Of a DNA stretch of 54,245 nucleotides, positions 1 through 54,245 are shown piece after piece. The translations under genes were made by a program, and so were the position numbers. The first letter of the stretch is position 1, and each line of letters opens with the position of its first letter. The notes beneath the pieces are model-generated. The model was not told the origin of the DNA, did no database searches, and saw nothing but the letters and a program-made list of their open reading frames with translations. The stretch is from contig MWDJ01000020.1 of NCBI GenBank assembly GCA_002070505.1, forward strand, positions 1-54,245. Direction: 5' to 3'. This stretch comes from Bacteroidetes bacterium ADurb.Bin145 (GTDB lineage: Bacteria; Bacteroidota; Bacteroidia; Bacteroidales; VadinHA17).

Positions 1-1
1 T

Positions 2-460
2 ACCCAGAATAAGGTCAGGATCAAAATAGCAAGGATTTTCAATACCTACGGACCGAGGATGAGCTCCAACGACGGGAGAGTCATCTCAAACTTTATTATT
101 CAGGCTCTGAAAGGCGGGGATATTACAATCTTTGGAGACGGAAGTCATACAAGGAGCTTTCAGTATGTCGACGATCTTATCGATGGCCTTATAAAACTTA
201 TGGCCACTACCGATACTTTTACCGGACCGGTCAATCTGGGTAACCCGGTTGAGGTAAAAGTTAAAGACCTGGCTGAGAAGATAATAAAAATGACAGGGTC
301 AGGATCAAAGATCAAATATCTCCCACTCCCTGAGGATGATCCGAAACAAAGAAAACCTGATATTTCGCTGGCTGTAAGAGAATTAGGCTGGAAACCTGTT
401 GTCGATCTTGAACGCGGGTTGGAAAAGACTATTGAGTACTTTAAGAATAAAATCCAATAG
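2..460 (+). CDS. UDP-glucuronate decarboxylase-like NAD-dependent epimerase, 3' part only
   Basis: The reading frame is already open at base 2, so the gene starts outside the window. What remains is the C-terminal ~152 residues of an extended short-chain dehydrogenase/reductase. The segment [10 protein letters not shown], then [22 protein letters not shown] and YVDDLIDGL match the UDP-glucuronate decarboxylase (UXS) branch, which makes UDP-xylose for surface polysaccharide; dTDP-glucose dehydratase relatives are the main alternative. The YxxxK catalytic pair and Rossmann GxxGxxG lie upstream and cannot be checked. The gene ends at TAG 458-460. The next gene is on the opposite strand, so this is the last gene of its transcript. 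Family is confident; exact substrate less so. Confidence 0.85.
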
Positions 461-494
461 AATATCCGGTTCCTGCCTTTTAGCGGCTTTCTTA

Positions 495-562
495 TTAACC
501 ACGGAGATCACGGAGTTGCACGGAGTTTCGCCCTAACGCCGTAACGCCTTAATGCCGCTAAG
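495..562. repeat. CACGGAG and TAACGCC short-repeat cluster
   Basis: The spacer between two convergent genes holds three spaced copies of CACGGAG (from TTAACCACGGAG at 495), then three variants of TAACGCC/TAATGCC (about 534-559). The CACGGAG block recurs in inverted orientation at 6516-6575, again abutting the 3' end of a gene. No coding signal was seen. Confidence 0.6.
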
Positions 563-940
563 TTACTTCTGTTTCAGTTTAGCATCCATGCTCAGCGTAG
601 CATGAGGAACAGCCCTTAATCTTTCCTTTGAGATCAGCTTGCCTGTCTCGCGGCAGATACCATAGGTTTTGTTTTCTATCCTCACAAGTGCAGCCTGCAG
701 ATGCTGAATGAACTTCAGCTGACGCTGTGCCAGCCTGCCTGCCTCTTCTTTTGATAAAGTGGTAGCACCTTCTTCAAGTACCTTGAAGGTGGGGGAAGTA
801 TCCATTGTGTCGTTACTCTCTTCGTGAGTTATGCTGGATTTGAGTATTTCATAATCTTTTCTGGCCTTGTCCAGCTTCGCCAGGATGATCTCCCTGAATT
901 CCTCAAGTTCCTCATCCGAATATCTTGTCTTTTCAGCCAT
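563..940 (-). CDS. TraR/DksA family transcriptional regulator, zinc cysteines lost
   Basis: A 125-residue protein with an acidic, coiled-coil-type N-terminus (residues 1-85) and the DksA/TraR C-terminal block around TYGICRETGKLISKERLRAV. DksA-like proteins enter the RNA polymerase secondary channel and modulate initiation with ppGpp. Family members classically carry a four-cysteine zinc finger; here only one cysteine remains (GIC), so zinc is probably not bound. To my knowledge this degenerate form is common in Bacteroidota. The gene lies 138 bases downstream of ileS on the same strand and has its own TACCTTTG box at 965-972, so it may be transcribed both with ileS and alone. Confidence 0.88.
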   Translation of the reverse strand: MAEKTRYSDEELEEFREIILAKLDKARKDYEILKSSITHEESNDTMDTSPTFKVLEEGATTLSKEEAGRLAQRQLKFIQHLQAALVRIENKTYGICRETGKLISKERLRAVPHATLSMDAKLKQK

Positions 941-964
941 AGCATAACATGTTTAATTATCCCG

Positions 965-972
965 CAAAGGTA
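965..972 (-). promoter_or_regulatory. -7 box TACCTTTG upstream of the DksA-like gene
   Basis: On the minus strand TACCTTTG matches the Bacteroidota -7 consensus TAnnTTTG exactly and lies 25 bases upstream of the start at 940. No TTTG -33 element is visible at the expected 19-21 base spacing. Confidence 0.45.
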
Positions 973-1078
973 TTATTTTTTAATTAATAATAAAATCAGT
1001 TGTTTTTCCTGTAAAAGCCTGATTTATTTATTTTTCCCGTGAGAAATAGAATATGGTTTCAAACCCGGACAATTAATA

Positions 1079-4000
1079 TCATTTTGACCCGGAACGTGAT
1101 ATAATAATTTTCACAATAACATCATCAATGTCAATCTCCCTGGCATCATTTCCTGCAAGAGAATTTTTTAAATTAACCTCTGTTGCCAGTGTCTGCGACC
1201 CTATATAAGCCGAATGACGCTTAACTGCCTCCCTTACAAAATCATGATCCTCTATCTGAACACTGATCTTGTCTGTTACATCGTATCCGTTCTCCTTGCG
1301 GATATTCTGGATCCTGTTCACAAATTCCCTGGCAATACCCTCGTAACGAAGTTCGTCGGTCACCGATACATCAAGCGCTACAGTGAGGCGGCCATCATTG
1401 GCGACCTGCCAGCCCGGGATATCCTCAGAGATAATCTCAACATCGTCGGAGCCCAGGATAATATCCTGCCCGTTGATATTTAAAGTATGCGAACCCCTGG
1501 CTTCAAATGAAGCTATCTCTTTCTGGGAAAAACCTGAAATGGCATTGCTTATTTCCTTCATCAGCCTGCCATACTTCGGTCCCAGCACCTTGAAGTTGGG
1601 TTTTATTTTCTTAACAAGTATTGAAGATGTATCATCGATATACTCAACCTCTTTTACATTCACTTCGGCCATCACAAGATCCTTCACAGCCTCAAACTTG
1701 TTCTTAAACGACTTATCCGGGAGAGGTATCATTATTTTGGCAAGCGGCTGACGTACCTTGATGCTCACCTTCCTTCTGAGTCCAAGGATCATTGATGATA
1801 TTTTCTGGGCTATATCCATCCTTTCCTCAAGATCCTTATCAATCAGATCTTCATCATATTCAGGGAAGCTGGCCAGGTGAACTGACTCTTCATGATGTCT
1901 CCCGGTAGTCATGTTAAGATCCCTGAAGAGCTGGTCCATATAGAAAGGAGCTATCGGTGCAGCCAGTCTGCTCACTGTTTCCAGACATGCATAGAGAGTC
2001 TGATAGGCAGCTATCTTATCAGCATCATATTCTCCGCCCCAGTACCTTTTTCTGTTAAGTCTTACATACCAGTTGCTGAGGTTCTCGGTAACAAAATCCT
2101 GGATAGCCCTGCCTGCTCTCGTAAGGTCATAGTTTTCATAACACTCCCCTACTTCCTTTACAAGTGAATTAAGAAGGGAAATTATCCAGCGGTCGATCTC
2201 CGGCCGTGTATTAACAAGCATATCCCTTTCGGTAAACCTGAAATTATCGACGTTTGCATAAAGGGCAAAGAAGGAATAGGTATTGAATAAAGTGCCGAAG
2301 AACTTGCGTTTGACTTCATCAACCCCTGAAACATCAAACTTCAGGTTGTCCCAGGGCTGTGAATTTGTTATCAGATACCATCTCAGAGGATCAGATCCGT
2401 ATTCTTCAATTATTTTGAAAGGATCGACAGCATTCCCCAGCCTTTTTGACATTTTATTGCCGTTCTTGTCGAGGACAAGTCCATTTGAAATGATATTCCT
2501 GTAAGCAACTGAATCAGATATCATTGTGGCAATTGCATGAAGCGTGAAGAACCAGCCTCTTGTCTGATCGACACCTTCGGCAATAAAATCGGCCGGGAAC
2601 ATACTGCTGAAATTTGCTTTATTCTCAAAAGGATAATGTGCCTGTGCGTATGGCATGGCACCTGAATCGAACCAGACGTCTATAAGGTCAGGCTCACGGA
2701 ACATCTTCTTTCCCGAAGGACTGAGAAGTATTATCTCGTCAACAAAGGGCCTGTGAAGATCAAATTTCTCATAGTTCTCCTTCGAATTATCTCCTGGTAC
2801 ATATTCCTTAAGAGGATTCTTTTTCATGAATCCGGCCTTAACAGATTTCTCGATTTCGTTTTTCAGCTCCTCAGCCGATCCTATACATATCTCCTCATTT
2901 CTGTCCTCGGTTACCCATATCGGCAGCGGTGTCCCCCAGAACCGTGAGCGCGAGAGATTCCAGTCGACAAGATTTTCGAGCCATTTCCCGAACCTGCCTG
3001 TTCCTGTTGATTTTGGGTTCCAGTTTATTGTGTTATTCAGTTCGATCATCCTCTCACGGAAGGCAGTCGTACGGATGAACCATGCATCGAGCGGATAATA
3101 GAGCACAGGTTTATCTGTTCTCCAGCAGTGAGGATAGCTGTGCACCTGTTTTTCTATCCTGAACACCCTGCCCTGCTGCTTAAGCATAACGGCAATGTCG
3201 ACATCCAGAGTATCAGCATCCTGAGGCAGGTCAGCTTTGTATTCATTTTTAACAGGACGCCCGGCAAAACCTTTGTAAGTATTTATATTGACCCTGTCTC
3301 TTACAAATTTTTCATCCATATCGGTTACCGGAACCATGTAACCTTTCTTATCTACAAGCGGTCCCATCGAGCCGTCTTTCCTTCTTACCATCAGCGGTGG
3401 AACGCCTTTCTCCTTTCCTATCCTGTAGTCGTCGGCTCCGAAAGTCGGAGCTATATGAACTATACCGGTTCCTTCTTCGGTTGTGACAAAATCACCTGTC
3501 AGGACTTTAAACGCCCCATTATCAGGTTTGACCCAGTCAATGAGCTGTTCATAATCAATCCCTTCGAGTCTGCTCCCGGAAAACTCTTCAAGGACCCTGA
3601 AAGGGATCTTTTTATCCCCTGGCTTGTATTCCGAAAAATGTATTCCCACATTTTCAGCAGGGAACATTGAATGAAGCAGATCCTTTGCCAGAACAACTGT
3701 CAGCGGCTCTCCGGAATAAGGATTAAAACTACGGACCTTAACATAATGGATCTCAGCGCCGACGGCCAGTGCAGTGTTTGACGGAAGGGTCCAGGGAGTG
3801 GTTGTCCATGCCATAATATGGACAGCTTCTGTATCGATATGTTTAAAAAGGAATTCCGACCGTTCATTCCTTATCACTTTAAACAGAGCTGTGCATGTTG
3901 TATCCTTTACATCACGGTAACAACCCGGGAGGTTGAGCTCGTGAGAACTCAGTCCGCTGCCTGCAGCCGGAGAATAGGGTTGAATTGTATAGTCTTTGTA

Positions 4001-4525
4001 AAGATATCCTTTTGAATAAAGCTGTTTAAGAAGCCACCAGAGTGTCTCGATATAACGATTGTCGTACGTCACGTAGGGATCATCCATATTCACCCAGTAG
4101 CCCATCATGCGGGTAAGATCCTCCCATTGGTCAGTATAGCGCATTACGTCGGTCTTGCAGGCCTTGTTGAAATCGACTATCGATATCTTCTCTGTGCCAA
4201 TATCTTCCTTTGTAATACCCAGTGCTTTTTCCACACCAAGCTCAACAGGCAGTCCGTGGGTATCCCATCCCGCTTTACGCCTGACCATATAACCACCCTG
4301 CGTCTTATAGCGGCATACAATATCCTTGATTGTCCGCGCCATCACATGATGTATCCCGGGTACGCCGTTTGCCGAAGGCGGGCCCTCATAAAAGATAAAT
4401 TCACCTTTGCCATCAACCTCACGTATACTTTTATGAAAGGTGTCATTCTTATCCCAGGTTTTCAGGATCTCCTTGTTCACTCCTGAAAGATCAAGCGTTT
4501 TGTATTCAGGAAAACGTTTTCCCAT
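1079..4525 (-). CDS. ileS: Isoleucyl-tRNA synthetase
   Basis: Class I aminoacyl-tRNA synthetase of 1148 residues that charges tRNA-Ile in the cytoplasm. The HIGH-type signature is PSANGVPGIHH (GIHH at about 57-60). WDTHGLPVE follows, then the CP1 editing domain with TTTPWTLPSNTA, and the KMSKR loop at about residue 690 (NGNKMSKRLGN). A long C-terminal anticodon-binding region follows. Length and motif style resemble the eukaryote-like IleRS class. The frame stays open to 4672, but the extra 49 residues translate the low-complexity GTTGAA repeat; the start at 4525 (MGKRFPEY) fits the family. A TATCTTTG box lies 41 bases upstream. In Bacteroides I recall an ileS-dksA-lspA order; here lspA is absent. 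Confidence 0.97.
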   Translation of the reverse strand: MGKRFPEYKTLDLSGVNKEILKTWDKNDTFHKSIREVDGKGEFIFYEGPPSANGVPGIHHVMARTIKDIVCRYKTQGGYMVRRKAGWDTHGLPVELGVEKALGITKEDIGTEKISIVDFNKACKTDVMRYTDQWEDLTRMMGYWVNMDDPYVTYDNRYIETLWWLLKQLYSKGYLYKDYTIQPYSPAAGSGLSSHELNLPGCYRDVKDTTCTALFKVIRNERSEFLFKHIDTEAVHIMAWTTTPWTLPSNTALAVGAEIHYVKVRSFNPYSGEPLTVVLAKDLLHSMFPAENVGIHFSEYKPGDKKIPFRVLEEFSGSRLEGIDYEQLIDWVKPDNGAFKVLTGDFVTTEEGTGIVHIAPTFGADDYRIGKEKGVPPLMVRRKDGSMGPLVDKKGYMVPVTDMDEKFVRDRVNINTYKGFAGRPVKNEYKADLPQDADTLDVDIAVMLKQQGRVFRIEKQVHSYPHCWRTDKPVLYYPLDAWFIRTTAFRERMIELNNTINWNPKSTGTGRFGKWLENLVDWNLSRSRFWGTPLPIWVTEDRNEEICIGSAEELKNEIEKSVKAGFMKKNPLKEYVPGDNSKENYEKFDLHRPFVDEIILLSPSGKKMFREPDLIDVWFDSGAMPYAQAHYPFENKANFSSMFPADFIAEGVDQTRGWFFTLHAIATMISDSVAYRNIISNGLVLDKNGNKMSKRLGNAVDPFKIIEEYGSDPLRWYLITNSQPWDNLKFDVSGVDEVKRKFFGTLFNTYSFFALYANVDNFRFTERDMLVNTRPEIDRWIISLLNSLVKEVGECYENYDLTRAGRAIQDFVTENLSNWYVRLNRKRYWGGEYDADKIAAYQTLYACLETVSRLAAPIAPFYMDQLFRDLNMTTGRHHEESVHLASFPEYDEDLIDKDLEERMDIAQKISSMILGLRRKVSIKVRQPLAKIMIPLPDKSFKNKFEAVKDLVMAEVNVKEVEYIDDTSSILVKKIKPNFKVLGPKYGRLMKEISNAISGFSQKEIASFEARGSHTLNINGQDIILGSDDVEIISEDIPGWQVANDGRLTVALDVSVTDELRYEGIAREFVNRIQNIRKENGYDVTDKISVQIEDHDFVREAVKRHSAYIGSQTLATEVNLKNSLAGNDAREIDIDDVIVKIIISRSGSK

Positions 4526-4565
4526 TGATCTGTTGATTATTAATATACTTTTTCTAAAAAACGGA

Positions 4566-4573
4566 CAAAGATA
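4566..4573 (-). promoter_or_regulatory. -7 box TATCTTTG for ileS
   Basis: Exact TAnnTTTG match on the minus strand, 41 bases upstream of the chosen ileS start. This supports 4525 over the longer frame, because the box would otherwise lie inside the coding region. The -33 region is occupied by the TTCAAC-type array instead of TTTG. Confidence 0.5.
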
Positions 4574-4579
4574 ATAAAA

Positions 4580-4636
4580 GTTGGAGAATTGGAGAGGGTT
4601 GAAGAGTTGAAAAGGGTTGAAGAGTTGAAGAGGGGG
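4580..4636. repeat. GTTGAA octamer-type array upstream of ileS
   Basis: A run of GTTGAA cores about 8-10 bases apart, grading into GTTGGA at the ileS-proximal side. Read in the direction of ileS transcription the core is TTCAAC. The same core in the same sense orientation precedes the sirtuin gene and dnaG. Confidence 0.75.
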
Positions 4637-4664
4637 TGAGGAGGCGAGGAGCAACGCGACGAAG

Positions 4665-4728
4665 TTCCGCACGGCGGAAGGGTGGTGAGGTGACGAGGAA
4701 CGTCGTGACGAAGTTCCGCACCGCGGAA
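4665..4728. repeat. Two copies of the palindrome TTCCGC-N3-GCGGAA
   Basis: Perfect 6-bp inverted repeats with a 3-base loop at 4665-4679 and 4714-4728, each preceded by GACGAAG. A third copy is at 5017-5031, preceded by GACGAG. They lie in the 600-base gene-free spacer 4526-5125. A frame reading through this spacer on the minus strand is a by-product of the repeats. Confidence 0.65.
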
Positions 4729-4767
4729 AGGGACGACCAGGCGAAAAGGTGATGAGGAGACCTGATG

Positions 4768-4918
4768 AAAATTCGTCGTAGACGATGCGGTATTGTAGTG
4801 AAGATGGTACCTTTTATAAGTTTTTACCTCGTAGAGGTTATAGAAAAATTCGTCGTAGACGATATGGTATTGTAGTTGAAGATGGTACCCTTTATATGTT
4901 TTTACCTCGCAGAGGTTG
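4768..4918. repeat. Tandem duplication of a 77-base unit with internal palindromes
   Basis: Two adjacent copies, 4768-4844 and 4845-4918, differ at only a few positions. Each unit contains a near-palindrome around CGTCGTAGACG, the sequence GGTACC, and a second palindrome of the type ACCTC-G-y-r-GAGGT near its end. The unit could fold as RNA. No start codon or coding bias was seen, so it is treated as a non-coding repeat of unknown role. Confidence 0.7.
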
Positions 4919-4960
4919 AAAAGTTGAAAACGTTGAAGCGTTGAAGAGGGTTGAAGAGGG
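4914..4960. repeat. Second GTTGAA array in the ileS upstream spacer
   Basis: Five GTTGAA cores at 8-11 base intervals in the same orientation as the array at 4580-4636. The array abuts the second copy of the 77-base unit. Confidence 0.7.
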
Positions 4961-5016
4961 AGCGAAAGGGTGTGGGGGAGACTTGACCTGCACGACCCGA
5001 GGAGCTTTGCGACGAG

Positions 5017-5031
5017 TTCCGCGCAGCGGAA
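5017..5031. repeat. Third TTCCGC-N3-GCGGAA palindrome
   Basis: Same 6-bp stem and 3-base loop as the pair at 4665-4728, separated from them by the 77-base tandem units. Confidence 0.6.
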
Positions 5032-5125
5032 TGCAAGACTATGAGACTCTGAGACTCCAGGACTATCAGACTGTACCCGCCCGGGATTAAAACAAAAATC
5101 ACTACTTTTATCGCTGGATCCGCCG

Positions 5126-5536
5126 ATGAATAAAAACCTTCTGACACTGATATTCAGCCTGTTGTACTTTAATTTTCTTGGTGCACAGGTGCCTGACAGT
5201 GCTAAATACATTTCACTGGATCCTTATTATTTCCATCTGCAATATCTGAAAGAAGACAGTGCCCTGCTTATCGACGTCAGACAGCCTTTTGAATTCCGTG
5301 CAAACAGGATCAAAGATGCAATCAATTTGCCTTCTCCAAAAAATCTTAAAGCTCTTATCGATACCTTAGGCAGTAATTATGCACTATTCCTCTATTGTAC
5401 AAGTGATTACAGAAGCAGGCAGGCTTGTGAGGTCTGCTACGACCTCGGAGCCCGGAAGGTTTATAATCTTGAAGGAGGTATTGTAGCGTGGAGGAAAGAA
5501 GGATTTCCTGTTGAAAGAAGAAGAAAGAAGAAATAG
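5126..5536 (+). CDS. Secreted single-domain rhodanese-like protein
   Basis: 136 residues. Residues 1-20 (MNKNLLTLIFSLLYFNFLGA, ending in GAQ) form a Sec signal peptide, so the product is periplasmic. The rest is one rhodanese domain: LIDVRQPFEF, INLPSP, then the active-site loop YCTSDYRSR, in which the cysteine would carry the persulfide, and GGIVAWRKEGFPVE at the end. Such exported rhodaneses move sulfane sulfur or bind oxyanions; the substrate cannot be read from sequence. It sits between the repeat-rich ileS spacer and ribE and is not obviously part of an operon with either, since a hairpin cluster and a new -7 box separate it from ribE. Confidence 0.88.
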   Translation: MNKNLLTLIFSLLYFNFLGAQVPDSAKYISLDPYYFHLQYLKEDSALLIDVRQPFEFRANRIKDAINLPSPKNLKALIDTLGSNYALFLYCTSDYRSRQACEVCYDLGARKVYNLEGGIVAWRKEGFPVERRRKKK

Positions 5537-5550
5537 TCATGCAGGTTGAG

Positions 5551-5600
5551 TATCCGCCGCTTGGCGGATACGAAATCCCGAGAGCGGAGCGAATCGGGAT
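5551..5600. repeat. Two consecutive hairpins after the rhodanese gene
   Basis: TATCCGCC-GCTT-GGCGGATA (5551-5570) is a perfect 8-bp stem with a tetraloop. It is followed by ATCCCG (5575-5580) pairing with CGGGAT (5595-5600). No T-run follows, so these look more like an intergenic palindromic repeat than a classic intrinsic terminator, although they sit where a terminator would. Confidence 0.55.
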
Positions 5601-5630
5601 CGTTCTAGTAGCTCCAATCAGTAATTTCAT

Positions 5631-5638
5631 TACATTTG
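5631..5638 (+). promoter_or_regulatory. -7 box TACATTTG for ribE
   Basis: Exact TAnnTTTG match 25 bases upstream of the ribE start. No clear -33 TTTG. No FMN riboswitch is visible in the short leader. Confidence 0.5.
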
Positions 5639-5663
5639 AATTGTAACAAAAAATAAGAATTAT

Positions 5664-6263
5664 ATGTTTTCAGGAATAGTAGAAGAGGCTGCTCCGGTTG
5701 TAAAACTGGAAAAAGAAAAAGACAATCTTCACATCACAATGAAATGTTCATTTACAAAAGAGCTGAAAATTGATCAGAGTATTTCACATAATGGCGTCTG
5801 CCTTACTGTTGTAAAAAAATATAAGGATACCTATACTGTAACCGCCATAAAGGAAACTCTTGAGAAAACAAACCTTGGATTACTGAAACCCGGAGATAAG
5901 GTCAACCTTGAGCGCAGCACACGTCTGGATGGCCGGCTCGACGGGCATATGGTGCAGGGACATATCGATCAGACAGCAGTATGCACAGAGGTCACAGAAG
6001 CCGGAGGCAGCTGGTACTATACTTTTGAATATAAGCCTCTTAAAGATGATTATATCACAGTCGAAAAAGGTTCTGTCTCTGTCAACGGTGTAAGCCTTAC
6101 AGTGGTCAATTCAAAACCCACATCTTTCCAGGTAGCAATAATACCTTTCACTTATGAGGTTACAAATTTTCACCAGATAAAGAAAGGTACTGTTGTTAAT
6201 ATCGAGTTCGATATACTGGGAAAATATATAGCGAAAATAGTTAAACAGCAGCTGGGGAAATGA
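5664..6263 (+). CDS. ribE: Riboflavin synthase alpha chain
   Basis: 199 residues, the usual length. The enzyme dismutates two 6,7-dimethyl-8-ribityllumazine molecules to riboflavin. It opens with the family hallmark MFSGIVEE and contains two lumazine-binding repeats, each with an NGV-x-LTVV strand (NGVCLTVV in the first half, NGVSLTVV in the second). The junction motif GHMVQGHID is present between the halves. The C-terminal trimerisation helix (FDILGKYIAKIV) is intact. The gene has its own -7 box and converges with yhbP-ubiX; a 24-bp perfect inverted repeat lies between them. Confidence 0.96.
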   Translation: MFSGIVEEAAPVVKLEKEKDNLHITMKCSFTKELKIDQSISHNGVCLTVVKKYKDTYTVTAIKETLEKTNLGLLKPGDKVNLERSTRLDGRLDGHMVQGHIDQTAVCTEVTEAGGSWYYTFEYKPLKDDYITVEKGSVSVNGVSLTVVNSKPTSFQVAIIPFTYEVTNFHQIKKGTVVNIEFDILGKYIAKIVKQQLGK

Positions 6264-6300
6264 CCTCTCATACTCCGGAAGTTACCCCCCTACTACCCTA

Positions 6301-6433
6301 AACTACCCTCTATACAAATCTTTCTCTTATTCTCTGCCGAAAGGAGGAGATCCCTCACTCGTCAATCCTTTGCAAGCTCAGGATTGACTCGATCGGGATG
6401 ACACGGTCTCCTGGGGAAAAGGGGGAATGAGGC
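6301..6433. repeat. Dispersed intergenic repeat, copy A
   Basis: This stretch resembles 26323-26540. Shared blocks include TCTTATTCTCTG, GAGGAGATCCCTCACT, the hairpin GTCAATCCT...AGGATTGAC, GATTGACTCG, ATGACACGG and GGGGGAATGAGG. Copy A is shorter; copy B has an extra ~85 bases between the two hairpin segments. It belongs to the broad class of intergenic palindromic repeats and is non-coding. Confidence 0.65.
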
Positions 6434-6499
6434 GGGGCGTTTTGATACAATTCTTTTCTTGTAGCAGCCTTCTGGCAAAACGCCCCGCCTCATTCCCCC
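6421..6499. repeat. 24-bp perfect inverted repeat between convergent ribE and yhbP
   Basis: The left arm 6421-6444 (GGGGGAATGAGG then CGGGGCGTTTTG) is the exact reverse complement of the right arm 6476-6499, with a 31-base loop. The structure could act as a bidirectional terminator, but its arm length and GC content exceed what termination needs. The left arm begins with the same GGGGGAATGAGG block that ends repeat copy B at 26540. Confidence 0.75.
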
Positions 6500-6515
6500 T
6501 ACTACGCTCAAAAAC

Positions 6516-6575
6516 ACCGTGTCATTCCGTGTAAACCTCCGTGTAAACCTCCGTGAGACTCCGTGTCCTCCGTGG
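6516..6575. repeat. Inverted copy of the CACGGAG repeat cluster
   Basis: Several CCGTG/CTCCGTG units, the reverse complement of the CACGGAG cluster at 495. The unit CCACGGAGG abuts the yhbP stop codon. Confidence 0.55.
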
Positions 6576-7022
6576 TTAATCTATTATTTGTCCATGAACT
6601 GCAGGTTCACCCCAAAATAGTTTTTTCCCGAAACCAAGCCTGTTATCGGTGTACTTGATATGCGTAAGCCTGACGATCCAGAGATGTGTCTCCATAAGCA
6701 TGGCAACCGGGAATCTTCTTAAATATGCTTTACGGGCGAGAGACACCAGGTTGCCTTCAGGTTCTGATACTATCCCCTCAAACTGTATACCCCTGATCTT
6801 CCCTATGATCTTTGTTTCGAGCACCACGGCACCCGATACATTCCGGTTCCTGATGAATTCCTGTCCATGACGTGTCTTGAGATCTGTTGTGAAAACCAGA
6901 GCATTCTCACTTTCAATATAAACATAAAAACAGCTTGCACACCAGGGTTTCCCTTCACTGGAAGTTGCTATAGTGAGTACATGATGTTTCCTGAAGAATC
7001 TGACTATCCGGCTGTCAATCAT
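6576..7022 (-). CDS. YhbP/UPF0306-type flavin-fold (split-barrel) protein
   Basis: 148 residues from the ATG at 7022; the frame extends to 7082, but that part lies inside ubiX. The pattern is very close to E. coli YhbP: WCASCFYVY, KTRHGQEF, IRGIQFEGIV, LARKAYLRRFPVA, and IKYTDNRLGFGKKLFW. The family has the PNPOx-like FMN-binding split-barrel fold; its reaction is not established. The start codon overlaps the ubiX stop by 8 bases (7015-7022), so the two genes are translationally coupled, suggesting a shared flavin-related task with UbiX. The pyridoxamine oxidase label would be too specific. Confidence 0.85.
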   Translation of the reverse strand: MIDSRIVRFFRKHHVLTIATSSEGKPWCASCFYVYIESENALVFTTDLKTRHGQEFIRNRNVSGAVVLETKIIGKIRGIQFEGIVSEPEGNLVSLARKAYLRRFPVAMLMETHLWIVRLTHIKYTDNRLGFGKKLFWGEPAVHGQIID

Positions 7023-7587
7023 TTTCCATCCATCGGTAAGTTTCTGATTCAAACCCGGCAAGATCCAGGATCCGTTCCACAACAGTCATAACGAGCTCAT
7101 CAATAGTCTTCGGTTTGCTGTAGAATGAAGGTGATGCCGGACATATTATTGCTCCAGCCAGGGTAAGCTTTTCCATATTCTGAATATGAATAAGATTGTA
7201 TGGCGTCTCACGCGGGACAAGGATCAGCTTCCTCCTCTCCTTCAGCATCACATCTGCAGCTCTCGTGATGAGGTCTTCCGACGTGCCGTTTGCGATCCTG
7301 CCTATAACTCCCATTGAAGCCGGACAAATTATCATTGTATCAAAAGTTGATGAACCTGATGCGAATGGTGCAAAAAAAGATCTGTTATCATACTCCTTCG
7401 CAGGCTTGCGTAATGAGTATTTCCCCCCGGTCTCGTACTTCCATATTTCTTTTGCATTATCGGAAAAAATTACAGCTATTTCTTCCGGTAAAATTTTGAG
7501 ATCAAGCAGTTTATCCAGGAGTTTCTTCGCATAAACTGAGCCGCTCGCCCCGGTTATTGCTACTATTATTTTCCTGTTTCGATTCAT
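7015..7587 (-). CDS. ubiX: Flavin prenyltransferase UbiX
   Basis: 190 residues, full length. UbiX joins dimethylallyl phosphate to FMN to give prenylated FMN, the cofactor of UbiD-type decarboxylases. The N-terminal flavin-binding GASGSVYAKKLL, the SxGxIA-type region (PASMGVIGRIANG) and the signature LVPRETP with nearby IICPASPSFY are all present. It is the first gene of a two-gene unit with yhbP. No ubiD homologue is in the window, so its client enzyme must be encoded elsewhere or remains to be found. Confidence 0.94.
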   Translation of the reverse strand: MNRNRKIIVAITGASGSVYAKKLLDKLLDLKILPEEIAVIFSDNAKEIWKYETGGKYSLRKPAKEYDNRSFFAPFASGSSTFDTMIICPASMGVIGRIANGTSEDLITRAADVMLKERRKLILVPRETPYNLIHIQNMEKLTLAGAIICPASPSFYSKPKTIDELVMTVVERILDLAGFESETYRWMEND

Positions 7588-7646
7588 CCTTTTTTTTATG
7601 GTGTAAAGGTAGTAATTTGGATCACCTCAATCCTTTGCTTTCTTGT

Positions 7647-8351
7647 TTACTGTTCTCTCTCCTGCCCTTTCCCGAGCAGTCTTTCCGTCAGTATTTTCAC
7701 ACCATCGGAAGCTCTGGCTTTTATGACTTCCACCTTCCTGTAGCCGGGTAAATAAACATCATTGGGATCAATCAGCCATAATGAAGCAGCAGCGGGAGCA
7801 AACTCAATCAGTCCGGCAGCAGGATATACGTTCAGTGACGATCCGATAACAACAAAGATATCTGCTGTCTGTGTTATCCTCACTGCTTCGTCCATCATAG
7901 GCACTGCCTCTCCGAACCAAACAATATGTGGTCTGAGCTGGCTTCCTTTTTCACAAAGGTCTCCCTCTCTTATATCACCATACCCAATATCATATACCAG
8001 GAACGGATCTTCAGTGCTCCTTGCTTTTGTAAGTTCTCCGTGAAGATGCAGTACTTTCGAGCTTCCTGCTCTCTCGTGAAGATTATCGATATTCTGTGTT
8101 ATAACTTCGACGTCAAAATGTTTCTCCAGGGCTGCAACACCCTGGTGCCCCGCATTAGGCTGACATTTTTCAAGCTGCCTGCGACGCTCATTGTAGAATC
8201 TCAGCACAAGCTCCCTGTTCCTCATCCACCCTTCCGGCGATGCCACCTCGGTAACGTCATACTCTTCCCATAATCCTCCCGCCTCCCTGAAAGTACGGAT
8301 ACCGCTTTCGGCACTCATGCCCGCGCCGGTCAGAAATATGAGTCTTTTCAT
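7647..8351 (-). CDS. cobB: Sirtuin class III, NAD-dependent protein deacylase
   Basis: 234 residues. NAD-binding GAGMSAESGI (9-18), TQNIDNLHERAGS (85-97) and the catalytic His104 (LHLHGE) are intact. Tyr53 and Arg56 in the FYNERR segment match the YxxR pair that selects succinyl/malonyl-lysine in class III sirtuins such as E. coli CobB. The small zinc-binding module has only one cysteine (DLCEKGSQLRPHIVWFGE), so the four-cysteine zinc site is lost while the fold anchor RPHIVWFGE is kept. A TTCAAC-type array precedes it, with a near-consensus TACATTTA box at 8369-8376. Confidence 0.93.
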   Translation of the reverse strand: MKRLIFLTGAGMSAESGIRTFREAGGLWEEYDVTEVASPEGWMRNRELVLRFYNERRRQLEKCQPNAGHQGVAALEKHFDVEVITQNIDNLHERAGSSKVLHLHGELTKARSTEDPFLVYDIGYGDIREGDLCEKGSQLRPHIVWFGEAVPMMDEAVRITQTADIFVVIGSSLNVYPAAGLIEFAPAAASLWLIDPNDVYLPGYRKVEVIKARASDGVKILTERLLGKGQEREQ

Positions 8352-8368
8352 TGGTAATAATTAAAATA

Positions 8369-8376
8369 TAAATGTA
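8369..8376 (-). promoter_or_regulatory. Near-consensus -7 box TACATTTA for the sirtuin gene
   Basis: One mismatch to TAnnTTTG on the minus strand, 17 bases upstream of the start and 8 bases downstream of the TTCAAC-type array (in transcript sense). Confidence 0.35.
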
Positions 8377-8384
8377 GGAAAAAA

Positions 8385-8430
8385 GGTTGAAGAGTTGAAA
8401 GGTTGAAGAAGTTGAAGGGTTGAAAGGAGG
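8385..8430. repeat. GTTGAA array upstream of the sirtuin gene
   Basis: Five GTTGAA cores at 8-9 base intervals. In the sense of the sirtuin gene this is a TTCAAC array, the same orientation as at ileS and dnaG. It also forms the left inverted flank of the four-helix-bundle gene. Confidence 0.75.
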
Positions 8431-8436
8431 AGTTAG

Positions 8437-8799
8437 TTAATCTGATTTCATTGATTTGGTTAAATTAATCAATATCATAGATATTATATGAATTCCTGAT
8501 CTCATTTCTGATAATTCATTATTATCAATATATTTAAGATCATTAGCTAAAATCAACTGGTTCATGGTTTCCATAAGACTGGAAAAAGCAACGTTATAAA
8601 AATGAACCTTTTCCTTTTTTGACCAGCGGGAAGAACCTTCTGCAATATTAGAGCAAACAGAAATTACGGCTCTTCTTAGCTGTGGGATTAATCCGAATCT
8701 CTCAGTTTCAGGAAATTCCTGAGTTAAGAGATATGTTTTTTTCGATAGGAGCCTGGATTTTGGCCAAACTTCAAGCTTTTCAAAATTGAAAGTATACAT
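8437..8799 (-). CDS. Four helix bundle protein (S23/IVP family)
   Basis: 120 residues matching the family first seen as 23S rRNA intervening-sequence proteins: FEKLEVWPKSRLL, FPETERFGLIPQLRRA, SNIAEGSSRWSKKE and then helical segments to the end. Members form pentameric four-helix bundles; one branch is the Avd protein of diversity-generating retroelements, but no reverse transcriptase or template repeat is present here. The role is unknown. It stands alone, flanked by oppositely oriented GTTGAA (8385-8430) and TTCAAC (8905-9050) arrays, so gene plus arrays form an inverted-repeat cassette. Confidence 0.9.
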   Translation of the reverse strand: MYTFNFEKLEVWPKSRLLSKKTYLLTQEFPETERFGLIPQLRRAVISVCSNIAEGSSRWSKKEKVHFYNVAFSSLMETMNQLILANDLKYIDNNELSEMRSGIHIISMILINLTKSMKSD

Positions 8800-8904
8800 A
8801 ATCTAGATAATTTGAGGTTAACAGCGATAATCTAAAGGTAAAATTTTTTCCTCTGAAAATCTTATCTTAATACGGATATTTTAATTGTCCCCCTTTTCGT
8901 CCCT

Positions 8905-9050
8905 CTTCAACCGTTCAACCCTTCAACGTTTCAACCTCTTCAACACTTCAACGTTTCAACACTTCAACCCTCTTCAACGCTTCAACACTTCTTCAACTTT
9001 TTCAACCCTTCAACCCTTCAACTTTTCAACCCTCTTCAACTTTTCAACGT
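8905..9050. repeat. TTCAAC octamer array upstream of dnaG
   Basis: About 17 TTCAAC cores, mostly every 8-9 bases with variable two- or three-base linkers, covering 146 bases. The last core ends 11 bases before the TATCTTTG box of dnaG. Unlike a CRISPR there are no spacers, and unlike a perfect VNTR the linkers vary. Confidence 0.85.
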
Positions 9051-9059
9051 TTTTCTGAA

Positions 9060-9067
9060 TATCTTTG
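9060..9067 (+). promoter_or_regulatory. -7 box TATCTTTG directly before dnaG
   Basis: Exact TAnnTTTG match ending 4 bases before the dnaG ATG at 9072. If used, transcription would start at or within a few bases of the ATG, giving a leaderless or nearly leaderless mRNA. The identical octamer serves ileS. Confidence 0.45.
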
Positions 9068-9071
9068 ATCC

Positions 9072-11018
9072 ATGATCGACCGCCAGACTGTTGACAGGAT
9101 ACTGGATGCTGCTGAGATAGTGGATGTGATCCAGGAATTCGTTCCGTTGAAAAAACGGGGGGTTAACTACCTGGGTTTGTGCCCTTTTCATAATGAGAAG
9201 ACACCATCATTCACGGTCTCGCCTTCAAAAGAGATATTTAAATGCTTCGGATGCGGCAAAGCAGGGAATGCTGTCAATTTCATCATGGAGCATGAACATC
9301 TCAATTACCCTGATGCGCTCAAATACCTTGCCCGGAAATACCATATCGAGGTCGTTGAAAAAGAACTTACTTCGGAGGATATTGAAAAACAGAATGAACG
9401 GGAAAGTCTTCTGGTCCTAAGCGCCTATGCCGCCCGTTATTTCTCTGAAAACCTTTTCCACAGCGATGAGGGTATATCTGTAGGTCTCTCATATTTCAAA
9501 GAGAGAGGATTCATGCAGAGTACCCTTAAGAAATTTGATATCGGTTACAGCCTTGAAAAAAGAGATGCTCTGTCAAAAAAAGCTGTGGACGACGGTTATA
9601 AGCTTGATTTCCTTTTGAAAACCGGCCTCTCTATACAGGGTGAGGAACGTGTCTTCGACAGGTTCAGCGGCAGGGTAATCTTCCCTATACATTCACTTTC
9701 AGGCCAGGTACTCGGTTTCGGCGGGAGGATACTTAAGACCGATGCCAAAACCGCAAAATATGTCAACTCACCTGAATCAGAAATTTACCATAAGAGCCGT
9801 ATAGTTTATGGCATCTTCCAGGCCAGGAAAGCGGTAACACAGTTCGACAAATGTTACCTGGTTGAGGGATACACCGACGTGATGTCGCTTCATGAAGCTG
9901 GTATTGAGAACGTTGTGGCATCGTCGGGGACTTCCCTTACACAGGAACAGGTTCGGCTCATAAAGAGATTTACTCCGAATATCACTATCCTGTACGACGG
10001 TGATGCAGCAGGCATCAAGGCATCTCTCAGAGGAATAGATATCATACTTGAGGAGGGTATGAATGTTAAAATAGTGCTTCTGCCTGATGGTGAGGATCCT
10101 GATTCATACTCAAAAAAGGTAAGCAACGAAGAGTTCCTGAAATACCTCAGCGAAAATGAGACTGACTTCATCCGCTTCAAGACACAGCTTCTGCTTGAAG
10201 AGGCAAAAAATGATCCTGTGATGAAGGCAAATCTCATCCGCGATATTGTAAGATCTATCGCGGTTATCCCTGAAACAATAACCCAGACTATATATATTAA
10301 GGAGTGCAGCTCACAGATGCAGATCCCCGAGGGTGTTCTGTACCACGAGGTGAACAAGATACGCCAGCAAAAGTCTTTCCAGGATAAGAACAGATATCCA
10401 CGTCCGGAAGATCTGCCTGTTCCTCCTCCGGTCATCCCCAGGATCATAAAGCAGGAAACCACCACATTCTTCTCCGAAAAAGAGATCATAAGACTGCTGC
10501 TCAAGTTCGGAAGTACGGAATTTGAGCGTAGAATACGGGGCGAGGACGGGCAGGAGGAAGTGACAACAGTTGCTGATTATATTGTGAGAGAGATAATCTC
10601 AGACGATCTGTCATTTGACGACCAACTGTACGCCAGGATCTTTGAAGAATTCAGGTTCTCTGTTGAACAGGGAATTTTTGTTGAGGACAGGCAGTTCGTC
10701 AAACATGAGGATCCTGAAATATCTAAGTTGTCGGCGGATATCCTGTCGGAATCATATCAGCTGAGCCGAATATGGAAAGATAAACAGACCTATGTTGAAA
10801 CGGAGGACATGAAACTGAAAGATATTGTCCCCGATGCTGTTCTGAAATTCAAGAGCGACAAAATAAAGGTCAGGCTGAAAGAAATAATGCACCAGCTGGA
10901 AGAAGCTGTTAAGTCGGGTGATCAGGAAAAGATCCTTGCCCTTCAGAAAAGTGATCAGAACCTGAAGATGGCAATGCGGATGATCTCCGAAAAGCTTGGA
11001 AAGAGAATTATACTGTAA
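9072..11018 (+). CDS. dnaG: DNA primase
   Basis: 648 residues; makes RNA primers at the replication fork with DnaB. The CHC2 zinc ribbon is intact (C37, H40, C58, C61 in CPFHNEKTPSF...CFGCG). The primase core has GFGGRIL at about 217. The TOPRIM domain lies at about 258-345 with YLVEGYTDVM and the metal-binding YDGDAAG. A helical, charged C-terminus (about 470-648) is the helicase-binding region. The canonical N-terminus MIDRQTVDRILDAAEIVDVI confirms the start. An unusual TTCAAC array and a -7 box sit directly upstream. Confidence 0.97.
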   Translation: MIDRQTVDRILDAAEIVDVIQEFVPLKKRGVNYLGLCPFHNEKTPSFTVSPSKEIFKCFGCGKAGNAVNFIMEHEHLNYPDALKYLARKYHIEVVEKELTSEDIEKQNERESLLVLSAYAARYFSENLFHSDEGISVGLSYFKERGFMQSTLKKFDIGYSLEKRDALSKKAVDDGYKLDFLLKTGLSIQGEERVFDRFSGRVIFPIHSLSGQVLGFGGRILKTDAKTAKYVNSPESEIYHKSRIVYGIFQARKAVTQFDKCYLVEGYTDVMSLHEAGIENVVASSGTSLTQEQVRLIKRFTPNITILYDGDAAGIKASLRGIDIILEEGMNVKIVLLPDGEDPDSYSKKVSNEEFLKYLSENETDFIRFKTQLLLEEAKNDPVMKANLIRDIVRSIAVIPETITQTIYIKECSSQMQIPEGVLYHEVNKIRQQKSFQDKNRYPRPEDLPVPPPVIPRIIKQETTTFFSEKEIIRLLLKFGSTEFERRIRGEDGQEEVTTVADYIVREIISDDLSFDDQLYARIFEEFRFSVEQGIFVEDRQFVKHEDPEISKLSADILSESYQLSRIWKDKQTYVETEDMKLKDIVPDAVLKFKSDKIKVRLKEIMHQLEEAVKSGDQEKILALQKSDQNLKMAMRMISEKLGKRIIL

Positions 11019-11046
11019 GCTCCCGCTTCCAGTTGATTTTTATTAT

Positions 11047-11054
11047 TATTTTTG
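11047..11054 (+). promoter_or_regulatory. -7 box TATTTTTG before the lipoprotein gene
   Basis: Exact TAnnTTTG match 19 bases upstream of the ATG at 11074, in the short gap after dnaG. No -33 TTTG at the usual distance; the region is T-rich, so chance is possible. Confidence 0.35.
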
Positions 11055-11073
11055 ATTTATTAATTTGATCCCT

Positions 11074-11976
11074 ATGAAAAGCCCCTTCACTTTCCTGGTC
11101 TTCCTTTCAATGATCATCGTTGTATCATGTAAGACTAAAGAACAGCCAAAGGACATTTTTACTCCGGGCTTTTCAACCCTCAGGGATGATTCTACATCTA
11201 CAGATCAGCCTGTAATAAAAGAAGAAACTTATTATGGCGTCCTCACTCCTGTTGAGATCTGTTCAATTTTCAACCGTCTTGGTGTTCCTTATAATAACGC
11301 TGCACTCAATCCGACAACAAATTCCAAACAGTACCTCAGTACTTCAAAAGCAGCGATCAATACAGGTATTTACGGTGTTGATTTCGGATATCTGAAGATG
11401 TTCGGCATAGGTCAGGATGTTATAAACTATATGGTCACAATAAGGGAATTGAGCAATAAGCTCGGTATTCCTGATGAACTTATTATAGAACCGATCCGGA
11501 GAGTTCAGAATGACCTTGCTGATCCCGACTCACTAACAAAATTGATGCAGAAGGCATATTCAGATATTGAGGATCACCTGAGAGAAAACGGAAGGGAAAG
11601 CACCGCCGGGTTGATGGTAATGGGAGGCTGGGTTGAGGCTATGTATATCGCAACGCAGCTGGTTTACAATCCCTCCAACCCCGATGCAGTTGTGGTTCAG
11701 AAAATTGCCGAACAGAAATACACCCTTACCTCTTTGCTGAGCTTCATGAAGAATTATTATGATGATCCTGTTGTGGTGTACTATACAAAAAAACTTAAAC
11801 ATCTGAAGAAGTATTTTGATACGTTTGATATTTATTTCGAGAAAAACGATCTTGAGATCGATACAATAAAACAGGTATTCCGCTCATCCGGGGCCAGGAT
11901 GACTGTAACTGTCGAAACCCTGAACAAGATCCGCAATTATGTGGCTTCACTGAGAACTGAAATGACTGCTATATGA
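11074..11976 (+). CDS. Conserved lipoprotein of unknown function
   Basis: 300 residues from the ATG at 11074; an upstream TTG is not needed. Residues 1-18 form a lipoprotein signal with lipobox IVVSC, so the protein is membrane-anchored. The mature part is mostly helical, with YYGVLTPVEICSIFNRLGVPYN near the start, LGIPDELIIEPI in the middle, and a long helical C-terminus. No catalytic motif was recognised; by its look it belongs to a Bacteroidota-specific lipoprotein family. It lies between dnaG and the macroglobulin gene, with its own possible promoter. Confidence 0.75.
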   Translation: MKSPFTFLVFLSMIIVVSCKTKEQPKDIFTPGFSTLRDDSTSTDQPVIKEETYYGVLTPVEICSIFNRLGVPYNNAALNPTTNSKQYLSTSKAAINTGIYGVDFGYLKMFGIGQDVINYMVTIRELSNKLGIPDELIIEPIRRVQNDLADPDSLTKLMQKAYSDIEDHLRENGRESTAGLMVMGGWVEAMYIATQLVYNPSNPDAVVVQKIAEQKYTLTSLLSFMKNYYDDPVVVYYTKKLKHLKKYFDTFDIYFEKNDLEIDTIKQVFRSSGARMTVTVETLNKIRNYVASLRTEMTAI

Positions 11977-12065
11977 GCAGATGAATTTTATTAAAGAACC
12001 TTCCCTTTTCCTTTCTTTTTTTCGTAATTTAGATTTACTAAAAGAGTATCTCAAATTAATCATCT

Positions 12066-15000
12066 ATGAAAATCCTGAAACTTTTTGTGCTGGCACTTAT
12101 CATCCTGGGTATATCTTCATGCGAAACAAAAAAGAAAGGAGTGGTGAAGGAGGTCATACAGAGAGTTCTGGAAACTCCCCGGACAACCCTCCCCATCGAC
12201 CAGGGATTCAGCGAATATATAACAGCTTACACTTCCGGTATTGTTCCCGCAAACGGGATAATTGAGGTCCGCTTCACTCCTGAGTTTGCTGCCAGGGCAA
12301 AAAAGCAGTCACCGGCCGGACTGTTCACTTTCAATCCTTTAATTAAAGGGAAAACTGAATGGACCGATGAGACAACCCTTGTATTCAGGCCGTCGAAGCT
12401 CCTCGATCCGGGAAAATCATACAGAGGAGAATTGAATCTGTCAAGGATCGGGGAAGTGAAAGAGAGGCTTAAGATCTTCCCTCTGAATTTCCATACCCTT
12501 AAGAAAGATTTCCGTATTAATACAGGGATACTGGAATCTTCTGATGACGGAACCACATATAATCTTGTTGGAGAAATAGTTACTTCCGATTTCATCAATA
12601 AACAGGAAGTGGAAAGCTACCTGGAAGCAAGGCTGAACAGGAAAAACATGAATATCGAATGGGATCATCAGGATGATCTTATCCATAAATTCTCCGTGGC
12701 CGGGATCACAAGAACTGATAAAGCCCAGGAAATGATCCTTAAATGGGATGGTACAAAATCGGGAGTGCCTCAGAAAAATTCAGTTGTAATTAATATCCCT
12801 CCGGCTGGTGAATTCCGGGTCCTGGATGTCAAGATAAGGAAGGGTGAATCGCAAAGCATGGATGTGATATTCTCAGATCCGGTCGATGTGTCGCAGGACC
12901 TTGAAGGCCTTATCTATCTTGAGCCTTCAGTTTCAACAGGCAAAAGTGTCAGATCAAACATAGTTACTCTCATCCCTTCAGCATCACTTCAGGAAGAGGT
13001 CACGCTCTATGTCGAAGCATCAGTAAAAAACCGGAAAGGAACAGATCTTGAAACTGCATACTCCGCCAGGCTTGATTTCACTGCCATCAACCCGGGGATT
13101 CAGCTTACCGGAGACGGTATAATCCTCCCTTCTTCACAAAATCTTATCTTCCCGTTCAGGGCAGTAAACCTCAAAGCCGTCGATCTGAAGATAATCAAGA
13201 TCTTCGAGAACAATCTCCCGTATTTTCTCCAGGAAAATGATATTAACTCCGGCTATTATGTAAAGCGTTTCGGACGTCCGGTTTATGCGGGCAGGATCGA
13301 CCTGACCTCTGGGACAGGTCCCGGTGCCGGTTCATGGAACCTTCATACAATAAACCTTGCCGATTATATAAATGTTGAACCTGGTGTATTATATAAAGTG
13401 CAGCTTAGTATGCGGAAATCATATTCTCTTTCTGGCTGCGAGCTGACCCAGGAGGAGAAAAGGTATGAAGAGCTGCTTCAGCAGGCACTTGAACAAAGCA
13501 GTACCAGCTGGGATGATTCTGATAATTATTACGATGATGATGAATCATCGATCTATTATTCTGCAGGATTCCGGTGGGAGGACCGGGACGACCCCTGCAA
13601 AGAGGCATATTATAGTCCTGATAAAAACGTATCCAGGAACATCCTGGCATCCAATATCGGACTGATAGCAAAAAGAGGAGAAGACAACATCCTTCATGTG
13701 ATCGCAAACGACCTGATAACTGCCCTGCCGGCAAGCGAGGTTACGATAGAAGTCTATGACTACCAGATGCAACATCTGATAAGCGGTTCCACAAAGGAGA
13801 ATGGAACAATTTCTCTTCTCTGTAACAGGAAACCGTTCCTGCTTATCGCAAAAAAAGACAAAGACCGTAATTATCTGAAAATAAATGACGGATCGGCTCT
13901 GTCGATGAGCTCCTTTGATGTTTCCGGAACAACAGCAGAAAAAGGTATCAAGGCATTCATTTATGGTGAAAGGGATGTCTGGAGACCAGGCGATTCAATC
14001 TACCTGTCTGTTTTCATAAAGGACATGAAGAAAGAGATGCCTCCTGAGCACCCTGTACAGTTTGAACTTATTAATCCTCTTGAACAGCGTGTTGACAACC
14101 AGATCCAGAAGCATAAAGGCAATAGCCTGCTTGTCTTTTGCACACGAACCGCTCCTGATGCTGTTACAGGAAATTACAGGGCTGAGGTAAAGATAGGCGG
14201 GGCAACATTCACAAAAAGGATAAGGATCGAAACTCTAAAGCCGAACCGCCTGAAGATCAATCTCACCTTCCCCGGAGAGATCCTCGGAGGTGAAAGCACA
14301 GGAAGCACCGGATCACTTAATGTCAAATGGCTCAATGGCTCAATAGCATCAAACCTGAGCACATCTGTAGAATACCTCCTTAAACATACGAAAACGGAAT
14401 TTGAGAAATACAGCCAGTATGACTTTGATGATCCGGCCAGCCAGTTCTATTCCGAAACAGTGAATATCTTCGATGATAAAGTCGACGGATCGGGGAAAGC
14501 TGCGATAAAGTTCTCACCCCGACGGGAATTGAATGCTCCCGGTATGCTGAATGCTGTCTTCACTGCAAAAGTTCAGGAACAGGGTGGTGACGAAAGCATC
14601 GCACAGTTTACATATAAATATGCCCCTTACCCTGTCTTCGTGGGAATAAATCTTCCCGGACTGAAAGGCAAGAACAGGATACTTTTCACGGATACCGAAA
14701 ATGAGGTCAGGGTGGTTACCCTCGATGAAAAGGGAAGGCTGTTGAATTCACAGGTTGAGATGACTGTTTACAAACTGTCATACCGCTGGTGGTGGGAGTC
14801 AGATGAAGAAGATCTCGCATACTACATTGCAAACCAGATATACAAGCCCGTAATCAGGAAAACGGTGATGACCAGAAACGGAGAAGGCAGCTTTACCTTC
14901 AGGATAGATAAGAATGAATGGGGAAGATATCTTGTGAGAGCCTCGGTTCCTTCGGGTCATGCAACTGGCAAGATGCTTCTTGTTGACTGGCCCTGGGAAT

Positions 15001-17633
15001 ATGGAATGAAAAACAACGCCGAAGGCGCCACTCTTCTTGCAATCAGTACAGATAAGGAGAAATATAACCCGGGAGATGAGGTAAAATTATCTTTCCCCAC
15101 TCCGGAGAATTCAAGGGCAATTGTTTCGCTTGAAAATGCAACAGGAGTACTTGATAAGATCATGGCTCCGGCAACAAAGGGTAATACCGAAGTCCGCTTC
15201 AGGGTTACACCCGAAATGGCACCGAATGTATATGCATATGTAACAGTCATCCAGCCCCATAGCCAGACTGTCAATGATATGCCTGTAAGGCTTTATGGTG
15301 TAGTTCCCGTTATGGTCGAGGACCCCGGGACAAGACTCACCCCGCAGGTGCAGGTTGCCTCTGAGATACGCTCACAGAGACCATTTGAGATCAAAGTAAG
15401 CGAAGCAAACAAGAAGCCAATGACATATACGCTTGCTGTTGTTGATGAAGGACTCCTTGATATCACCGGCTTCAGGACCCCGGATCCCTGGAACTATTTC
15501 TATGCCCGCGAAGCGCTTGGTGTACAGACATGGGACCTTTATGATTATGTCCTCGGTGCTTTCGGCGGGACACTTGAAAGAGTTCTGGCCGTAGGGGGTG
15601 ATGAAGCTTTAGTCGACCGTGCCGCCACCAAGGCTCAGAGATTCATTCCTGTAGTTAAATTCCTGGGACCTTTTACTCTGCAGCAAGGCAAAACAAAGAC
15701 TCACACTGTTATATTACCACAGTATACCGGATCAGTCAGGGTGATGGTGATTGCAGGAAGTGATAAAGCATTCGGTGCGGCAGACAAATCCGTACTTGTA
15801 AGAGACCCACTGATGGTGCTTGTCACTGCACCAAGAGTAATCAGTCCGGGAGAAAAAGCAGCTTTGCCCGTAACAGTTTTTGTTCAGAAGGATGGTATCC
15901 GTGATCTTACACTTAAAGTTGAAGGAAACGATCTTATCAGCTTCGATAAGACATCAATGAATATTACAACGACAGGAACGGGTGAAACAGATTCTGAATT
16001 CTCATTCACGGCAGGCGATAAGACAGGGACTGCGACGATAAAGGTAACCGCCACCGGTGGAGGTGAAACTGCTGTATATGATATGCAACTCGAGATCAGG
16101 AATCCTAATCCTCCTGAAATAAGATCGGAACTAAAGATCCTAAGTGCAGGAGAAAAATGGGAATCATCATTTGAGTCATTCGGCATAGAGGGGTCCAATT
16201 CAGCACGTATTGAGGTTTCATCACTGCCTTCAGTCAATCTTGAAAAACACCTTGATTATCTTCTAAGCTATCCTCATGGTTGTACGGAACAGATAACCTC
16301 AACAGCTTTTCCGCAGCTCTGGCTGACGGAAATCAGCGGTAAAAAAACCGGTGCGACAGAAGAGTCTGCGGTAAATATTAAAGAGGCAATAAGTAAACTG
16401 CTGTCGAGGCAGATGTCGAATGGTGGTCTGGCATTATGGCCTGGTTCCTATCAGCCTGATAACTGGGTTACCTCCTATGCCGGACATTTCCTGCTTGAAG
16501 CTGAACGCAAAGGATACATTATTTCTTCCGGGTTCATTCAGAAATGGACCAGCTATCAGAAGAGGACAGCGAGAGAGTGGCGTTTCGATAACCGGCACAA
16601 ATATTCCTGCAACGATCAGGCTTACAGGCTTTTTACACTGGCACTGGCCGGACAGCCCGACAAGGGAGCAATGAACAGATTGCGGGAAACCGATAATATA
16701 CCCCGGCTTGCCAGATGGCTGCTCGCTGCAGCTTTTGCCCAAACCGGAAGACCGGAAGTGGCCGCTGATCTCCTTGACGTCAGAAATACTGACACGGAAA
16801 AAGAATATAATAATTACTTCTATGGAAGTCCCCTGCGTGATAAGGCAATAGTTTTATATACCCTCAGCCTGCTGAAAAATAAGGAAGAGTCTCTGCTCCT
16901 CGCCAGGGAATTATGCAATGAGCTTAATAAAGAAGGCTGGTACAGCACACAATCACTCGCATGGGGTTTGCTCTCATACATGAAATGGGTGGAAATGCAG
17001 CCTGAAGATAGCGGGGATGCAGCAAAAGTTGTTATCACTTACAACGGAGAAAAAGATGAACATACAATTGCTGCTAAGGAACTATGGACAAAAGACCTGA
17101 AAATGACCGGAGGGAATAATACGCTCTCTGTCGTCAACAATTCAGGTAAAACTGTTTATGCCACCCTTTTAAGAAAAGGCGTTCCCTTGCTTTCTGATGC
17201 TGCTTATGAAGAGAAAGGTCTCGGTATGAAGATTGATTATTTAACAATGGACCTCAACCGGTTCGACAATAGAAATATTACCCAGGGTACAGATTTTATG
17301 ATGGTTGTGAAAGTCTCAAATAACACTTATTCACGGGTGGAAAACATAGCCCTTACACAGATGGTCCCGTCAGGATGGGAGATCAGGAATATGAGGTTGT
17401 TTGAATCAATCACCGGCATAAAAGAAAGTGAATATGACTACCGTGATATCCGGGATGACCGCGTGAATACTTATTTCAGTCTTAATACAGGTGAGACAAA
17501 GACATTCATCCTGATCCTTAATGCAGCCTATAAAGGTGAATTCTTCCAGCCTTCAATATGGGCTGAGGCGATGTATACCGAAAACTGCTATGCAAGGATC
17601 CCGGGTGCGAAAGTGAAAGTTACAGGTTTATAA
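12066..17633 (+). CDS. Bacterial alpha-2-macroglobulin lipoprotein with thioester
   Basis: 1855 residues with lipoprotein signal (LGISSC, Cys19), so it is anchored in the cell envelope. N-terminal MG1-type and Ig-like domains lead to a bait-region-containing macroglobulin core (WRPGDSIYLSVFIKD; FRVTPEMAPNVYAYVTVIQPH; TYTLAVVDEGLLDITGF). The thioester domain carries GCTEQ with Cys1406 and Gln1409, followed by helical repeats. These proteins trap proteases that enter the periplasm, as E. coli YfhM does. The stop is followed after one base by the PBP1C gene, the classic partnership in which macroglobulin protects and PBP1C repairs the envelope. Residues ~465-510 form a very acidic insertion rich in Asp, Tyr and Ser. 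Confidence 0.95.
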   Translation: MKILKLFVLALIILGISSCETKKKGVVKEVIQRVLETPRTTLPIDQGFSEYITAYTSGIVPANGIIEVRFTPEFAARAKKQSPAGLFTFNPLIKGKTEWTDETTLVFRPSKLLDPGKSYRGELNLSRIGEVKERLKIFPLNFHTLKKDFRINTGILESSDDGTTYNLVGEIVTSDFINKQEVESYLEARLNRKNMNIEWDHQDDLIHKFSVAGITRTDKAQEMILKWDGTKSGVPQKNSVVINIPPAGEFRVLDVKIRKGESQSMDVIFSDPVDVSQDLEGLIYLEPSVSTGKSVRSNIVTLIPSASLQEEVTLYVEASVKNRKGTDLETAYSARLDFTAINPGIQLTGDGIILPSSQNLIFPFRAVNLKAVDLKIIKIFENNLPYFLQENDINSGYYVKRFGRPVYAGRIDLTSGTGPGAGSWNLHTINLADYINVEPGVLYKVQLSMRKSYSLSGCELTQEEKRYEELLQQALEQSSTSWDDSDNYYDDDESSIYYSAGFRWEDRDDPCKEAYYSPDKNVSRNILASNIGLIAKRGEDNILHVIANDLITALPASEVTIEVYDYQMQHLISGSTKENGTISLLCNRKPFLLIAKKDKDRNYLKINDGSALSMSSFDVSGTTAEKGIKAFIYGERDVWRPGDSIYLSVFIKDMKKEMPPEHPVQFELINPLEQRVDNQIQKHKGNSLLVFCTRTAPDAVTGNYRAEVKIGGATFTKRIRIETLKPNRLKINLTFPGEILGGESTGSTGSLNVKWLNGSIASNLSTSVEYLLKHTKTEFEKYSQYDFDDPASQFYSETVNIFDDKVDGSGKAAIKFSPRRELNAPGMLNAVFTAKVQEQGGDESIAQFTYKYAPYPVFVGINLPGLKGKNRILFTDTENEVRVVTLDEKGRLLNSQVEMTVYKLSYRWWWESDEEDLAYYIANQIYKPVIRKTVMTRNGEGSFTFRIDKNEWGRYLVRASVPSGHATGKMLLVDWPWEYGMKNNAEGATLLAISTDKEKYNPGDEVKLSFPTPENSRAIVSLENATGVLDKIMAPATKGNTEVRFRVTPEMAPNVYAYVTVIQPHSQTVNDMPVRLYGVVPVMVEDPGTRLTPQVQVASEIRSQRPFEIKVSEANKKPMTYTLAVVDEGLLDITGFRTPDPWNYFYAREALGVQTWDLYDYVLGAFGGTLERVLAVGGDEALVDRAATKAQRFIPVVKFLGPFTLQQGKTKTHTVILPQYTGSVRVMVIAGSDKAFGAADKSVLVRDPLMVLVTAPRVISPGEKAALPVTVFVQKDGIRDLTLKVEGNDLISFDKTSMNITTTGTGETDSEFSFTAGDKTGTATIKVTATGGGETAVYDMQLEIRNPNPPEIRSELKILSAGEKWESSFESFGIEGSNSARIEVSSLPSVNLEKHLDYLLSYPHGCTEQITSTAFPQLWLTEISGKKTGATEESAVNIKEAISKLLSRQMSNGGLALWPGSYQPDNWVTSYAGHFLLEAERKGYIISSGFIQKWTSYQKRTAREWRFDNRHKYSCNDQAYRLFTLALAGQPDKGAMNRLRETDNIPRLARWLLAAAFAQTGRPEVAADLLDVRNTDTEKEYNNYFYGSPLRDKAIVLYTLSLLKNKEESLLLARELCNELNKEGWYSTQSLAWGLLSYMKWVEMQPEDSGDAAKVVITYNGEKDEHTIAAKELWTKDLKMTGGNNTLSVVNNSGKTVYATLLRKGVPLLSDAAYEEKGLGMKIDYLTMDLNRFDNRNITQGTDFMMVVKVSNNTYSRVENIALTQMVPSGWEIRNMRLFESITGIKESEYDYRDIRDDRVNTYFSLNTGETKTFILILNAAYKGEFFQPSIWAEAMYTENCYARIPGAKVKVTGL

Positions 17634-17634
17634 A

Positions 17635-19980
17635 TTGAGAAGGAAGACAAGGATAATGATTCTTGCAGCCGGGGTATTGATTACTCCGGTTTTGCTTTCT
17701 CCCCTGCCCAGGTTCCGGGCACCCTTATCTACTGTTGTTGAAGCAGATAACGGAGAACTGCTCGGGGCAAGGATCGCTGATGACGGCCAATGGAGGTTCC
17801 CTCCCTCCGACAGTGTCCCGGAAAAATTCAAAAAAGCTCTCCTTACATTTGAGGATCGTTATTTCTACCGGCACCCGGGTATTAATCCTGTTTCGATTGT
17901 CCGGGCATTAATACTGAATATCAAGGCAGGCAAAATAGTCAGTGGAGGAAGTACAATAACTATGCAGGTTGCCCGCATAGCACGAGGAAATAAGTCGCGT
18001 ACCTACACCGGGAAGATCATTGAGATGCTCTCCGCCCTGAAGTTGGAACTGTTCAGCTCAAAGAACAAGATACTCCGTACTTATGTGGCTAATGCTCCTT
18101 TCGGAGGTAACACCGTAGGTCTTGAAGCAGCCGCATGGCGTTATACAGGTAAATCCCCTGCCAATATAACATGGGCTGAAGCTGCAGCTCTTGCAGTACT
18201 TCCCAACTCTCCCTCGCTTGTCTTTCCCGGAAGAAACAAGGAGATCCTTAAAACCCGCCGCGATGATCTTTTAAGGAGCTTATATAAAAGAGAGTTCTTT
18301 GATTCACTTACTTTAGTCCTGGCTCTTGATGAGCCTCTGCCCGGAGAGCCGGAGTCATTGCTGGCAAGAGCTCCACACCTTACTGATTATTTCTTCGTGA
18401 AACAGAAAGGGCAAAGGATCAGGACTACAATAGATCCTGAAATACAGGACCGGGCGGCAGAGATCTTCAGGATACATCAGAAAGATCTCTCAGGTAATTT
18501 CATCAATAATTCAGCCGGCATAATCGCTGATGTTGAGACAGGAAATGTTCTTGCTTATATCGGGAACTGTTCAACTGAAAAACCCGGTGATCATTCAGGA
18601 GATGTTGATATTATCCGGTCACTGCGCAGTACCGGAAGTATTCTGAAGCCGATCCTTTATGCCGGGATGCAGAATTCAGGCCGGATACTGCCCGATGCAC
18701 TTATTCCTGACATACCATCCCATTTCCCCGGCTTCACACCAAAGAATTTTGACATGTCATTCAGCGGAGCTGTCCCGGCCTCATTTGCACTCTCACAATC
18801 CCTTAACATCCCGGCTGTGAAGATGCTCCAGGATTTCAGCCCGGAGCTTTTCCTTAACCTACTTAAAAGAACCGGATTTACATCTTTCAGCAGAACAGCT
18901 GATCATTACGGACTCTCTCTCATACTTGGCGGAGGAGAGACTTCACTGTGGGAACTTACAGGTGTTTATGCTTCATTGTCAAGAACACTTAAGACATATA
19001 ATTCAACAAATAAATATTATAAGGAGACTTATCATCCGCTCAGACTGGTGAAAGGAAAAAATGATGAAGCATTTGAGACTGAAGAAAGTGATCCTCCGCT
19101 TTCAGCCTCAGCAATATGGCTTACATATGATGCTTTGAAAAAAGTGAACAGGCCGGAAGGTGAATCCGGATGGCAATATTTCTCTTCTTCAGGTAACATT
19201 GCCTGGAAAACAGGCACAAGCTTTGGTTTCCGCGACGCATGGGCCCTTGGCACAACTCCGGGATATGTCATAGGTGTATGGGCTGGCAATGCCGATGGTG
19301 AAGGCAGGCCCGGACTGACCGGGATCTCGGCTGCTGCTCCTATACTGTTCGATCTCGTCAACTTGATGGGATCAGTCCCCTGGTTCTCCGAACCATCAGA
19401 AGAGCTTACAATGATAACTGTCTGTAAAAGAAGCGGGTACAGGGCCGGACCTGATTGTCCGGAAACAACAGAGATCCCGGCCTGTATAAGCGGGCTCAGA
19501 AGTGAAGTGTGCCCTTATCATAGACTGATCCATCTTGACAAGAGCGGTAAGTGGCAGGTCAACGCAGGCTGTGCGCCCCCCGGAGAAATAAGAAATGAAC
19601 AATGGTTCGTGCTGCCACCGGCTATGGAATACTTTTACAGGCTAAGACATCCGGAATATGAAGTGCTGCCGCCATTTGCCCCCGGCTGCAGTCCCGGGAA
19701 AACGATACCTGTAATGGAATTCATCTATCCTTCACCGGGAATAAAAATATTCATCCCCCGCGATCAGACAGGATCACTGACAAGAGTGATCCCGGAAGTA
19801 GCTCATCGTAATCCCTCAAAAAAACTGTTCTGGCATCTTGATCAAAAATATATCGCAACTACAGTATCCGTTCATCAGATTGAGATCATTACAGAACCCG
19901 GCGACCACATACTTACTGTTGTTGACGAGGACGGCAATACAATTAAATGCGGATTCAGCATCATCGGTGCTGTAAAATGA
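17635..19980 (+). CDS. pbpC: Penicillin-binding protein 1C
   Basis: Bifunctional peptidoglycan synthase. Numbering uses the TTG at 17635 (781 residues). An in-frame ATG at 17656, preceded by AAGGAAG, is an equally good start and would give 774 residues. A signal anchor (MILAAGVLITPVLLS) leads to the glycosyltransferase domain with EDRYFYRHPG (Glu73) and GGSTITMQVAR. The transpeptidase domain has SILK (Ser335), SLN in SQSLNIPA and KTGTSFG (about 525). A C-terminal BiPBP-type beta domain (about 690-781) is typical of PBP1C. Together with the upstream macroglobulin gene it forms the YfhM-PbpC envelope-defence pair. Confidence 0.95.
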   Translation: MRRKTRIMILAAGVLITPVLLSPLPRFRAPLSTVVEADNGELLGARIADDGQWRFPPSDSVPEKFKKALLTFEDRYFYRHPGINPVSIVRALILNIKAGKIVSGGSTITMQVARIARGNKSRTYTGKIIEMLSALKLELFSSKNKILRTYVANAPFGGNTVGLEAAAWRYTGKSPANITWAEAAALAVLPNSPSLVFPGRNKEILKTRRDDLLRSLYKREFFDSLTLVLALDEPLPGEPESLLARAPHLTDYFFVKQKGQRIRTTIDPEIQDRAAEIFRIHQKDLSGNFINNSAGIIADVETGNVLAYIGNCSTEKPGDHSGDVDIIRSLRSTGSILKPILYAGMQNSGRILPDALIPDIPSHFPGFTPKNFDMSFSGAVPASFALSQSLNIPAVKMLQDFSPELFLNLLKRTGFTSFSRTADHYGLSLILGGGETSLWELTGVYASLSRTLKTYNSTNKYYKETYHPLRLVKGKNDEAFETEESDPPLSASAIWLTYDALKKVNRPEGESGWQYFSSSGNIAWKTGTSFGFRDAWALGTTPGYVIGVWAGNADGEGRPGLTGISAAAPILFDLVNLMGSVPWFSEPSEELTMITVCKRSGYRAGPDCPETTEIPACISGLRSEVCPYHRLIHLDKSGKWQVNAGCAPPGEIRNEQWFVLPPAMEYFYRLRHPEYEVLPPFAPGCSPGKTIPVMEFIYPSPGIKIFIPRDQTGSLTRVIPEVAHRNPSKKLFWHLDQKYIATTVSVHQIEIITEPGDHILTVVDEDGNTIKCGFSIIGAVK

Positions 19981-20015
19981 TCCAAAAAACAGTATTTTTG
20001 ACATTTTTGAAAGAG

Positions 20016-20528
20016 ATGGATCCTGATGAAATGTTCCCGGTTGTTGACGATACCGGCAGGGAGATAGGCCTGGCTCCGAGAAGTGTTTGCCATAATGGAA
20101 AAAGCAAACTGCTGCATCCCGTGGTGCATTTCCATCTGTTCAGTGATCAGGGGGAGCTTTACCTGCAGAAACGGGCAATGACAAAAGATCTTTTACCGGG
20201 AAAGTGGGACACTTCAGTAGGGGGACATATAAGTCCCGGAGAGAAAACTGAAGATGCCCTAAGAAGGGAAACTAAAGAAGAACTTGGGATCAATATCCTC
20301 GATTTTAAATTCAGAAAGAAATATATATGGGAATCGCCACGAGAAAGAGAACTCGTTTATTCATTTACAGGCACTTCAAAAGACATACCGGTAATATTTA
20401 AAGATGAGATTGACGAGGGAAGGTTCTGGACACTTGATGAGATTGAGGAAAATCTCGGGAAAGGTGTTTTTACTCCGAACTTCGAATTTGAATTTGGAAT
20501 GCTCTTTAAAGATCAGGCCGACAGTTAA
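20016..20528 (+). CDS. Nudix hydrolase, YfcD/IPP-isomerase-like group
   Basis: About 170 residues from the ATG at 20016 (MDPDEMFPVVDDTG, the usual N-terminus of this group). An earlier in-frame ATG at 19977 overlaps the pbpC stop as ATGA and is a real alternative if the genes are translationally coupled. The Nudix box is complete: G-x5-E-x7-RETKEELGI within GGHISPGE...RRETKEELGI. The block LLHPVVHFHLF and LYLQKRAMTKDLLPGKWD is typical of the group related to isopentenyl-diphosphate isomerase. Substrates are unknown; nucleoside diphosphate derivatives are likely. Confidence 0.88.
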   Translation: MDPDEMFPVVDDTGREIGLAPRSVCHNGKSKLLHPVVHFHLFSDQGELYLQKRAMTKDLLPGKWDTSVGGHISPGEKTEDALRRETKEELGINILDFKFRKKYIWESPRERELVYSFTGTSKDIPVIFKDEIDEGRFWTLDEIEENLGKGVFTPNFEFEFGMLFKDQADS

Positions 20529-20553
20529 TGAATACCGCATTAAATGGCAGAAA

Positions 20554-20585
20554 TTTGCATACGTGTTTTTTTTTTATTATCTTTA
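20554..20585 (+). promoter_or_regulatory. Candidate promoter TTTG-N20-TATCTTTA
   Basis: A -33 TTTG (20554-20557) is followed after 20 bases by TATCTTTA (20578-20585), one mismatch from TAnnTTTG, 18 bases before the ATG at 20603. Spacing matches the Bacteroidota promoter. Confidence 0.5.
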
Positions 20586-20602
20586 GTGAATAGCCTTCTT
20601 TT

Positions 20603-20854
20603 ATGACAGATACGGTCAGGATATTAATTTTAAAAAACCAGGTGGAAGCCAGCCTTCTGGACGAGATACTGAAGGAAAGAGACATCCCCCATATCATTAA
20701 ATCGTATCACGATCTTGCCTATGATGGATTGTGGCAGACGCCGACAGCCTGGGGTCAGCTTGATGCCCCGGAGCAGTATAAAGAAGAGATCCTGAAACTT
20801 TATGAGGAAATGTCGCTGCCGGAAAACCTGTCTGAAACTATCCGGCAGGAATAG
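20603..20854 (+). CDS. Small DUF2007-like protein
   Basis: 83 residues. The N-terminal half (VRILILKNQVEASLLDEILKERD then IPHIIKSYHD) resembles the DUF2007 domain, a small ferredoxin-like fold with a GlnB-like topology, described as a putative signal-transducing module. The C-terminus is acidic and helical. No catalytic residues are evident. It has a good promoter of its own and ends just before the convergent corA gene, so it is probably monocistronic. Confidence 0.65.
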   Translation: MTDTVRILILKNQVEASLLDEILKERDIPHIIKSYHDLAYDGLWQTPTAWGQLDAPEQYKEEILKLYEEMSLPENLSETIRQE

Positions 20855-20862
20855 GTTTTCCT

Positions 20863-21891
20863 TTACAATTCATCGTCCTGTCTTGTAATATCCCTTCTTT
20901 CCATCCTGCGAATAAGGAAAAAGCTTATTAATCCAATAATCATCATCCCAAGGAGAAAAAGCGGATAGGCTAATTTCCAGTTATCCTGTCCGGTCATCAT
21001 TGTCCATTCCGACATTCCCCCAATGCTTGCAAGTAAGGTAAGAGGCATGAATATTGTCGCTATAAGTGTCAGACGTCTAACCGAGTTATTAGTCTTGTTC
21101 GACATTTTTGTCATCCGGTTGTTAAGCATAGATGTATATAGTTCCATCAGGTTGGTGGCAATTTCCCTGTTGGTCTCGGTAAGCTCAAAGAATTTTGTCA
21201 GGTGATCATAAATATCCCTGAAATGGAAAATCGCTTTATCTTGTATGAAGGGACAATCCTGCCTGCATATCTTAACAAGTATCTCCCGCTCATGAAAAAG
21301 GCTTTTCCGAAGGTTTACCAGGTCTTTTTTCAACTTCAGTAATTCGGTCGGCTGAAATTTCTCAGGGGAATCAAGTATCTCATCCTCCGCTATCTCCATT
21401 TCATCTTCTATTGCTTCAAAAGCCTGAAGTTTTTCATCTACAACATAATCAAGAACTTTATGCATAAGAAAAGCCGGACCGGATTTTGCCATTCCCGGTT
21501 CACTCTCAATAATGTTTTGAATATTGTTCAGCGGTTTCCTGCCTTCAGAATTAATGCCGCTTACAGTTATAAGAAAATCTTTCCCTATGAAAAAATCAAC
21601 CTCATCAATGGACAGGGTTTTATCGTGATAGTTGAAAGAATTCGTTATTATAAAGGTATTGTTCGGGAAATGTTCGATCTTGGGTATCTGCTTGGTATCA
21701 AGGCAGTCCTCGACCGACAGCGGATGAACCCCCATTGTATCGACAAGTGAGTGCAGTTCCTGCATCGGGGGATTATAGAAATTCAGCCAGATGAATCCCC
21801 CCTCCCGGAGAGCTTCAATAGCATCTTCAGCACTTTTAAGTCCGTAAAAAAGACCTGTGGGAGTAAAATGATAGAATTTTGACTGGGGCAT
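20863..21891 (-). CDS. corA: CorA-family divalent cation channel with GMS instead of GMN
   Basis: 342 residues. An N-terminal cytoplasmic alpha/beta domain (MGVHPLSVEDCLD, the usual CorA block) is followed by a long acidic coiled coil (about 145-260). Two C-terminal membrane helices follow: TLIATIFMPLTLLASIGG and LAYPLFLLGMMIIGLISFFLI. The loop that should read GMN, the selectivity signature of CorA/Mrs2, reads GGMSEW (Met293, Ser294). The family fold is unmistakable, but Asn is replaced, which may change ion preference or place this in a CorA subfamily with a different cation. The gene is convergent with the DUF2007-like gene. Confidence 0.92.
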   Translation of the reverse strand: MPQSKFYHFTPTGLFYGLKSAEDAIEALREGGFIWLNFYNPPMQELHSLVDTMGVHPLSVEDCLDTKQIPKIEHFPNNTFIITNSFNYHDKTLSIDEVDFFIGKDFLITVSGINSEGRKPLNNIQNIIESEPGMAKSGPAFLMHKVLDYVVDEKLQAFEAIEDEMEIAEDEILDSPEKFQPTELLKLKKDLVNLRKSLFHEREILVKICRQDCPFIQDKAIFHFRDIYDHLTKFFELTETNREIATNLMELYTSMLNNRMTKMSNKTNNSVRRLTLIATIFMPLTLLASIGGMSEWTMMTGQDNWKLAYPLFLLGMMIIGLISFFLIRRMERRDITRQDDEL

Positions 21892-22039
21892 GATAATTAA
21901 TTTGAATTCCTTGATAAAATCATTAGTTAAAATTACAAAAAAGTTTCCTGCGATCTGATTGTATTTTTTTTGATTTCATCAGATAATTTTATAACCTTAG
22001 TGATCTGAATTTCCAGAGGTAAGGGTTAACAGGGTACAG

Positions 22040-22933
22040 ATGGATTCGCCACAAATTAAAAGATCGCTTTTCATACTTAATCCTCATGCCGGTGTTCTGC
22101 CTGTAAAGCTGATCCTTTCAAAGGAACTCCTGAGGCGAAAGAATGAGCTGACCTGTTTCAGATCATTAAGCATTGATGAATCTGGAATACTTATCAGACA
22201 GGCATTCAATAAGTACGATTTTTTTGTTGCAGCCGGAGGAGATGGAACCGTAAGGAGTGTAGCCAAACAGCTAATCGGGACAGATAAGATCCTGGGAGTC
22301 CTTCCAATGGGGTCGGGAAACGGATTTGCCAGGGAATTCGGATTCAGACCGATCATCCGCTCACTGTTGTCAGACATAACAAAAGCCGGATGTCTTACAG
22401 TGGATGTGATTGAGCTGAACGATCATATGTGCCTCAATGTAGCCGGTGTCGGCCTGGACAGTTTTGTAGCTCACTCTTTCGAGAAATCAAGAACGCGGGG
22501 ATTCTGGCTTTATGCCCTGATGACACTAAAGAATTTTGCAAAGATGAAGCCCTTCCTTGTCGAGATACAGATAGAAAATCAGGAACCCTTCTCCGAGGAA
22601 GTCTTTGATCTTACAATCGCCAATACAAGACAATTCGGTTATAATGCGTTTATCGCTCCCGAAGCCAAACCAAATGATGGCATTATTGATATTGTCATCC
22701 TAAAACCATTCCCAAAGATCCTTGCCCCGTTAATTATCTACCGGCTTTTCAGGCGAACAATTAAAGACTCGAGATACGTTAAATATCTAAAAACGGGAGA
22801 ATCCTTCATAATCAGGACAAAAGAAAAAAGATACCACATCGATGGGGATCCTTTTGAGATGGAAGGTGAAATAAATGTCCGCATACGCCGTAATGCCCTC
22901 ACAGTGCTTAAAACAAAACGCAACAAATTCTGA
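22040..22933 (+). CDS. Diacylglycerol/lipid kinase family protein
   Basis: 297 residues, the standard size of soluble DgkB/YegS-type lipid kinases. The ATP-binding signature GGDGTV (66-71) and GSGNGFARE are intact, with ILNPHAG at the N-terminus and the acidic HIDGDPFEMEG block near the C-terminus that binds the regulatory metal. It phosphorylates diacylglycerol or a related lipid; the exact lipid (phosphatidylglycerol, sphingoid base, DAG) cannot be told apart by sequence alone. It is transcribed alone; a 10-bp hairpin follows. Confidence 0.93.
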   Translation: MDSPQIKRSLFILNPHAGVLPVKLILSKELLRRKNELTCFRSLSIDESGILIRQAFNKYDFFVAAGGDGTVRSVAKQLIGTDKILGVLPMGSGNGFAREFGFRPIIRSLLSDITKAGCLTVDVIELNDHMCLNVAGVGLDSFVAHSFEKSRTRGFWLYALMTLKNFAKMKPFLVEIQIENQEPFSEEVFDLTIANTRQFGYNAFIAPEAKPNDGIIDIVILKPFPKILAPLIIYRLFRRTIKDSRYVKYLKTGESFIIRTKEKRYHIDGDPFEMEGEINVRIRRNALTVLKTKRNKF

Positions 22934-22967
22934 TACAGCTTTCTCAAAACTACACGGCATAATAAAT

Positions 22968-22991
22968 GAGGTGCGGACCCCTCCGCACCTC
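22968..22991. terminator. Hairpin between convergent lipid kinase and blaR1 genes
   Basis: GAGGTGCGGA (22968-22977), loop CCCC, TCCGCACCTC (22982-22991): a perfect 10-bp stem. No strong T-run on either side, so a bidirectional terminator is inferred from position and symmetry. Confidence 0.55.
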
Positions 22992-23053
22992 TCCTAAAAC
23001 CCACTGCTCTTAAAGGTATTCAGGATATGCAAATAACTCTGTTTTACAGCTAT

Positions 23054-25180
23054 TTATTTAAGAGTAAATGTAATTGGAACCATATAAAACACGTTCACCG
23101 GTTTTCCGCCAAGAATACCGGGCTTCCATCCGGTCAGCTGACTAACTACCCGTTTTGCTTCAGCATCAAGAAGAGGGTCCACTCCTTTCAATACTTCAAT
23201 ATCCCTTACATTCCCTTCACTTGTCACAATAAATCTCACTATTACCCTGCCCTGTATGCCTGCTGATTTTGCCTCTTGAGGGTATCCCGTATTCGATGCA
23301 ATAAAGTTCAGTAATTCCACATCCCCTCCGGGATACTGAGGCATTTCTTCTGCCATTAAATATGCTTCAGTTCCTGAAGCTGATTTTTGCAACTGATACT
23401 GTCCTGCGGGTGGTTGGCCAGTCGCAGCAGACGGTGCCGGAGGTTTTGTCTGAGCCTGTGCTGCCGATGGATCAATGCCGAAAGAAACCGGCACCATATA
23501 CCATACAGGGACAGCTTTGCCTCCCTGCCGTCCGGGTTCAAAGCCTTTCAGGAGACTGACAACCCTGTAAGCCTCAGCATCAAGCAGGGGATGAACTCCT
23601 TTTAATACTGATATCTGTGTGGCATCCCCATTGGTATCAACACAGAACCTGACAATTACCCTGCCGGTAATATTCTGTGCTTTTGCGTCTTCGGGATATT
23701 TTGCATTATCTGAAATAAATTTCAATAATGCTCCATCGCCTCCGGGGAACATTGGCATCTCTTCAACAACTACGAATGGCTCAGGTTCCTTATTTGCCTG
23801 TGCCTCTGTACTTTTCTTTTTTGTGGTGATAATAATCACCCCGTTTTTGCCTCTGTCTCCATACTTCTCTATTGCCTGGGTATCTCTGAGAACCGTCATT
23901 GATTCGACTGTCTGGACATCAATATCCGGCATACTCTTGTCACTTATCACTCCATCAATTATTATCAGGGGCTTCTCTCCGGTACCCCCCGGGAATTCCC
24001 TTCTTATCAGAGCCGGCTCCTTGTAATCAGGGTCCTTTAGCAGCTTAATTGACATCTCACTGTCGGAAACAGCCTTTATAAACTGAGTTTTATATCCTGC
24101 AAATGAAACAACAAGGAAAGAATTTTCAGGAACGTCAGAGATAGTGAATTTCCCGGAATTATCTGTCGTTACTCCGGTATAACTTCCCGTAATTACAATA
24201 TTGGCACCTGCCAGAGGCTTGTTCTCTTCATTTATTACAAGCCCCTTAACAATGCCTTTTACAACATCCGGGACTATTATCTCAGAACTTTTATTTACGG
24301 TATTGGTGACATAGTTGTATTCAGGCACCGCGAATGCGTAAATAATTACTGCACAGACCGGCAGAATAAGTATTACTTTCATTTTCCTGTAAGGTGATGT
24401 TACGATTTTTTTCATCATTTCGAAACGTTTTTTGCTCAAAGAATAATTAAAGGAATTCGTGAGGCTGAACACGGGTGATGCCATCATCTGGTTTATAAGT
24501 GCCGCACGGTAATTTGCAGGACTTTCGGTTCGTTGCAGAGCCGCTTCATCAGCCAGATATTCATGATTCACTTTGATAAATTCCGTATACATCCACATAA
24601 ATGGATTGATCCACTGAATTATACGAAGGAACTCAGCCAGTACCAGGTCGAACCAGTGTTTCTGTTTCACATGTACTATCTCATGATTCATGATCTCTTT
24701 AACTTCTCCGGCCTCAATGACAGGGTTTATGAACACATAATTGAAAAAAGAAAATGATACAGGGAAATGCCGCGACCTTATTAATTTGATATACTTGTCG
24801 TTTGTAACATTTTCTTTTCTTATGATCTTTACTATGGAGCCTGCATGTCTGAGAATACGGTATGCAAGAAAAAGTACTCCTGATATATAAAGAACCATCA
24901 GGATAAGCAGGAAATCAGTTGATTTGTCCGGGGTGGACTGTTGATCAGGAGTACTTATAGCCGGCCCTGCGACAGGGGTGAGATCGATCTGCGGAGCAGG
25001 TATATCTACCTGGTAGCGGACAGCGATCAGAGGAAACACTATGGAAACCACTAATCCTGATATCAGATACACTCTCTTTAACATAAAAAATCTCTCATTT
25101 CGCAGGAACAGAAGATAAACAAGTGCAAATCCTGTCAGCCATAAGGCTGATTTCAGGAGGTATGTGGCAAATGATTCCAT
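23054..25180 (-). CDS. BlaR1-like M56 metallopeptidase fused to TonB C-terminal domains
   Basis: 708 residues. Residues 1-285 are the membrane M56 (BlaR1/MecR1) protease with four hydrophobic segments and the zinc motif HEIVH (166-170). Then come a CarboxypepD_reg-like beta domain (about 308-385, TGVTTDNSGKFTISDVPE) and a TonB-receptor plug-like piece (403-456, PLIIIDGV...GDRGKNGVIIITTKK). Two TonB C-terminal domains follow (about 471-568 and 607-707, each EEMPxxPGGD...GRVIVRF). It would sense an envelope signal and trigger loss of the BlaI repressor. The start overlaps the blaI stop by one base (TAATG). No penicillin-binding sensor domain is present, so the signal is probably not a beta-lactam. 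Confidence 0.92.
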   Translation of the reverse strand: MESFATYLLKSALWLTGFALVYLLFLRNERFFMLKRVYLISGLVVSIVFPLIAVRYQVDIPAPQIDLTPVAGPAISTPDQQSTPDKSTDFLLILMVLYISGVLFLAYRILRHAGSIVKIIRKENVTNDKYIKLIRSRHFPVSFSFFNYVFINPVIEAGEVKEIMNHEIVHVKQKHWFDLVLAEFLRIIQWINPFMWMYTEFIKVNHEYLADEAALQRTESPANYRAALINQMMASPVFSLTNSFNYSLSKKRFEMMKKIVTSPYRKMKVILILPVCAVIIYAFAVPEYNYVTNTVNKSSEIIVPDVVKGIVKGLVINEENKPLAGANIVITGSYTGVTTDNSGKFTISDVPENSFLVVSFAGYKTQFIKAVSDSEMSIKLLKDPDYKEPALIRREFPGGTGEKPLIIIDGVISDKSMPDIDVQTVESMTVLRDTQAIEKYGDRGKNGVIIITTKKKSTEAQANKEPEPFVVVEEMPMFPGGDGALLKFISDNAKYPEDAKAQNITGRVIVRFCVDTNGDATQISVLKGVHPLLDAEAYRVVSLLKGFEPGRQGGKAVPVWYMVPVSFGIDPSAAQAQTKPPAPSAATGQPPAGQYQLQKSASGTEAYLMAEEMPQYPGGDVELLNFIASNTGYPQEAKSAGIQGRVIVRFIVTSEGNVRDIEVLKGVDPLLDAEAKRVVSQLTGWKPGILGGKPVNVFYMVPITFTLK

Positions 25181-25566
25181 TATTTCTTCCTTTTACTCTT
25201 TTTCATTTCATTCTTTGTATCCTCCATGAGTTCTTCCAGATCCTTGATGCTCATATCTTTCTCCCTTGCAAAGAATGAAGCAAGTGCCGGGAAAGAATTG
25301 TTGAAGTAATTTTCCATCAATCCAAACAGCTGGTGTTTCGAATATTCACTCTTTGATACCAGTGGATAATAGATATGCACATTGCTGTAAGCCCTGTGGC
25401 CAACAAAACCTTTTCTTTCGAGTACACGAACAACTGTTGAAACAGTGTTCCTTGCCGGTTTGGGATCGCTGAACCTGTTGCGGATATCCTTTACAAGTCC
25501 CTCTTCCATATCCCAGAGTATCTGCATTATCTGCTCTTCAGCCTTAGTAAGTCTCATACTTCTCAT
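25180..25566 (-). CDS. blaI: BlaI/MecI/CopY-family repressor
   Basis: 128 residues, the normal size. The N-terminal winged helix (LTKAEEQIMQILWDMEEGLV, then TVSTVVRVLERKGFVGH) binds DNA; the C-terminal helix pair (KHQLFGLMENYFNNSF onward) dimerises. Repressors of this family sit on palindromes of the GACTA-N6-TAGTC type and are released when the partner M56 protease is activated. Two such palindromes lie at 26148-26203, upstream of the first gene of this operon. An ATG nine bases downstream (MRLTKAEEQ) is an alternative start. The 63 bases before its start are a heptamer tandem repeat. Confidence 0.95.
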   Translation of the reverse strand: MRSMRLTKAEEQIMQILWDMEEGLVKDIRNRFSDPKPARNTVSTVVRVLERKGFVGHRAYSNVHIYYPLVSKSEYSKHQLFGLMENYFNNSFPALASFFAREKDMSIKDLEELMEDTKNEMKKSKRKK

Positions 25567-25567
25567 A

Positions 25568-25630
25568 TTAATTGTTAATTATTAATTGTTAATTGCTAAT
25601 TGTTAATTGTTAATTGTTAATCGCTAATTA
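25568..25630. repeat. Nine-copy heptamer tandem repeat (TTAATTG) before blaI
   Basis: Nine consecutive 7-base units (TTAATTG with single variants TTAATTA, CTAATTG, TTAATCG, CTAATTA) fill the gap between the stop codon of the upstream lipoprotein gene and the blaI start; the stop codon itself lies in a partial tenth unit. Register is exact over 63 bases. Confidence 0.9.
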
Positions 25631-26092
25631 TTAATGTACCCTTTCCCATATTTCTTCAATTTTATATCCCTCAACGAGGTTTCCCGTAAGGAACAGAAGG
25701 TCTCCTTCAATTTTAATATTATATGCTGGTTTGCTCCCCAGATAAGAATCCATTCCCAGACCGAAATCGATAGACTCTGTATACGTATCATTATTTAAGG
25801 TATATGATCCTCCGGCTGATGAGTTTATCTTTTTCGTCAATTTAGAATAATGAACCCATAAAAAATGAGTGTCTGTTATCATTTTAATATACTCCATGTC
25901 TTGTGGCAAAGATGAAAACGTTTTGGAAGTACCGTATTTAAACATTTTCATTTGCCAGGTACCGGTGATTGATTTATTAATCGTTCCGGGAGCTTTTTCA
26001 ATCCTGCTTACTGAACAGTCTGTAAGCAGGGCAACTGTCATTATGGACAAGAAAACGATCGATAAGAGTCCTTTTTTCATATTTTCTTTCAT
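25631..26092 (-). CDS. Lipocalin-like exported protein, first gene of the blaI operon
   Basis: 153 residues; a second in-frame ATG four codons in (26080) could be the true start. A hydrophobic export signal is followed by LLTDC, lipobox-like but with an atypical Asp before the cysteine. The mature part reads as a small lipocalin/DUF4488-type beta barrel: ITGTWQMKMFKYG, YIKMITDTHFLWV, GGSYTLNNDTYTE, and EGYKIEEIWERV at the end. No enzymatic residues are evident. It is the gene closest to the BlaI-operator promoter and is co-directional with blaI and blaR1, so it is probably the main output of this sensor circuit. Confidence 0.75.
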   Translation of the reverse strand: MKENMKKGLLSIVFLSIMTVALLTDCSVSRIEKAPGTINKSITGTWQMKMFKYGTSKTFSSLPQDMEYIKMITDTHFLWVHYSKLTKKINSSAGGSYTLNNDTYTESIDFGLGMDSYLGSKPAYNIKIEGDLLFLTGNLVEGYKIEEIWERVH

Positions 26093-26138
26093 AATAAAAA
26101 TTAGTATTAAGGATCAGGTTTCTGTAAAATACATACAA

Positions 26139-26170
26139 CAAATATATGACTATTATTTTAGTCGTGCAAG
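26139..26170 (-). promoter_or_regulatory. Promoter of the lipocalin-blaI-blaR1 operon
   Basis: On the minus strand CTTG (26167-26170, one mismatch to TTTG) is followed after 20 bases by an exact -7 box TATATTTG (26139-26146). The start codon lies 46 bases downstream of the box. Confidence 0.65.
26148..26163. promoter_or_regulatory. BlaI operator 1
   Basis: GACTATTATTTTAGTC is a GACTA-N6-TAGTC palindrome of the BlaI/MecI type, placed exactly in the spacer between the -33 and -7 elements, where bound repressor would block polymerase. Confidence 0.7.
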
Positions 26171-26187
26171 TTTTTTTGAAGAAATTT

Positions 26188-26203
26188 GACTACTACTTTA
26201 GTC
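26188..26203. promoter_or_regulatory. BlaI operator 2
   Basis: GACTACTACTTTAGTC has the same GACTA-N6-TAGTC arms as operator 1, 40 bases further upstream (centre to centre, about four helical turns), allowing two dimers on one DNA face. Confidence 0.7.
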
Positions 26204-26322
26204 TTTTTTTATTTAAGCATATAAAACCATAGCCAAATCCCTTATATTTTTCTTATGAAGCTATACCCAAATCCCTTAATCTATACCTTTGAATCCATAC
26301 CCAACTCCTTACTCTTAAGGCT

Positions 26323-26540
26323 AACTAATCTTTATACACATCTTTCTTTTATTCTCTGCAGAAATGAGGAGATCCCTCACTTGTCAATCCTTCGTAAATC
26401 TCAGTGAAGATTCGTTTCGATGAAATCCCTTATAGTATTTGTGGAATGGGATGGAGATTCTTCACTCGTCAATCCTTCGTAATCTCAGGATTGACTCGTC
26501 CAGAATGACACGGCCTCTTTAGGGATAAGGGGGAATGAGG
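26323..26540. repeat. Dispersed intergenic repeat, copy B
   Basis: Longer version of the repeat at 6301-6433, with the same ordered blocks: TATACACATCTTTCT, TTATTCTCTG, GAGGAGATCCCTCACT, a GTCAATCC... segment, then a second CACTCGTCAATCCT hairpin, GATTGACTCG, ATGACACGG and GGGGGAATGAGG. Non-coding. Confidence 0.65.
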
Positions 26541-26834
26541 AATCGATCCCGACTTGTCGGGAGAGCTCACCGAAGGTAATCTCCAGCCTATTACAGAAGT
26601 GTATTAAAGGATGTGTATAAAGGGTAGATACCTTGAGTAAACGGTAATTGACCCGGATACAAAGCCCTGATAAGGGCTTAATAAAGCAGTCATGAAATGA
26701 CTGAATATGAATAACCTCCGGTGCAACCGGAGGTAAGGGCATCTCTCCTGATGTAAGCCCTTCTCTTAGCCTTAAGTGAAGGGGGCAGGGGGATGAGTTA
26801 TTGAACCAGTCCAGAAGGCAGGGGAATGAGTTCT
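26541..26834. other. Gene-free stretch with four consecutive hairpins
   Basis: Perfect stems occur at 26546-26561 (TCCCGAC/GTCGGGA), 26662-26679 (AAGCCCT/AGGGCTT), 26687-26703 (CAGTCA/TGACTG) and 26714-26734 (ACCTCCGGT/ACCGGAGGT). No open frame longer than short shadows and no family match was recognised. It could be a structured RNA or a composite of mobile palindromic repeats; strand is undetermined. Confidence 0.45.
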
Positions 26835-28736
26835 TTACCCCTTTATCTTAGCCGCCCAGTCAGTTACCGACGGATTCTTACCATCCGGGAAAACAGGTAT
26901 TACAAGTTTCCCTCCTTCATCAGCCTTTATAATGACCTGATCAAACCACTCCCCCGTCAGAGTATTATACCATTGAAAGGAATAAGACCGACCTGGCACA
27001 AAACCGGTAACTTCAGGCATAACCGACTGGTTCTCAAAATAAAGAAGTGCAAGATCCTTATCTTTTGTACGCATCATATAAGCCCACCCGTCAAGTCCCC
27101 GTTCAGGGCTGCCCGGCGCTTTCTGAGGATGCAGATAAGTATGACATGGCTCCAGTGCCTGATACCTGCCTCCTTCCGACAGTATGAACTCAGCCAGATG
27201 CTGCATGTAATTAGCTGACTCGTATTTTAAAGCTTCCCAGATATGAGGACGCATTCCTTCGGGCTCGCCCGTTGAAGTAATGTCGTATGCCGCGGTCCCA
27301 TGAACATGCCCGGAAAGACCTCCTGACAACACCGAGCCATACATCTGAGCCCTGGAAAAATAATTATCCCTGACGGAATTGGCAGGAGGACGCTCATTAT
27401 TTGGTTTATTGATCTCATGGTTCCATCCTGTATAGTATGGTTCGAAATTTATCGCCGGATATGCAGGTTTCAGATTGAAAAGTGTGTCAAGGGCCCCGGA
27501 GACCCTGTGATCGCGCGGCTTATTGCCCACACTGTGCATCGTCAGCCAGGGACATTGCTTATCATGTCCGAACTGCCTGTAAGTCGAATTATTAATAAGG
27601 GTGGTATGAGGCTGCCCGAATGGTAACGGCCCGTATTTATCAAGATGATAGGTGAGAACTTCATTGAACTCATCAGCGGTGAGACTGTATTCTTTCGGTA
27701 TCCAGTCGAGATGGATCCCGCTGAAAAGTATGTTATATGCACCATATCTCGAAATGAGATACTGAATAAACCTCGAATATGATTCGTTGAAATCGAAATA
27801 TGCTTTCCATACCGGACAATTATCCCTCCTCACCGATTCGAGAAGCGGTACAAATCCCACTTCAGAAAGGAAGCTCATTTTCTTGTCCAGGCTCTGAAAA
27901 TATTCAGGAATTATCTTATCAAAATCGGCGATCCCCTTGTGTGTCTCCGACATCTTAAAGGGTTTATTGCCGAGCTCATCACGCATATCTTTCGATGTCA
28001 CCCTGCCATCCTCAGTCAGATAATCGAATTTCTCCCAGGCATTCCTGACGAACAACCCCTTGTCATCAGCATAGGTATTGGCATTGCCGTCGGCTTCCCA
28101 GTTTGGATAGCAGGATATCATACTGACAGAATTAAATCCCTGCTTTTTCCTGTATATGACCGCATCTTCAAATCCTATCCCTGGTCCCGGCACATAATTA
28201 TCTGGCGAAGCTGCATTTCTGAATGGCAGTCGCCAGGTGGTCCCTGCAAGCCATGTGTCTCCTACCATAAAGAAAGGCGTTCCATCAGCGTATTGCAGGG
28301 CGTGACCATTTGCTGACGCCCTTATAAAACCTCGGCGGTTGGGGTTCTGAAGTAATTCTGCATCAGTCCAGTCAACAGCATTAAACTTTCCTGAATGGCC
28401 GTTCAACCCTTTATCCTGAGGCTGATTAGAACCACTTGCCCATTCCCATTGGCCTGGTTTGGTTGCTACAATACGAAAACGGAAAGTGTTCCCTCCGTCC
28501 CAGAAGCCATAGATCCTCTTTGAGAAGTCCGGACCCTTCAGATCCACCCAGCAGGTAATATCGGTATAATAATTATTGTATACGCCATCGGCATTGAGAG
28601 TTATTTCCTGCATTTCCCACACATGGATTTTCCCGGTGTTGTCTTCCGGGGAACCTCCATTGTGATTGCAGGCAAATAAAATCAGTATGCCCGGGATAAT
28701 GAAGACGTAGCTTAAAAATTTATTACAATTCGTCAT
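26835..28736 (-). CDS. Secreted DUF5060/DUF4038 glycoside hydrolase-like lipoprotein (apiosidase-like)
   Basis: 633 residues. Lipoprotein signal with lipobox LFAC (Cys23). Residues ~37-125 form a DUF5060 beta sandwich (IYGFWDGGNTFRFRIVATKPGQWEW). The middle is a DUF4038 TIM barrel (FFMVGDTWLAG; FNSVSMISCYPNW; FSGIHLDW; NFEPYYTGW) as in GH140 apiosidases. The C-terminal ~100 residues match a putative collagen-binding/beta-sandwich domain (GRSYSFQWYNTLTGEWF). It probably trims plant-type side-chain sugars at the cell surface; substrate is inferred from fold resemblance. The hypothetical gene 16 bases upstream (28753-29430) is probably co-transcribed. A cluster of esterases follows further on, but no SusC/SusD pair is present. 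Confidence 0.85.
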   Translation of the reverse strand: MTNCNKFLSYVFIIPGILILFACNHNGGSPEDNTGKIHVWEMQEITLNADGVYNNYYTDITCWVDLKGPDFSKRIYGFWDGGNTFRFRIVATKPGQWEWASGSNQPQDKGLNGHSGKFNAVDWTDAELLQNPNRRGFIRASANGHALQYADGTPFFMVGDTWLAGTTWRLPFRNAASPDNYVPGPGIGFEDAVIYRKKQGFNSVSMISCYPNWEADGNANTYADDKGLFVRNAWEKFDYLTEDGRVTSKDMRDELGNKPFKMSETHKGIADFDKIIPEYFQSLDKKMSFLSEVGFVPLLESVRRDNCPVWKAYFDFNESYSRFIQYLISRYGAYNILFSGIHLDWIPKEYSLTADEFNEVLTYHLDKYGPLPFGQPHTTLINNSTYRQFGHDKQCPWLTMHSVGNKPRDHRVSGALDTLFNLKPAYPAINFEPYYTGWNHEINKPNNERPPANSVRDNYFSRAQMYGSVLSGGLSGHVHGTAAYDITSTGEPEGMRPHIWEALKYESANYMQHLAEFILSEGGRYQALEPCHTYLHPQKAPGSPERGLDGWAYMMRTKDKDLALLYFENQSVMPEVTGFVPGRSYSFQWYNTLTGEWFDQVIIKADEGGKLVIPVFPDGKNPSVTDWAAKIKG

Positions 28737-28752
28737 AGTATAAGGATTCTGT

Positions 28753-29430
28753 TTATTTTTTACTGATCAATTCAGAGCAATACCTTACCATCTCAATAAC
28801 ATGATCCTGGTTTTCAAACTTAAGCCTGTTCTTCTTTATGTATGCTTTTAATTCCTCAGCATTTTCAGGGAACAATTTCAGGAATTGCCTCTCAGTTTCA
28901 AAGCTTATTGTTTTATTTATCCAATAAATTAATTTAGTATCCACAACATAATCAGGTGGTATTTTAAGATTGTAATTTGTTCCCGACGAACTTATATTGG
29001 CATAAGAAGTTATAGCTGATGTAAGCGATTTACTTCCGTACCCTGCATCCCTGCCTACAGGCTTTAGCTCGCTTTTAGTCTGACAGTAAAGAGGCATGTC
29101 ACCTCCTTTAAGAACCTCATAGAAAGCTTTCCCTACCGGGATGAATTTGCGGTTCTGAATAAAAACAGTATCAACCTGACCCGGATTAACCATATCATAT
29201 ATATCACTGCCAGACATATAAACCATTGTTTCAGTAAGGGAATTATAATTCATTAATAAATTCTGGACCTTACCTGTTTTCATAAGGACTTTAGAATCAT
29301 GAAAAGCCGGAAAGAGAAATTGCGGCTGTGGTTCCCGGGCCTCACCCTGACCAGACAGGAATCCTGTATTACCTGCCACAAAGCAGGTCCACAGGATTAT
29401 ATTTAAATAAGTTTTAATTGATTTTTTCAT
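28753..29430 (-). CDS. Exported protein of unknown function
   Basis: 225 residues with a signal peptide (about 1-28, ending GFLSGQG). The mature domain has no recognised family: features visible are DSKVLMKTGKVQNLLMNYNSLTETMVYM, a DTVFIQNRKFIPVGKAFYEVL segment, and a charged helical C-terminus ending in a cysteine-containing helix. It reads like the small beta-rich periplasmic proteins common in Bacteroidota. It lies 16 bases upstream of the apiosidase-like gene on the same strand, so they probably form one transcript, and function may be linked to polysaccharide use. Confidence 0.7.
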   Translation of the reverse strand: MKKSIKTYLNIILWTCFVAGNTGFLSGQGEAREPQPQFLFPAFHDSKVLMKTGKVQNLLMNYNSLTETMVYMSGSDIYDMVNPGQVDTVFIQNRKFIPVGKAFYEVLKGGDMPLYCQTKSELKPVGRDAGYGSKSLTSAITSYANISSSGTNYNLKIPPDYVVDTKLIYWINKTISFETERQFLKLFPENAEELKAYIKKNRLKFENQDHVIEMVRYCSELISKK

Positions 29431-29719
29431 CGTTTTTTCTGAATAGTTCCATAAAGTTAACTTTTTTTAACTGAAAAACCATTACCGAATGTAAAAGCAT
29501 CAGTTTAAACGGTTTGACACGGCCGGAAAACCTGAACTCAGGTCAGCTTTTAGCTTAATTGCACCAATTTCATGATAATTACCTTCAATAAGAAAAATGT
29601 ATGATAAAAGTCAAAAAATCAACAAAAAAGATTACTACATTTGACCTTTATGAGAATCCACAGGATTATGATCAGAGAATTATCCGGGGATAACAAAAAC
29701 TTAACCAAAACTTTATGAT
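29431..29719. other. Divergent intergenic region
   Basis: 289 bases between divergently transcribed genes. Apart from the -7 box at 29636-29643, no repeat or RNA element was recognised; the sequence is AT-rich. Confidence 0.5.
29636..29643 (+). promoter_or_regulatory. -7 box TACATTTG for the Gfo/Idh/MocA gene
   Basis: Exact TAnnTTTG match 76 bases upstream of the start; gives a leader of about 70 bases. No TTTG at the -33 distance. Confidence 0.45.
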
Positions 29720-31018
29720 ATGAAAAACATTTCAAGACGCAAATTCATCCAGAACACAGTCGTTGGAGCTACCGGTCTTACGATGCTGCCAATTCTGCAG
29801 AGCTTCAAGCCTGGGCCTAACGACACAGTCAGATTAGGTTTTATCGGACTCGGGCAACAGTGCATGAACATTCTTAATGGTATGAGCAGGATACCAGGAG
29901 TACAGGTTGTTGCCGGAGCTGATGTCTATGGCATTAAAAGACAAAGGTTTGAACAGAGGGTAAAAGAGTACGCTAAAGCCAATAAACAAACTGCTTCAGT
30001 TACAACTTATACAGACTACAGGAAAATTCTTGACCGTAATGACGTAGATGCAGTGGTTATAACAACCCCCGACCACTGGCACGCTATGATTGCCATTGCT
30101 GCCTGCAAGGCCGGAAAAGACATCTACCAGGAAAAACCTATCACTTTCACAATCAAAGAAGGTAAGAAAGTTGCCGAAGCCGTCAGAAAATACAATGTTA
30201 TTTTTGCTACAGGAAGCCAGCAGCGGTCCGACAGTAATTACCAGCACGCTGTAAATATGGTCCACAGACAGGCCATTGGTAAATTGACAAAAGTATGGGC
30301 TTATGTGGGTCCTGGACCTGATCCTTATAACCTTCCTGAACAACCGGTTCCAAAAGACCTCGACTGGAGTACATGGCTCGGCCCGCTGAAATATCTTCAT
30401 TACAACGAAAGACTCAATCCGCCCATATCCCTCAGCCCTGTTAAAAATGAGACTTACTGGGGAGCATGGCGCTACTATAAAGAAACAGGTGGCGGTTATA
30501 CCTGCGACTGGGGCGCTCATAACTTTGACATCGGCCAGTGGGGTCTGGGTAAAGACCACAGTGGACCTGTTCAGATCATCCCTCCAGGATATGAAGGTAC
30601 TCAATACCTGACATTTGTTTATGATAACGGACTGGAAATGATCAACCAGCCTTATGATGACAAGAAGACCCTGGGTATAAAATTCTGGGGAAGCGATGGA
30701 TGGATAAGCGTATCAAGAGGCAAGATTGATGCTTCTGATCCTTCCCTTCTTCCTCCTCAGGATGTAAAACCCGATCCGGGATTATATGAAAGAAGCTCGC
30801 TGCATGTTGAGAACTTCATTCAGGCAGTCAAATCACGCCGCGATCCTATCGCTCCCGTTGAAGTTGGAATGAGAACCTGTACTACATGCATTCTCGGAAA
30901 TATTGCAATTGAACTTGGAAGACCTGTTTACTGGTCGCCTGAAGTACAATATTTCGTCAATGATCCTGATGCCGAAGTATGGTACCACAGAGAATATAAC
31001 AACGGATACCAGTTGTAG
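29720..31018 (+). CDS. Tat-exported Gfo/Idh/MocA-family oxidoreductase
   Basis: 432 residues. The N-terminus MKNISRRKFIQNTVVGATGL is a twin-arginine (Tat) signal, so the folded, cofactor-loaded enzyme is exported. A Rossmann NAD(P) fold follows (VRLGFIGLGQQ) with ITTPDHWHAMIAIAACKAGKDIYQEKP, in which EKP is the family signature, then the alpha/beta sugar-binding domain (GGGYTCDWGAHNFDIGQWGL). Related exported proteins include GH109-like and sugar dehydrogenase/isomerase enzymes; substrate is unknown. A strong intrinsic terminator follows at 31057, so it is transcribed alone. Confidence 0.9.
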   Translation: MKNISRRKFIQNTVVGATGLTMLPILQSFKPGPNDTVRLGFIGLGQQCMNILNGMSRIPGVQVVAGADVYGIKRQRFEQRVKEYAKANKQTASVTTYTDYRKILDRNDVDAVVITTPDHWHAMIAIAACKAGKDIYQEKPITFTIKEGKKVAEAVRKYNVIFATGSQQRSDSNYQHAVNMVHRQAIGKLTKVWAYVGPGPDPYNLPEQPVPKDLDWSTWLGPLKYLHYNERLNPPISLSPVKNETYWGAWRYYKETGGGYTCDWGAHNFDIGQWGLGKDHSGPVQIIPPGYEGTQYLTFVYDNGLEMINQPYDDKKTLGIKFWGSDGWISVSRGKIDASDPSLLPPQDVKPDPGLYERSSLHVENFIQAVKSRRDPIAPVEVGMRTCTTCILGNIAIELGRPVYWSPEVQYFVNDPDAEVWYHREYNNGYQL

Positions 31019-31056
31019 TTTACAAGCCTTTTAGGCGGACGACTATTATACCTGAC

Positions 31057-31098
31057 AACCTGCGACAGATACGCCGATTTCTGTCGCAGGTTTTTTTT
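31057..31098 (+). terminator. Strong intrinsic terminator
   Basis: AACCTGCGACAGA (31057-31069) pairs perfectly over 13 bp with TCTGTCGCAGGTT (31080-31092), loop of 10 bases, followed by a T-run to 31098. It ends the Gfo/Idh/MocA transcript. Confidence 0.92.
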
Positions 31099-31181
31099 AA
31101 CCATATATGATATCCTGTATAAAAATCTCTATTGATTTTTTTTACTTGTACCTTTATACTTACTAACCCGTTTGGATTTCT

Positions 31182-31928
31182 ATGAAACCCTGTCAAAAAA
31201 CACTGCTAATTATGGTAATGATCTCCTTTTCAGCCCTTACATACAGGTGTTCAGATAATGTTAATATATGGATGGTCGGAGACTCGACGATGGCTGACAA
31301 GAAACCTGATGCTGCCCCGGAGACAGGATGGGGGATGATAATGCAGGAATTCTGTAATGAAAAAGCAACTGTCAGAAATCATTCACTCAACGGAAGAAGT
31401 TCGAAAAGCTTTATTACCGAAGGTCACTGGGCCAGGATCCTTGACAGTTTGGAAAAAGGAGATTATGTAATTATACAGTTTGGCCACAATGATGAAAAAC
31501 CTGATACTGCACGTCACACCGACCCTTTCACAACATATAAGCAAACTCTCAGGAAATACATTGACGACACACGATCAAAAGAGGGTGTTCCCGTTATCTG
31601 TTCCTCAATTGTGCGAAGGCATTTTGATAATGCCGGAAATCTCAGGGATACCCACGGGGAATATATAACAGCTGCGCGTGAGATTGCTGAAGAAACAAAT
31701 ACCGCATTTATTGATATGGAAGCCCTGACCAGGAAAATGGTAATTGAAGCTGGTCAGGAAAAATCAAAAGAATTCTTCCTGTTCTGTGCACCCGGAGAAT
31801 TTGAGAACAGGCCTGTAGGCGCCCGGGATTCAACCCATCTGAGCGCTTATGGTGCAAGGAAGGTCGTAGGATTATTCGCAGAACGCGTTAAGGAACTAAA
31901 TCTGACTCTCGCCGGCTTGCTGAGATAG
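31182..31928 (+). CDS. SGNH/GDSL esterase, rhamnogalacturonan acetylesterase-like (CE12)
   Basis: 248 residues with an N-terminal export signal (LLIMVMISFSALTY). The four SGNH blocks are clear: VGDSTMAD (nucleophile Ser35), NGRSSKSF (block with Gly and the oxyanion residue), QFGHNDEK (Asn), and RDSTHLSAYGARKV (Asp/His of the triad). The combination of GDST, SLNGRSSKSF and DSTHL is characteristic of CE12 rhamnogalacturonan/xylan acetylesterases. It would remove acetyl groups from pectin-like polymers in the periplasm or at the surface. It lies in the carbohydrate-active stretch 26835-34019. Confidence 0.88.
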   Translation: MKPCQKTLLIMVMISFSALTYRCSDNVNIWMVGDSTMADKKPDAAPETGWGMIMQEFCNEKATVRNHSLNGRSSKSFITEGHWARILDSLEKGDYVIIQFGHNDEKPDTARHTDPFTTYKQTLRKYIDDTRSKEGVPVICSSIVRRHFDNAGNLRDTHGEYITAAREIAEETNTAFIDMEALTRKMVIEAGQEKSKEFFLFCAPGEFENRPVGARDSTHLSAYGARKVVGLFAERVKELNLTLAGLLR

Positions 31929-32039
31929 ATCTCCGGTTTTTTACTCTGCCATTTTTCTTGAAATGAGAAAATTCATGGGATAATTATATCATTAAATGTA
32001 TTAAATTAGCTCTGTTAACCATTAATCTGATCTAAAACC

Positions 32040-32612
32040 GTGAAAAGCAAATCTTTTGTTCTGAAAAGAACAACAATCAGTGTGATATTTGTTGTCGCAA
32101 TTGCAACTTTTACCCTTATCTCCTGTCAGAGTGTCAATACCGAAAAAGAAAGCAGTTATGGTGAAGACAGGGCTCTTATTGAAGACCTCCAGGCGCGTTA
32201 TATGTTTGCGCTGGATAATAAGGACTACGATACTTATGTGGGAACCTTTACTGAAGATGGCATTCTGGATATTGGTGAAGGTGAATGGAAGGGCCGTGAT
32301 TTCATAAAGAAAACACTGGAAGCTATCCCTGAACGGGAACCACTGACTAAAGACACAACTCTTCATCGTGCGACCGGAAGACATAACATTACAAATATTG
32401 TTCTGAAGATTGAAGGTGATACTGCATGGGGAAGGGCCTACTGGTTTCACTTATCCAATGATAATCCGCAGCGTGGAGGAGTTGTGGATAATTATGGCCA
32501 TTATGAGGATGTAATGGTAAAAGTCAACGGGCAGTGGTTATTCAGCAAGCGGAAAATCTTTAATGAGCAGATAAAGAAATGGGCTGCTCCGGCAGGAAAT
32601 CCTGCCTGGTAA
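32040..32612 (+). CDS. SnoaL/NTF2-like lipoprotein
   Basis: 190 residues from a GTG start. The lipoprotein signal has lipobox LISC. The mature part is a SnoaL-like cone-shaped alpha+beta fold: ALIEDLQARYMFALDNKDYDTYVGTFTEDGILD, KGRDFIKKTL, RATGRHNITNIVLKIEGDTAWGRAYWF, GHYEDVMVKVNGQWLFSKR. Polyketide cyclases, dehydrochlorinases and many uncharacterised proteins share this fold; no specific substrate can be assigned. It follows the CE12-like gene by 111 bases on the same strand and may share its transcript. Confidence 0.82.
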   Translation: MKSKSFVLKRTTISVIFVVAIATFTLISCQSVNTEKESSYGEDRALIEDLQARYMFALDNKDYDTYVGTFTEDGILDIGEGEWKGRDFIKKTLEAIPEREPLTKDTTLHRATGRHNITNIVLKIEGDTAWGRAYWFHLSNDNPQRGGVVDNYGHYEDVMVKVNGQWLFSKRKIFNEQIKKWAAPAGNPAW

Positions 32613-32660
32613 ACTGAGTATTTTCTTTGGGCTAAAGCTCCATTTCAGGAGTATCCCTGC

Positions 32661-32686
32661 TTGCAGTTGGCTGAAGTCAACTGCAA
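32661..32686. repeat. Hairpin TTGCAGTTG...CAACTGCAA
   Basis: Perfect 9-bp stem (32661-32669 with 32678-32686) and 8-base loop in the spacer between convergent genes. It resembles an intergenic palindromic repeat. Confidence 0.5.
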
Positions 32687-32745
32687 TAGATTATCTCTTG
32701 GAACTGATCAAAATCTGGCTGCAGCAAATGGTAATCCAGAGGATT

Positions 32746-32808
32746 TTATAACTGGTACTTCAGGGGCAGACTGTAATCGATCAGTGACTTCCTGCCTGCC
32801 AGTTATAA
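32746..32808. terminator. Long inverted repeat between convergent genes
   Basis: TTATAACTGG (32746-32755) pairs with CCAGTTATAA (32799-32808). The intervening 43 bases contain a further partial pairing (CAGGGGCAG with CTGCCTG). Probable bidirectional terminator for the SnoaL-like and esterase genes, or a mobile palindrome. Confidence 0.5.
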
Positions 32809-32852
32809 CCGATGGGGTATATTTCTGAGTTTACTTATCTGAAAATTATATT

Positions 32853-34139
<1,287 letters not shown>

Positions 34140-34283
34140 TTAAAGAAGTCAGAATTTATATCCTAATGTTTTGATAAACTAATACATCAATAGATTAGTA
34201 TGGGCAATAGTTTCTGATAAGGTATGTGCAAACAGAGCGAAAAAAAAGGAGACAGATCACTCTAACTCCTTGATTATCATTTG

Positions 34284-34358
34284 TGGGGCGTACTGGGATC
34301 GAACCAGTGACCTCTTGCCTGTCAAGCAAGCGTTCTGAACCAGCTGAACTAACGTCCC
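34284..34358 (-). tRNA. tRNA-Val (GAC)
   Basis: 75 bases on the minus strand with full cloverleaf: D stem GTTC/GAAC, anticodon stem CTTGC/GCAAG with loop TTGACAG (anticodon GAC at 34321-34323), T stem ACTGG/CCAGT with loop TTCGATC. Read on the plus strand it would look like Asp GTC, but the T-loop sense fixes the minus strand. The acceptor stem GGGACGT/ACGCCCC has an A-C mismatch at pair 4-69. CCA is not encoded. No other gene is visible in 34020-34452. Confidence 0.9.
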
Positions 34359-34452
34359 TTATCGATGCAAAAATAATATTTAATTTCTATCTGCTGCTAT
34401 CTGGCTTTTTTATAATAATTTCGAATATTGTAATTATTAAATCCATTGAAAA

Positions 34453-35220
34453 ATGACATCACACGAAATTGATTATAAAATCTTCGGAGAGGATATTCAG
34501 TTTGTAGAAATTGAACTCGATCCTAATGAGACAGTTATTGCTGAAGCCGGGACCATGGTCTACATGGAAGATGGCATCAGTTATGATGTTAAGATGGGCG
34601 ATGGCGCCACTCCCAACCAGAGTTTCCTGGGGACCCTTCTATCTGCCGGTTCAAGGCTTATCACTGGAGAATCTCTTTTCCTCACCCATTTTACGAATAA
34701 AGGTTCCTCAAAAAGCAGAGTAGCTTTTGCGGCACCTTACCCAGGTACAATAATCCCCATTGATCTTAAACAGGTAAGGAATTCCCTTATCGTCCAGAAA
34801 GACGGCTTCCTGTGCGCTGCTTTTGGCACGAAACTGACGGTAACCCTCAACCGGAAACTGGGAGCCGGACTGCTTGGAGGAGAAGGATTTATACTGCAGA
34901 AACTGGAAGGTGACGGAAAGGCTTTCGTTCATGCCGGTGGGACAGTTATAGAAAGGCAGATGAACAATGATATGCTGCGTATTGATACCGGTTGCATTGT
35001 AGCTTATGAACCAACCCTTGATTTTGATATTGAAACTGCAGGTAGTCTGAAATCGATGGTGTTCGGCGGTGAAGGACTGTTCCTGGCTACTATCAGGGGG
35101 ACAGGCAAAGTATGGCTCCAATCTATGCCGATAAGTAAGCTTATAAGAGCCCTGGCCCCGATGGGAGGTAACAGGGGAAAAGAGTCGCGGTCGATACTTG
35201 GTAACTTCCTGGAGCGCTAA
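34453..35220 (+). CDS. AIM24/TIGR00266 family protein
   Basis: 255 residues with the hallmark pattern of this family: [37 protein letters not shown], then [36 protein letters not shown], and repeated glycine-rich beta turns ([42 protein letters not shown]). The fold is a double-psi or trefoil-like beta protein; the function in bacteria is not established, while yeast Aim24 affects mitochondrial membrane organisation. No signal peptide, so cytoplasmic or membrane-associated. It is transcribed alone, 3 bases from a convergent gene. Confidence 0.9.
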
Positions 35221-35223
35221 AGA

Positions 35224-36351
35224 TCATGTAAAATCGAAACCGGAAATATATGCCGGGACATCGTAAAAGCGATCTTTTTCTTCATCCGACAGATTGACGA
35301 ATTTAGTAAAGACCAGCCCGGGTTTAGCATTGAGAATCCTGTTGAGAGCTCCCATCCTGCCGCTGGTCCTTATCTTATCATAAAGGGTGCTGCGGTCATC
35401 AAGCCACATTAGTCCGGTATTGAAACCTTCAGTTGCACATACTGACTCGAAAAGATCAGCCAGCACCTCTTCCCTGCCCCTTCTGCAGTAGATCGCATCA
35501 AAGACAAGGTATCTGAATTCTCCGGGCCTGAATAAGCGTCTGAACAATGGAGCGCCGGGAAGTACTTTCATTATTACCCATCCCCAGATACCCGGGATAT
35601 TATACACTTTGTAAGAAGATGGTATCGTACATACTCCTGCAATGATCTCATTACCCTCTTTAAGGATGTAATACCGGTCATCATAAAAAATATAGTCGGT
35701 GCTGAAAAATGAGTAATCCCTGTAGAAGCCCTTTATTAATTCCTTCATCTTAGGTTTCTCCGCATCTGAAAGCTTTGAAACCCGATTGTCAGGTTTTGGA
35801 TTGAAGCGGCTGAAAGCAACCGTAAGAAAAGATCTGATATGCTCATATCCTGCTTTTTGTACAAGATTCTTTGACCTTTCATTCATACTTTCAATAAAAC
35901 CATACATGATATGCTTGTCAGCTTCAAAAACCTGCGGCAGCTCGAGAAGATGAGGTTTGCTGAATATCTCAAGTGTCTTTTGCTTGAAGGAATCATCCGG
36001 TTCCGGCCTGATCTCTTCTGTTTCCCGTTTTCGTAATTTTGGATCTGCCTGATAAACGGATTGGAATGCAAAATATCTTATATAGGTTGACGGGAAACAT
36101 AAAGCTCCCTGACCGGACATTCGAAAACAGGCACCAACAGTACCTGTGATCTTGTTCTTTTTATATAGCGATACAAATCTTATCTGATCACCGTAAGCAT
36201 TTATCCTTCTGTCAATATTCTGAAGCTGGAATCTCATGCCTCCTTCAGAACCCTGTACGGCGTGGCTCAGGATATCAAGTATCCCTTCATTGGCTTTATC
36301 CGATACCTTTACTTCAAGCCCGCCATATGACAATATTGTTTTTTCCACCAT
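35224..36351 (-). CDS. GNAT-like protein of unknown substrate
   Basis: 375 residues. Fragments such as GFIESMNERSKNLVQKAGYEHIRSF look like the conserved last helix and strand of a GNAT acetyltransferase, and a second half (IIAGVCTIPSSYKVYNIPG ... LVFDAIYCRRGREEVLADLFESVC) could be a second, degenerate GNAT domain. No clear acetyl-CoA pyrophosphate loop (Q/RxxGxG/A) was found, so enzymatic activity is unproven. It is cytoplasmic by sequence. It starts 12 bases after the DUF4197 gene ends, and may be in one transcript with it and ispD. Confidence 0.6.
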   Translation of the reverse strand: MVEKTILSYGGLEVKVSDKANEGILDILSHAVQGSEGGMRFQLQNIDRRINAYGDQIRFVSLYKKNKITGTVGACFRMSGQGALCFPSTYIRYFAFQSVYQADPKLRKRETEEIRPEPDDSFKQKTLEIFSKPHLLELPQVFEADKHIMYGFIESMNERSKNLVQKAGYEHIRSFLTVAFSRFNPKPDNRVSKLSDAEKPKMKELIKGFYRDYSFFSTDYIFYDDRYYILKEGNEIIAGVCTIPSSYKVYNIPGIWGWVIMKVLPGAPLFRRLFRPGEFRYLVFDAIYCRRGREEVLADLFESVCATEGFNTGLMWLDDRSTLYDKIRTSGRMGALNRILNAKPGLVFTKFVNLSDEEKDRFYDVPAYISGFDFT

Positions 36352-36363
36352 TTCTGAAGAAGA

Positions 36364-37125
36364 TTAGTTTGCTGTTTTATTGTCAAGTGAACCGAAAACC
36401 CTTTTCAGCAGGGGTGTTACCCTGGCCGATACTTCCTTTCTTATCTTAAGCTCTTCAGCTTCAACTTTCAGAAACATACCTGAGAGAGCTTTACTTGTAA
36501 GATAATCATTCAGATCCGTATTGACAGGTTTCAGATTCGCTAAACGGCCCGCAGCAGAATTTGCTAAAGTGTTCCACCTTCCGGTAAGCGCTTCCCAGGA
36601 ATCCATAGTGGAGATATTCCCCACAATATCCTTTTCTGTTGAAGCCTGGATCTTAGGTTTATACAATGCATAAAGATCGTTATAGGTAGTGCTTCTGAGG
36701 TATTGTGTAGCAGCATTATCGGCTCCGTTCAGAATATTGAAGGCATCCCTGATTGTCATCTGGGTTATGCTGTTCACGAAAATCGGGGCAGCTTCCTTCG
36801 CGGCATCCTCTGCTGCACGGTTTATCCTGAGAATCACATCTTCAACAAGCTGTACACCACCGGGGATCCTGGAAATATTATCTACAATTACTTTCGCTTC
36901 ATCCGGAAGTAATATTTTGACCAGGGCATCGCCATAATATCCGTTTTCCAGAGAAAGACGCTGAGCTGAGTTCCTTGCCCCGGTAGTAAGAGCTTCCTTT
37001 AACCCATTTATTACTTCAGCTTCAGTAAGAGGCACTGTCCCGGCAGATTCCAGAACCTTGAGAACTTCTGCACATGAGGTAAGAATTACAATGATAGATG
37101 TCAATACCAATATCCTGATTTTCAT
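36364..37125 (-). CDS. DUF4197 lipoprotein
   Basis: 253 residues from the ATG at 37125 (MKIRILVLTSIIVILTSC, with lipobox LTSC); the frame is open to 37197, but those residues do not look like a signal. The mature part is the helical DUF4197 domain: LTEAEVINGLKEALTTGARNSAQRLSLENGYYGDALVKILLP, then TTYNDLYALYKPKI, and the tail SKALSGMFLKVEAEELKIRKEVSARVTPLLKRVFG. The family is widespread in Bacteroidota and Proteobacteria with unknown function. It is followed by the GNAT-like gene and preceded by ispD on the same strand. Confidence 0.88.
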   Translation of the reverse strand: MKIRILVLTSIIVILTSCAEVLKVLESAGTVPLTEAEVINGLKEALTTGARNSAQRLSLENGYYGDALVKILLPDEAKVIVDNISRIPGGVQLVEDVILRINRAAEDAAKEAAPIFVNSITQMTIRDAFNILNGADNAATQYLRSTTYNDLYALYKPKIQASTEKDIVGNISTMDSWEALTGRWNTLANSAAGRLANLKPVNTDLNDYLTSKALSGMFLKVEAEELKIRKEVSARVTPLLKRVFGSLDNKTAN

Positions 37126-37254
37126 AGTCCGGATTATTATATTTTTTGCAAGATACAAAATATAAAAAATCATCGCCGGTAACATAGCGAAACACATGTG
37201 GATTTACCGGGAAATCTGATTTTAACTTCTTTGGCAGATCTGCGTTTACTGAAA

Positions 37255-37926
37255 TCAAATAGTTAAAGTGAACAGGCCCTGTGCTATGATCATGTCCTGC
37301 GGGTTTGTTATTTTAATATTCTCCCTGTTGCCTTCAACCATATTGATCTTTTCGCCCATACGTTCAAGAACGGTGGCATCGTCGGTAAAATCAGGCTGAT
37401 ACTCCTGCTGATAAGCTTTTTTGATCAACTCACTTTTAAATACCTGGGGTGTTTGAACCTGTTTAAACTGCATCCTGTCGACAGGCCTGTTCCCTTCCTG
37501 AGTGATCATCCTAAGCGAATCTGATGGGGATATGACGGGGATACAATTACCATATTTATCTGCAGATTCAAAACATCTCCTGATTGTATCATTACTGACA
37601 AGTGGTCTTACACCGTCGTGGATAGCCACTAGTCCCGATGGATCTACAAATTCCAGCCCGTTCTTAACAGAGAAAAAACGTGTTTCCCCGCCCCTGACTA
37701 TTTTATGCTGAATGCTGAACGAATATTTCTCCTTAAGCTCGCTCCAGAATAAAAGCTGATTTTCGGGCAATACTGTAATTATCTCTATTGATTCGTCAAA
37801 ATCATAGAACCGTTCAATTGTATGCATTAATATCGGCTTGCCTGCAATTTCAAGAAATTGCTTGGGGATATCGGTACCCATCCGTCTTCCGCTTCCTCCG
37901 GCAACTATCAAGGCATAAAGCTTCAT
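37255..37926 (-). CDS. ispD: 2-C-methyl-D-erythritol 4-phosphate cytidylyltransferase
   Basis: 223 residues, standard length. IspD couples CTP and MEP in the non-mevalonate isoprenoid pathway. The CTP-binding P-loop VAGGSGRRMG, KQFLEIAGKPILMHT, IHDGVRPLVS, the substrate-binding QFKQVQTPQVF and TDDATVLERMG are all present. A TarI/IspD-like ribitol cytidylyltransferase is the alternative, but no teichoic-acid genes are nearby. It ends 129 bases upstream of DUF4197. Confidence 0.95.
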   Translation of the reverse strand: MKLYALIVAGGSGRRMGTDIPKQFLEIAGKPILMHTIERFYDFDESIEIITVLPENQLLFWSELKEKYSFSIQHKIVRGGETRFFSVKNGLEFVDPSGLVAIHDGVRPLVSNDTIRRCFESADKYGNCIPVISPSDSLRMITQEGNRPVDRMQFKQVQTPQVFKSELIKKAYQQEYQPDFTDDATVLERMGEKINMVEGNRENIKITNPQDMIIAQGLFTLTI

Positions 37927-37997
37927 AATTTATAAGGTTTTCAATTAAAGCCGTTCTTAGTCACCCCGGGGAAGTCAGATACTTATGTATTTCTTAA

Positions 37998-39647
37998 TCA
38001 GTCTTTTGTATATAAGAAACGCCTGATACTTCTTTTTGGTGTTTTCGCAAATTCCTCAGGGTGTATCCGGAACTTTGTGACTGCCATATATTCAGGTATC
38101 CTCTCATTAACAGTTTTCCGGGTCTTCTCAAGGATCTGCACAAGCTGTTCATCAGAGATATTGTCCTTTTTCATCATCTCATAATCCGGGAAGATCAGGC
38201 CTATAAGCTTATTATCTTCAAGTATTACAAGGGATTCAGCAATATAGTCCATGTTATTTATCACAGCTTCGATCTCCTCAGGAAATATATTCTTCCCTGA
38301 CGGTCCGAGGATCATAACCTTGCTTCTGCCTTTGATATATATATTACCCTCTCTGTCAATGACTCCGAGATCGCCTGTATGCATCCATCCCTTTTCGTCT
38401 ATTATTTCCTTTGTTGCCTTTTCATTCTTATAATACCCAAGCATTACGTTATCTCCTCTGAGAATGATCTCTCCTATTTCTTTTTCAGGATTTGAAGAAT
38501 CTATTGTAACCTCAAGAGTATCAACTGCTTTTCCCGAAGCACCTAGTTTGGTTGTGTCCCATGATGAATAACTTATCAGCGGACCGCATTCTGTCATGCC
38601 ATAACCGACGGTGAACCTGAAACCAATTTTTCTGAAAAATCTTTCAGCCTCGGGATTCAGAGCTGCCCCTCCAATTACAACTTCATGAAATCTTCCTCCG
38701 AATGAATCAGTAAGCTTAGCTTTTATTTTCTTGTGAATGATCTTATTCAATCCGGGTATGGCAAGTAATGCTTTCATCTGTGGTTTACGGATAACCGGAA
38801 GGATCTGCTTCTTGAAGATCTTCTCAATAACAAGAGGAACTGAAAGTATCAGTCTGGGTTTGATCTCGCCGAACGCCTGCAGTATGATCTGGGGCGATGG
38901 CGTTTTGGAAAGGATTGTAATATGGCATCCGAAAGTAAAAGGAAATAAAAATTCAAAAGCACATCCGTAGGTATGAGCCAGCGGTAAAAACGAGACAAGC
39001 GGATCGCCCGGTTTAAGAGGCATATGTTCCTGGGCAAACTTAATATTTGCTGCAAGACTCCTGTGGGGGATCATTACGCCTTTTGAGAAACCAGTTGTCC
39101 CGCCCGTATAGCTAATAACTGCCAGTTTTTCATTATCAATTCCTGAAAACCTTATGTGATCGGGTTTGAGCTCCGGCCAGGTCCTGGTAAATCTCTCATT
39201 AAGTTGCGCATAGATCTCTTTTATCTGAGCGTTGGAATCGAGCAATGAAAAATCATCCAGCGAAATAACCCCCTCAATTGCAGGGATTTTGCTGTTCCTG
39301 ATAGTTTCGAAGATCTTCTCATCAGCAAACATTAATTTCGAATCCGAATGGTTTACCAGGTTAACCAGATCATCGGGTTTAAAATCGGGCAGTATAGGTA
39401 CAACAACTGCTCCGTAGGTCAGAACTGAAAGATACACTGAACACCAGTTAGCCGAATTTCTTCCGATAAGTGCGATTTTATCTCCCTCCGCAATGCCCGC
39501 ATCTTTAAAGAATAAATGATACTTCAGTATCATTGCAGCTATTTCTTTGTAGGTATAGCCTTTTTCCCTGTAGTTCGACAGAGCTTCAATGTCCCAGTTC
39601 TGCCTGATACTTTGTTCTATATACCCAATTATACGTTCCTTGATCAT
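37998..39647 (-). CDS. Long-chain fatty acid-CoA ligase-like AMP-binding enzyme
   Basis: 549 residues of the ANL adenylating superfamily. Motifs in order: P-loop ISYTGGTTGFSKGVM, FLPLAHTYGCAFEF, the substrate-adenylate motif VGYGMTECGPLISYS, hinge HTGDLGVIDREGNIYIKGRSK, and the C-terminal lysine region AKTPKRSIRRFLY. The set matches FadD-type ligases that activate fatty acids with ATP and CoA. The substrate chain length cannot be read. A candidate promoter lies immediately upstream. Confidence 0.92.
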   Translation of the reverse strand: MIKERIIGYIEQSIRQNWDIEALSNYREKGYTYKEIAAMILKYHLFFKDAGIAEGDKIALIGRNSANWCSVYLSVLTYGAVVVPILPDFKPDDLVNLVNHSDSKLMFADEKIFETIRNSKIPAIEGVISLDDFSLLDSNAQIKEIYAQLNERFTRTWPELKPDHIRFSGIDNEKLAVISYTGGTTGFSKGVMIPHRSLAANIKFAQEHMPLKPGDPLVSFLPLAHTYGCAFEFLFPFTFGCHITILSKTPSPQIILQAFGEIKPRLILSVPLVIEKIFKKQILPVIRKPQMKALLAIPGLNKIIHKKIKAKLTDSFGGRFHEVVIGGAALNPEAERFFRKIGFRFTVGYGMTECGPLISYSSWDTTKLGASGKAVDTLEVTIDSSNPEKEIGEIILRGDNVMLGYYKNEKATKEIIDEKGWMHTGDLGVIDREGNIYIKGRSKVMILGPSGKNIFPEEIEAVINNMDYIAESLVILEDNKLIGLIFPDYEMMKKDNISDEQLVQILEKTRKTVNERIPEYMAVTKFRIHPEEFAKTPKRSIRRFLYTKD

Positions 39648-39672
39648 AGGTTACGGTTTTGGTTAGTTATAA

Positions 39673-39705
39673 CAAATTTACGATTTGGATGGCAAATATA
39701 GCAAG
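39673..39705 (-). promoter_or_regulatory. Promoter of the acyl-CoA ligase gene
   Basis: Minus-strand CTTG (39702-39705), 21-base spacer, exact -7 box TAAATTTG (39673-39680), 25 bases before the start codon. A second exact TATATTTG at 39693-39700 lies inside the spacer. Confidence 0.5.
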
Positions 39706-39756
39706 TTTAATGATGTCTTTTTGCAATTATGCAAATAACTGATTTATAAAGATTTC

Positions 39757-40143
39757 TTAAATAAAGTACATCAGGAGGATCGCCAGGACGGAAATAATAT
39801 TCACAACCGTAAAGAAATAGTTATACCCTTCCCTTTTCTTACTGAAATGTCCTAGTTTGCGGGCCAGTATTCCAATAGTGGGAGCAAAGAGAACGATGAG
39901 GAAAGCAAAGAATTCCACACCAAAGAATACCTGTTCAAGCCCTCCCTTAACAAGAGCTGAAAAATATACTACAATAAGCAGAACGAGTAAATAGAAGAGA
40001 TAACTGATCTTCAGCAACAATGTTGAGACCAGCCTCCTTTTATGAAGCTGATGCGGCTTCAGGTAAGCATAAGCAAGAGCAAAGATTATTATTATAAATA
40101 CGACTCCCAGAATATGATTCAGTATTTCGTTAAAGTTTGCCAT
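39757..40143 (-). CDS. Small four-helix membrane protein
   Basis: 128 residues with four predicted membrane helices: ILGVVFIIIIFALAYAYL, ISYLFYLLVLLIVVYFSAL, VEFFAFLIVLFAPTIGIL, and VVNIISVLAILLMYFI, with basic loops in between (KPHQLHKRR, RKLGHFSKKRE). No family was recognised. It starts 19 bases after the end of the downstream ROK gene and is the last gene of the apparent five-gene operon that begins at 45040. Confidence 0.7.
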   Translation of the reverse strand: MANFNEILNHILGVVFIIIIFALAYAYLKPHQLHKRRLVSTLLLKISYLFYLLVLLIVVYFSALVKGGLEQVFFGVEFFAFLIVLFAPTIGILARKLGHFSKKREGYNYFFTVVNIISVLAILLMYFI

Positions 40144-40162
40144 TTCTCATGCATTTATTAAA

Positions 40163-41137
40163 TCATTTATGTTCCAGTTCAGCCCATATAAGGGAACTTG
40201 CACCAAGCACTGCAGCATTCTGAGTACTGAGCTCTGATGGAAGCAGTTTCACCTTTCCCCTGTAAATACTCAGAAGATTTTCCTCCATATGTTTTCTGGC
40301 AGGTTCAAATATCAGATCCTGAGCCAAAGCGAGACCGCCAAATAAAAAAACAGCTTCAGGATTTGTATGTGCAACAACATCAGCCAGTTTGAACCCAAGC
40401 ATCCTTCCGGTATGTTCGAAAGCTTTCACAGCTAACGGGTCTCCCTGCCTGGCAGCATCATGGATAATCTTTGCATCCAGTTCCTCAAAGCTGTATTTTC
40501 TTAAAACACTTGGCTGTATGCTGTCGGCCATGATTTTTAAAAGGGTTCTTTTAAGTCCTGTTGCAGAGACATATGTCTCCAGGCAGCCTTTTTTCCCGCA
40601 TCCGCATTCTCTGTCAGACGAACCAGGGCGTATAGCTGTATGCCCAATCTCACCTGCAAACCCGTCATGACCATATACCAGTTTACCATCTATTACGAAG
40701 CCGCTGCCAAGACCGGTCCCGAGGGTTATGACAACAAAATCCTTCATACCCCTGGCTCCGCCGTACATCATTTCACCAACAGCTGCTGCATTGGCATCAT
40801 TTGTGACAATGACAGGCAAACCTGTATGCCTGTGAAACAGGTCAGAAACAGGGAGTATTCCTTTCCATGGTAAACCGGCAGCATATTCGATAGTACCCTT
40901 ATTTATATTCCCCATCGGCGCCCCGATCCCATAACCTTTGATTAACAACTCTGTTCCTGCTTTCTGACCTGTTACAAGTATTTTTTCGTACAATGCTGCG
41001 ATAAAGACTTCAATTTCATCATAGAGATTTGTCAGTATTGTGTCCCCGGCAAGGATATTCCCCTGCCTGTCAACAAATCCGAATGCGGTATTTGTCCCTC
41101 CTATATCAATGCCTACAGCAACCTCCTTTTTCCCCAT
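40163..41137 (-). CDS. ROK-family sugar kinase (glucokinase-like), copy 1
   Basis: 324 residues from the ATG at 41137 (MGKKEVAVGIDIGGTN); the frame runs open to 41329, but that part overlaps the SIS gene and lacks family resemblance. ROK kinases phosphorylate glucose or N-acetyl amino sugars. ATP-binding DIGGTN, the catalytic-loop ITNDANAAAVGEMM type (VTNDANAAAVGEM), GTGLGSG and the zinc motif CGCGKKGCLETYVS, preceded by GEIGHTAIRPG, are complete. It is a paralogue of the ROK gene at 42268-43224, with which it sandwiches a SIS-domain gene. Confidence 0.9.
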   Translation of the reverse strand: MGKKEVAVGIDIGGTNTAFGFVDRQGNILAGDTILTNLYDEIEVFIAALYEKILVTGQKAGTELLIKGYGIGAPMGNINKGTIEYAAGLPWKGILPVSDLFHRHTGLPVIVTNDANAAAVGEMMYGGARGMKDFVVITLGTGLGSGFVIDGKLVYGHDGFAGEIGHTAIRPGSSDRECGCGKKGCLETYVSATGLKRTLLKIMADSIQPSVLRKYSFEELDAKIIHDAARQGDPLAVKAFEHTGRMLGFKLADVVAHTNPEAVFLFGGLALAQDLIFEPARKHMEENLLSIYRGKVKLLPSELSTQNAAVLGASSLIWAELEHK

Positions 41138-41195
41138 CTGAATTGATATTGAAATCATTAACGCAGGATTGACCCCTGTATTTGTATTTAAACTA

Positions 41196-42212
41196 CTATT
41201 CCGGAACGTATTCGTTACCAACCTTCCTTGCTCTCTTTGGATGATCAAGGTCAATCCCGAGAGCAACACCTGTTTCCACAAGGATATTCCAGCCGGCTGT
41301 AAGCTGAAGATATTCTGAATACTGGTCACTCTGCGGTATCTCTATTGTCGGGAACATAGTTTTCTGTGAAGAGATAGCTATTATCCTGATCCCAACATTC
41401 TTTACGAGGCATTCAAGGAACTTATCCTGATCAACATCGAAAGGATCGACCCAGATAAGCACCTCGTTCTTATCCATTACTTCTTCAATCCCGTGCAGTG
41501 CATAAGTGCCCTCGAGAAAATCAGATTTCTTCCTTGTGATCTCATTCGTTTTCAAGGCTAATTCAGCTGCTACTCCATTATCCCTTCCTGCCCAGTAAAG
41601 TACATCAGCATTCTTAATAATATCAATTATCTCTTTATCTATTTTTGCTGTAAGAACTTCTTCGGTTTTATCACCTAAAGCTTTCAGTCCTTCCATCTTT
41701 TCTCCACGTAAATTCCTCAGAAGAGAGTCATAGAAAAGACCCTGTTCGATAACAGATTTTGTAGCTGCAACTGCATCTTCTTTTCCGCAGGACAGTACAT
41801 GAGTATCGGTAGCAAATTCTTCAAGCTTGGTGTTTTTGTTTGCTGTCAGCGCGTATATAGCTTTATGGTTTTTTTCCTTAAGGATCTTTACCAGGCGGAT
41901 CACCTCTTTGGTCTGACCAGAGTTTGAAGCTGTAAAAACAGAAAAGTCATCAAGGTTATATTCCCTTGCCTGTGTGCATCCTTCAGTAATAACCGGTAGT
42001 ATAAATTTTTTCTTCATGTTTGAATAAATGGCTCTTTTTGCCGGAAATAACCGGCTGCTTCCTTCTCCGGTCATGAAAAGGCCATTATTCAATTTAATTT
42101 TATTGACAAAACGTTCAGAGACAGCCGGATCAAACGATCTGATTATCCCGGAAGTTTCCATCATTTCCCTTACAAGGGCAAATTTTCTGTAGCGTTCTTC
42201 TTTTAAATTCAT
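41196..42212 (-). CDS. Double-SIS sugar-phosphate isomerase/deaminase-like protein
   Basis: 338 residues with two SIS domains. Domain 1 has FMTGEGSSRLFPAKRA and the phosphate-binding FTASNSGQTKEVIRLV; domain 2 has VLYWAGRDNGVAAELALKTNEITRK. The C-terminal tail GIDLDHPKRARKVGNEYV resembles the tail of the GlmS isomerase half and of AgaS/FrlB-type enzymes. No glutaminase domain is present, so it is not a full glucosamine-6-phosphate synthase; ketose/aldose interconversion or deamination of an amino-sugar phosphate is likely. Flanked by two ROK kinases. Confidence 0.8.
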   Translation of the reverse strand: MNLKEERYRKFALVREMMETSGIIRSFDPAVSERFVNKIKLNNGLFMTGEGSSRLFPAKRAIYSNMKKKFILPVITEGCTQAREYNLDDFSVFTASNSGQTKEVIRLVKILKEKNHKAIYALTANKNTKLEEFATDTHVLSCGKEDAVAATKSVIEQGLFYDSLLRNLRGEKMEGLKALGDKTEEVLTAKIDKEIIDIIKNADVLYWAGRDNGVAAELALKTNEITRKKSDFLEGTYALHGIEEVMDKNEVLIWVDPFDVDQDKFLECLVKNVGIRIIAISSQKTMFPTIEIPQSDQYSEYLQLTAGWNILVETGVALGIDLDHPKRARKVGNEYVPE

Positions 42213-42267
42213 ATGTATGTTTTTTAGAATTAGGGACTTAAATTTAGTGATTTTTTAATATCGCACC

Positions 42268-43224
42268 TCATCTTGATTCTCTGTTCCATATTAGTGCTGC
42301 AGATCCCAGAACAGCGGCATTATTTTCCGGTATTCCTGAAGGCAGGATTTTGACGGTTCCCCTGAATATTGGCATTATTTTTAAATCAACATATTTTCTT
42401 ACAGGTTCAAAGAGCATTTCCCCGGCCTTTGCCAGGCCGCCAAAAAGGAATATTGCTTCAGGGCTTGAAAAGACAACCGCATTGACAATTCCCGATGCAA
42501 GTTTTTCGGCTGTGAGATCCATTGCTTCAAGAGCCAGTTTATCTCTTTCTGCAGCTGCTTCTGCAATCCTCTTTGAAGTTAGTTCTGAAGGAGCTATCTC
42601 TCTCAATATGCTCTCTTCGCGCCTGTCACTAAGGAGATATAACACTGTTTTTACCAATCCCGTAGCTGAAGCATAGGTCTCAAGACAACCTCTTTGTCCG
42701 CAGCCGCACTGCCGGCCTCCGGGAACAACAATCGAATGCCCGAGCTCACCGGCAAATCCGGTATGCCCGTACACCATCTCCCCATTGATGACGATTCCGC
42801 TTCCAAGACCGGTTCCGAGTGTAAGGACGATAAAGTTTTTCATACCCTTTGCCGCACCGAAGATCATCTCTCCCATGGCAGCAGCATTGGCATCATTAGT
42901 CATCACCACCGGAACATTTATTTTTTCTTTCAGCAGAGATGCAAAGGGGATGATACCTTTCCATGTCAGGTTAGGTGCAAGCTCAATAGTACCTCTGTAA
43001 TAATTTGCATTTGGAGCCCCGATACCGATGCCAAGCAGTTTCAGGCTTTTATCTTTCGACAACATTCTGTTTACTGACGCAGCAAGATTCGAAATAAAGT
43101 CTTTAATATCAGGATATTCTGTGGTTTTAAGATCATCCACAGCCAGAACATTACCGTCACGGTCAACAAGACCTGAAACTGTATTTGTTCCTCCGATATC
43201 TACACCTGCAACTACTTCCTTCAT
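42268..43224 (-). CDS. ROK-family sugar kinase (glucokinase-like), copy 2
   Basis: 318 residues, intact ROK signatures: VAGVDIGGTNTVSGLVD at the N-terminus, VMTNDANAAAMGEMIFGAAKGM, LTLGTGLGSGIVINGE, GELGHSIVVPGGRQ and the zinc site CGCGQRGCLETYASATG. Closely similar to copy 1 along its whole length, so the two probably arose by duplication, though they now differ in about half of positions by eye. The gene starts 22 bases after the Ig-like lipoprotein gene ends and is probably co-transcribed with it and the SIS gene. Confidence 0.92.
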   Translation of the reverse strand: MKEVVAGVDIGGTNTVSGLVDRDGNVLAVDDLKTTEYPDIKDFISNLAASVNRMLSKDKSLKLLGIGIGAPNANYYRGTIELAPNLTWKGIIPFASLLKEKINVPVVMTNDANAAAMGEMIFGAAKGMKNFIVLTLGTGLGSGIVINGEMVYGHTGFAGELGHSIVVPGGRQCGCGQRGCLETYASATGLVKTVLYLLSDRREESILREIAPSELTSKRIAEAAAERDKLALEAMDLTAEKLASGIVNAVVFSSPEAIFLFGGLAKAGEMLFEPVRKYVDLKIMPIFRGTVKILPSGIPENNAAVLGSAALIWNRESR

Positions 43225-43246
43225 CTTATTTTAAGATTTGAATTTT

Positions 43247-45040
43247 CTACCGTGACCTGGACCTGATGGCAGTATTTTTAAATTTCTTAACGTGCATTTC
43301 ACTTACATCCCAGTATAATTCATTTTCCCAGTTCTCTTTGATCTCAATTTCCATGGGCATGAAAGAGACAGGTTCCGGCTGCCTCCCCGAAATAAAATCT
43401 CCTGTTGTCCATTTCCCGTCGCCATTCAGATCATAGATTATCTTCAATCTGTACATCCCCTTTTCAAGATACGGGAATTCAGCTTTCCCGTCCTGATCCA
43501 TTTTAATCTCTCTGACAAGCTTCTCATCGGATGTAAGAAGCTGGATGATCCTTTTACCCTGGTAATTTTTAATATTTACAATAAGTTTCCCGAAGGTGGA
43601 ATTTTCCCTTATGACGAATTTAATACCTGTCGAATCTGTTTTTGCACCATAAATGTCGCCGAAAGAGCCGGAATCGTTTATCAGTAAATAATTCGCACCC
43701 TGTAAAAAACCAGCTGTCAGGAACATCCTGCAAGAGCTCTCACTATCCGGCGTCAGCGAATAAGGCGTCTTTTCCCTTTCCTTCTCTATTAACCTGTAAA
43801 GCCTTATCTTCGATGTATCCGGCAGTCTGAACGGTGTCTGTGATACGAAAGCAATTCTCTGGCCGGGAGTAAGTTTTCCGGAGGTTACAGATGAGACTAC
43901 CCTGTAAGGTTCAGGTTTTCGTGTCGCTCTTGAAACCCTGGGGGACAAAAACCTCAGACGGGATGAGTCCTCTTTCTGGATTATTTTACCTGTGGAATCA
44001 GTAAACGGATATCTGATAAAAGAGTTGATTACAGGCTGAGAATAGAGGGCACTATCCCTTAACCATATTATAAGAGTATCCTTATCACGGCTCCTTTCAA
44101 CAAGATACAAGCTTTTATCAAGACCTGGGAGAGACCAGCTGAAATCCATCGTATCCGGGGGCAGTGAAAGAGTAAAGTTCAATTTGTAAGCCTGCGGCCG
44201 GGAAGATGATGTAAGATAATACTTCTTAGCAGAAGGCTTGAAGAGAATAAGTTTATATTCACCTTTTAGGAAAACTGTATCAGATGACAGGGCCTTCACA
44301 GATTTAAAAGCAAGCGAGTCCTTTTCTGACGGGAAATAATTTTTCTGCGGATTTATTATAACCAGTGAATCCAGGAAAGCAAGTTCCTCATCAGGCAGAT
44401 TGAAGTTTTTATTGTTGTCGGCATCAATAAGTGCGTACAGCCTGTATGTTCCCTCTTTTATATTGTCAATCCTGAAATACCCGTTCTTATCGGCTTTCGA
44501 GATGTAATCAGGAATCTTTTTAATGAATGCAGAATCAGAGAGATCGCTGTACAGCAATACAAGTGTATTTTCGGGAGGATTAAGATCATTTGCCTTAAGG
44601 ACATTCCCGGTCACTGAAAGTGAGTCTATCACGGGACCTGTCGAAAAAACAAAACTGTAATTATCTATCGGGTTCCCTTCATTAAGGTCTCTGATCGCAT
44701 CCTGAAAATAAAAAGTGTAAGTTGTGCTGTCTCTGAGGTCATCATCAAATTTAACAACAAGGCTTTTCCCTTTTATTGATATCTCCGGTTTCTTTTGCAT
44801 CGGGGGCGAAACCATGAATTTTTCGTTTATCTCACGGAGTTCGACGAATTCATCAAAAGTCACAACAAATTTTTTCCCATTATAATTCCTCGTACCTGAT
44901 ACAGGTTCGCTTTTAACCACAACAGGAGGCCTTGTATCTTTAGGTCCGCCGGTCGGAGAGCTTATTTTTGCGCAGGCTGAAATTAAAATTAATCCAAGAA
45001 TTACAGAATATGAATGTCTGAAGTAGTTCTTTCTGGTCAT
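43247..45040 (-). CDS. Ig-like (Big_5-type) surface lipoprotein
   Basis: 597 residues with a lipoprotein signal (lipobox ISAC, Cys23) followed by SSPTGGPKDTRPP, the usual start of this Bacteroidota family. Residues ~35-130 form a bacterial Ig-like domain (VVVKSEPVSGTRNYNGKKFVVTFDEFVEL, TYTFYFQDAIRDLNEGN). Further beta-rich, fibronectin-like regions continue (YRLYALIDADNNKNFNLPDEEL) to a C-terminal beta domain with LKIIYDLNGDGKWTTGDF. No enzyme motif. The function is unknown; it may help organise the cell surface. An exact -7 box lies 21 bases upstream, and the ROK gene follows closely. Confidence 0.82.
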   Translation of the reverse strand: MTRKNYFRHSYSVILGLILISACAKISSPTGGPKDTRPPVVVKSEPVSGTRNYNGKKFVVTFDEFVELREINEKFMVSPPMQKKPEISIKGKSLVVKFDDDLRDSTTYTFYFQDAIRDLNEGNPIDNYSFVFSTGPVIDSLSVTGNVLKANDLNPPENTLVLLYSDLSDSAFIKKIPDYISKADKNGYFRIDNIKEGTYRLYALIDADNNKNFNLPDEELAFLDSLVIINPQKNYFPSEKDSLAFKSVKALSSDTVFLKGEYKLILFKPSAKKYYLTSSSRPQAYKLNFTLSLPPDTMDFSWSLPGLDKSLYLVERSRDKDTLIIWLRDSALYSQPVINSFIRYPFTDSTGKIIQKEDSSRLRFLSPRVSRATRKPEPYRVVSSVTSGKLTPGQRIAFVSQTPFRLPDTSKIRLYRLIEKEREKTPYSLTPDSESSCRMFLTAGFLQGANYLLINDSGSFGDIYGAKTDSTGIKFVIRENSTFGKLIVNIKNYQGKRIIQLLTSDEKLVREIKMDQDGKAEFPYLEKGMYRLKIIYDLNGDGKWTTGDFISGRQPEPVSFMPMEIEIKENWENELYWDVSEMHVKKFKNTAIRSRSR

Positions 45041-45061
45041 TCCGGCCTTTATTAGGAGTTA

Positions 45062-45069
45062 CAAACTTA
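45062..45069 (-). promoter_or_regulatory. -7 box TAAGTTTG of the Ig-like/ROK/SIS/ROK operon
   Basis: Exact TAnnTTTG match on the minus strand, 21 bases before the start at 45040. No TTTG at the -33 position. Confidence 0.5.
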
Positions 45070-45152
45070 CATCATTTTTTTATGAGATTCTTATTTTGAT
45101 CCCAAAACGACATGAATAATGGCAAATGAATGCAGCCAATAATTTTATTTTC

Positions 45153-45160
45153 TACCTTTG
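45153..45160 (+). promoter_or_regulatory. -7 box TACCTTTG for lgt
   Basis: Exact match 23 bases upstream of the ATG at 45184; it lies inside the longer open frame that begins at 45130, which supports the shorter start. Confidence 0.5.
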
Positions 45161-45183
45161 GCTCTGATAATAACAGGTCTGTT

Positions 45184-45993
45184 ATGCATTTATATGTAAT
45201 CCCCTGGGACGTCAATCCCGAAATTTTCCGGATCGGTTCGTTTGCAATAAGATGGTATGGCCTTTTATTCGCATCCTCATTCCTTTTCGGATACATAATC
45301 ATGCTGAAGATTTTCCGGAATGAAAATCTCACTGAAGCTTTACTTGATAAGCTTACGATCTATATGGCTGTCGGCACTATTGTCGGGGCACGGCTCGGAC
45401 ATTGTTTTTTCTACGAACCGGCTTATTACCTCGCGCACCCTCTTGAAATTTTCATGACATGGAAGGGCGGACTTGCAAGCCATGGCGCCGCAATAGGAAT
45501 ACTTATTGCTATATGGCTTTTCTGCAGGAAGGAAAAGAAAGAATATACATGGGTCATCGACAGAATAGCTATTGTTGTAGCCCTCTCCGGATTCTTTATC
45601 CGTATGGGTAACCTCATGAATTCAGAGATATATGGTGTTGAAACAACTCTCCCCTGGGGCTTTGTGTTCCTTCGTAATGGGGAAACTGCACCCAAGCATC
45701 CAACACAGATCTATGAAGCACTATCGTACCTGGCAATATTCCTGCTGCTGCTCTGGATATACTGGCGCAAAAAAGGTGAGTATATCCAGGGTACACTTAT
45801 CAGTCTTACCTGTATTTTAATCTTTGTAGCCCGTTTCTTTATTGAATTCCTGAAAGAAGACCAGGTTGCTTTTGAGGCCGGGATGAAACTCAATATGGGC
45901 CAGTTATTAAGTATACCATTCATTCTCCTGGGATTAGTCTGGCTTTTCTACAGTCTGAAGAAAAAAAAGAGGGCTGTGATCAAAAGGAAATGA
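45184..45993 (+). CDS. lgt: Prolipoprotein diacylglyceryl transferase
   Basis: 269 residues from the ATG at 45184 (MHLYVIPWDVNPEIF); the frame is open from 45130 but the -7 box lies in between. Lgt transfers diacylglycerol from phosphatidylglycerol to the lipobox cysteine of prelipoproteins in the inner membrane. RIGSFAIRWYGLLFA, the HG block (GGLASHGAAIGILI), the signature RMGNLMNSEIYG and HPTQIYEAL are present, with a charged RFFIEFLKEDQ near the end; seven hydrophobic segments fit the known topology. Many lipoproteins annotated in this window are its clients. No lspA or lnt is nearby. Confidence 0.95.
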   Translation: MHLYVIPWDVNPEIFRIGSFAIRWYGLLFASSFLFGYIIMLKIFRNENLTEALLDKLTIYMAVGTIVGARLGHCFFYEPAYYLAHPLEIFMTWKGGLASHGAAIGILIAIWLFCRKEKKEYTWVIDRIAIVVALSGFFIRMGNLMNSEIYGVETTLPWGFVFLRNGETAPKHPTQIYEALSYLAIFLLLLWIYWRKKGEYIQGTLISLTCILIFVARFFIEFLKEDQVAFEAGMKLNMGQLLSIPFILLGLVWLFYSLKKKKRAVIKRK

Positions 45994-46025
45994 TACGCTA
46001 TGACCGGTAAACGGCTGATTAAGAT

Positions 46026-46607
46026 TCACTTTCTTACGATGCCGTAGAAAAGTACATCCAGGATACCATTAAGGCGCTCTTCAATATCAACGTCTTTCTT
46101 CTTCCAGAAGAGCGGTACCTCAAGACCTTTAAGAGCTGTCTGAACTGCCAGTGCTGTATACTCGCTGTTCGCTACTGAAAAGACCTTTTTCCTGGCTCCG
46201 TCATAAAGGATAAGCCGAAGTATTGCCAGTTCCTCCCGGTCATATTTTGCCCTTATTGTTTCAACAAAATCAAAGTGATCGAGGTTCTTATCGAAAATAG
46301 CATTATAATAATTCGATAATTTTTCGAACGCTTTCATTCTTACAAAAACATAATTTCTCATCTTTTCAAGGGGAGATTCTACTGATTTTATAGCTTTAGT
46401 GAGCTCATTCCTAAGGATATTCGCTTCATTTAAGACTACAGCTTCAAATATCTCCTCTTTGCCCGGGAAATAGTAATAAATGGAACTTTTACCCATTTTG
46501 AGAGCCTTGGATATCTCATCCATGGTGGTCTTCCTGAAACCGTACCGGCTGAAAATCTGCCCTGCAGTATTAATTATTTTCTTTCTAAATTCTTCTTTAT
46601 TAACCAT
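46026..46607 (-). CDS. TetR/AcrR-family regulator divergent from the mtnA operon
   Basis: 193 residues. N-terminal HTH: KKIINTAGQIFSRYGFRKTTMDEISKALKMGKSSIYYYFPGKEEIFEAVV, typical of TetR. The C-terminal ligand domain is helical (EKLSNYYNAIFDKNLDHFDFVE...) and has no specific signature; fatty-acid-responsive regulators such as FadR-type TetR proteins look alike. The gene is divergent from mtnA. A full promoter and an inverted repeat with 10-bp arms lie in the shared upstream region, so it probably represses itself and may control the mtnA operon; the ligand is not known. Confidence 0.9.
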   Translation of the reverse strand: MVNKEEFRKKIINTAGQIFSRYGFRKTTMDEISKALKMGKSSIYYYFPGKEEIFEAVVLNEANILRNELTKAIKSVESPLEKMRNYVFVRMKAFEKLSNYYNAIFDKNLDHFDFVETIRAKYDREELAILRLILYDGARKKVFSVANSEYTALAVQTALKGLEVPLFWKKKDVDIEERLNGILDVLFYGIVRK

Positions 46608-46643
46608 ATATATCTGAAATCAATTTGGATCTCCGACTATGTG

Positions 46644-46674
46644 CAAATTTACAACATATATTATTCCGTTCAAA
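46644..46674 (-). promoter_or_regulatory. Full Bacteroidota promoter of the TetR gene
   Basis: Minus-strand TTTG (46671-46674), 19-base spacer, TAAATTTG (46644-46651), both exact matches to TTTG-N19-21-TAnnTTTG. Start codon 37 bases downstream. Confidence 0.72.
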
Positions 46675-46677
46675 ATA

Positions 46678-46704
46678 TTCGAATAATTTGGTCGATTATT
46701 CGAA
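46678..46704. promoter_or_regulatory. Candidate TetR operator
   Basis: TTCGAATAAT (46678-46687) and ATTATTCGAA (46695-46704) form a perfect 10-bp inverted repeat around a 7-base spacer. It begins 4 bases upstream of the tetR -33 element, in the 208-base divergent region, and so can affect both transcripts. Confidence 0.65.
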
Positions 46705-46815
46705 ATTTGTCAGAATAACAATTGAAAGCAATGTTCATTTTTTGTCGCCGGGATAATATTTGCGGAATTTTGTATTTTTAATGCTGGTTATTCAAGAGAG
46801 AAAAATCATATTCAA

Positions 46816-47919
46816 GTGCTGGTTGCCGGGAAAAATTATCAGAGTATATGGGTTGATGGATCCGATCCTTCCATTGTAAGGGTAATAGATCAGCAGAGGC
46901 TGCCATTCTTTTTTGAGACCAGGGAATTACGGTCGGTCGACGATATTTACTTTGCAATAAGTGATATGACTATCAGGGGTGCGCCGCTAATAGGAGCTGC
47001 GGGGGCTTTTGGCATCTACCTGGCAACTCTCGAGATCACACCGGCAGTCAGTCCCCGGCTTCATCTTGAAAATGCATCAAGGTATCTGATTTCCTGCCGC
47101 CCCACTGCTGTTAATCTTACTCATGCAGTAAACTATATGATGCAAGGGCTGAAAGACGTTCCTGCCGGATCTCTGTCTGAAGTTGCTTTAAAAGCCGCCC
47201 GGGAGATATGTGAAAATGAAAAAGAAAATTGCAGATTAATAGGAAAATACGGATTGCCTTTGCTTGAGAATTTGAGCAAGATGAAAAAAGGTACTCCTGT
47301 CAATATCCTTACCCACTGCAATGCCGGCTGGCTGGCCTGTATAGATTACGGTACTGTTACCGCACCTGTCTATCTTGCGCATATGGCCGGGATACCTCTC
47401 CATGTCTGGGTCGATGAAACCCGCCCGAGGAACCAGGGAGCAAGGCTTACTGCATGGGAGCTTGAACAGGCTGGTGTACCCTATACACTTATTGCAGATA
47501 ATACCGGCGGCCACCTGATGCAGCACGGGATGGTCGATATTGTGCTTGTCGGTTGTGACAGGGCTTCTGTAAAAGGAGATGTGGCAAACAAGATAGGCAC
47601 TTATCTTAAAGCACTTGCAGCAAAGGATAACGGTATCCCCTTTTATGCCGCACTTCCTTCAACATCAATCGACATTAATATCTCAGATGCCTTCTCGGAG
47701 ATACCTGTTGAAGAACGCGATCCGGAAGAGGTAACTTCAGTGTCAGGTATTACAGGCGGTGAAATGGCAAGTGTAAGGATCTGCCCGGAGAAGACCAGGG
47801 CAGTCAATTATGGATTTGATATCACACCTGCCAGACTGATAAGCGGTCTGATAACAGAAAAAGGGATAATAAAACCTGAAGAATCGGAAATAAATAGATT
47901 ATTTTCACAAATAAAATAA
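46816..47919 (+). CDS. mtnA: S-methyl-5-thioribose-1-phosphate isomerase
   Basis: 367 residues from a GTG start (no in-frame ATG upstream fits). MtnA converts 5-methylthioribose-1-phosphate to 5-methylthioribulose-1-phosphate. Family motifs are plain: IRGAPLIGAAGAFG, NILTHCNAGWLA (catalytic Cys), VDETRPRNQGARLTAWEL, DIVLVGCDRASVKGDVANKIGTY (catalytic Asp), and FYAALPSTSID. The eIF2B-like fold also occurs in ribose-1,5-bisphosphate isomerase, but the Cys/Asp motifs and the neighbour mtnP support MtnA. It is the first gene of a three-gene operon with spacings of 4 and -1 bases. Confidence 0.95.
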   Translation: MLVAGKNYQSIWVDGSDPSIVRVIDQQRLPFFFETRELRSVDDIYFAISDMTIRGAPLIGAAGAFGIYLATLEITPAVSPRLHLENASRYLISCRPTAVNLTHAVNYMMQGLKDVPAGSLSEVALKAAREICENEKENCRLIGKYGLPLLENLSKMKKGTPVNILTHCNAGWLACIDYGTVTAPVYLAHMAGIPLHVWVDETRPRNQGARLTAWELEQAGVPYTLIADNTGGHLMQHGMVDIVLVGCDRASVKGDVANKIGTYLKALAAKDNGIPFYAALPSTSIDINISDAFSEIPVEERDPEEVTSVSGITGGEMASVRICPEKTRAVNYGFDITPARLISGLITEKGIIKPEESEINRLFSQIK

Positions 47920-47923
47920 AATA

Positions 47924-48523
47924 ATGGAAGGGGTTGTTAAGTTCAACTGTCATTGGACACAGTCGGGTCCGGTAATCACTGACGATCAGTATGAGATAAT
48001 AAACTATTGGCGGGAGATACTTTATAATATGGATCTTATCGGTGCATATGAGAACGGCGTCGGATTCGGGAACATAAGCATGAGGATCAGGGGCGGTAAC
48101 CAGTTCATCATTACAGCTTCGGCAACAGGTGAGATACCAGAACTTGAACCCGGTCATTATGTAAAGGTAAATTCTTTTAATATCGACGATAATGCGGTTC
48201 AATGCATCGGACCTCTGAAGGCATCCTCGGAATCCCTCACACATGCTGCGATATACCTGGCCGATCCCGGCGTAAATGCAATAGTTCACGTTCACAATAT
48301 CGACCTCTGGAACGAAATAATTTATAAAGTCCCTACAACAAATCCTGCCATGGATTATGGCACCACAGGACTTGCAAAGGATATTTTCAGGCTTTTCAGC
48401 GATTCAGATGTCATTGAAAAAAGGATAATCGTTATGGCAGGCGACAGGGCCGGTATCCTTACATTCGGCCATGATATGGATGAAGCTATCAATATCCTGA
48501 TGCAGTATCTAAAGAAAAAATAA
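47924..48523 (+). CDS. Class II aldolase/adducin-family protein of the MTA shunt
   Basis: 199 residues. GFGNIS (47-52) and SATGE (66-70) are the phosphate-binding loops; Glu103 and the zinc pair His122/His124 (VHVHN) align with FucA Glu73, His92 and His94. The third zinc histidine of FucA (HHG) corresponds here to GDRAG (Asp174), a possible ligand change. Between mtnA and mtnP it most likely splits 5-methylthioribulose-1-phosphate into DHAP and methylthioacetaldehyde (DHAP shunt). MtnB dehydratase, from the same superfamily, is the alternative; no mtnC/D genes follow. Its stop overlaps the mtnP ATG by one base. Confidence 0.82.
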   Translation: MEGVVKFNCHWTQSGPVITDDQYEIINYWREILYNMDLIGAYENGVGFGNISMRIRGGNQFIITASATGEIPELEPGHYVKVNSFNIDDNAVQCIGPLKASSESLTHAAIYLADPGVNAIVHVHNIDLWNEIIYKVPTTNPAMDYGTTGLAKDIFRLFSDSDVIEKRIIVMAGDRAGILTFGHDMDEAINILMQYLKKK

Positions 48524-49269
48524 TGGTCAGGATCGGAATAATAGGCGGTACCGGACTTGAAAATCCGGATATTCTGAAATCTCCTTCTGAAATAGTAATA
48601 CCAACGCCCTACGGTGAGACTTCCTCTCCACTTCTTACAGGAACAATCAGAGGAAAAGACATAGTTATTCTATCCCGCCATGGACGTAACCATACTATAC
48701 CTCCCGGTCAGGTCAATAACCGGGCTAATATCTATGCTTTACAAGATGCCGGATGCACTCATATAATAGCAACCACAGCTTGCGGAAGCCTGAGAAATGA
48801 AATAGGCAGAGGCGACATTGTTATCCCTGATCAATTCATAGATTTTACACATCATCGCATCAGTACTTTCTTCGAAGAGTTCAGGCCGGGTAAGCTGCAG
48901 CATTGTGCCATGCCTGATCCTTTTAACAAAGATCTGAGGAATCATCTTATTTCTTCAGCAAAAGAGCTGGGACTTAAGTTCCATCCGGCAGGTACCCTGA
49001 TAACAATTGAAGGGCCTCGTTTTTCAACAAGAGCCGAATCCAGGATGTATCGCACCTGGGGAGCAGACATTGTTAATATGTCAATAGCCCCTGAGGTGAT
49101 CCTTGCCAATGAGCTGAGAATCCCTTACGCAGCATTAGCCATGAGTACTGACTATGACAGCTGGAAGGACGACGTGGATCCGGTATCGTGGGAAGAGGTT
49201 CTAAAGGTCTTCAGTGAAAATGTAAAAAATGTTACCAAACTTCTTCTTCTCACTATTTCCGGTATATAA
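48523..49269 (+). CDS. mtnP: S-methyl-5'-thioadenosine phosphorylase
   Basis: 248 residues. Splits methylthioadenosine with phosphate to adenine and 5-methylthioribose-1-phosphate, the substrate of MtnA. Motifs: IGIIGGTGL, LSRHGRNHTIPP, TTACGSLRNEI, IEGPRFSTRAESRMYRTWGADIVNMSIAPE and the MTAP-type base-binding STDYDSWKDD; the Asp pair favours 6-aminopurines, and the whole C-terminus matches MTAP rather than the guanosine-type PNP. The start overlaps the aldolase stop (TAATG). Together with mtnA and the aldolase it forms a closed salvage unit. Confidence 0.95.
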   Translation: MVRIGIIGGTGLENPDILKSPSEIVIPTPYGETSSPLLTGTIRGKDIVILSRHGRNHTIPPGQVNNRANIYALQDAGCTHIIATTACGSLRNEIGRGDIVIPDQFIDFTHHRISTFFEEFRPGKLQHCAMPDPFNKDLRNHLISSAKELGLKFHPAGTLITIEGPRFSTRAESRMYRTWGADIVNMSIAPEVILANELRIPYAALAMSTDYDSWKDDVDPVSWEEVLKVFSENVKNVTKLLLLTISGI

Positions 49270-49372
49270 CACAAGTGATCTGATTGGGTAGGATTAAACA
49301 CTGAGGTCATTATTCAGATCAATCCCGTGCAATGTTTTAGCAAAGAGTATTTATTTAGCGTTTTGTTTTTCT

Positions 49373-49495
49373 ATGTCAGGCTGGAAGAGAGTTACCGGAA
49401 GCGCTCTTGCTATACTCGGGGCTGCTGCCTTCTACATCCCTGCCCTGAAGGCGATGGCTGTAAAAACTACATACGGAACTGCTGAAAACAGCTGA
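49373..49495 (+). CDS. Possible 40-residue small membrane protein
   Basis: An open frame in the spacer 49270-49557: starts MSGWKRVTGSALAILGAAAF, continues through a hydrophobic stretch to YIPALKAMAVKTTYGTAENS and TGA. A basic N-terminus and one hydrophobic segment are consistent with a small membrane protein or a cryptic signal. There is no clear RBS and no independent family support, so it may be chance. It ends 62 bases before the next gene. Confidence 0.3.
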   Translation: MSGWKRVTGSALAILGAAAFYIPALKAMAVKTTYGTAENS

Positions 49496-49497
49496 AG

Positions 49498-49528
49498 TTT
49501 TTAATAGTCATATATTTATATAACTTTG
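49498..49528 (+). promoter_or_regulatory. Promoter of the secreted TIM-barrel gene
   Basis: TTTT (49498-49501, one mismatch to TTTG), 19-base spacer, exact -7 box TAACTTTG (49521-49528), 29 bases before the ATG at 49558. Confidence 0.5.
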
Positions 49529-49557
49529 ATATTCTTGAATCCAATTATAACCTACCA

Positions 49558-51444
49558 ATGAAAAAAATAACAGGATTATTACTCCCTTTATTCATCTTCT
49601 GTGGCATTTCAGCCCAGAAGCCGCCATTCTATAAAAACTTTTCAGTATCGGTCTATGCCAGGGCCTATGAAGTAAGGGATATGGCCGACCAGAAAAAGCT
49701 TCAGGAGACATGGGATCTTATCAGCCGGCAGGTCAGGATCGACAAGATATATCTTGAAACGCACCGTGATAAACTTATTGTCGATGAAAAGACCCTTGCC
49801 TCAGCGATAAAATTTTTCAAATCAAAAGGATTGACAGTTGCCGGAGGAATAACCTATACCATTGACGAGAGCAACAATTTTGAGACTTTTTGTTATTCTA
49901 ATCCAGAGCACAGGGCAATGGCAAAAGAGATAGCCGAATATACAGCGAAGCATTTTGATGAGTTCATCCTGGACGATTTCTTCTTCACCAGCTGTAAATG
50001 TGATCTTTGTGTAAAAGCAAAGGGTGACATGAGCTGGACCGATTTCAGGCTTAAGCTGATGACTGATGCTGCACGTGATCTGATAATCAATCCTGCGAAA
50101 GCTGTCAATCCGAAAGTGAAGATCGTTATCAAATACCCTAACTGGTATGAGCATTTCCAGGGGCTGGGCTTCAACCTCGAAGACGAACCAAAAATGTTTG
50201 ACGGAATATATACAGGTACCGAGACCCGTGATGCTGTCAGTTCCGATCAGCATCTTCAGCAATATGAAAGTTACCTGATCTTCAGGTATTTTGAGAATAT
50301 CGCCCCTGGACGTAATGGCGGAGGCTGGGTAGATTCAGGCGGTGCTTCCTACCTCGATCGTTACACAGAGCAATTCTGGCTGACACTCTTTGCAAAAGCC
50401 CCGGAGATAACGATGTTCGATTGGAGGCAGCTCCAATCTGCATTACGTGCCGGCCAGCGGGGAGCCTGGCAGGGAACAGGTACAAGCTTTGATTTCGATG
50501 AAATGATTAAACCATATAAGCTGGCTGATGGCACCGAAGTGAAACCTTCAACAATAGCAAGGGCTGCAGCAGTGACATTTGAACAGGTAGATAAATTCAT
50601 CGGACAGCTCGGTAACCCTGTCGGATTAAAAAGTTACCGGCCTTATCATTCAACCGGAGAGGATTTCCTTCAGAATTACCTTGGGATGATAGGCATCCCG
50701 ATGGATCTTTGTCCTGAATTTCCTGAAGATGTGAAGATGATATTGCTCACTGAATCGGCAAAATATGATCCTGCAATCGTACAGAAGATCAGGCGGCGTA
50801 TTCAGTCGGGCAAAAATGTGATGATCACATCCGGTTTACTGAGGGCGCTTCAGGGAAAGGGCATAGAAGATATAGCTGAGATTACGTACACCGACAGGAA
50901 AGCGCTTGTAAGTGAATTCAAAGCCGGATGGGGCAAGCTGGTAAAGTCATCGCAGGAGATACTTATTCCGCAGATAAATTATCTTACAAATGATTCGTGG
51001 GAGGAGGTGTCTGCTATTCAGGGAGCAACAGGCTGGCCGCTTTTGCATCGTGCCCAGTATTCAAAAGGATATCTGTATGTTCTTACTATACCTGAAAACT
51101 TCTCTGATCTATACCAGTATCCGCCGGAAGTACTTAACCGTATCCGCAGCGTAGCTTCACAGGGACTTAATCTACGGCTTGAAGGACCCACGATGGTCAG
51201 TCTTTTCCTGTATGATAATGGGACTTTCATAGTGGAATCATTTCTTCCGGAATCCGTAACAGTGAGGGTGGTAACAGGCCAGAAAACAGACAGCATTGAG
51301 GATCTGCTTTCGGGAGAAACGATAACAGGGACTGTTGTTCAGGCTTTTATGGCAAGGAACAGGCAGGCCGATCCGGAGCGTAGTTTTGAAATAACTGTCA
51401 AGCCTCATTCTTACAGAGTCTTCCGGTTAACAGGTTCAAAATAG
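49558..51444 (+). CDS. Secreted TIM-barrel protein, putative glycosidase
   Basis: 628 residues with a Sec signal peptide (MKKITGLLLPLFIFCGISAQ). Residues ~25-330 look like a TIM barrel: FSVSVYARAYEVRDMADQKKLQETWDLISRQV, IDKIYLETHRD, KSKGLTVAGGITYTID, then FDEFILDDFFFTSCKCDLC with paired acidic residues and FDGIYTGTETRD. The middle has a Rossmann-like region (LLTESAKYDPAIVQKIRRRIQSGKNVMITSGL), as in trimerisation domains of GH42-like enzymes, and the C-terminus is a beta sandwich. A glycoside hydrolase is likely, but the exact family and the catalytic acid could not be fixed by eye. Confidence 0.75.
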   Translation: MKKITGLLLPLFIFCGISAQKPPFYKNFSVSVYARAYEVRDMADQKKLQETWDLISRQVRIDKIYLETHRDKLIVDEKTLASAIKFFKSKGLTVAGGITYTIDESNNFETFCYSNPEHRAMAKEIAEYTAKHFDEFILDDFFFTSCKCDLCVKAKGDMSWTDFRLKLMTDAARDLIINPAKAVNPKVKIVIKYPNWYEHFQGLGFNLEDEPKMFDGIYTGTETRDAVSSDQHLQQYESYLIFRYFENIAPGRNGGGWVDSGGASYLDRYTEQFWLTLFAKAPEITMFDWRQLQSALRAGQRGAWQGTGTSFDFDEMIKPYKLADGTEVKPSTIARAAAVTFEQVDKFIGQLGNPVGLKSYRPYHSTGEDFLQNYLGMIGIPMDLCPEFPEDVKMILLTESAKYDPAIVQKIRRRIQSGKNVMITSGLLRALQGKGIEDIAEITYTDRKALVSEFKAGWGKLVKSSQEILIPQINYLTNDSWEEVSAIQGATGWPLLHRAQYSKGYLYVLTIPENFSDLYQYPPEVLNRIRSVASQGLNLRLEGPTMVSLFLYDNGTFIVESFLPESVTVRVVTGQKTDSIEDLLSGETITGTVVQAFMARNRQADPERSFEITVKPHSYRVFRLTGSK

Positions 51445-51542
51445 GGAAGTTTCTGCGAAGATTAACCTTGCATAACAAACAAGAATTAAGTGTTTTTGGA
51501 GAATTCCTTACAAATAATTAATATTGCAGTCCGGTAAAAACC

Positions 51543-51634
51543 GGTTGCAGGTTGCAGGTTGCAGGTTGCAAGTCCGCAGGATGGGTTTTGTTAAAGAGAA
51601 GACACCTTGCACCATGCACCGTGCACCTTGCACC
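51543..51634. repeat. Two heptamer arrays beside tRNA-Ile2
   Basis: Four exact copies of GGTTGCA (51543-51570), then, 36 bases on, four copies of NTGCACC (51607-51634), ending 5 bases before the tRNA. The heptamer period matches that of the TTAATTG tract before blaI. Confidence 0.75.
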
Positions 51635-51639
51635 AAAAA

Positions 51640-51713
51640 GGGCCCATAGCTCAGATGGTTAGAGCACCTGACTCATAATCAGGGGGTCGCTGGTTCGATC
51701 CCAGCTGGGCCCA
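51640..51713 (+). tRNA. tRNA with CAT anticodon, probably tRNA-Ile2 (lysidine)
   Basis: 74 bases: acceptor stem GGGCCCA/TGGGCCC, D arm GCTC/GAGC, anticodon stem CCTGA/TCAGG with loop CTCATAA (CAT at 51674-51676), T arm GCTGG/CCAGC with TTCGATC. The GACTCATAATC anticodon arm is the pattern of the AUA-reading tRNA-Ile whose wobble C becomes lysidine, rather than initiator or elongator Met. CCA is not encoded. Confidence 0.85.
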
Positions 51714-51725
51714 CAATTGACACTC

Positions 51726-51760
51726 AACCAGTTGGAGATTTTTCCAACTGGTTTGTGTTT
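51726..51760 (+). terminator. Terminator after tRNA-Ile2
   Basis: AACCAGTTGGA (51726-51736) pairs over 11 bp with TCCAACTGGTT (51743-51753), loop of six bases, followed by TGTGTTTT. Confidence 0.75.
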
Positions 51761-51855
51761 TAATGGGAGAAACAATTGAATAAACTTTCCGTCAAATAAG
51801 ATCATCATTTTGTTTGTTTTTGTTAGCATTTCTGTTCCTGTTATAATTCGCAAAG

Positions 51856-52314
51856 TCACAATAATCCATCGTCTGCAAATGAATAATAACCGTCATGCGG
51901 TGTTATTATGATATGATCCATGAGATGCATATCGAGCAGTTCGGCAGCTTCCCTTATCTTTTGTGTGATCTTTTTATCAGAATCTGATGGTTGGTTATTT
52001 CCTGAAGGGTGATTGTGGCAGATTATTAATCCCTGCGCATTCGTTTTAAGTGCATACTGAAATATCAGTTTAACATCCGTAACTGTTCCTGCGGTACCTC
52101 CAAGGGAGATCTGAGCAGTCCCAAGGGCTTTATTTGCCCGGTTAAGTAGTAATATCTTAAATTCTTCAACATGTTCAAGGGTGTCCTCATTCCACCCCTG
52201 GATGAAAATATTATAGGCATCAGCAGAGGACTTGATCTGCAATCTTTCAGATGGTTTTATCCTGGTCTTGTATTTAAGGCTCACCTCTGCAACTTTTGTG
52301 ACTTTGTTTTTCAA
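51856..52314 (-). CDS. RadC-like JAB-domain protein
   Basis: 152 residues of the RadC/MPN+ family. The JAMM metal motif is intact: Glu51 in EEFKILLLNRANK, and H100-N-H102-PSG-x4-S110-x2-D113 in ICHNHPSGNNQPSDSD. It lacks the helix-hairpin-helix N-terminus of chromosomal RadC, matching the short versions often found on conjugative transposons and genomic islands of Bacteroidota. Biochemical role is unclear; isopeptidase or nucleic-acid functions have been suggested for the fold. It sits between tRNA-Ile2 and a tyrosine recombinase, 43 bases downstream of the latter on the same strand. Confidence 0.92.
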   Translation of the reverse strand: MKNKVTKVAEVSLKYKTRIKPSERLQIKSSADAYNIFIQGWNEDTLEHVEEFKILLLNRANKALGTAQISLGGTAGTVTDVKLIFQYALKTNAQGLIICHNHPSGNNQPSDSDKKITQKIREAAELLDMHLMDHIIITPHDGYYSFADDGLL

Positions 52315-52357
52315 TGTATTGGTCTTATGAAATGTGATTGGTTATGAATTTTATGGT

Positions 52358-52945
52358 CTACAGATTTAAATAAATGTTCCTTATGTCTTCCTGAACAATC
52401 CCAATATATCTTCTTGTTATGCCCACATTTGAGTGGTTGAAGATCTGAGACAGATATACAAGGCTTCGTTCACTCTGACCATCCATTTCCCACACCCGTT
52501 TGCCAAATGTTTTTCGTAATGCGTGGGTAGAGGCATTTTGAGTTTTTACCCCATATGTTTTCAGAGTGCTTTTTAATAGCCTGTTTGCATACTGAATAGT
52601 AAATTTCTGACCCTTTCTGTTTGCAAAAAGGTAATTTTCAAACTTAAACCGGCCTGACAATGCTATTTGGTTTGAAGTATATTTCAGAATTTCTTTCAGA
52701 GATTCATTGATCGTAATGGTTCTGACTTTGTCGGTCTTGCTTTCTGTGACAGTAATTTCATCCTTCCCGAGAACATCGATCCAACGGATATTCAATAAGT
52801 CTTTTGCCCTGAGGCCAAGATATGACCCGGTACCAATAAGGAGATAAGGTATGGTTCTGTTATCCTTTTTTAAGCGGACCAATAATCCGAGCATAGAATT
52901 CCATTCTATACCGGAACAAACCGTTTTAGATCTTGCGAGACTCAT
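52358..52945 (-). CDS. Minimal tyrosine recombinase
   Basis: 195 residues covering only the catalytic domain. The residues R46 (GLRAKDLL), H141 and R144 (HALRKTF), H171 (NHSN) and the nucleophile Y180 (TRRYIGI) are all present, so it should be active in strand transfer. The usual N-terminal SAM-like DNA-binding domain is absent, as in FimB-type invertases and some Bacteroidota XerD-like proteins. With the tRNA and RadC-like gene it suggests an integrated element or a local DNA-inversion enzyme. No core attachment repeat could be identified inside the window. Confidence 0.9.
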   Translation of the reverse strand: MSLARSKTVCSGIEWNSMLGLLVRLKKDNRTIPYLLIGTGSYLGLRAKDLLNIRWIDVLGKDEITVTESKTDKVRTITINESLKEILKYTSNQIALSGRFKFENYLFANRKGQKFTIQYANRLLKSTLKTYGVKTQNASTHALRKTFGKRVWEMDGQSERSLVYLSQIFNHSNVGITRRYIGIVQEDIRNIYLNL

Positions 52946-53175
52946 TTATATTATATATGCCTCATTTACAGGCAAATATAATATTTTTTAGCACTCGAAA
53001 AATAGAATTTTTAAAAAAATGATATCTTATTCTTGAATGACATCTAAAATGAATTTAGGTATTCTCAATTAATACTTACCGCACGATCTCTCTAAATGGT
53101 AAAATCTAGAAACTCTTCAAACTGCTTAATTTGGGAAATTTGTCTTAAATTAGATACAAATTTAAACTTAACGTT

Positions 53176-54210
53176 ATGATTATTGCTGATCCGATTTGGA
53201 AAACTCCAATATTTAGGGTTGATCCTCATTTGTGCTTCGTAATAATGCCATTTAGAGAAAAATGGTCTGACTACATCTATCGTGAATATATTAAGCCAGT
53301 TGTAGAGTCGCAAGGAATTTCAGTTAAAAGGTCTGATGAAATGTTTGGCAGAAATGTGCTTGAGGATATTTGGGGTGCGATCTATTCTAGCCGTATAATA
53401 GTTGCTGACATTTCAGCACCAAATGAAAATGTTTTTTATGAACTTGGTATTGCACACACTTTAGGGAAAAAAACTATAATCCTTACACAAAATATTGAAA
53501 GAGTACCTTTTGATCTTAGAACTCAGCGAATAGTAGTATATTCAGATGACCATCCGGGTTATCTTAAACTTTCAGAACAACTTCCAAAACATGTAAATGC
53601 AATTTTGGCAGAATCAATTGATGAAGTACAACATATAAGGTCGATTACAGGTGGTTATGCCGTTCGTAATGCAAAACAATCAATAGAATGTTTTGGAGAA
53701 AAATTGCAGCATTCGGTAATAACAGACTGGATGGATATTATAGGAGTTCGGGAAAATGTTGTCATGTTTAATAAAATTGTTGAAATAGAAGGACGTTTTT
53801 CGAATATTAAGTGTAATCACAGATTCGCATATTCTGATCGTTATCCAAATCAATTGCGATTAGCCATTATGTTTGAGGAACCATATCTTCAAATTGGCTC
53901 TTCAGATTCTGTTGAAATTCAGTATACCGTTGAAAATGGATTTAATGGCACTGAAAAAAGATGGACATATGATATTGGTGTAGATTGTAACGAACTGATT
54001 TTTCAATTAATAATGCCAAAAGAATATGTTGGGATTGTTCAGATTATTAAGGTCATAAAACCGACCGATTATGTTCTTCAAGCCCTTATAGCCGAGCATA
54101 GAGAAGATAAAAGCATTTTTTTAGGTAAAATTATGGCACCGGAAGTCGGCGTAACGTATGCTATAAAATGTGTAAATTTCAATTCAATTATATACCACTA
54201 TTTCAGTTAA
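53176..54210 (+). CDS. Nucleoside-deoxyribosyltransferase/TIR-like protein, candidate defence effector
   Basis: 344 residues. Residues ~18-125 are an NDT/DRHyd-type Rossmann-like domain: CFVIMPFREKWSDYIYREYI, SRIIVADISAPNENVFYELGIAHTLGKKTIILT, and VPFDLRTQRIVVY, with conserved Asp78, Asn85 and Glu89. Such domains cleave or transfer the N-glycosidic bond of nucleosides or NAD-like molecules and are frequent in anti-phage and conflict systems. The C-terminal ~190 residues are a beta-rich domain (FAYSDRYPNQLRLAIMFEEPYLQ) with no recognised family and may sense a trigger. The sequence around it is more AT-rich than the rest of the window, fitting horizontal transfer. The upstream ATG at 53176 fits the domain start. 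Function is inferred. Confidence 0.75.
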   Translation: MIIADPIWKTPIFRVDPHLCFVIMPFREKWSDYIYREYIKPVVESQGISVKRSDEMFGRNVLEDIWGAIYSSRIIVADISAPNENVFYELGIAHTLGKKTIILTQNIERVPFDLRTQRIVVYSDDHPGYLKLSEQLPKHVNAILAESIDEVQHIRSITGGYAVRNAKQSIECFGEKLQHSVITDWMDIIGVRENVVMFNKIVEIEGRFSNIKCNHRFAYSDRYPNQLRLAIMFEEPYLQIGSSDSVEIQYTVENGFNGTEKRWTYDIGVDCNELIFQLIMPKEYVGIVQIIKVIKPTDYVLQALIAEHREDKSIFLGKIMAPEVGVTYAIKCVNFNSIIYHYFS

Positions 54211-54245
54211 AGAGTAACGCACTTTACAAATATATTTAAAAAGAT

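Follow-up and report, generated by a model that had tools for sequence, protein, structure and literature searches.

Inverted short-word arrays around an IVP gene between cobB and dnaG: a candidate relative, at a protein-gene junction in Bacteroidales, of the 23S rRNA intervening sequence

Introduction

Genes enclosed by inverted ends, at sites that occur both filled and empty, are typical of TIR transposons and MITEs, and the short tandemly repeated repetitive sequences (STRR) of Cyanobacteria are intergenic arrays of short words; to our knowledge, STRR have not been described as arms of elements carrying an intervening-sequence protein (IVP) gene. In Coxiella, the intervening sequence (IVS) of 23S rRNA ends in inverted repeats, serves in vitro as an RNase III substrate and contains heptamer tandem repeats ahead of its S23 ORF, and the IVP/S23 proteins are stated to be without known function (PMC4990558, accessible part). 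PF05635 is said to be Avd-like in the available portion of PMC10053308. TAACTGA heptamer arrays, which are contiguous and located mostly near start codons, occur in Beggiatoaceae, Cyanobacteria and some Bacteroidetes, and the excerpts of PMC4679880 that describe them hold no mention of IVPs in this connection.

The DNA considered here is a stretch of 54,245 nucleotides from Bacteroidetes bacterium ADurb.Bin145 (contig MWDJ01000020.1), hereafter the window. A sequence-only reading of this stretch had proposed that TTCAAC arrays lie in the sense of transcription upstream of the -7 boxes of ileS, cobB and dnaG, in place of the -33 TTTG region, and that their shared polarity reflects either a promoter-linked role or a polarised insertion.

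Inverted TTCAAC arrays flank an IVP gene between cobB and dnaG

The pattern TTCAACNNTTCAAC has 18 matches, with 0.02 expected by chance (100 shuffles), and TTCAAC-type arrays are indeed present at the four places where they had been noted (4580-4634, 4914-4960, 8386-8424 and 8906-9048). The third (8386..8424, minus strand) is a 5-unit array with TTCAAC in IVP sense, located between the IVP gene and cobB, and the fourth (8906..9048, plus strand) has 17 units with 17 perfect TTCAAC, reads GTTGAA in IVP sense, and ends 11 bp ahead of the dnaG -7 box. Between them, as the sole called gene, lies an ORF at 8437..8799 on the minus strand, encoding a four-helix-bundle 23S rRNA intervening-sequence protein of 120 aa (PF05635, E 4.6e-33; TIGR02436, E 5.7e-30), so that the arrays next to cobB and dnaG form the inverted flanks (3' and 5' arms) of a single gene. 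The cobB-dnaG gap spans 720 bp here, whereas in four relatives (G013, G027, G455 and G029) it measures about 61-180 bp and contains no IVP gene. A predicted fold of the window element, made without a shuffled control, places 37 of the 46 nt in the 5' arm in pairs with the 3' arm, as is to be expected given that the folded arms were picked for their complementarity.

The IVP ORF had been overlooked in the sequence-only reading. Its product does not pass the model of the DGR accessory protein Avd (22.2 bits, against a cut-off of 80), no phage homologues of IVP were found at E 1e-5, and an Rfam search of the window at gathering cut-offs returned two tRNAs and nothing else.

The array 5' of ileS (4580..4634 as a TRF span, minus strand) lies 3.8 kb from the closest IVP. 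A second array in the ileS-rhodanese gap (4914..4960, minus strand) adjoins a 78-bp repeat of 1.9 copies (4768..4917, plus strand); by eye, sequence resembling this repeat also adjoins arrays in L062, L070 and L073. The second array, taken as 4915-4955, has the ileS sense, as proposed, but is 390 bp from ileS and 171 bp from the rhodanese start, in GTTGAA sense relative to the rhodanese gene. As to the three -7 boxes, TATCTTTG is present at ileS (4566..4573, minus strand) and dnaG (9060..9067, plus strand), whereas the -7-like box of cobB (8369..8376, minus strand) is TACATTTA, which differs from the consensus. TTCAAC does lie on the coding strand of all three genes, but cobB alone is informative about polarity, since the ileS-rhodanese and IVP-dnaG gaps are divergent and any array in them is in sense to one neighbour.

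Complementary word arrays around other IVP genes

IVP genes were detected with a model built from 7 G000 proteins and widened over three rounds (E 1e-4), which may have let in borderline ORFs; 61 ORFs were obtained, of which 3 were dropped for unusable flanks, leaving 58. A flank complementarity score of at least 24 was reached by 24/58 IVPs versus 3/215 small control genes (3/70 among controls gapped on both sides), and with a wider 3' window 23/58 IVPs versus 4/214 controls were above threshold; scores were below 24 in 34/58 IVPs. In G000, 6/9 IVPs score above the 99th percentile for mismatched pairs; of eight G000 IVPs inspected, six have clear inverted word pairs and a seventh, L078, has a weak one. 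The repeated words vary between IVP loci within one genome. The arms have a preferred polarity, with the G-rich arm at the 5' side and the C-rich arm at the 3' side in 30/32 (p 2.5e-7); the 5' side is without a clear tandem word in L453, L455 and L425.

IVP genes are mostly oriented in sense to both neighbours (39, with 3 against both; 5 of the 58 IVPs had no neighbour and were left out), a bias that differs from that of gapped controls (16 and 7, p 0.026), but not significantly from that of tightly packed control genes (43 and 7, p 0.34). On cyanobacterial plasmids (21 records, 16 fetched and 14 scored, L483 and L486 being dropped as they had no gene annotation), 5/14 IVPs score 27-36, the mismatched maximum being 25, and 9/14 score 17 or less. 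In a pair of Nostoc plasmids, junctions filled in one are empty in the other and vice versa, the flanking genes being 90.5-99.7% identical.

Could such brackets arise without any element, slippage building short-word arrays in gaps, selection purging the orientations that disturb transcripts, and IVPs just sitting there? The gaps of G000 do hold many different words, and in the gap 3' of a Gfo/Idh-type gene words vary by species (21/30 located; 9/30 stops not located), which is in line with neutral repeats. However, slippage alone gives neither inverted brackets of the same word at the frequency seen around IVPs (24/58 versus 3/70 gapped controls), nor a 30/32 polarity. The perfect-hexamer arrays have variable spacers, yet a genome-specific unit length (0/5000 permutations), although the conservation of the hexamer core is itself biased because the search required perfect hexamers. 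Neutral repeats are an unlikely explanation.

Array orientation and transcription

The orientation of TTCAAC arrays was followed in a main set of 135 arrays, of which 12 in called genes and 11 at edges were left out, and in a held-out set of 29 (4 at edges and 2 inside genes left out) from G009, G027 and other, previously unanalysed genomes, the latter represented by two regions and six short loci. Gene calling relied on our own codon-score script, which is non-standard, and some gene starts are consequently approximate. Codirectional gaps contain TTCAAC-sense and GTTGAA-sense arrays in a ratio of 28:36, and the overall sense bias suggested by the three window genes is therefore not found. In divergent gaps, 19/35 arrays point toward the nearer gene, and in G000 alone 9/18 arrays point toward the closest gene edge. 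What orientation does follow is the presence of promoters: in codirectional gaps, a -7 box lies downstream of 14/28 TTCAAC-sense versus 2/36 GTTGAA-sense arrays (4/7 versus 0/9 in the held-out set). In convergent gaps, TTCAAC is directed at the nearest stop in 12/13 arrays. In the held-out set, one TTCAAC-sense array lies 17 bp from a start, contrary to prediction, and only 3/9 GTTGAA-sense arrays are within 20 bp of a stop. We take the association between orientation and box to mean that arrays are excluded from transcripts or mark their boundaries, and not that they are a spaced promoter element.

A general compositional skew of gaps was rejected, as hexamer-free gaps with and without a promoter do not differ in C-G (p 0.53). 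Of the 23 clusters of other words in 454 kb of G000, none lies in a codirectional gap with a box.

A promoter element, in which the array would bind an activator or substitute for the -33 box, its copy number tuning expression, agrees with arrays that stop close to the -7 boxes of ileS, cobB and dnaG, with TAnnTTTG between array and start in 32/63 start-pointing arrays (shuffles expect 3.4), and with a hexamer number that varies from 0 to 8 in the 150 bp next to yedF starts (24/30 located, 6/30 not). Yet array-box spacing ranges from 10 to 488 bp and the position of TTCAAC is variable, for which a fixed-spacing Bacteroidota promoter element was rejected, and 36/64 codirectional arrays have the opposite orientation. 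Arrays do replace the -33 TTTG at ileS, cobB and dnaG, but not in general: this motif is roughly as common without arrays as with them (exact TTTG at -23 in 10/79 array-free versus 4/27 array promoters). Moreover, 24/29 dnaG relatives have the -7 box without the array, and TAnnTTT(G/A) is located 4 nt ahead of the start in 25/30 dnaG loci including the window (TAnnTTTG in 19/30), all counted by eye. Among dnaG relatives sharing at least 65% identity, the named records are MAGs. The promoter-linked role is improbable. The other half of the proposal, polarised insertion, is supported by the IVP gene that the cobB and dnaG arrays bracket and by an array orientation that tracks transcription architecture, in the held-out set too.

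The arrays might also be Rho loading sites that halt transcripts before they enter genes, in sense 5' of promoters and antisense at 3' ends. Such insulators would account for the orientation of arrays relative to promoters, replicated in the held-out set, and for the convergent arrays facing stops. TTCAAC-sense RNA is C-rich and almost without G, with YC steps each 8-10 nt, and G is rare in spacers (15/164 bases in G000, 1/181 in G033, 2/153 in G009); Rho is encoded, as a 632-aa open frame. Published rut sites are C-rich and G-poor, which the base content of the arrays fits, but the spacings used are 9-13, where array units are mostly 8-10 (PMC9160355, in part); about 80% of B. subtilis Rut sites are antisense, with U/C-rich anchors (accessible part of PMC12350095). 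On the other hand, many arrays are only ~22-30 nt long, an exact hexamer should be unnecessary for Rho, arrays are absent from most dnaG orthologues, the locus-specific words around IVP genes are left unexplained, and intrinsic terminators are not depleted. Taken as a whole, Rho insulators seem somewhat unlikely. Arrays as substitutes for intrinsic terminators were not seen (terminator-like hairpins in 4/25 TTCAAC-sense gaps versus 1/30 array-free box gaps).

A proposed model for IVP elements

The arrays beside cobB and dnaG are probably the arms of a single inserted element that is related to the 23S rRNA IVS but lies between genes, and whose arms would form an RNA stem. Such elements consist of a G-rich word array, an IVP gene and a complementary C-rich array, each copy having its own short word, in tandem at both sides and inverted, and they occupy gene junctions, mostly in sense to both neighbours. 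Beyond this observed anatomy, we infer that in the transcript the arms pair into a stem around the IVP frame, as in the 23S rRNA IVS. This stem would conceal the C-rich arm and permit excision by an RNase III-like enzyme, and the host transcript would thereby survive. With tandem words, pairing of the arms would be possible in numerous registers, and the similarity of their words could be maintained by template switching from one arm to the other. The 5' placement of the G-rich arm is left unexplained by the stem.

Arrays without IVP, such as those of ileS, would be remnants or relatives of such elements. Solo arrays persist within transcripts with GTTGAA in sense and outside transcripts with TTCAAC in sense, probably because Rho loads on unpaired RNA that is rich in C and poor in G. 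The remnant idea is unproven, as IVP-like coding was found near only 9/135 TTCAAC arrays, all from three regions, and none was detected at E 1e-3 outside the window, L220 and L226.

Inverted word arrays around IVP genes suggest that a type of gene-sized insertion at gene junctions has been overlooked. Possibly, though with less confidence than for the window element, free-standing IVP genes of Bacteroidota and Cyanobacteria form a class of mobile elements, with locus-specific complementary word-array ends in place of fixed inverted repeats and precise sense insertion at gene-gene junctions, tolerated via an RNA stem, and much intergenic short-word repeat content in these phyla would be their footprint. 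The tie between IVP genes and inverted word arrays gives these proteins a testable identity, as a mobility or RNA-stem factor, and suggests where short repeats in the intergenic DNA of Cyanobacteria and Bacteroidota may come from. In uncultured Bacteroidales, transcript boundaries could, by the orientation rule, be marked from sequence alone.

Comparison with known systems

Like TIR transposons and MITEs, the elements have a gene between inverted ends, and filled and empty sites, but this identity was rejected because their end words vary between copies and loci of one genome. The arms of some cyanobacterial plasmid IVPs look like STRR. With the TAACTGA arrays, as described in the excerpts of PMC4679880, the TTCAAC arrays share intergenic short direct repeats, a preferred orientation and many sites per genome; they differ in that copies of the TTCAAC core are separated by spacers, mostly of 2-4 nt, and in lying 5' of -7 boxes or after stops. 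A TAACTGA-type identity, with contiguous forward heptamers a few nt from start codons, was rejected given these spacers and the scarcity of TTCAAC-sense arrays within 30 bp of a start (0/28; held-out set, 1/7).

Unlike the 23S rRNA IVS, the window element is located outside the 23S rRNA gene, between the protein genes cobB and dnaG, and its arms are short-word arrays that vary by locus. It has in common with the IVS an S23/IVP four-helix bundle (PF05635, TIGR02436) and complementary ends, the latter in a predicted fold without shuffled control, just as in Coxiella and Leptospira, according to the accessible part of PMC4990558, an ORF of the same protein family by name is enclosed by stem-forming complementary ends.

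Arrays at the promoters of ileS, cobB and dnaG

The four TTCAAC octamer arrays described by the sequence-only reading were all found where it had placed them, and TTCAACNNTTCAAC has 18 matches in the window against 0.02 expected from shuffles. For ileS, cobB and dnaG alike, the coding strand is the one that reads TTCAAC, with the array upstream of the -7 box. The shared polarity is thus as had been described, but it does not amount to three independent cases, because two of the three gaps are divergent and an array there is necessarily sense to one gene. By eye, a 78-bp repeat with two palindromes, of the TCGTCTACGACGA and CCTCTACGAGG types, adjoins TTCAAC arrays at four loci (window 4768-4917 and the fetched loci L062, L070 and L073).

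Among 30 dnaG loci of the genus, window included (two of them with under 400 bp available upstream), only the window's genome carries an array upstream of dnaG; stray hexamers occur within 300 bp in three relatives (one TTCAAC in G006, one GTTGAA in G028, two GTTGAA in G024). A TAnnTTT(G/A) box nevertheless lies 4 nt ahead of the start in 25 of these loci, as TAnnTTTG in 19 (by eye). The box is retained in array-free loci, and the dnaG promoter does not require the array. The proposal that arrays replace the -33 TTTG does not extend to a general rule: among the 109 promoters of the fetched loci, TTTG at -23 is about equally rare with arrays (4/27) and without them (10/79), and TTCAAC keeps no fixed position. 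Upstream of yedF orthologues (24 located loci among L242-L271), 0 to 8 TTCAAC hexamers lie within 150 bp of the start, the final unit often 8-11 bp from the -7 box.

A probable insertion between cobB and dnaG

The sequence-only reading overlooked an ORF on the minus strand (8437-8799) that separates the cobB and dnaG arrays and belongs to the 23S rRNA intervening-sequence protein (IVP) family (PF05635, E 4.6e-33; TIGR02436); in its reading direction 17 GTTGAA units precede it and five TTCAAC units follow. The cobB-dnaG gap measures 720 bp here. In the four of 29 relatives with cobB divergent to dnaG, tblastn ends place it at about 175 (G013), 61 (G027), 127 (G455) and 180 bp (G029), and the 1500 bp ahead of dnaG yielded no IVP. 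Given these short, IVP-free gaps, the IVP and both arrays look like a single insertion.

Inverted words around other IVP genes

The TTCAAC array is absent from all eight other IVP loci of the window's genome. At six of the eight IVP loci inspected there (L081 was left out), the gene stands between clear inverted arrays whose word is particular to the locus: GTTGAA/TTCAAC in the window, and CAATTA/TAATTG, GGCAGGGG/CCCCTGCC, AGTCT/AGACT, GGTTGCA/TGCACC and GATTGGAT/AATCATCC elsewhere. The pair at L078 is weak (GGTCATT/AATGAC), and at L076, an interrupted IVP gene, no inverted word pair was found by eye. In the window, a TTAATTG array (25568-25635, 9.7 copies, in a codirectional gap) is the complement of the word flanking the L074 IVP, and a second inverted pair (51543-51635, a GGTTGCA array followed by a TGCACC/CACCATG array), which adjoins a tRNA and has no IVP match, uses the word that brackets the L079 IVP.

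Flanks could be compared for 58 IVP ORFs of this genome and its relatives (29 loci plus 20 regions picked for spread). Their 5'-to-3' flank complementarity was above the 99th percentile set by mismatched IVP pairs in 21 and above the 95th in 32. Of 32 aligned 5' arms, 30 are G-rich. Scores of at least 24 were reached by 24/58 IVPs, versus 3/215 small control genes and 3/70 controls gapped on both sides (23/58 versus 4/214 once the 3'-terminal 45 nt of the ORF were taken in). In 25 of the 26 best loci, preselected for complementarity and folded without a shuffled control, the arms pair with each other in the predicted fold, one of them by 8 nt only; L455 is the exception. Of 42 IVPs in codirectional settings, 39 are sense to both neighbours; this bias is clear only against gapped control genes (16/23, p 0.026), because tightly packed controls (43/50) give p 0.34.

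IVP relatives occur in 21 plasmid records, mostly of Nostocales. Strong inverted brackets were found in 5 of 14 scored plasmid IVPs (27-36, against a mismatched maximum of 25), the other nine scoring at most 17; at L475 the 3' arm extends into the final codons of the ORF, and in Pseudanabaena the repeats share one orientation rather than being inverted. Two Nostoc plasmids (ATCC 53789 and C052) have in common an operon stretch with genes 90.5-99.7% identical. Of two junctions in this stretch, one is filled by an IVP element in ATCC 53789 while the other measures 3 bp, and in C052 the arrangement is reversed. The Nostoc insertions sit between stop and start codons, which overlap at the empty C052 junction, and the words of the two elements differ. 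In three cyanobacterial plasmids (L473, L474 and L484) the IVP is flanked by CRISPR genes (cas10 with a Cmr3-family gene; cas6 with cas4).

Distribution and orientation of TTCAAC arrays

Within the genus, 23 of the 35 other genomes contain three perfect hexamers separated by spacers of 1-4 nt, as do 4 of 24 genomes from other families of the order and 49 of 395 across the class (window's genome included). Many of the places listed at class level are uniform tandem repeats, and the reversed control pattern, though rare, is present (10 matches in G004, for example). Unit length depends on the genome (mostly 8 in G000, the window's genome, and G027, 9 in G009 and G033, 10 in G023), as none of 5000 label permutations gave as high a between-genome share of its variance. 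Words also vary at single sites: 3' of a Gfo/Idh-type gene (gap located in 21 of the 30 loci L272-L301), A-rich words differ by species (GTTGAA, TTTGAAAA, AGTTTAA). In L220 (1-6700, G029) GTTGAA and TTCAAC stretches alternate ladder-like around IVP-like ORFs (three hits).

Orientation was scored around most listed arrays of 20 genomes (G009 and G027 represented only in part), 112 of 135 arrays lying outside called genes with two called neighbours. No overall sense bias appeared, codirectional gaps holding 28 TTCAAC-sense and 36 GTTGAA-sense arrays. In these gaps, a TAnnTTTG box separates array and downstream start in 14/28 TTCAAC-sense versus 2/36 GTTGAA-sense cases (p 7e-5), an upstream stop lies within 20 bp in 7/28 versus 27/36, and a start within 30 bp in 0/28 versus 11/36. 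In convergent gaps 12 of 13 arrays point at the nearest stop (6/7 with one per homologous group, p 0.125), and no bias was found in divergent gaps (19/35); in the window's genome alone, 9 of 18 point at the nearest gene edge. Keeping one array per homologous group (n=68) left the directions unchanged, with weaker p values. Predictions fixed beforehand were then applied to unseen arrays, mostly from G009 and G027, which had also supplied arrays to the first set. The box contrast recurred (4/7 versus 0/9, p 0.019), but, as counter-evidence, one TTCAAC-sense array lay 17 bp from a start, only 3/9 of the GTTGAA-sense ones had a stop within 20 bp, and convergent and divergent gaps gave 2/3 and 1/4. 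C-rich, G-poor RNA is described in PMC9160355 and PMC12350095 as the signature of Rho sites, and the orientation rule for arrays without an IVP would fit avoidance of such exposed RNA inside transcripts.

Relation to known systems

Among the matches listed from the open-licence PMC literature, no description of IVP genes bracketed by tandem-word arrays was found in titles or the beginnings of abstracts. The intergenic element and the intervening sequence (IVS) of 23S rRNA are alike in that complementary ends enclose an IVP frame. In the Coxiella IVS, according to PMC4990558, the ends form a stem cut by RNase III, and heptamer tandem repeats lie ahead of the ORF; by analogy, intergenic IVP elements may act at the RNA level, as the 23S rRNA IVS does. 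Among the papers listed, the nearest published systems are this work on the 23S rRNA IVS (PMC4990558) and the TAACTGA arrays (PMC4679880).
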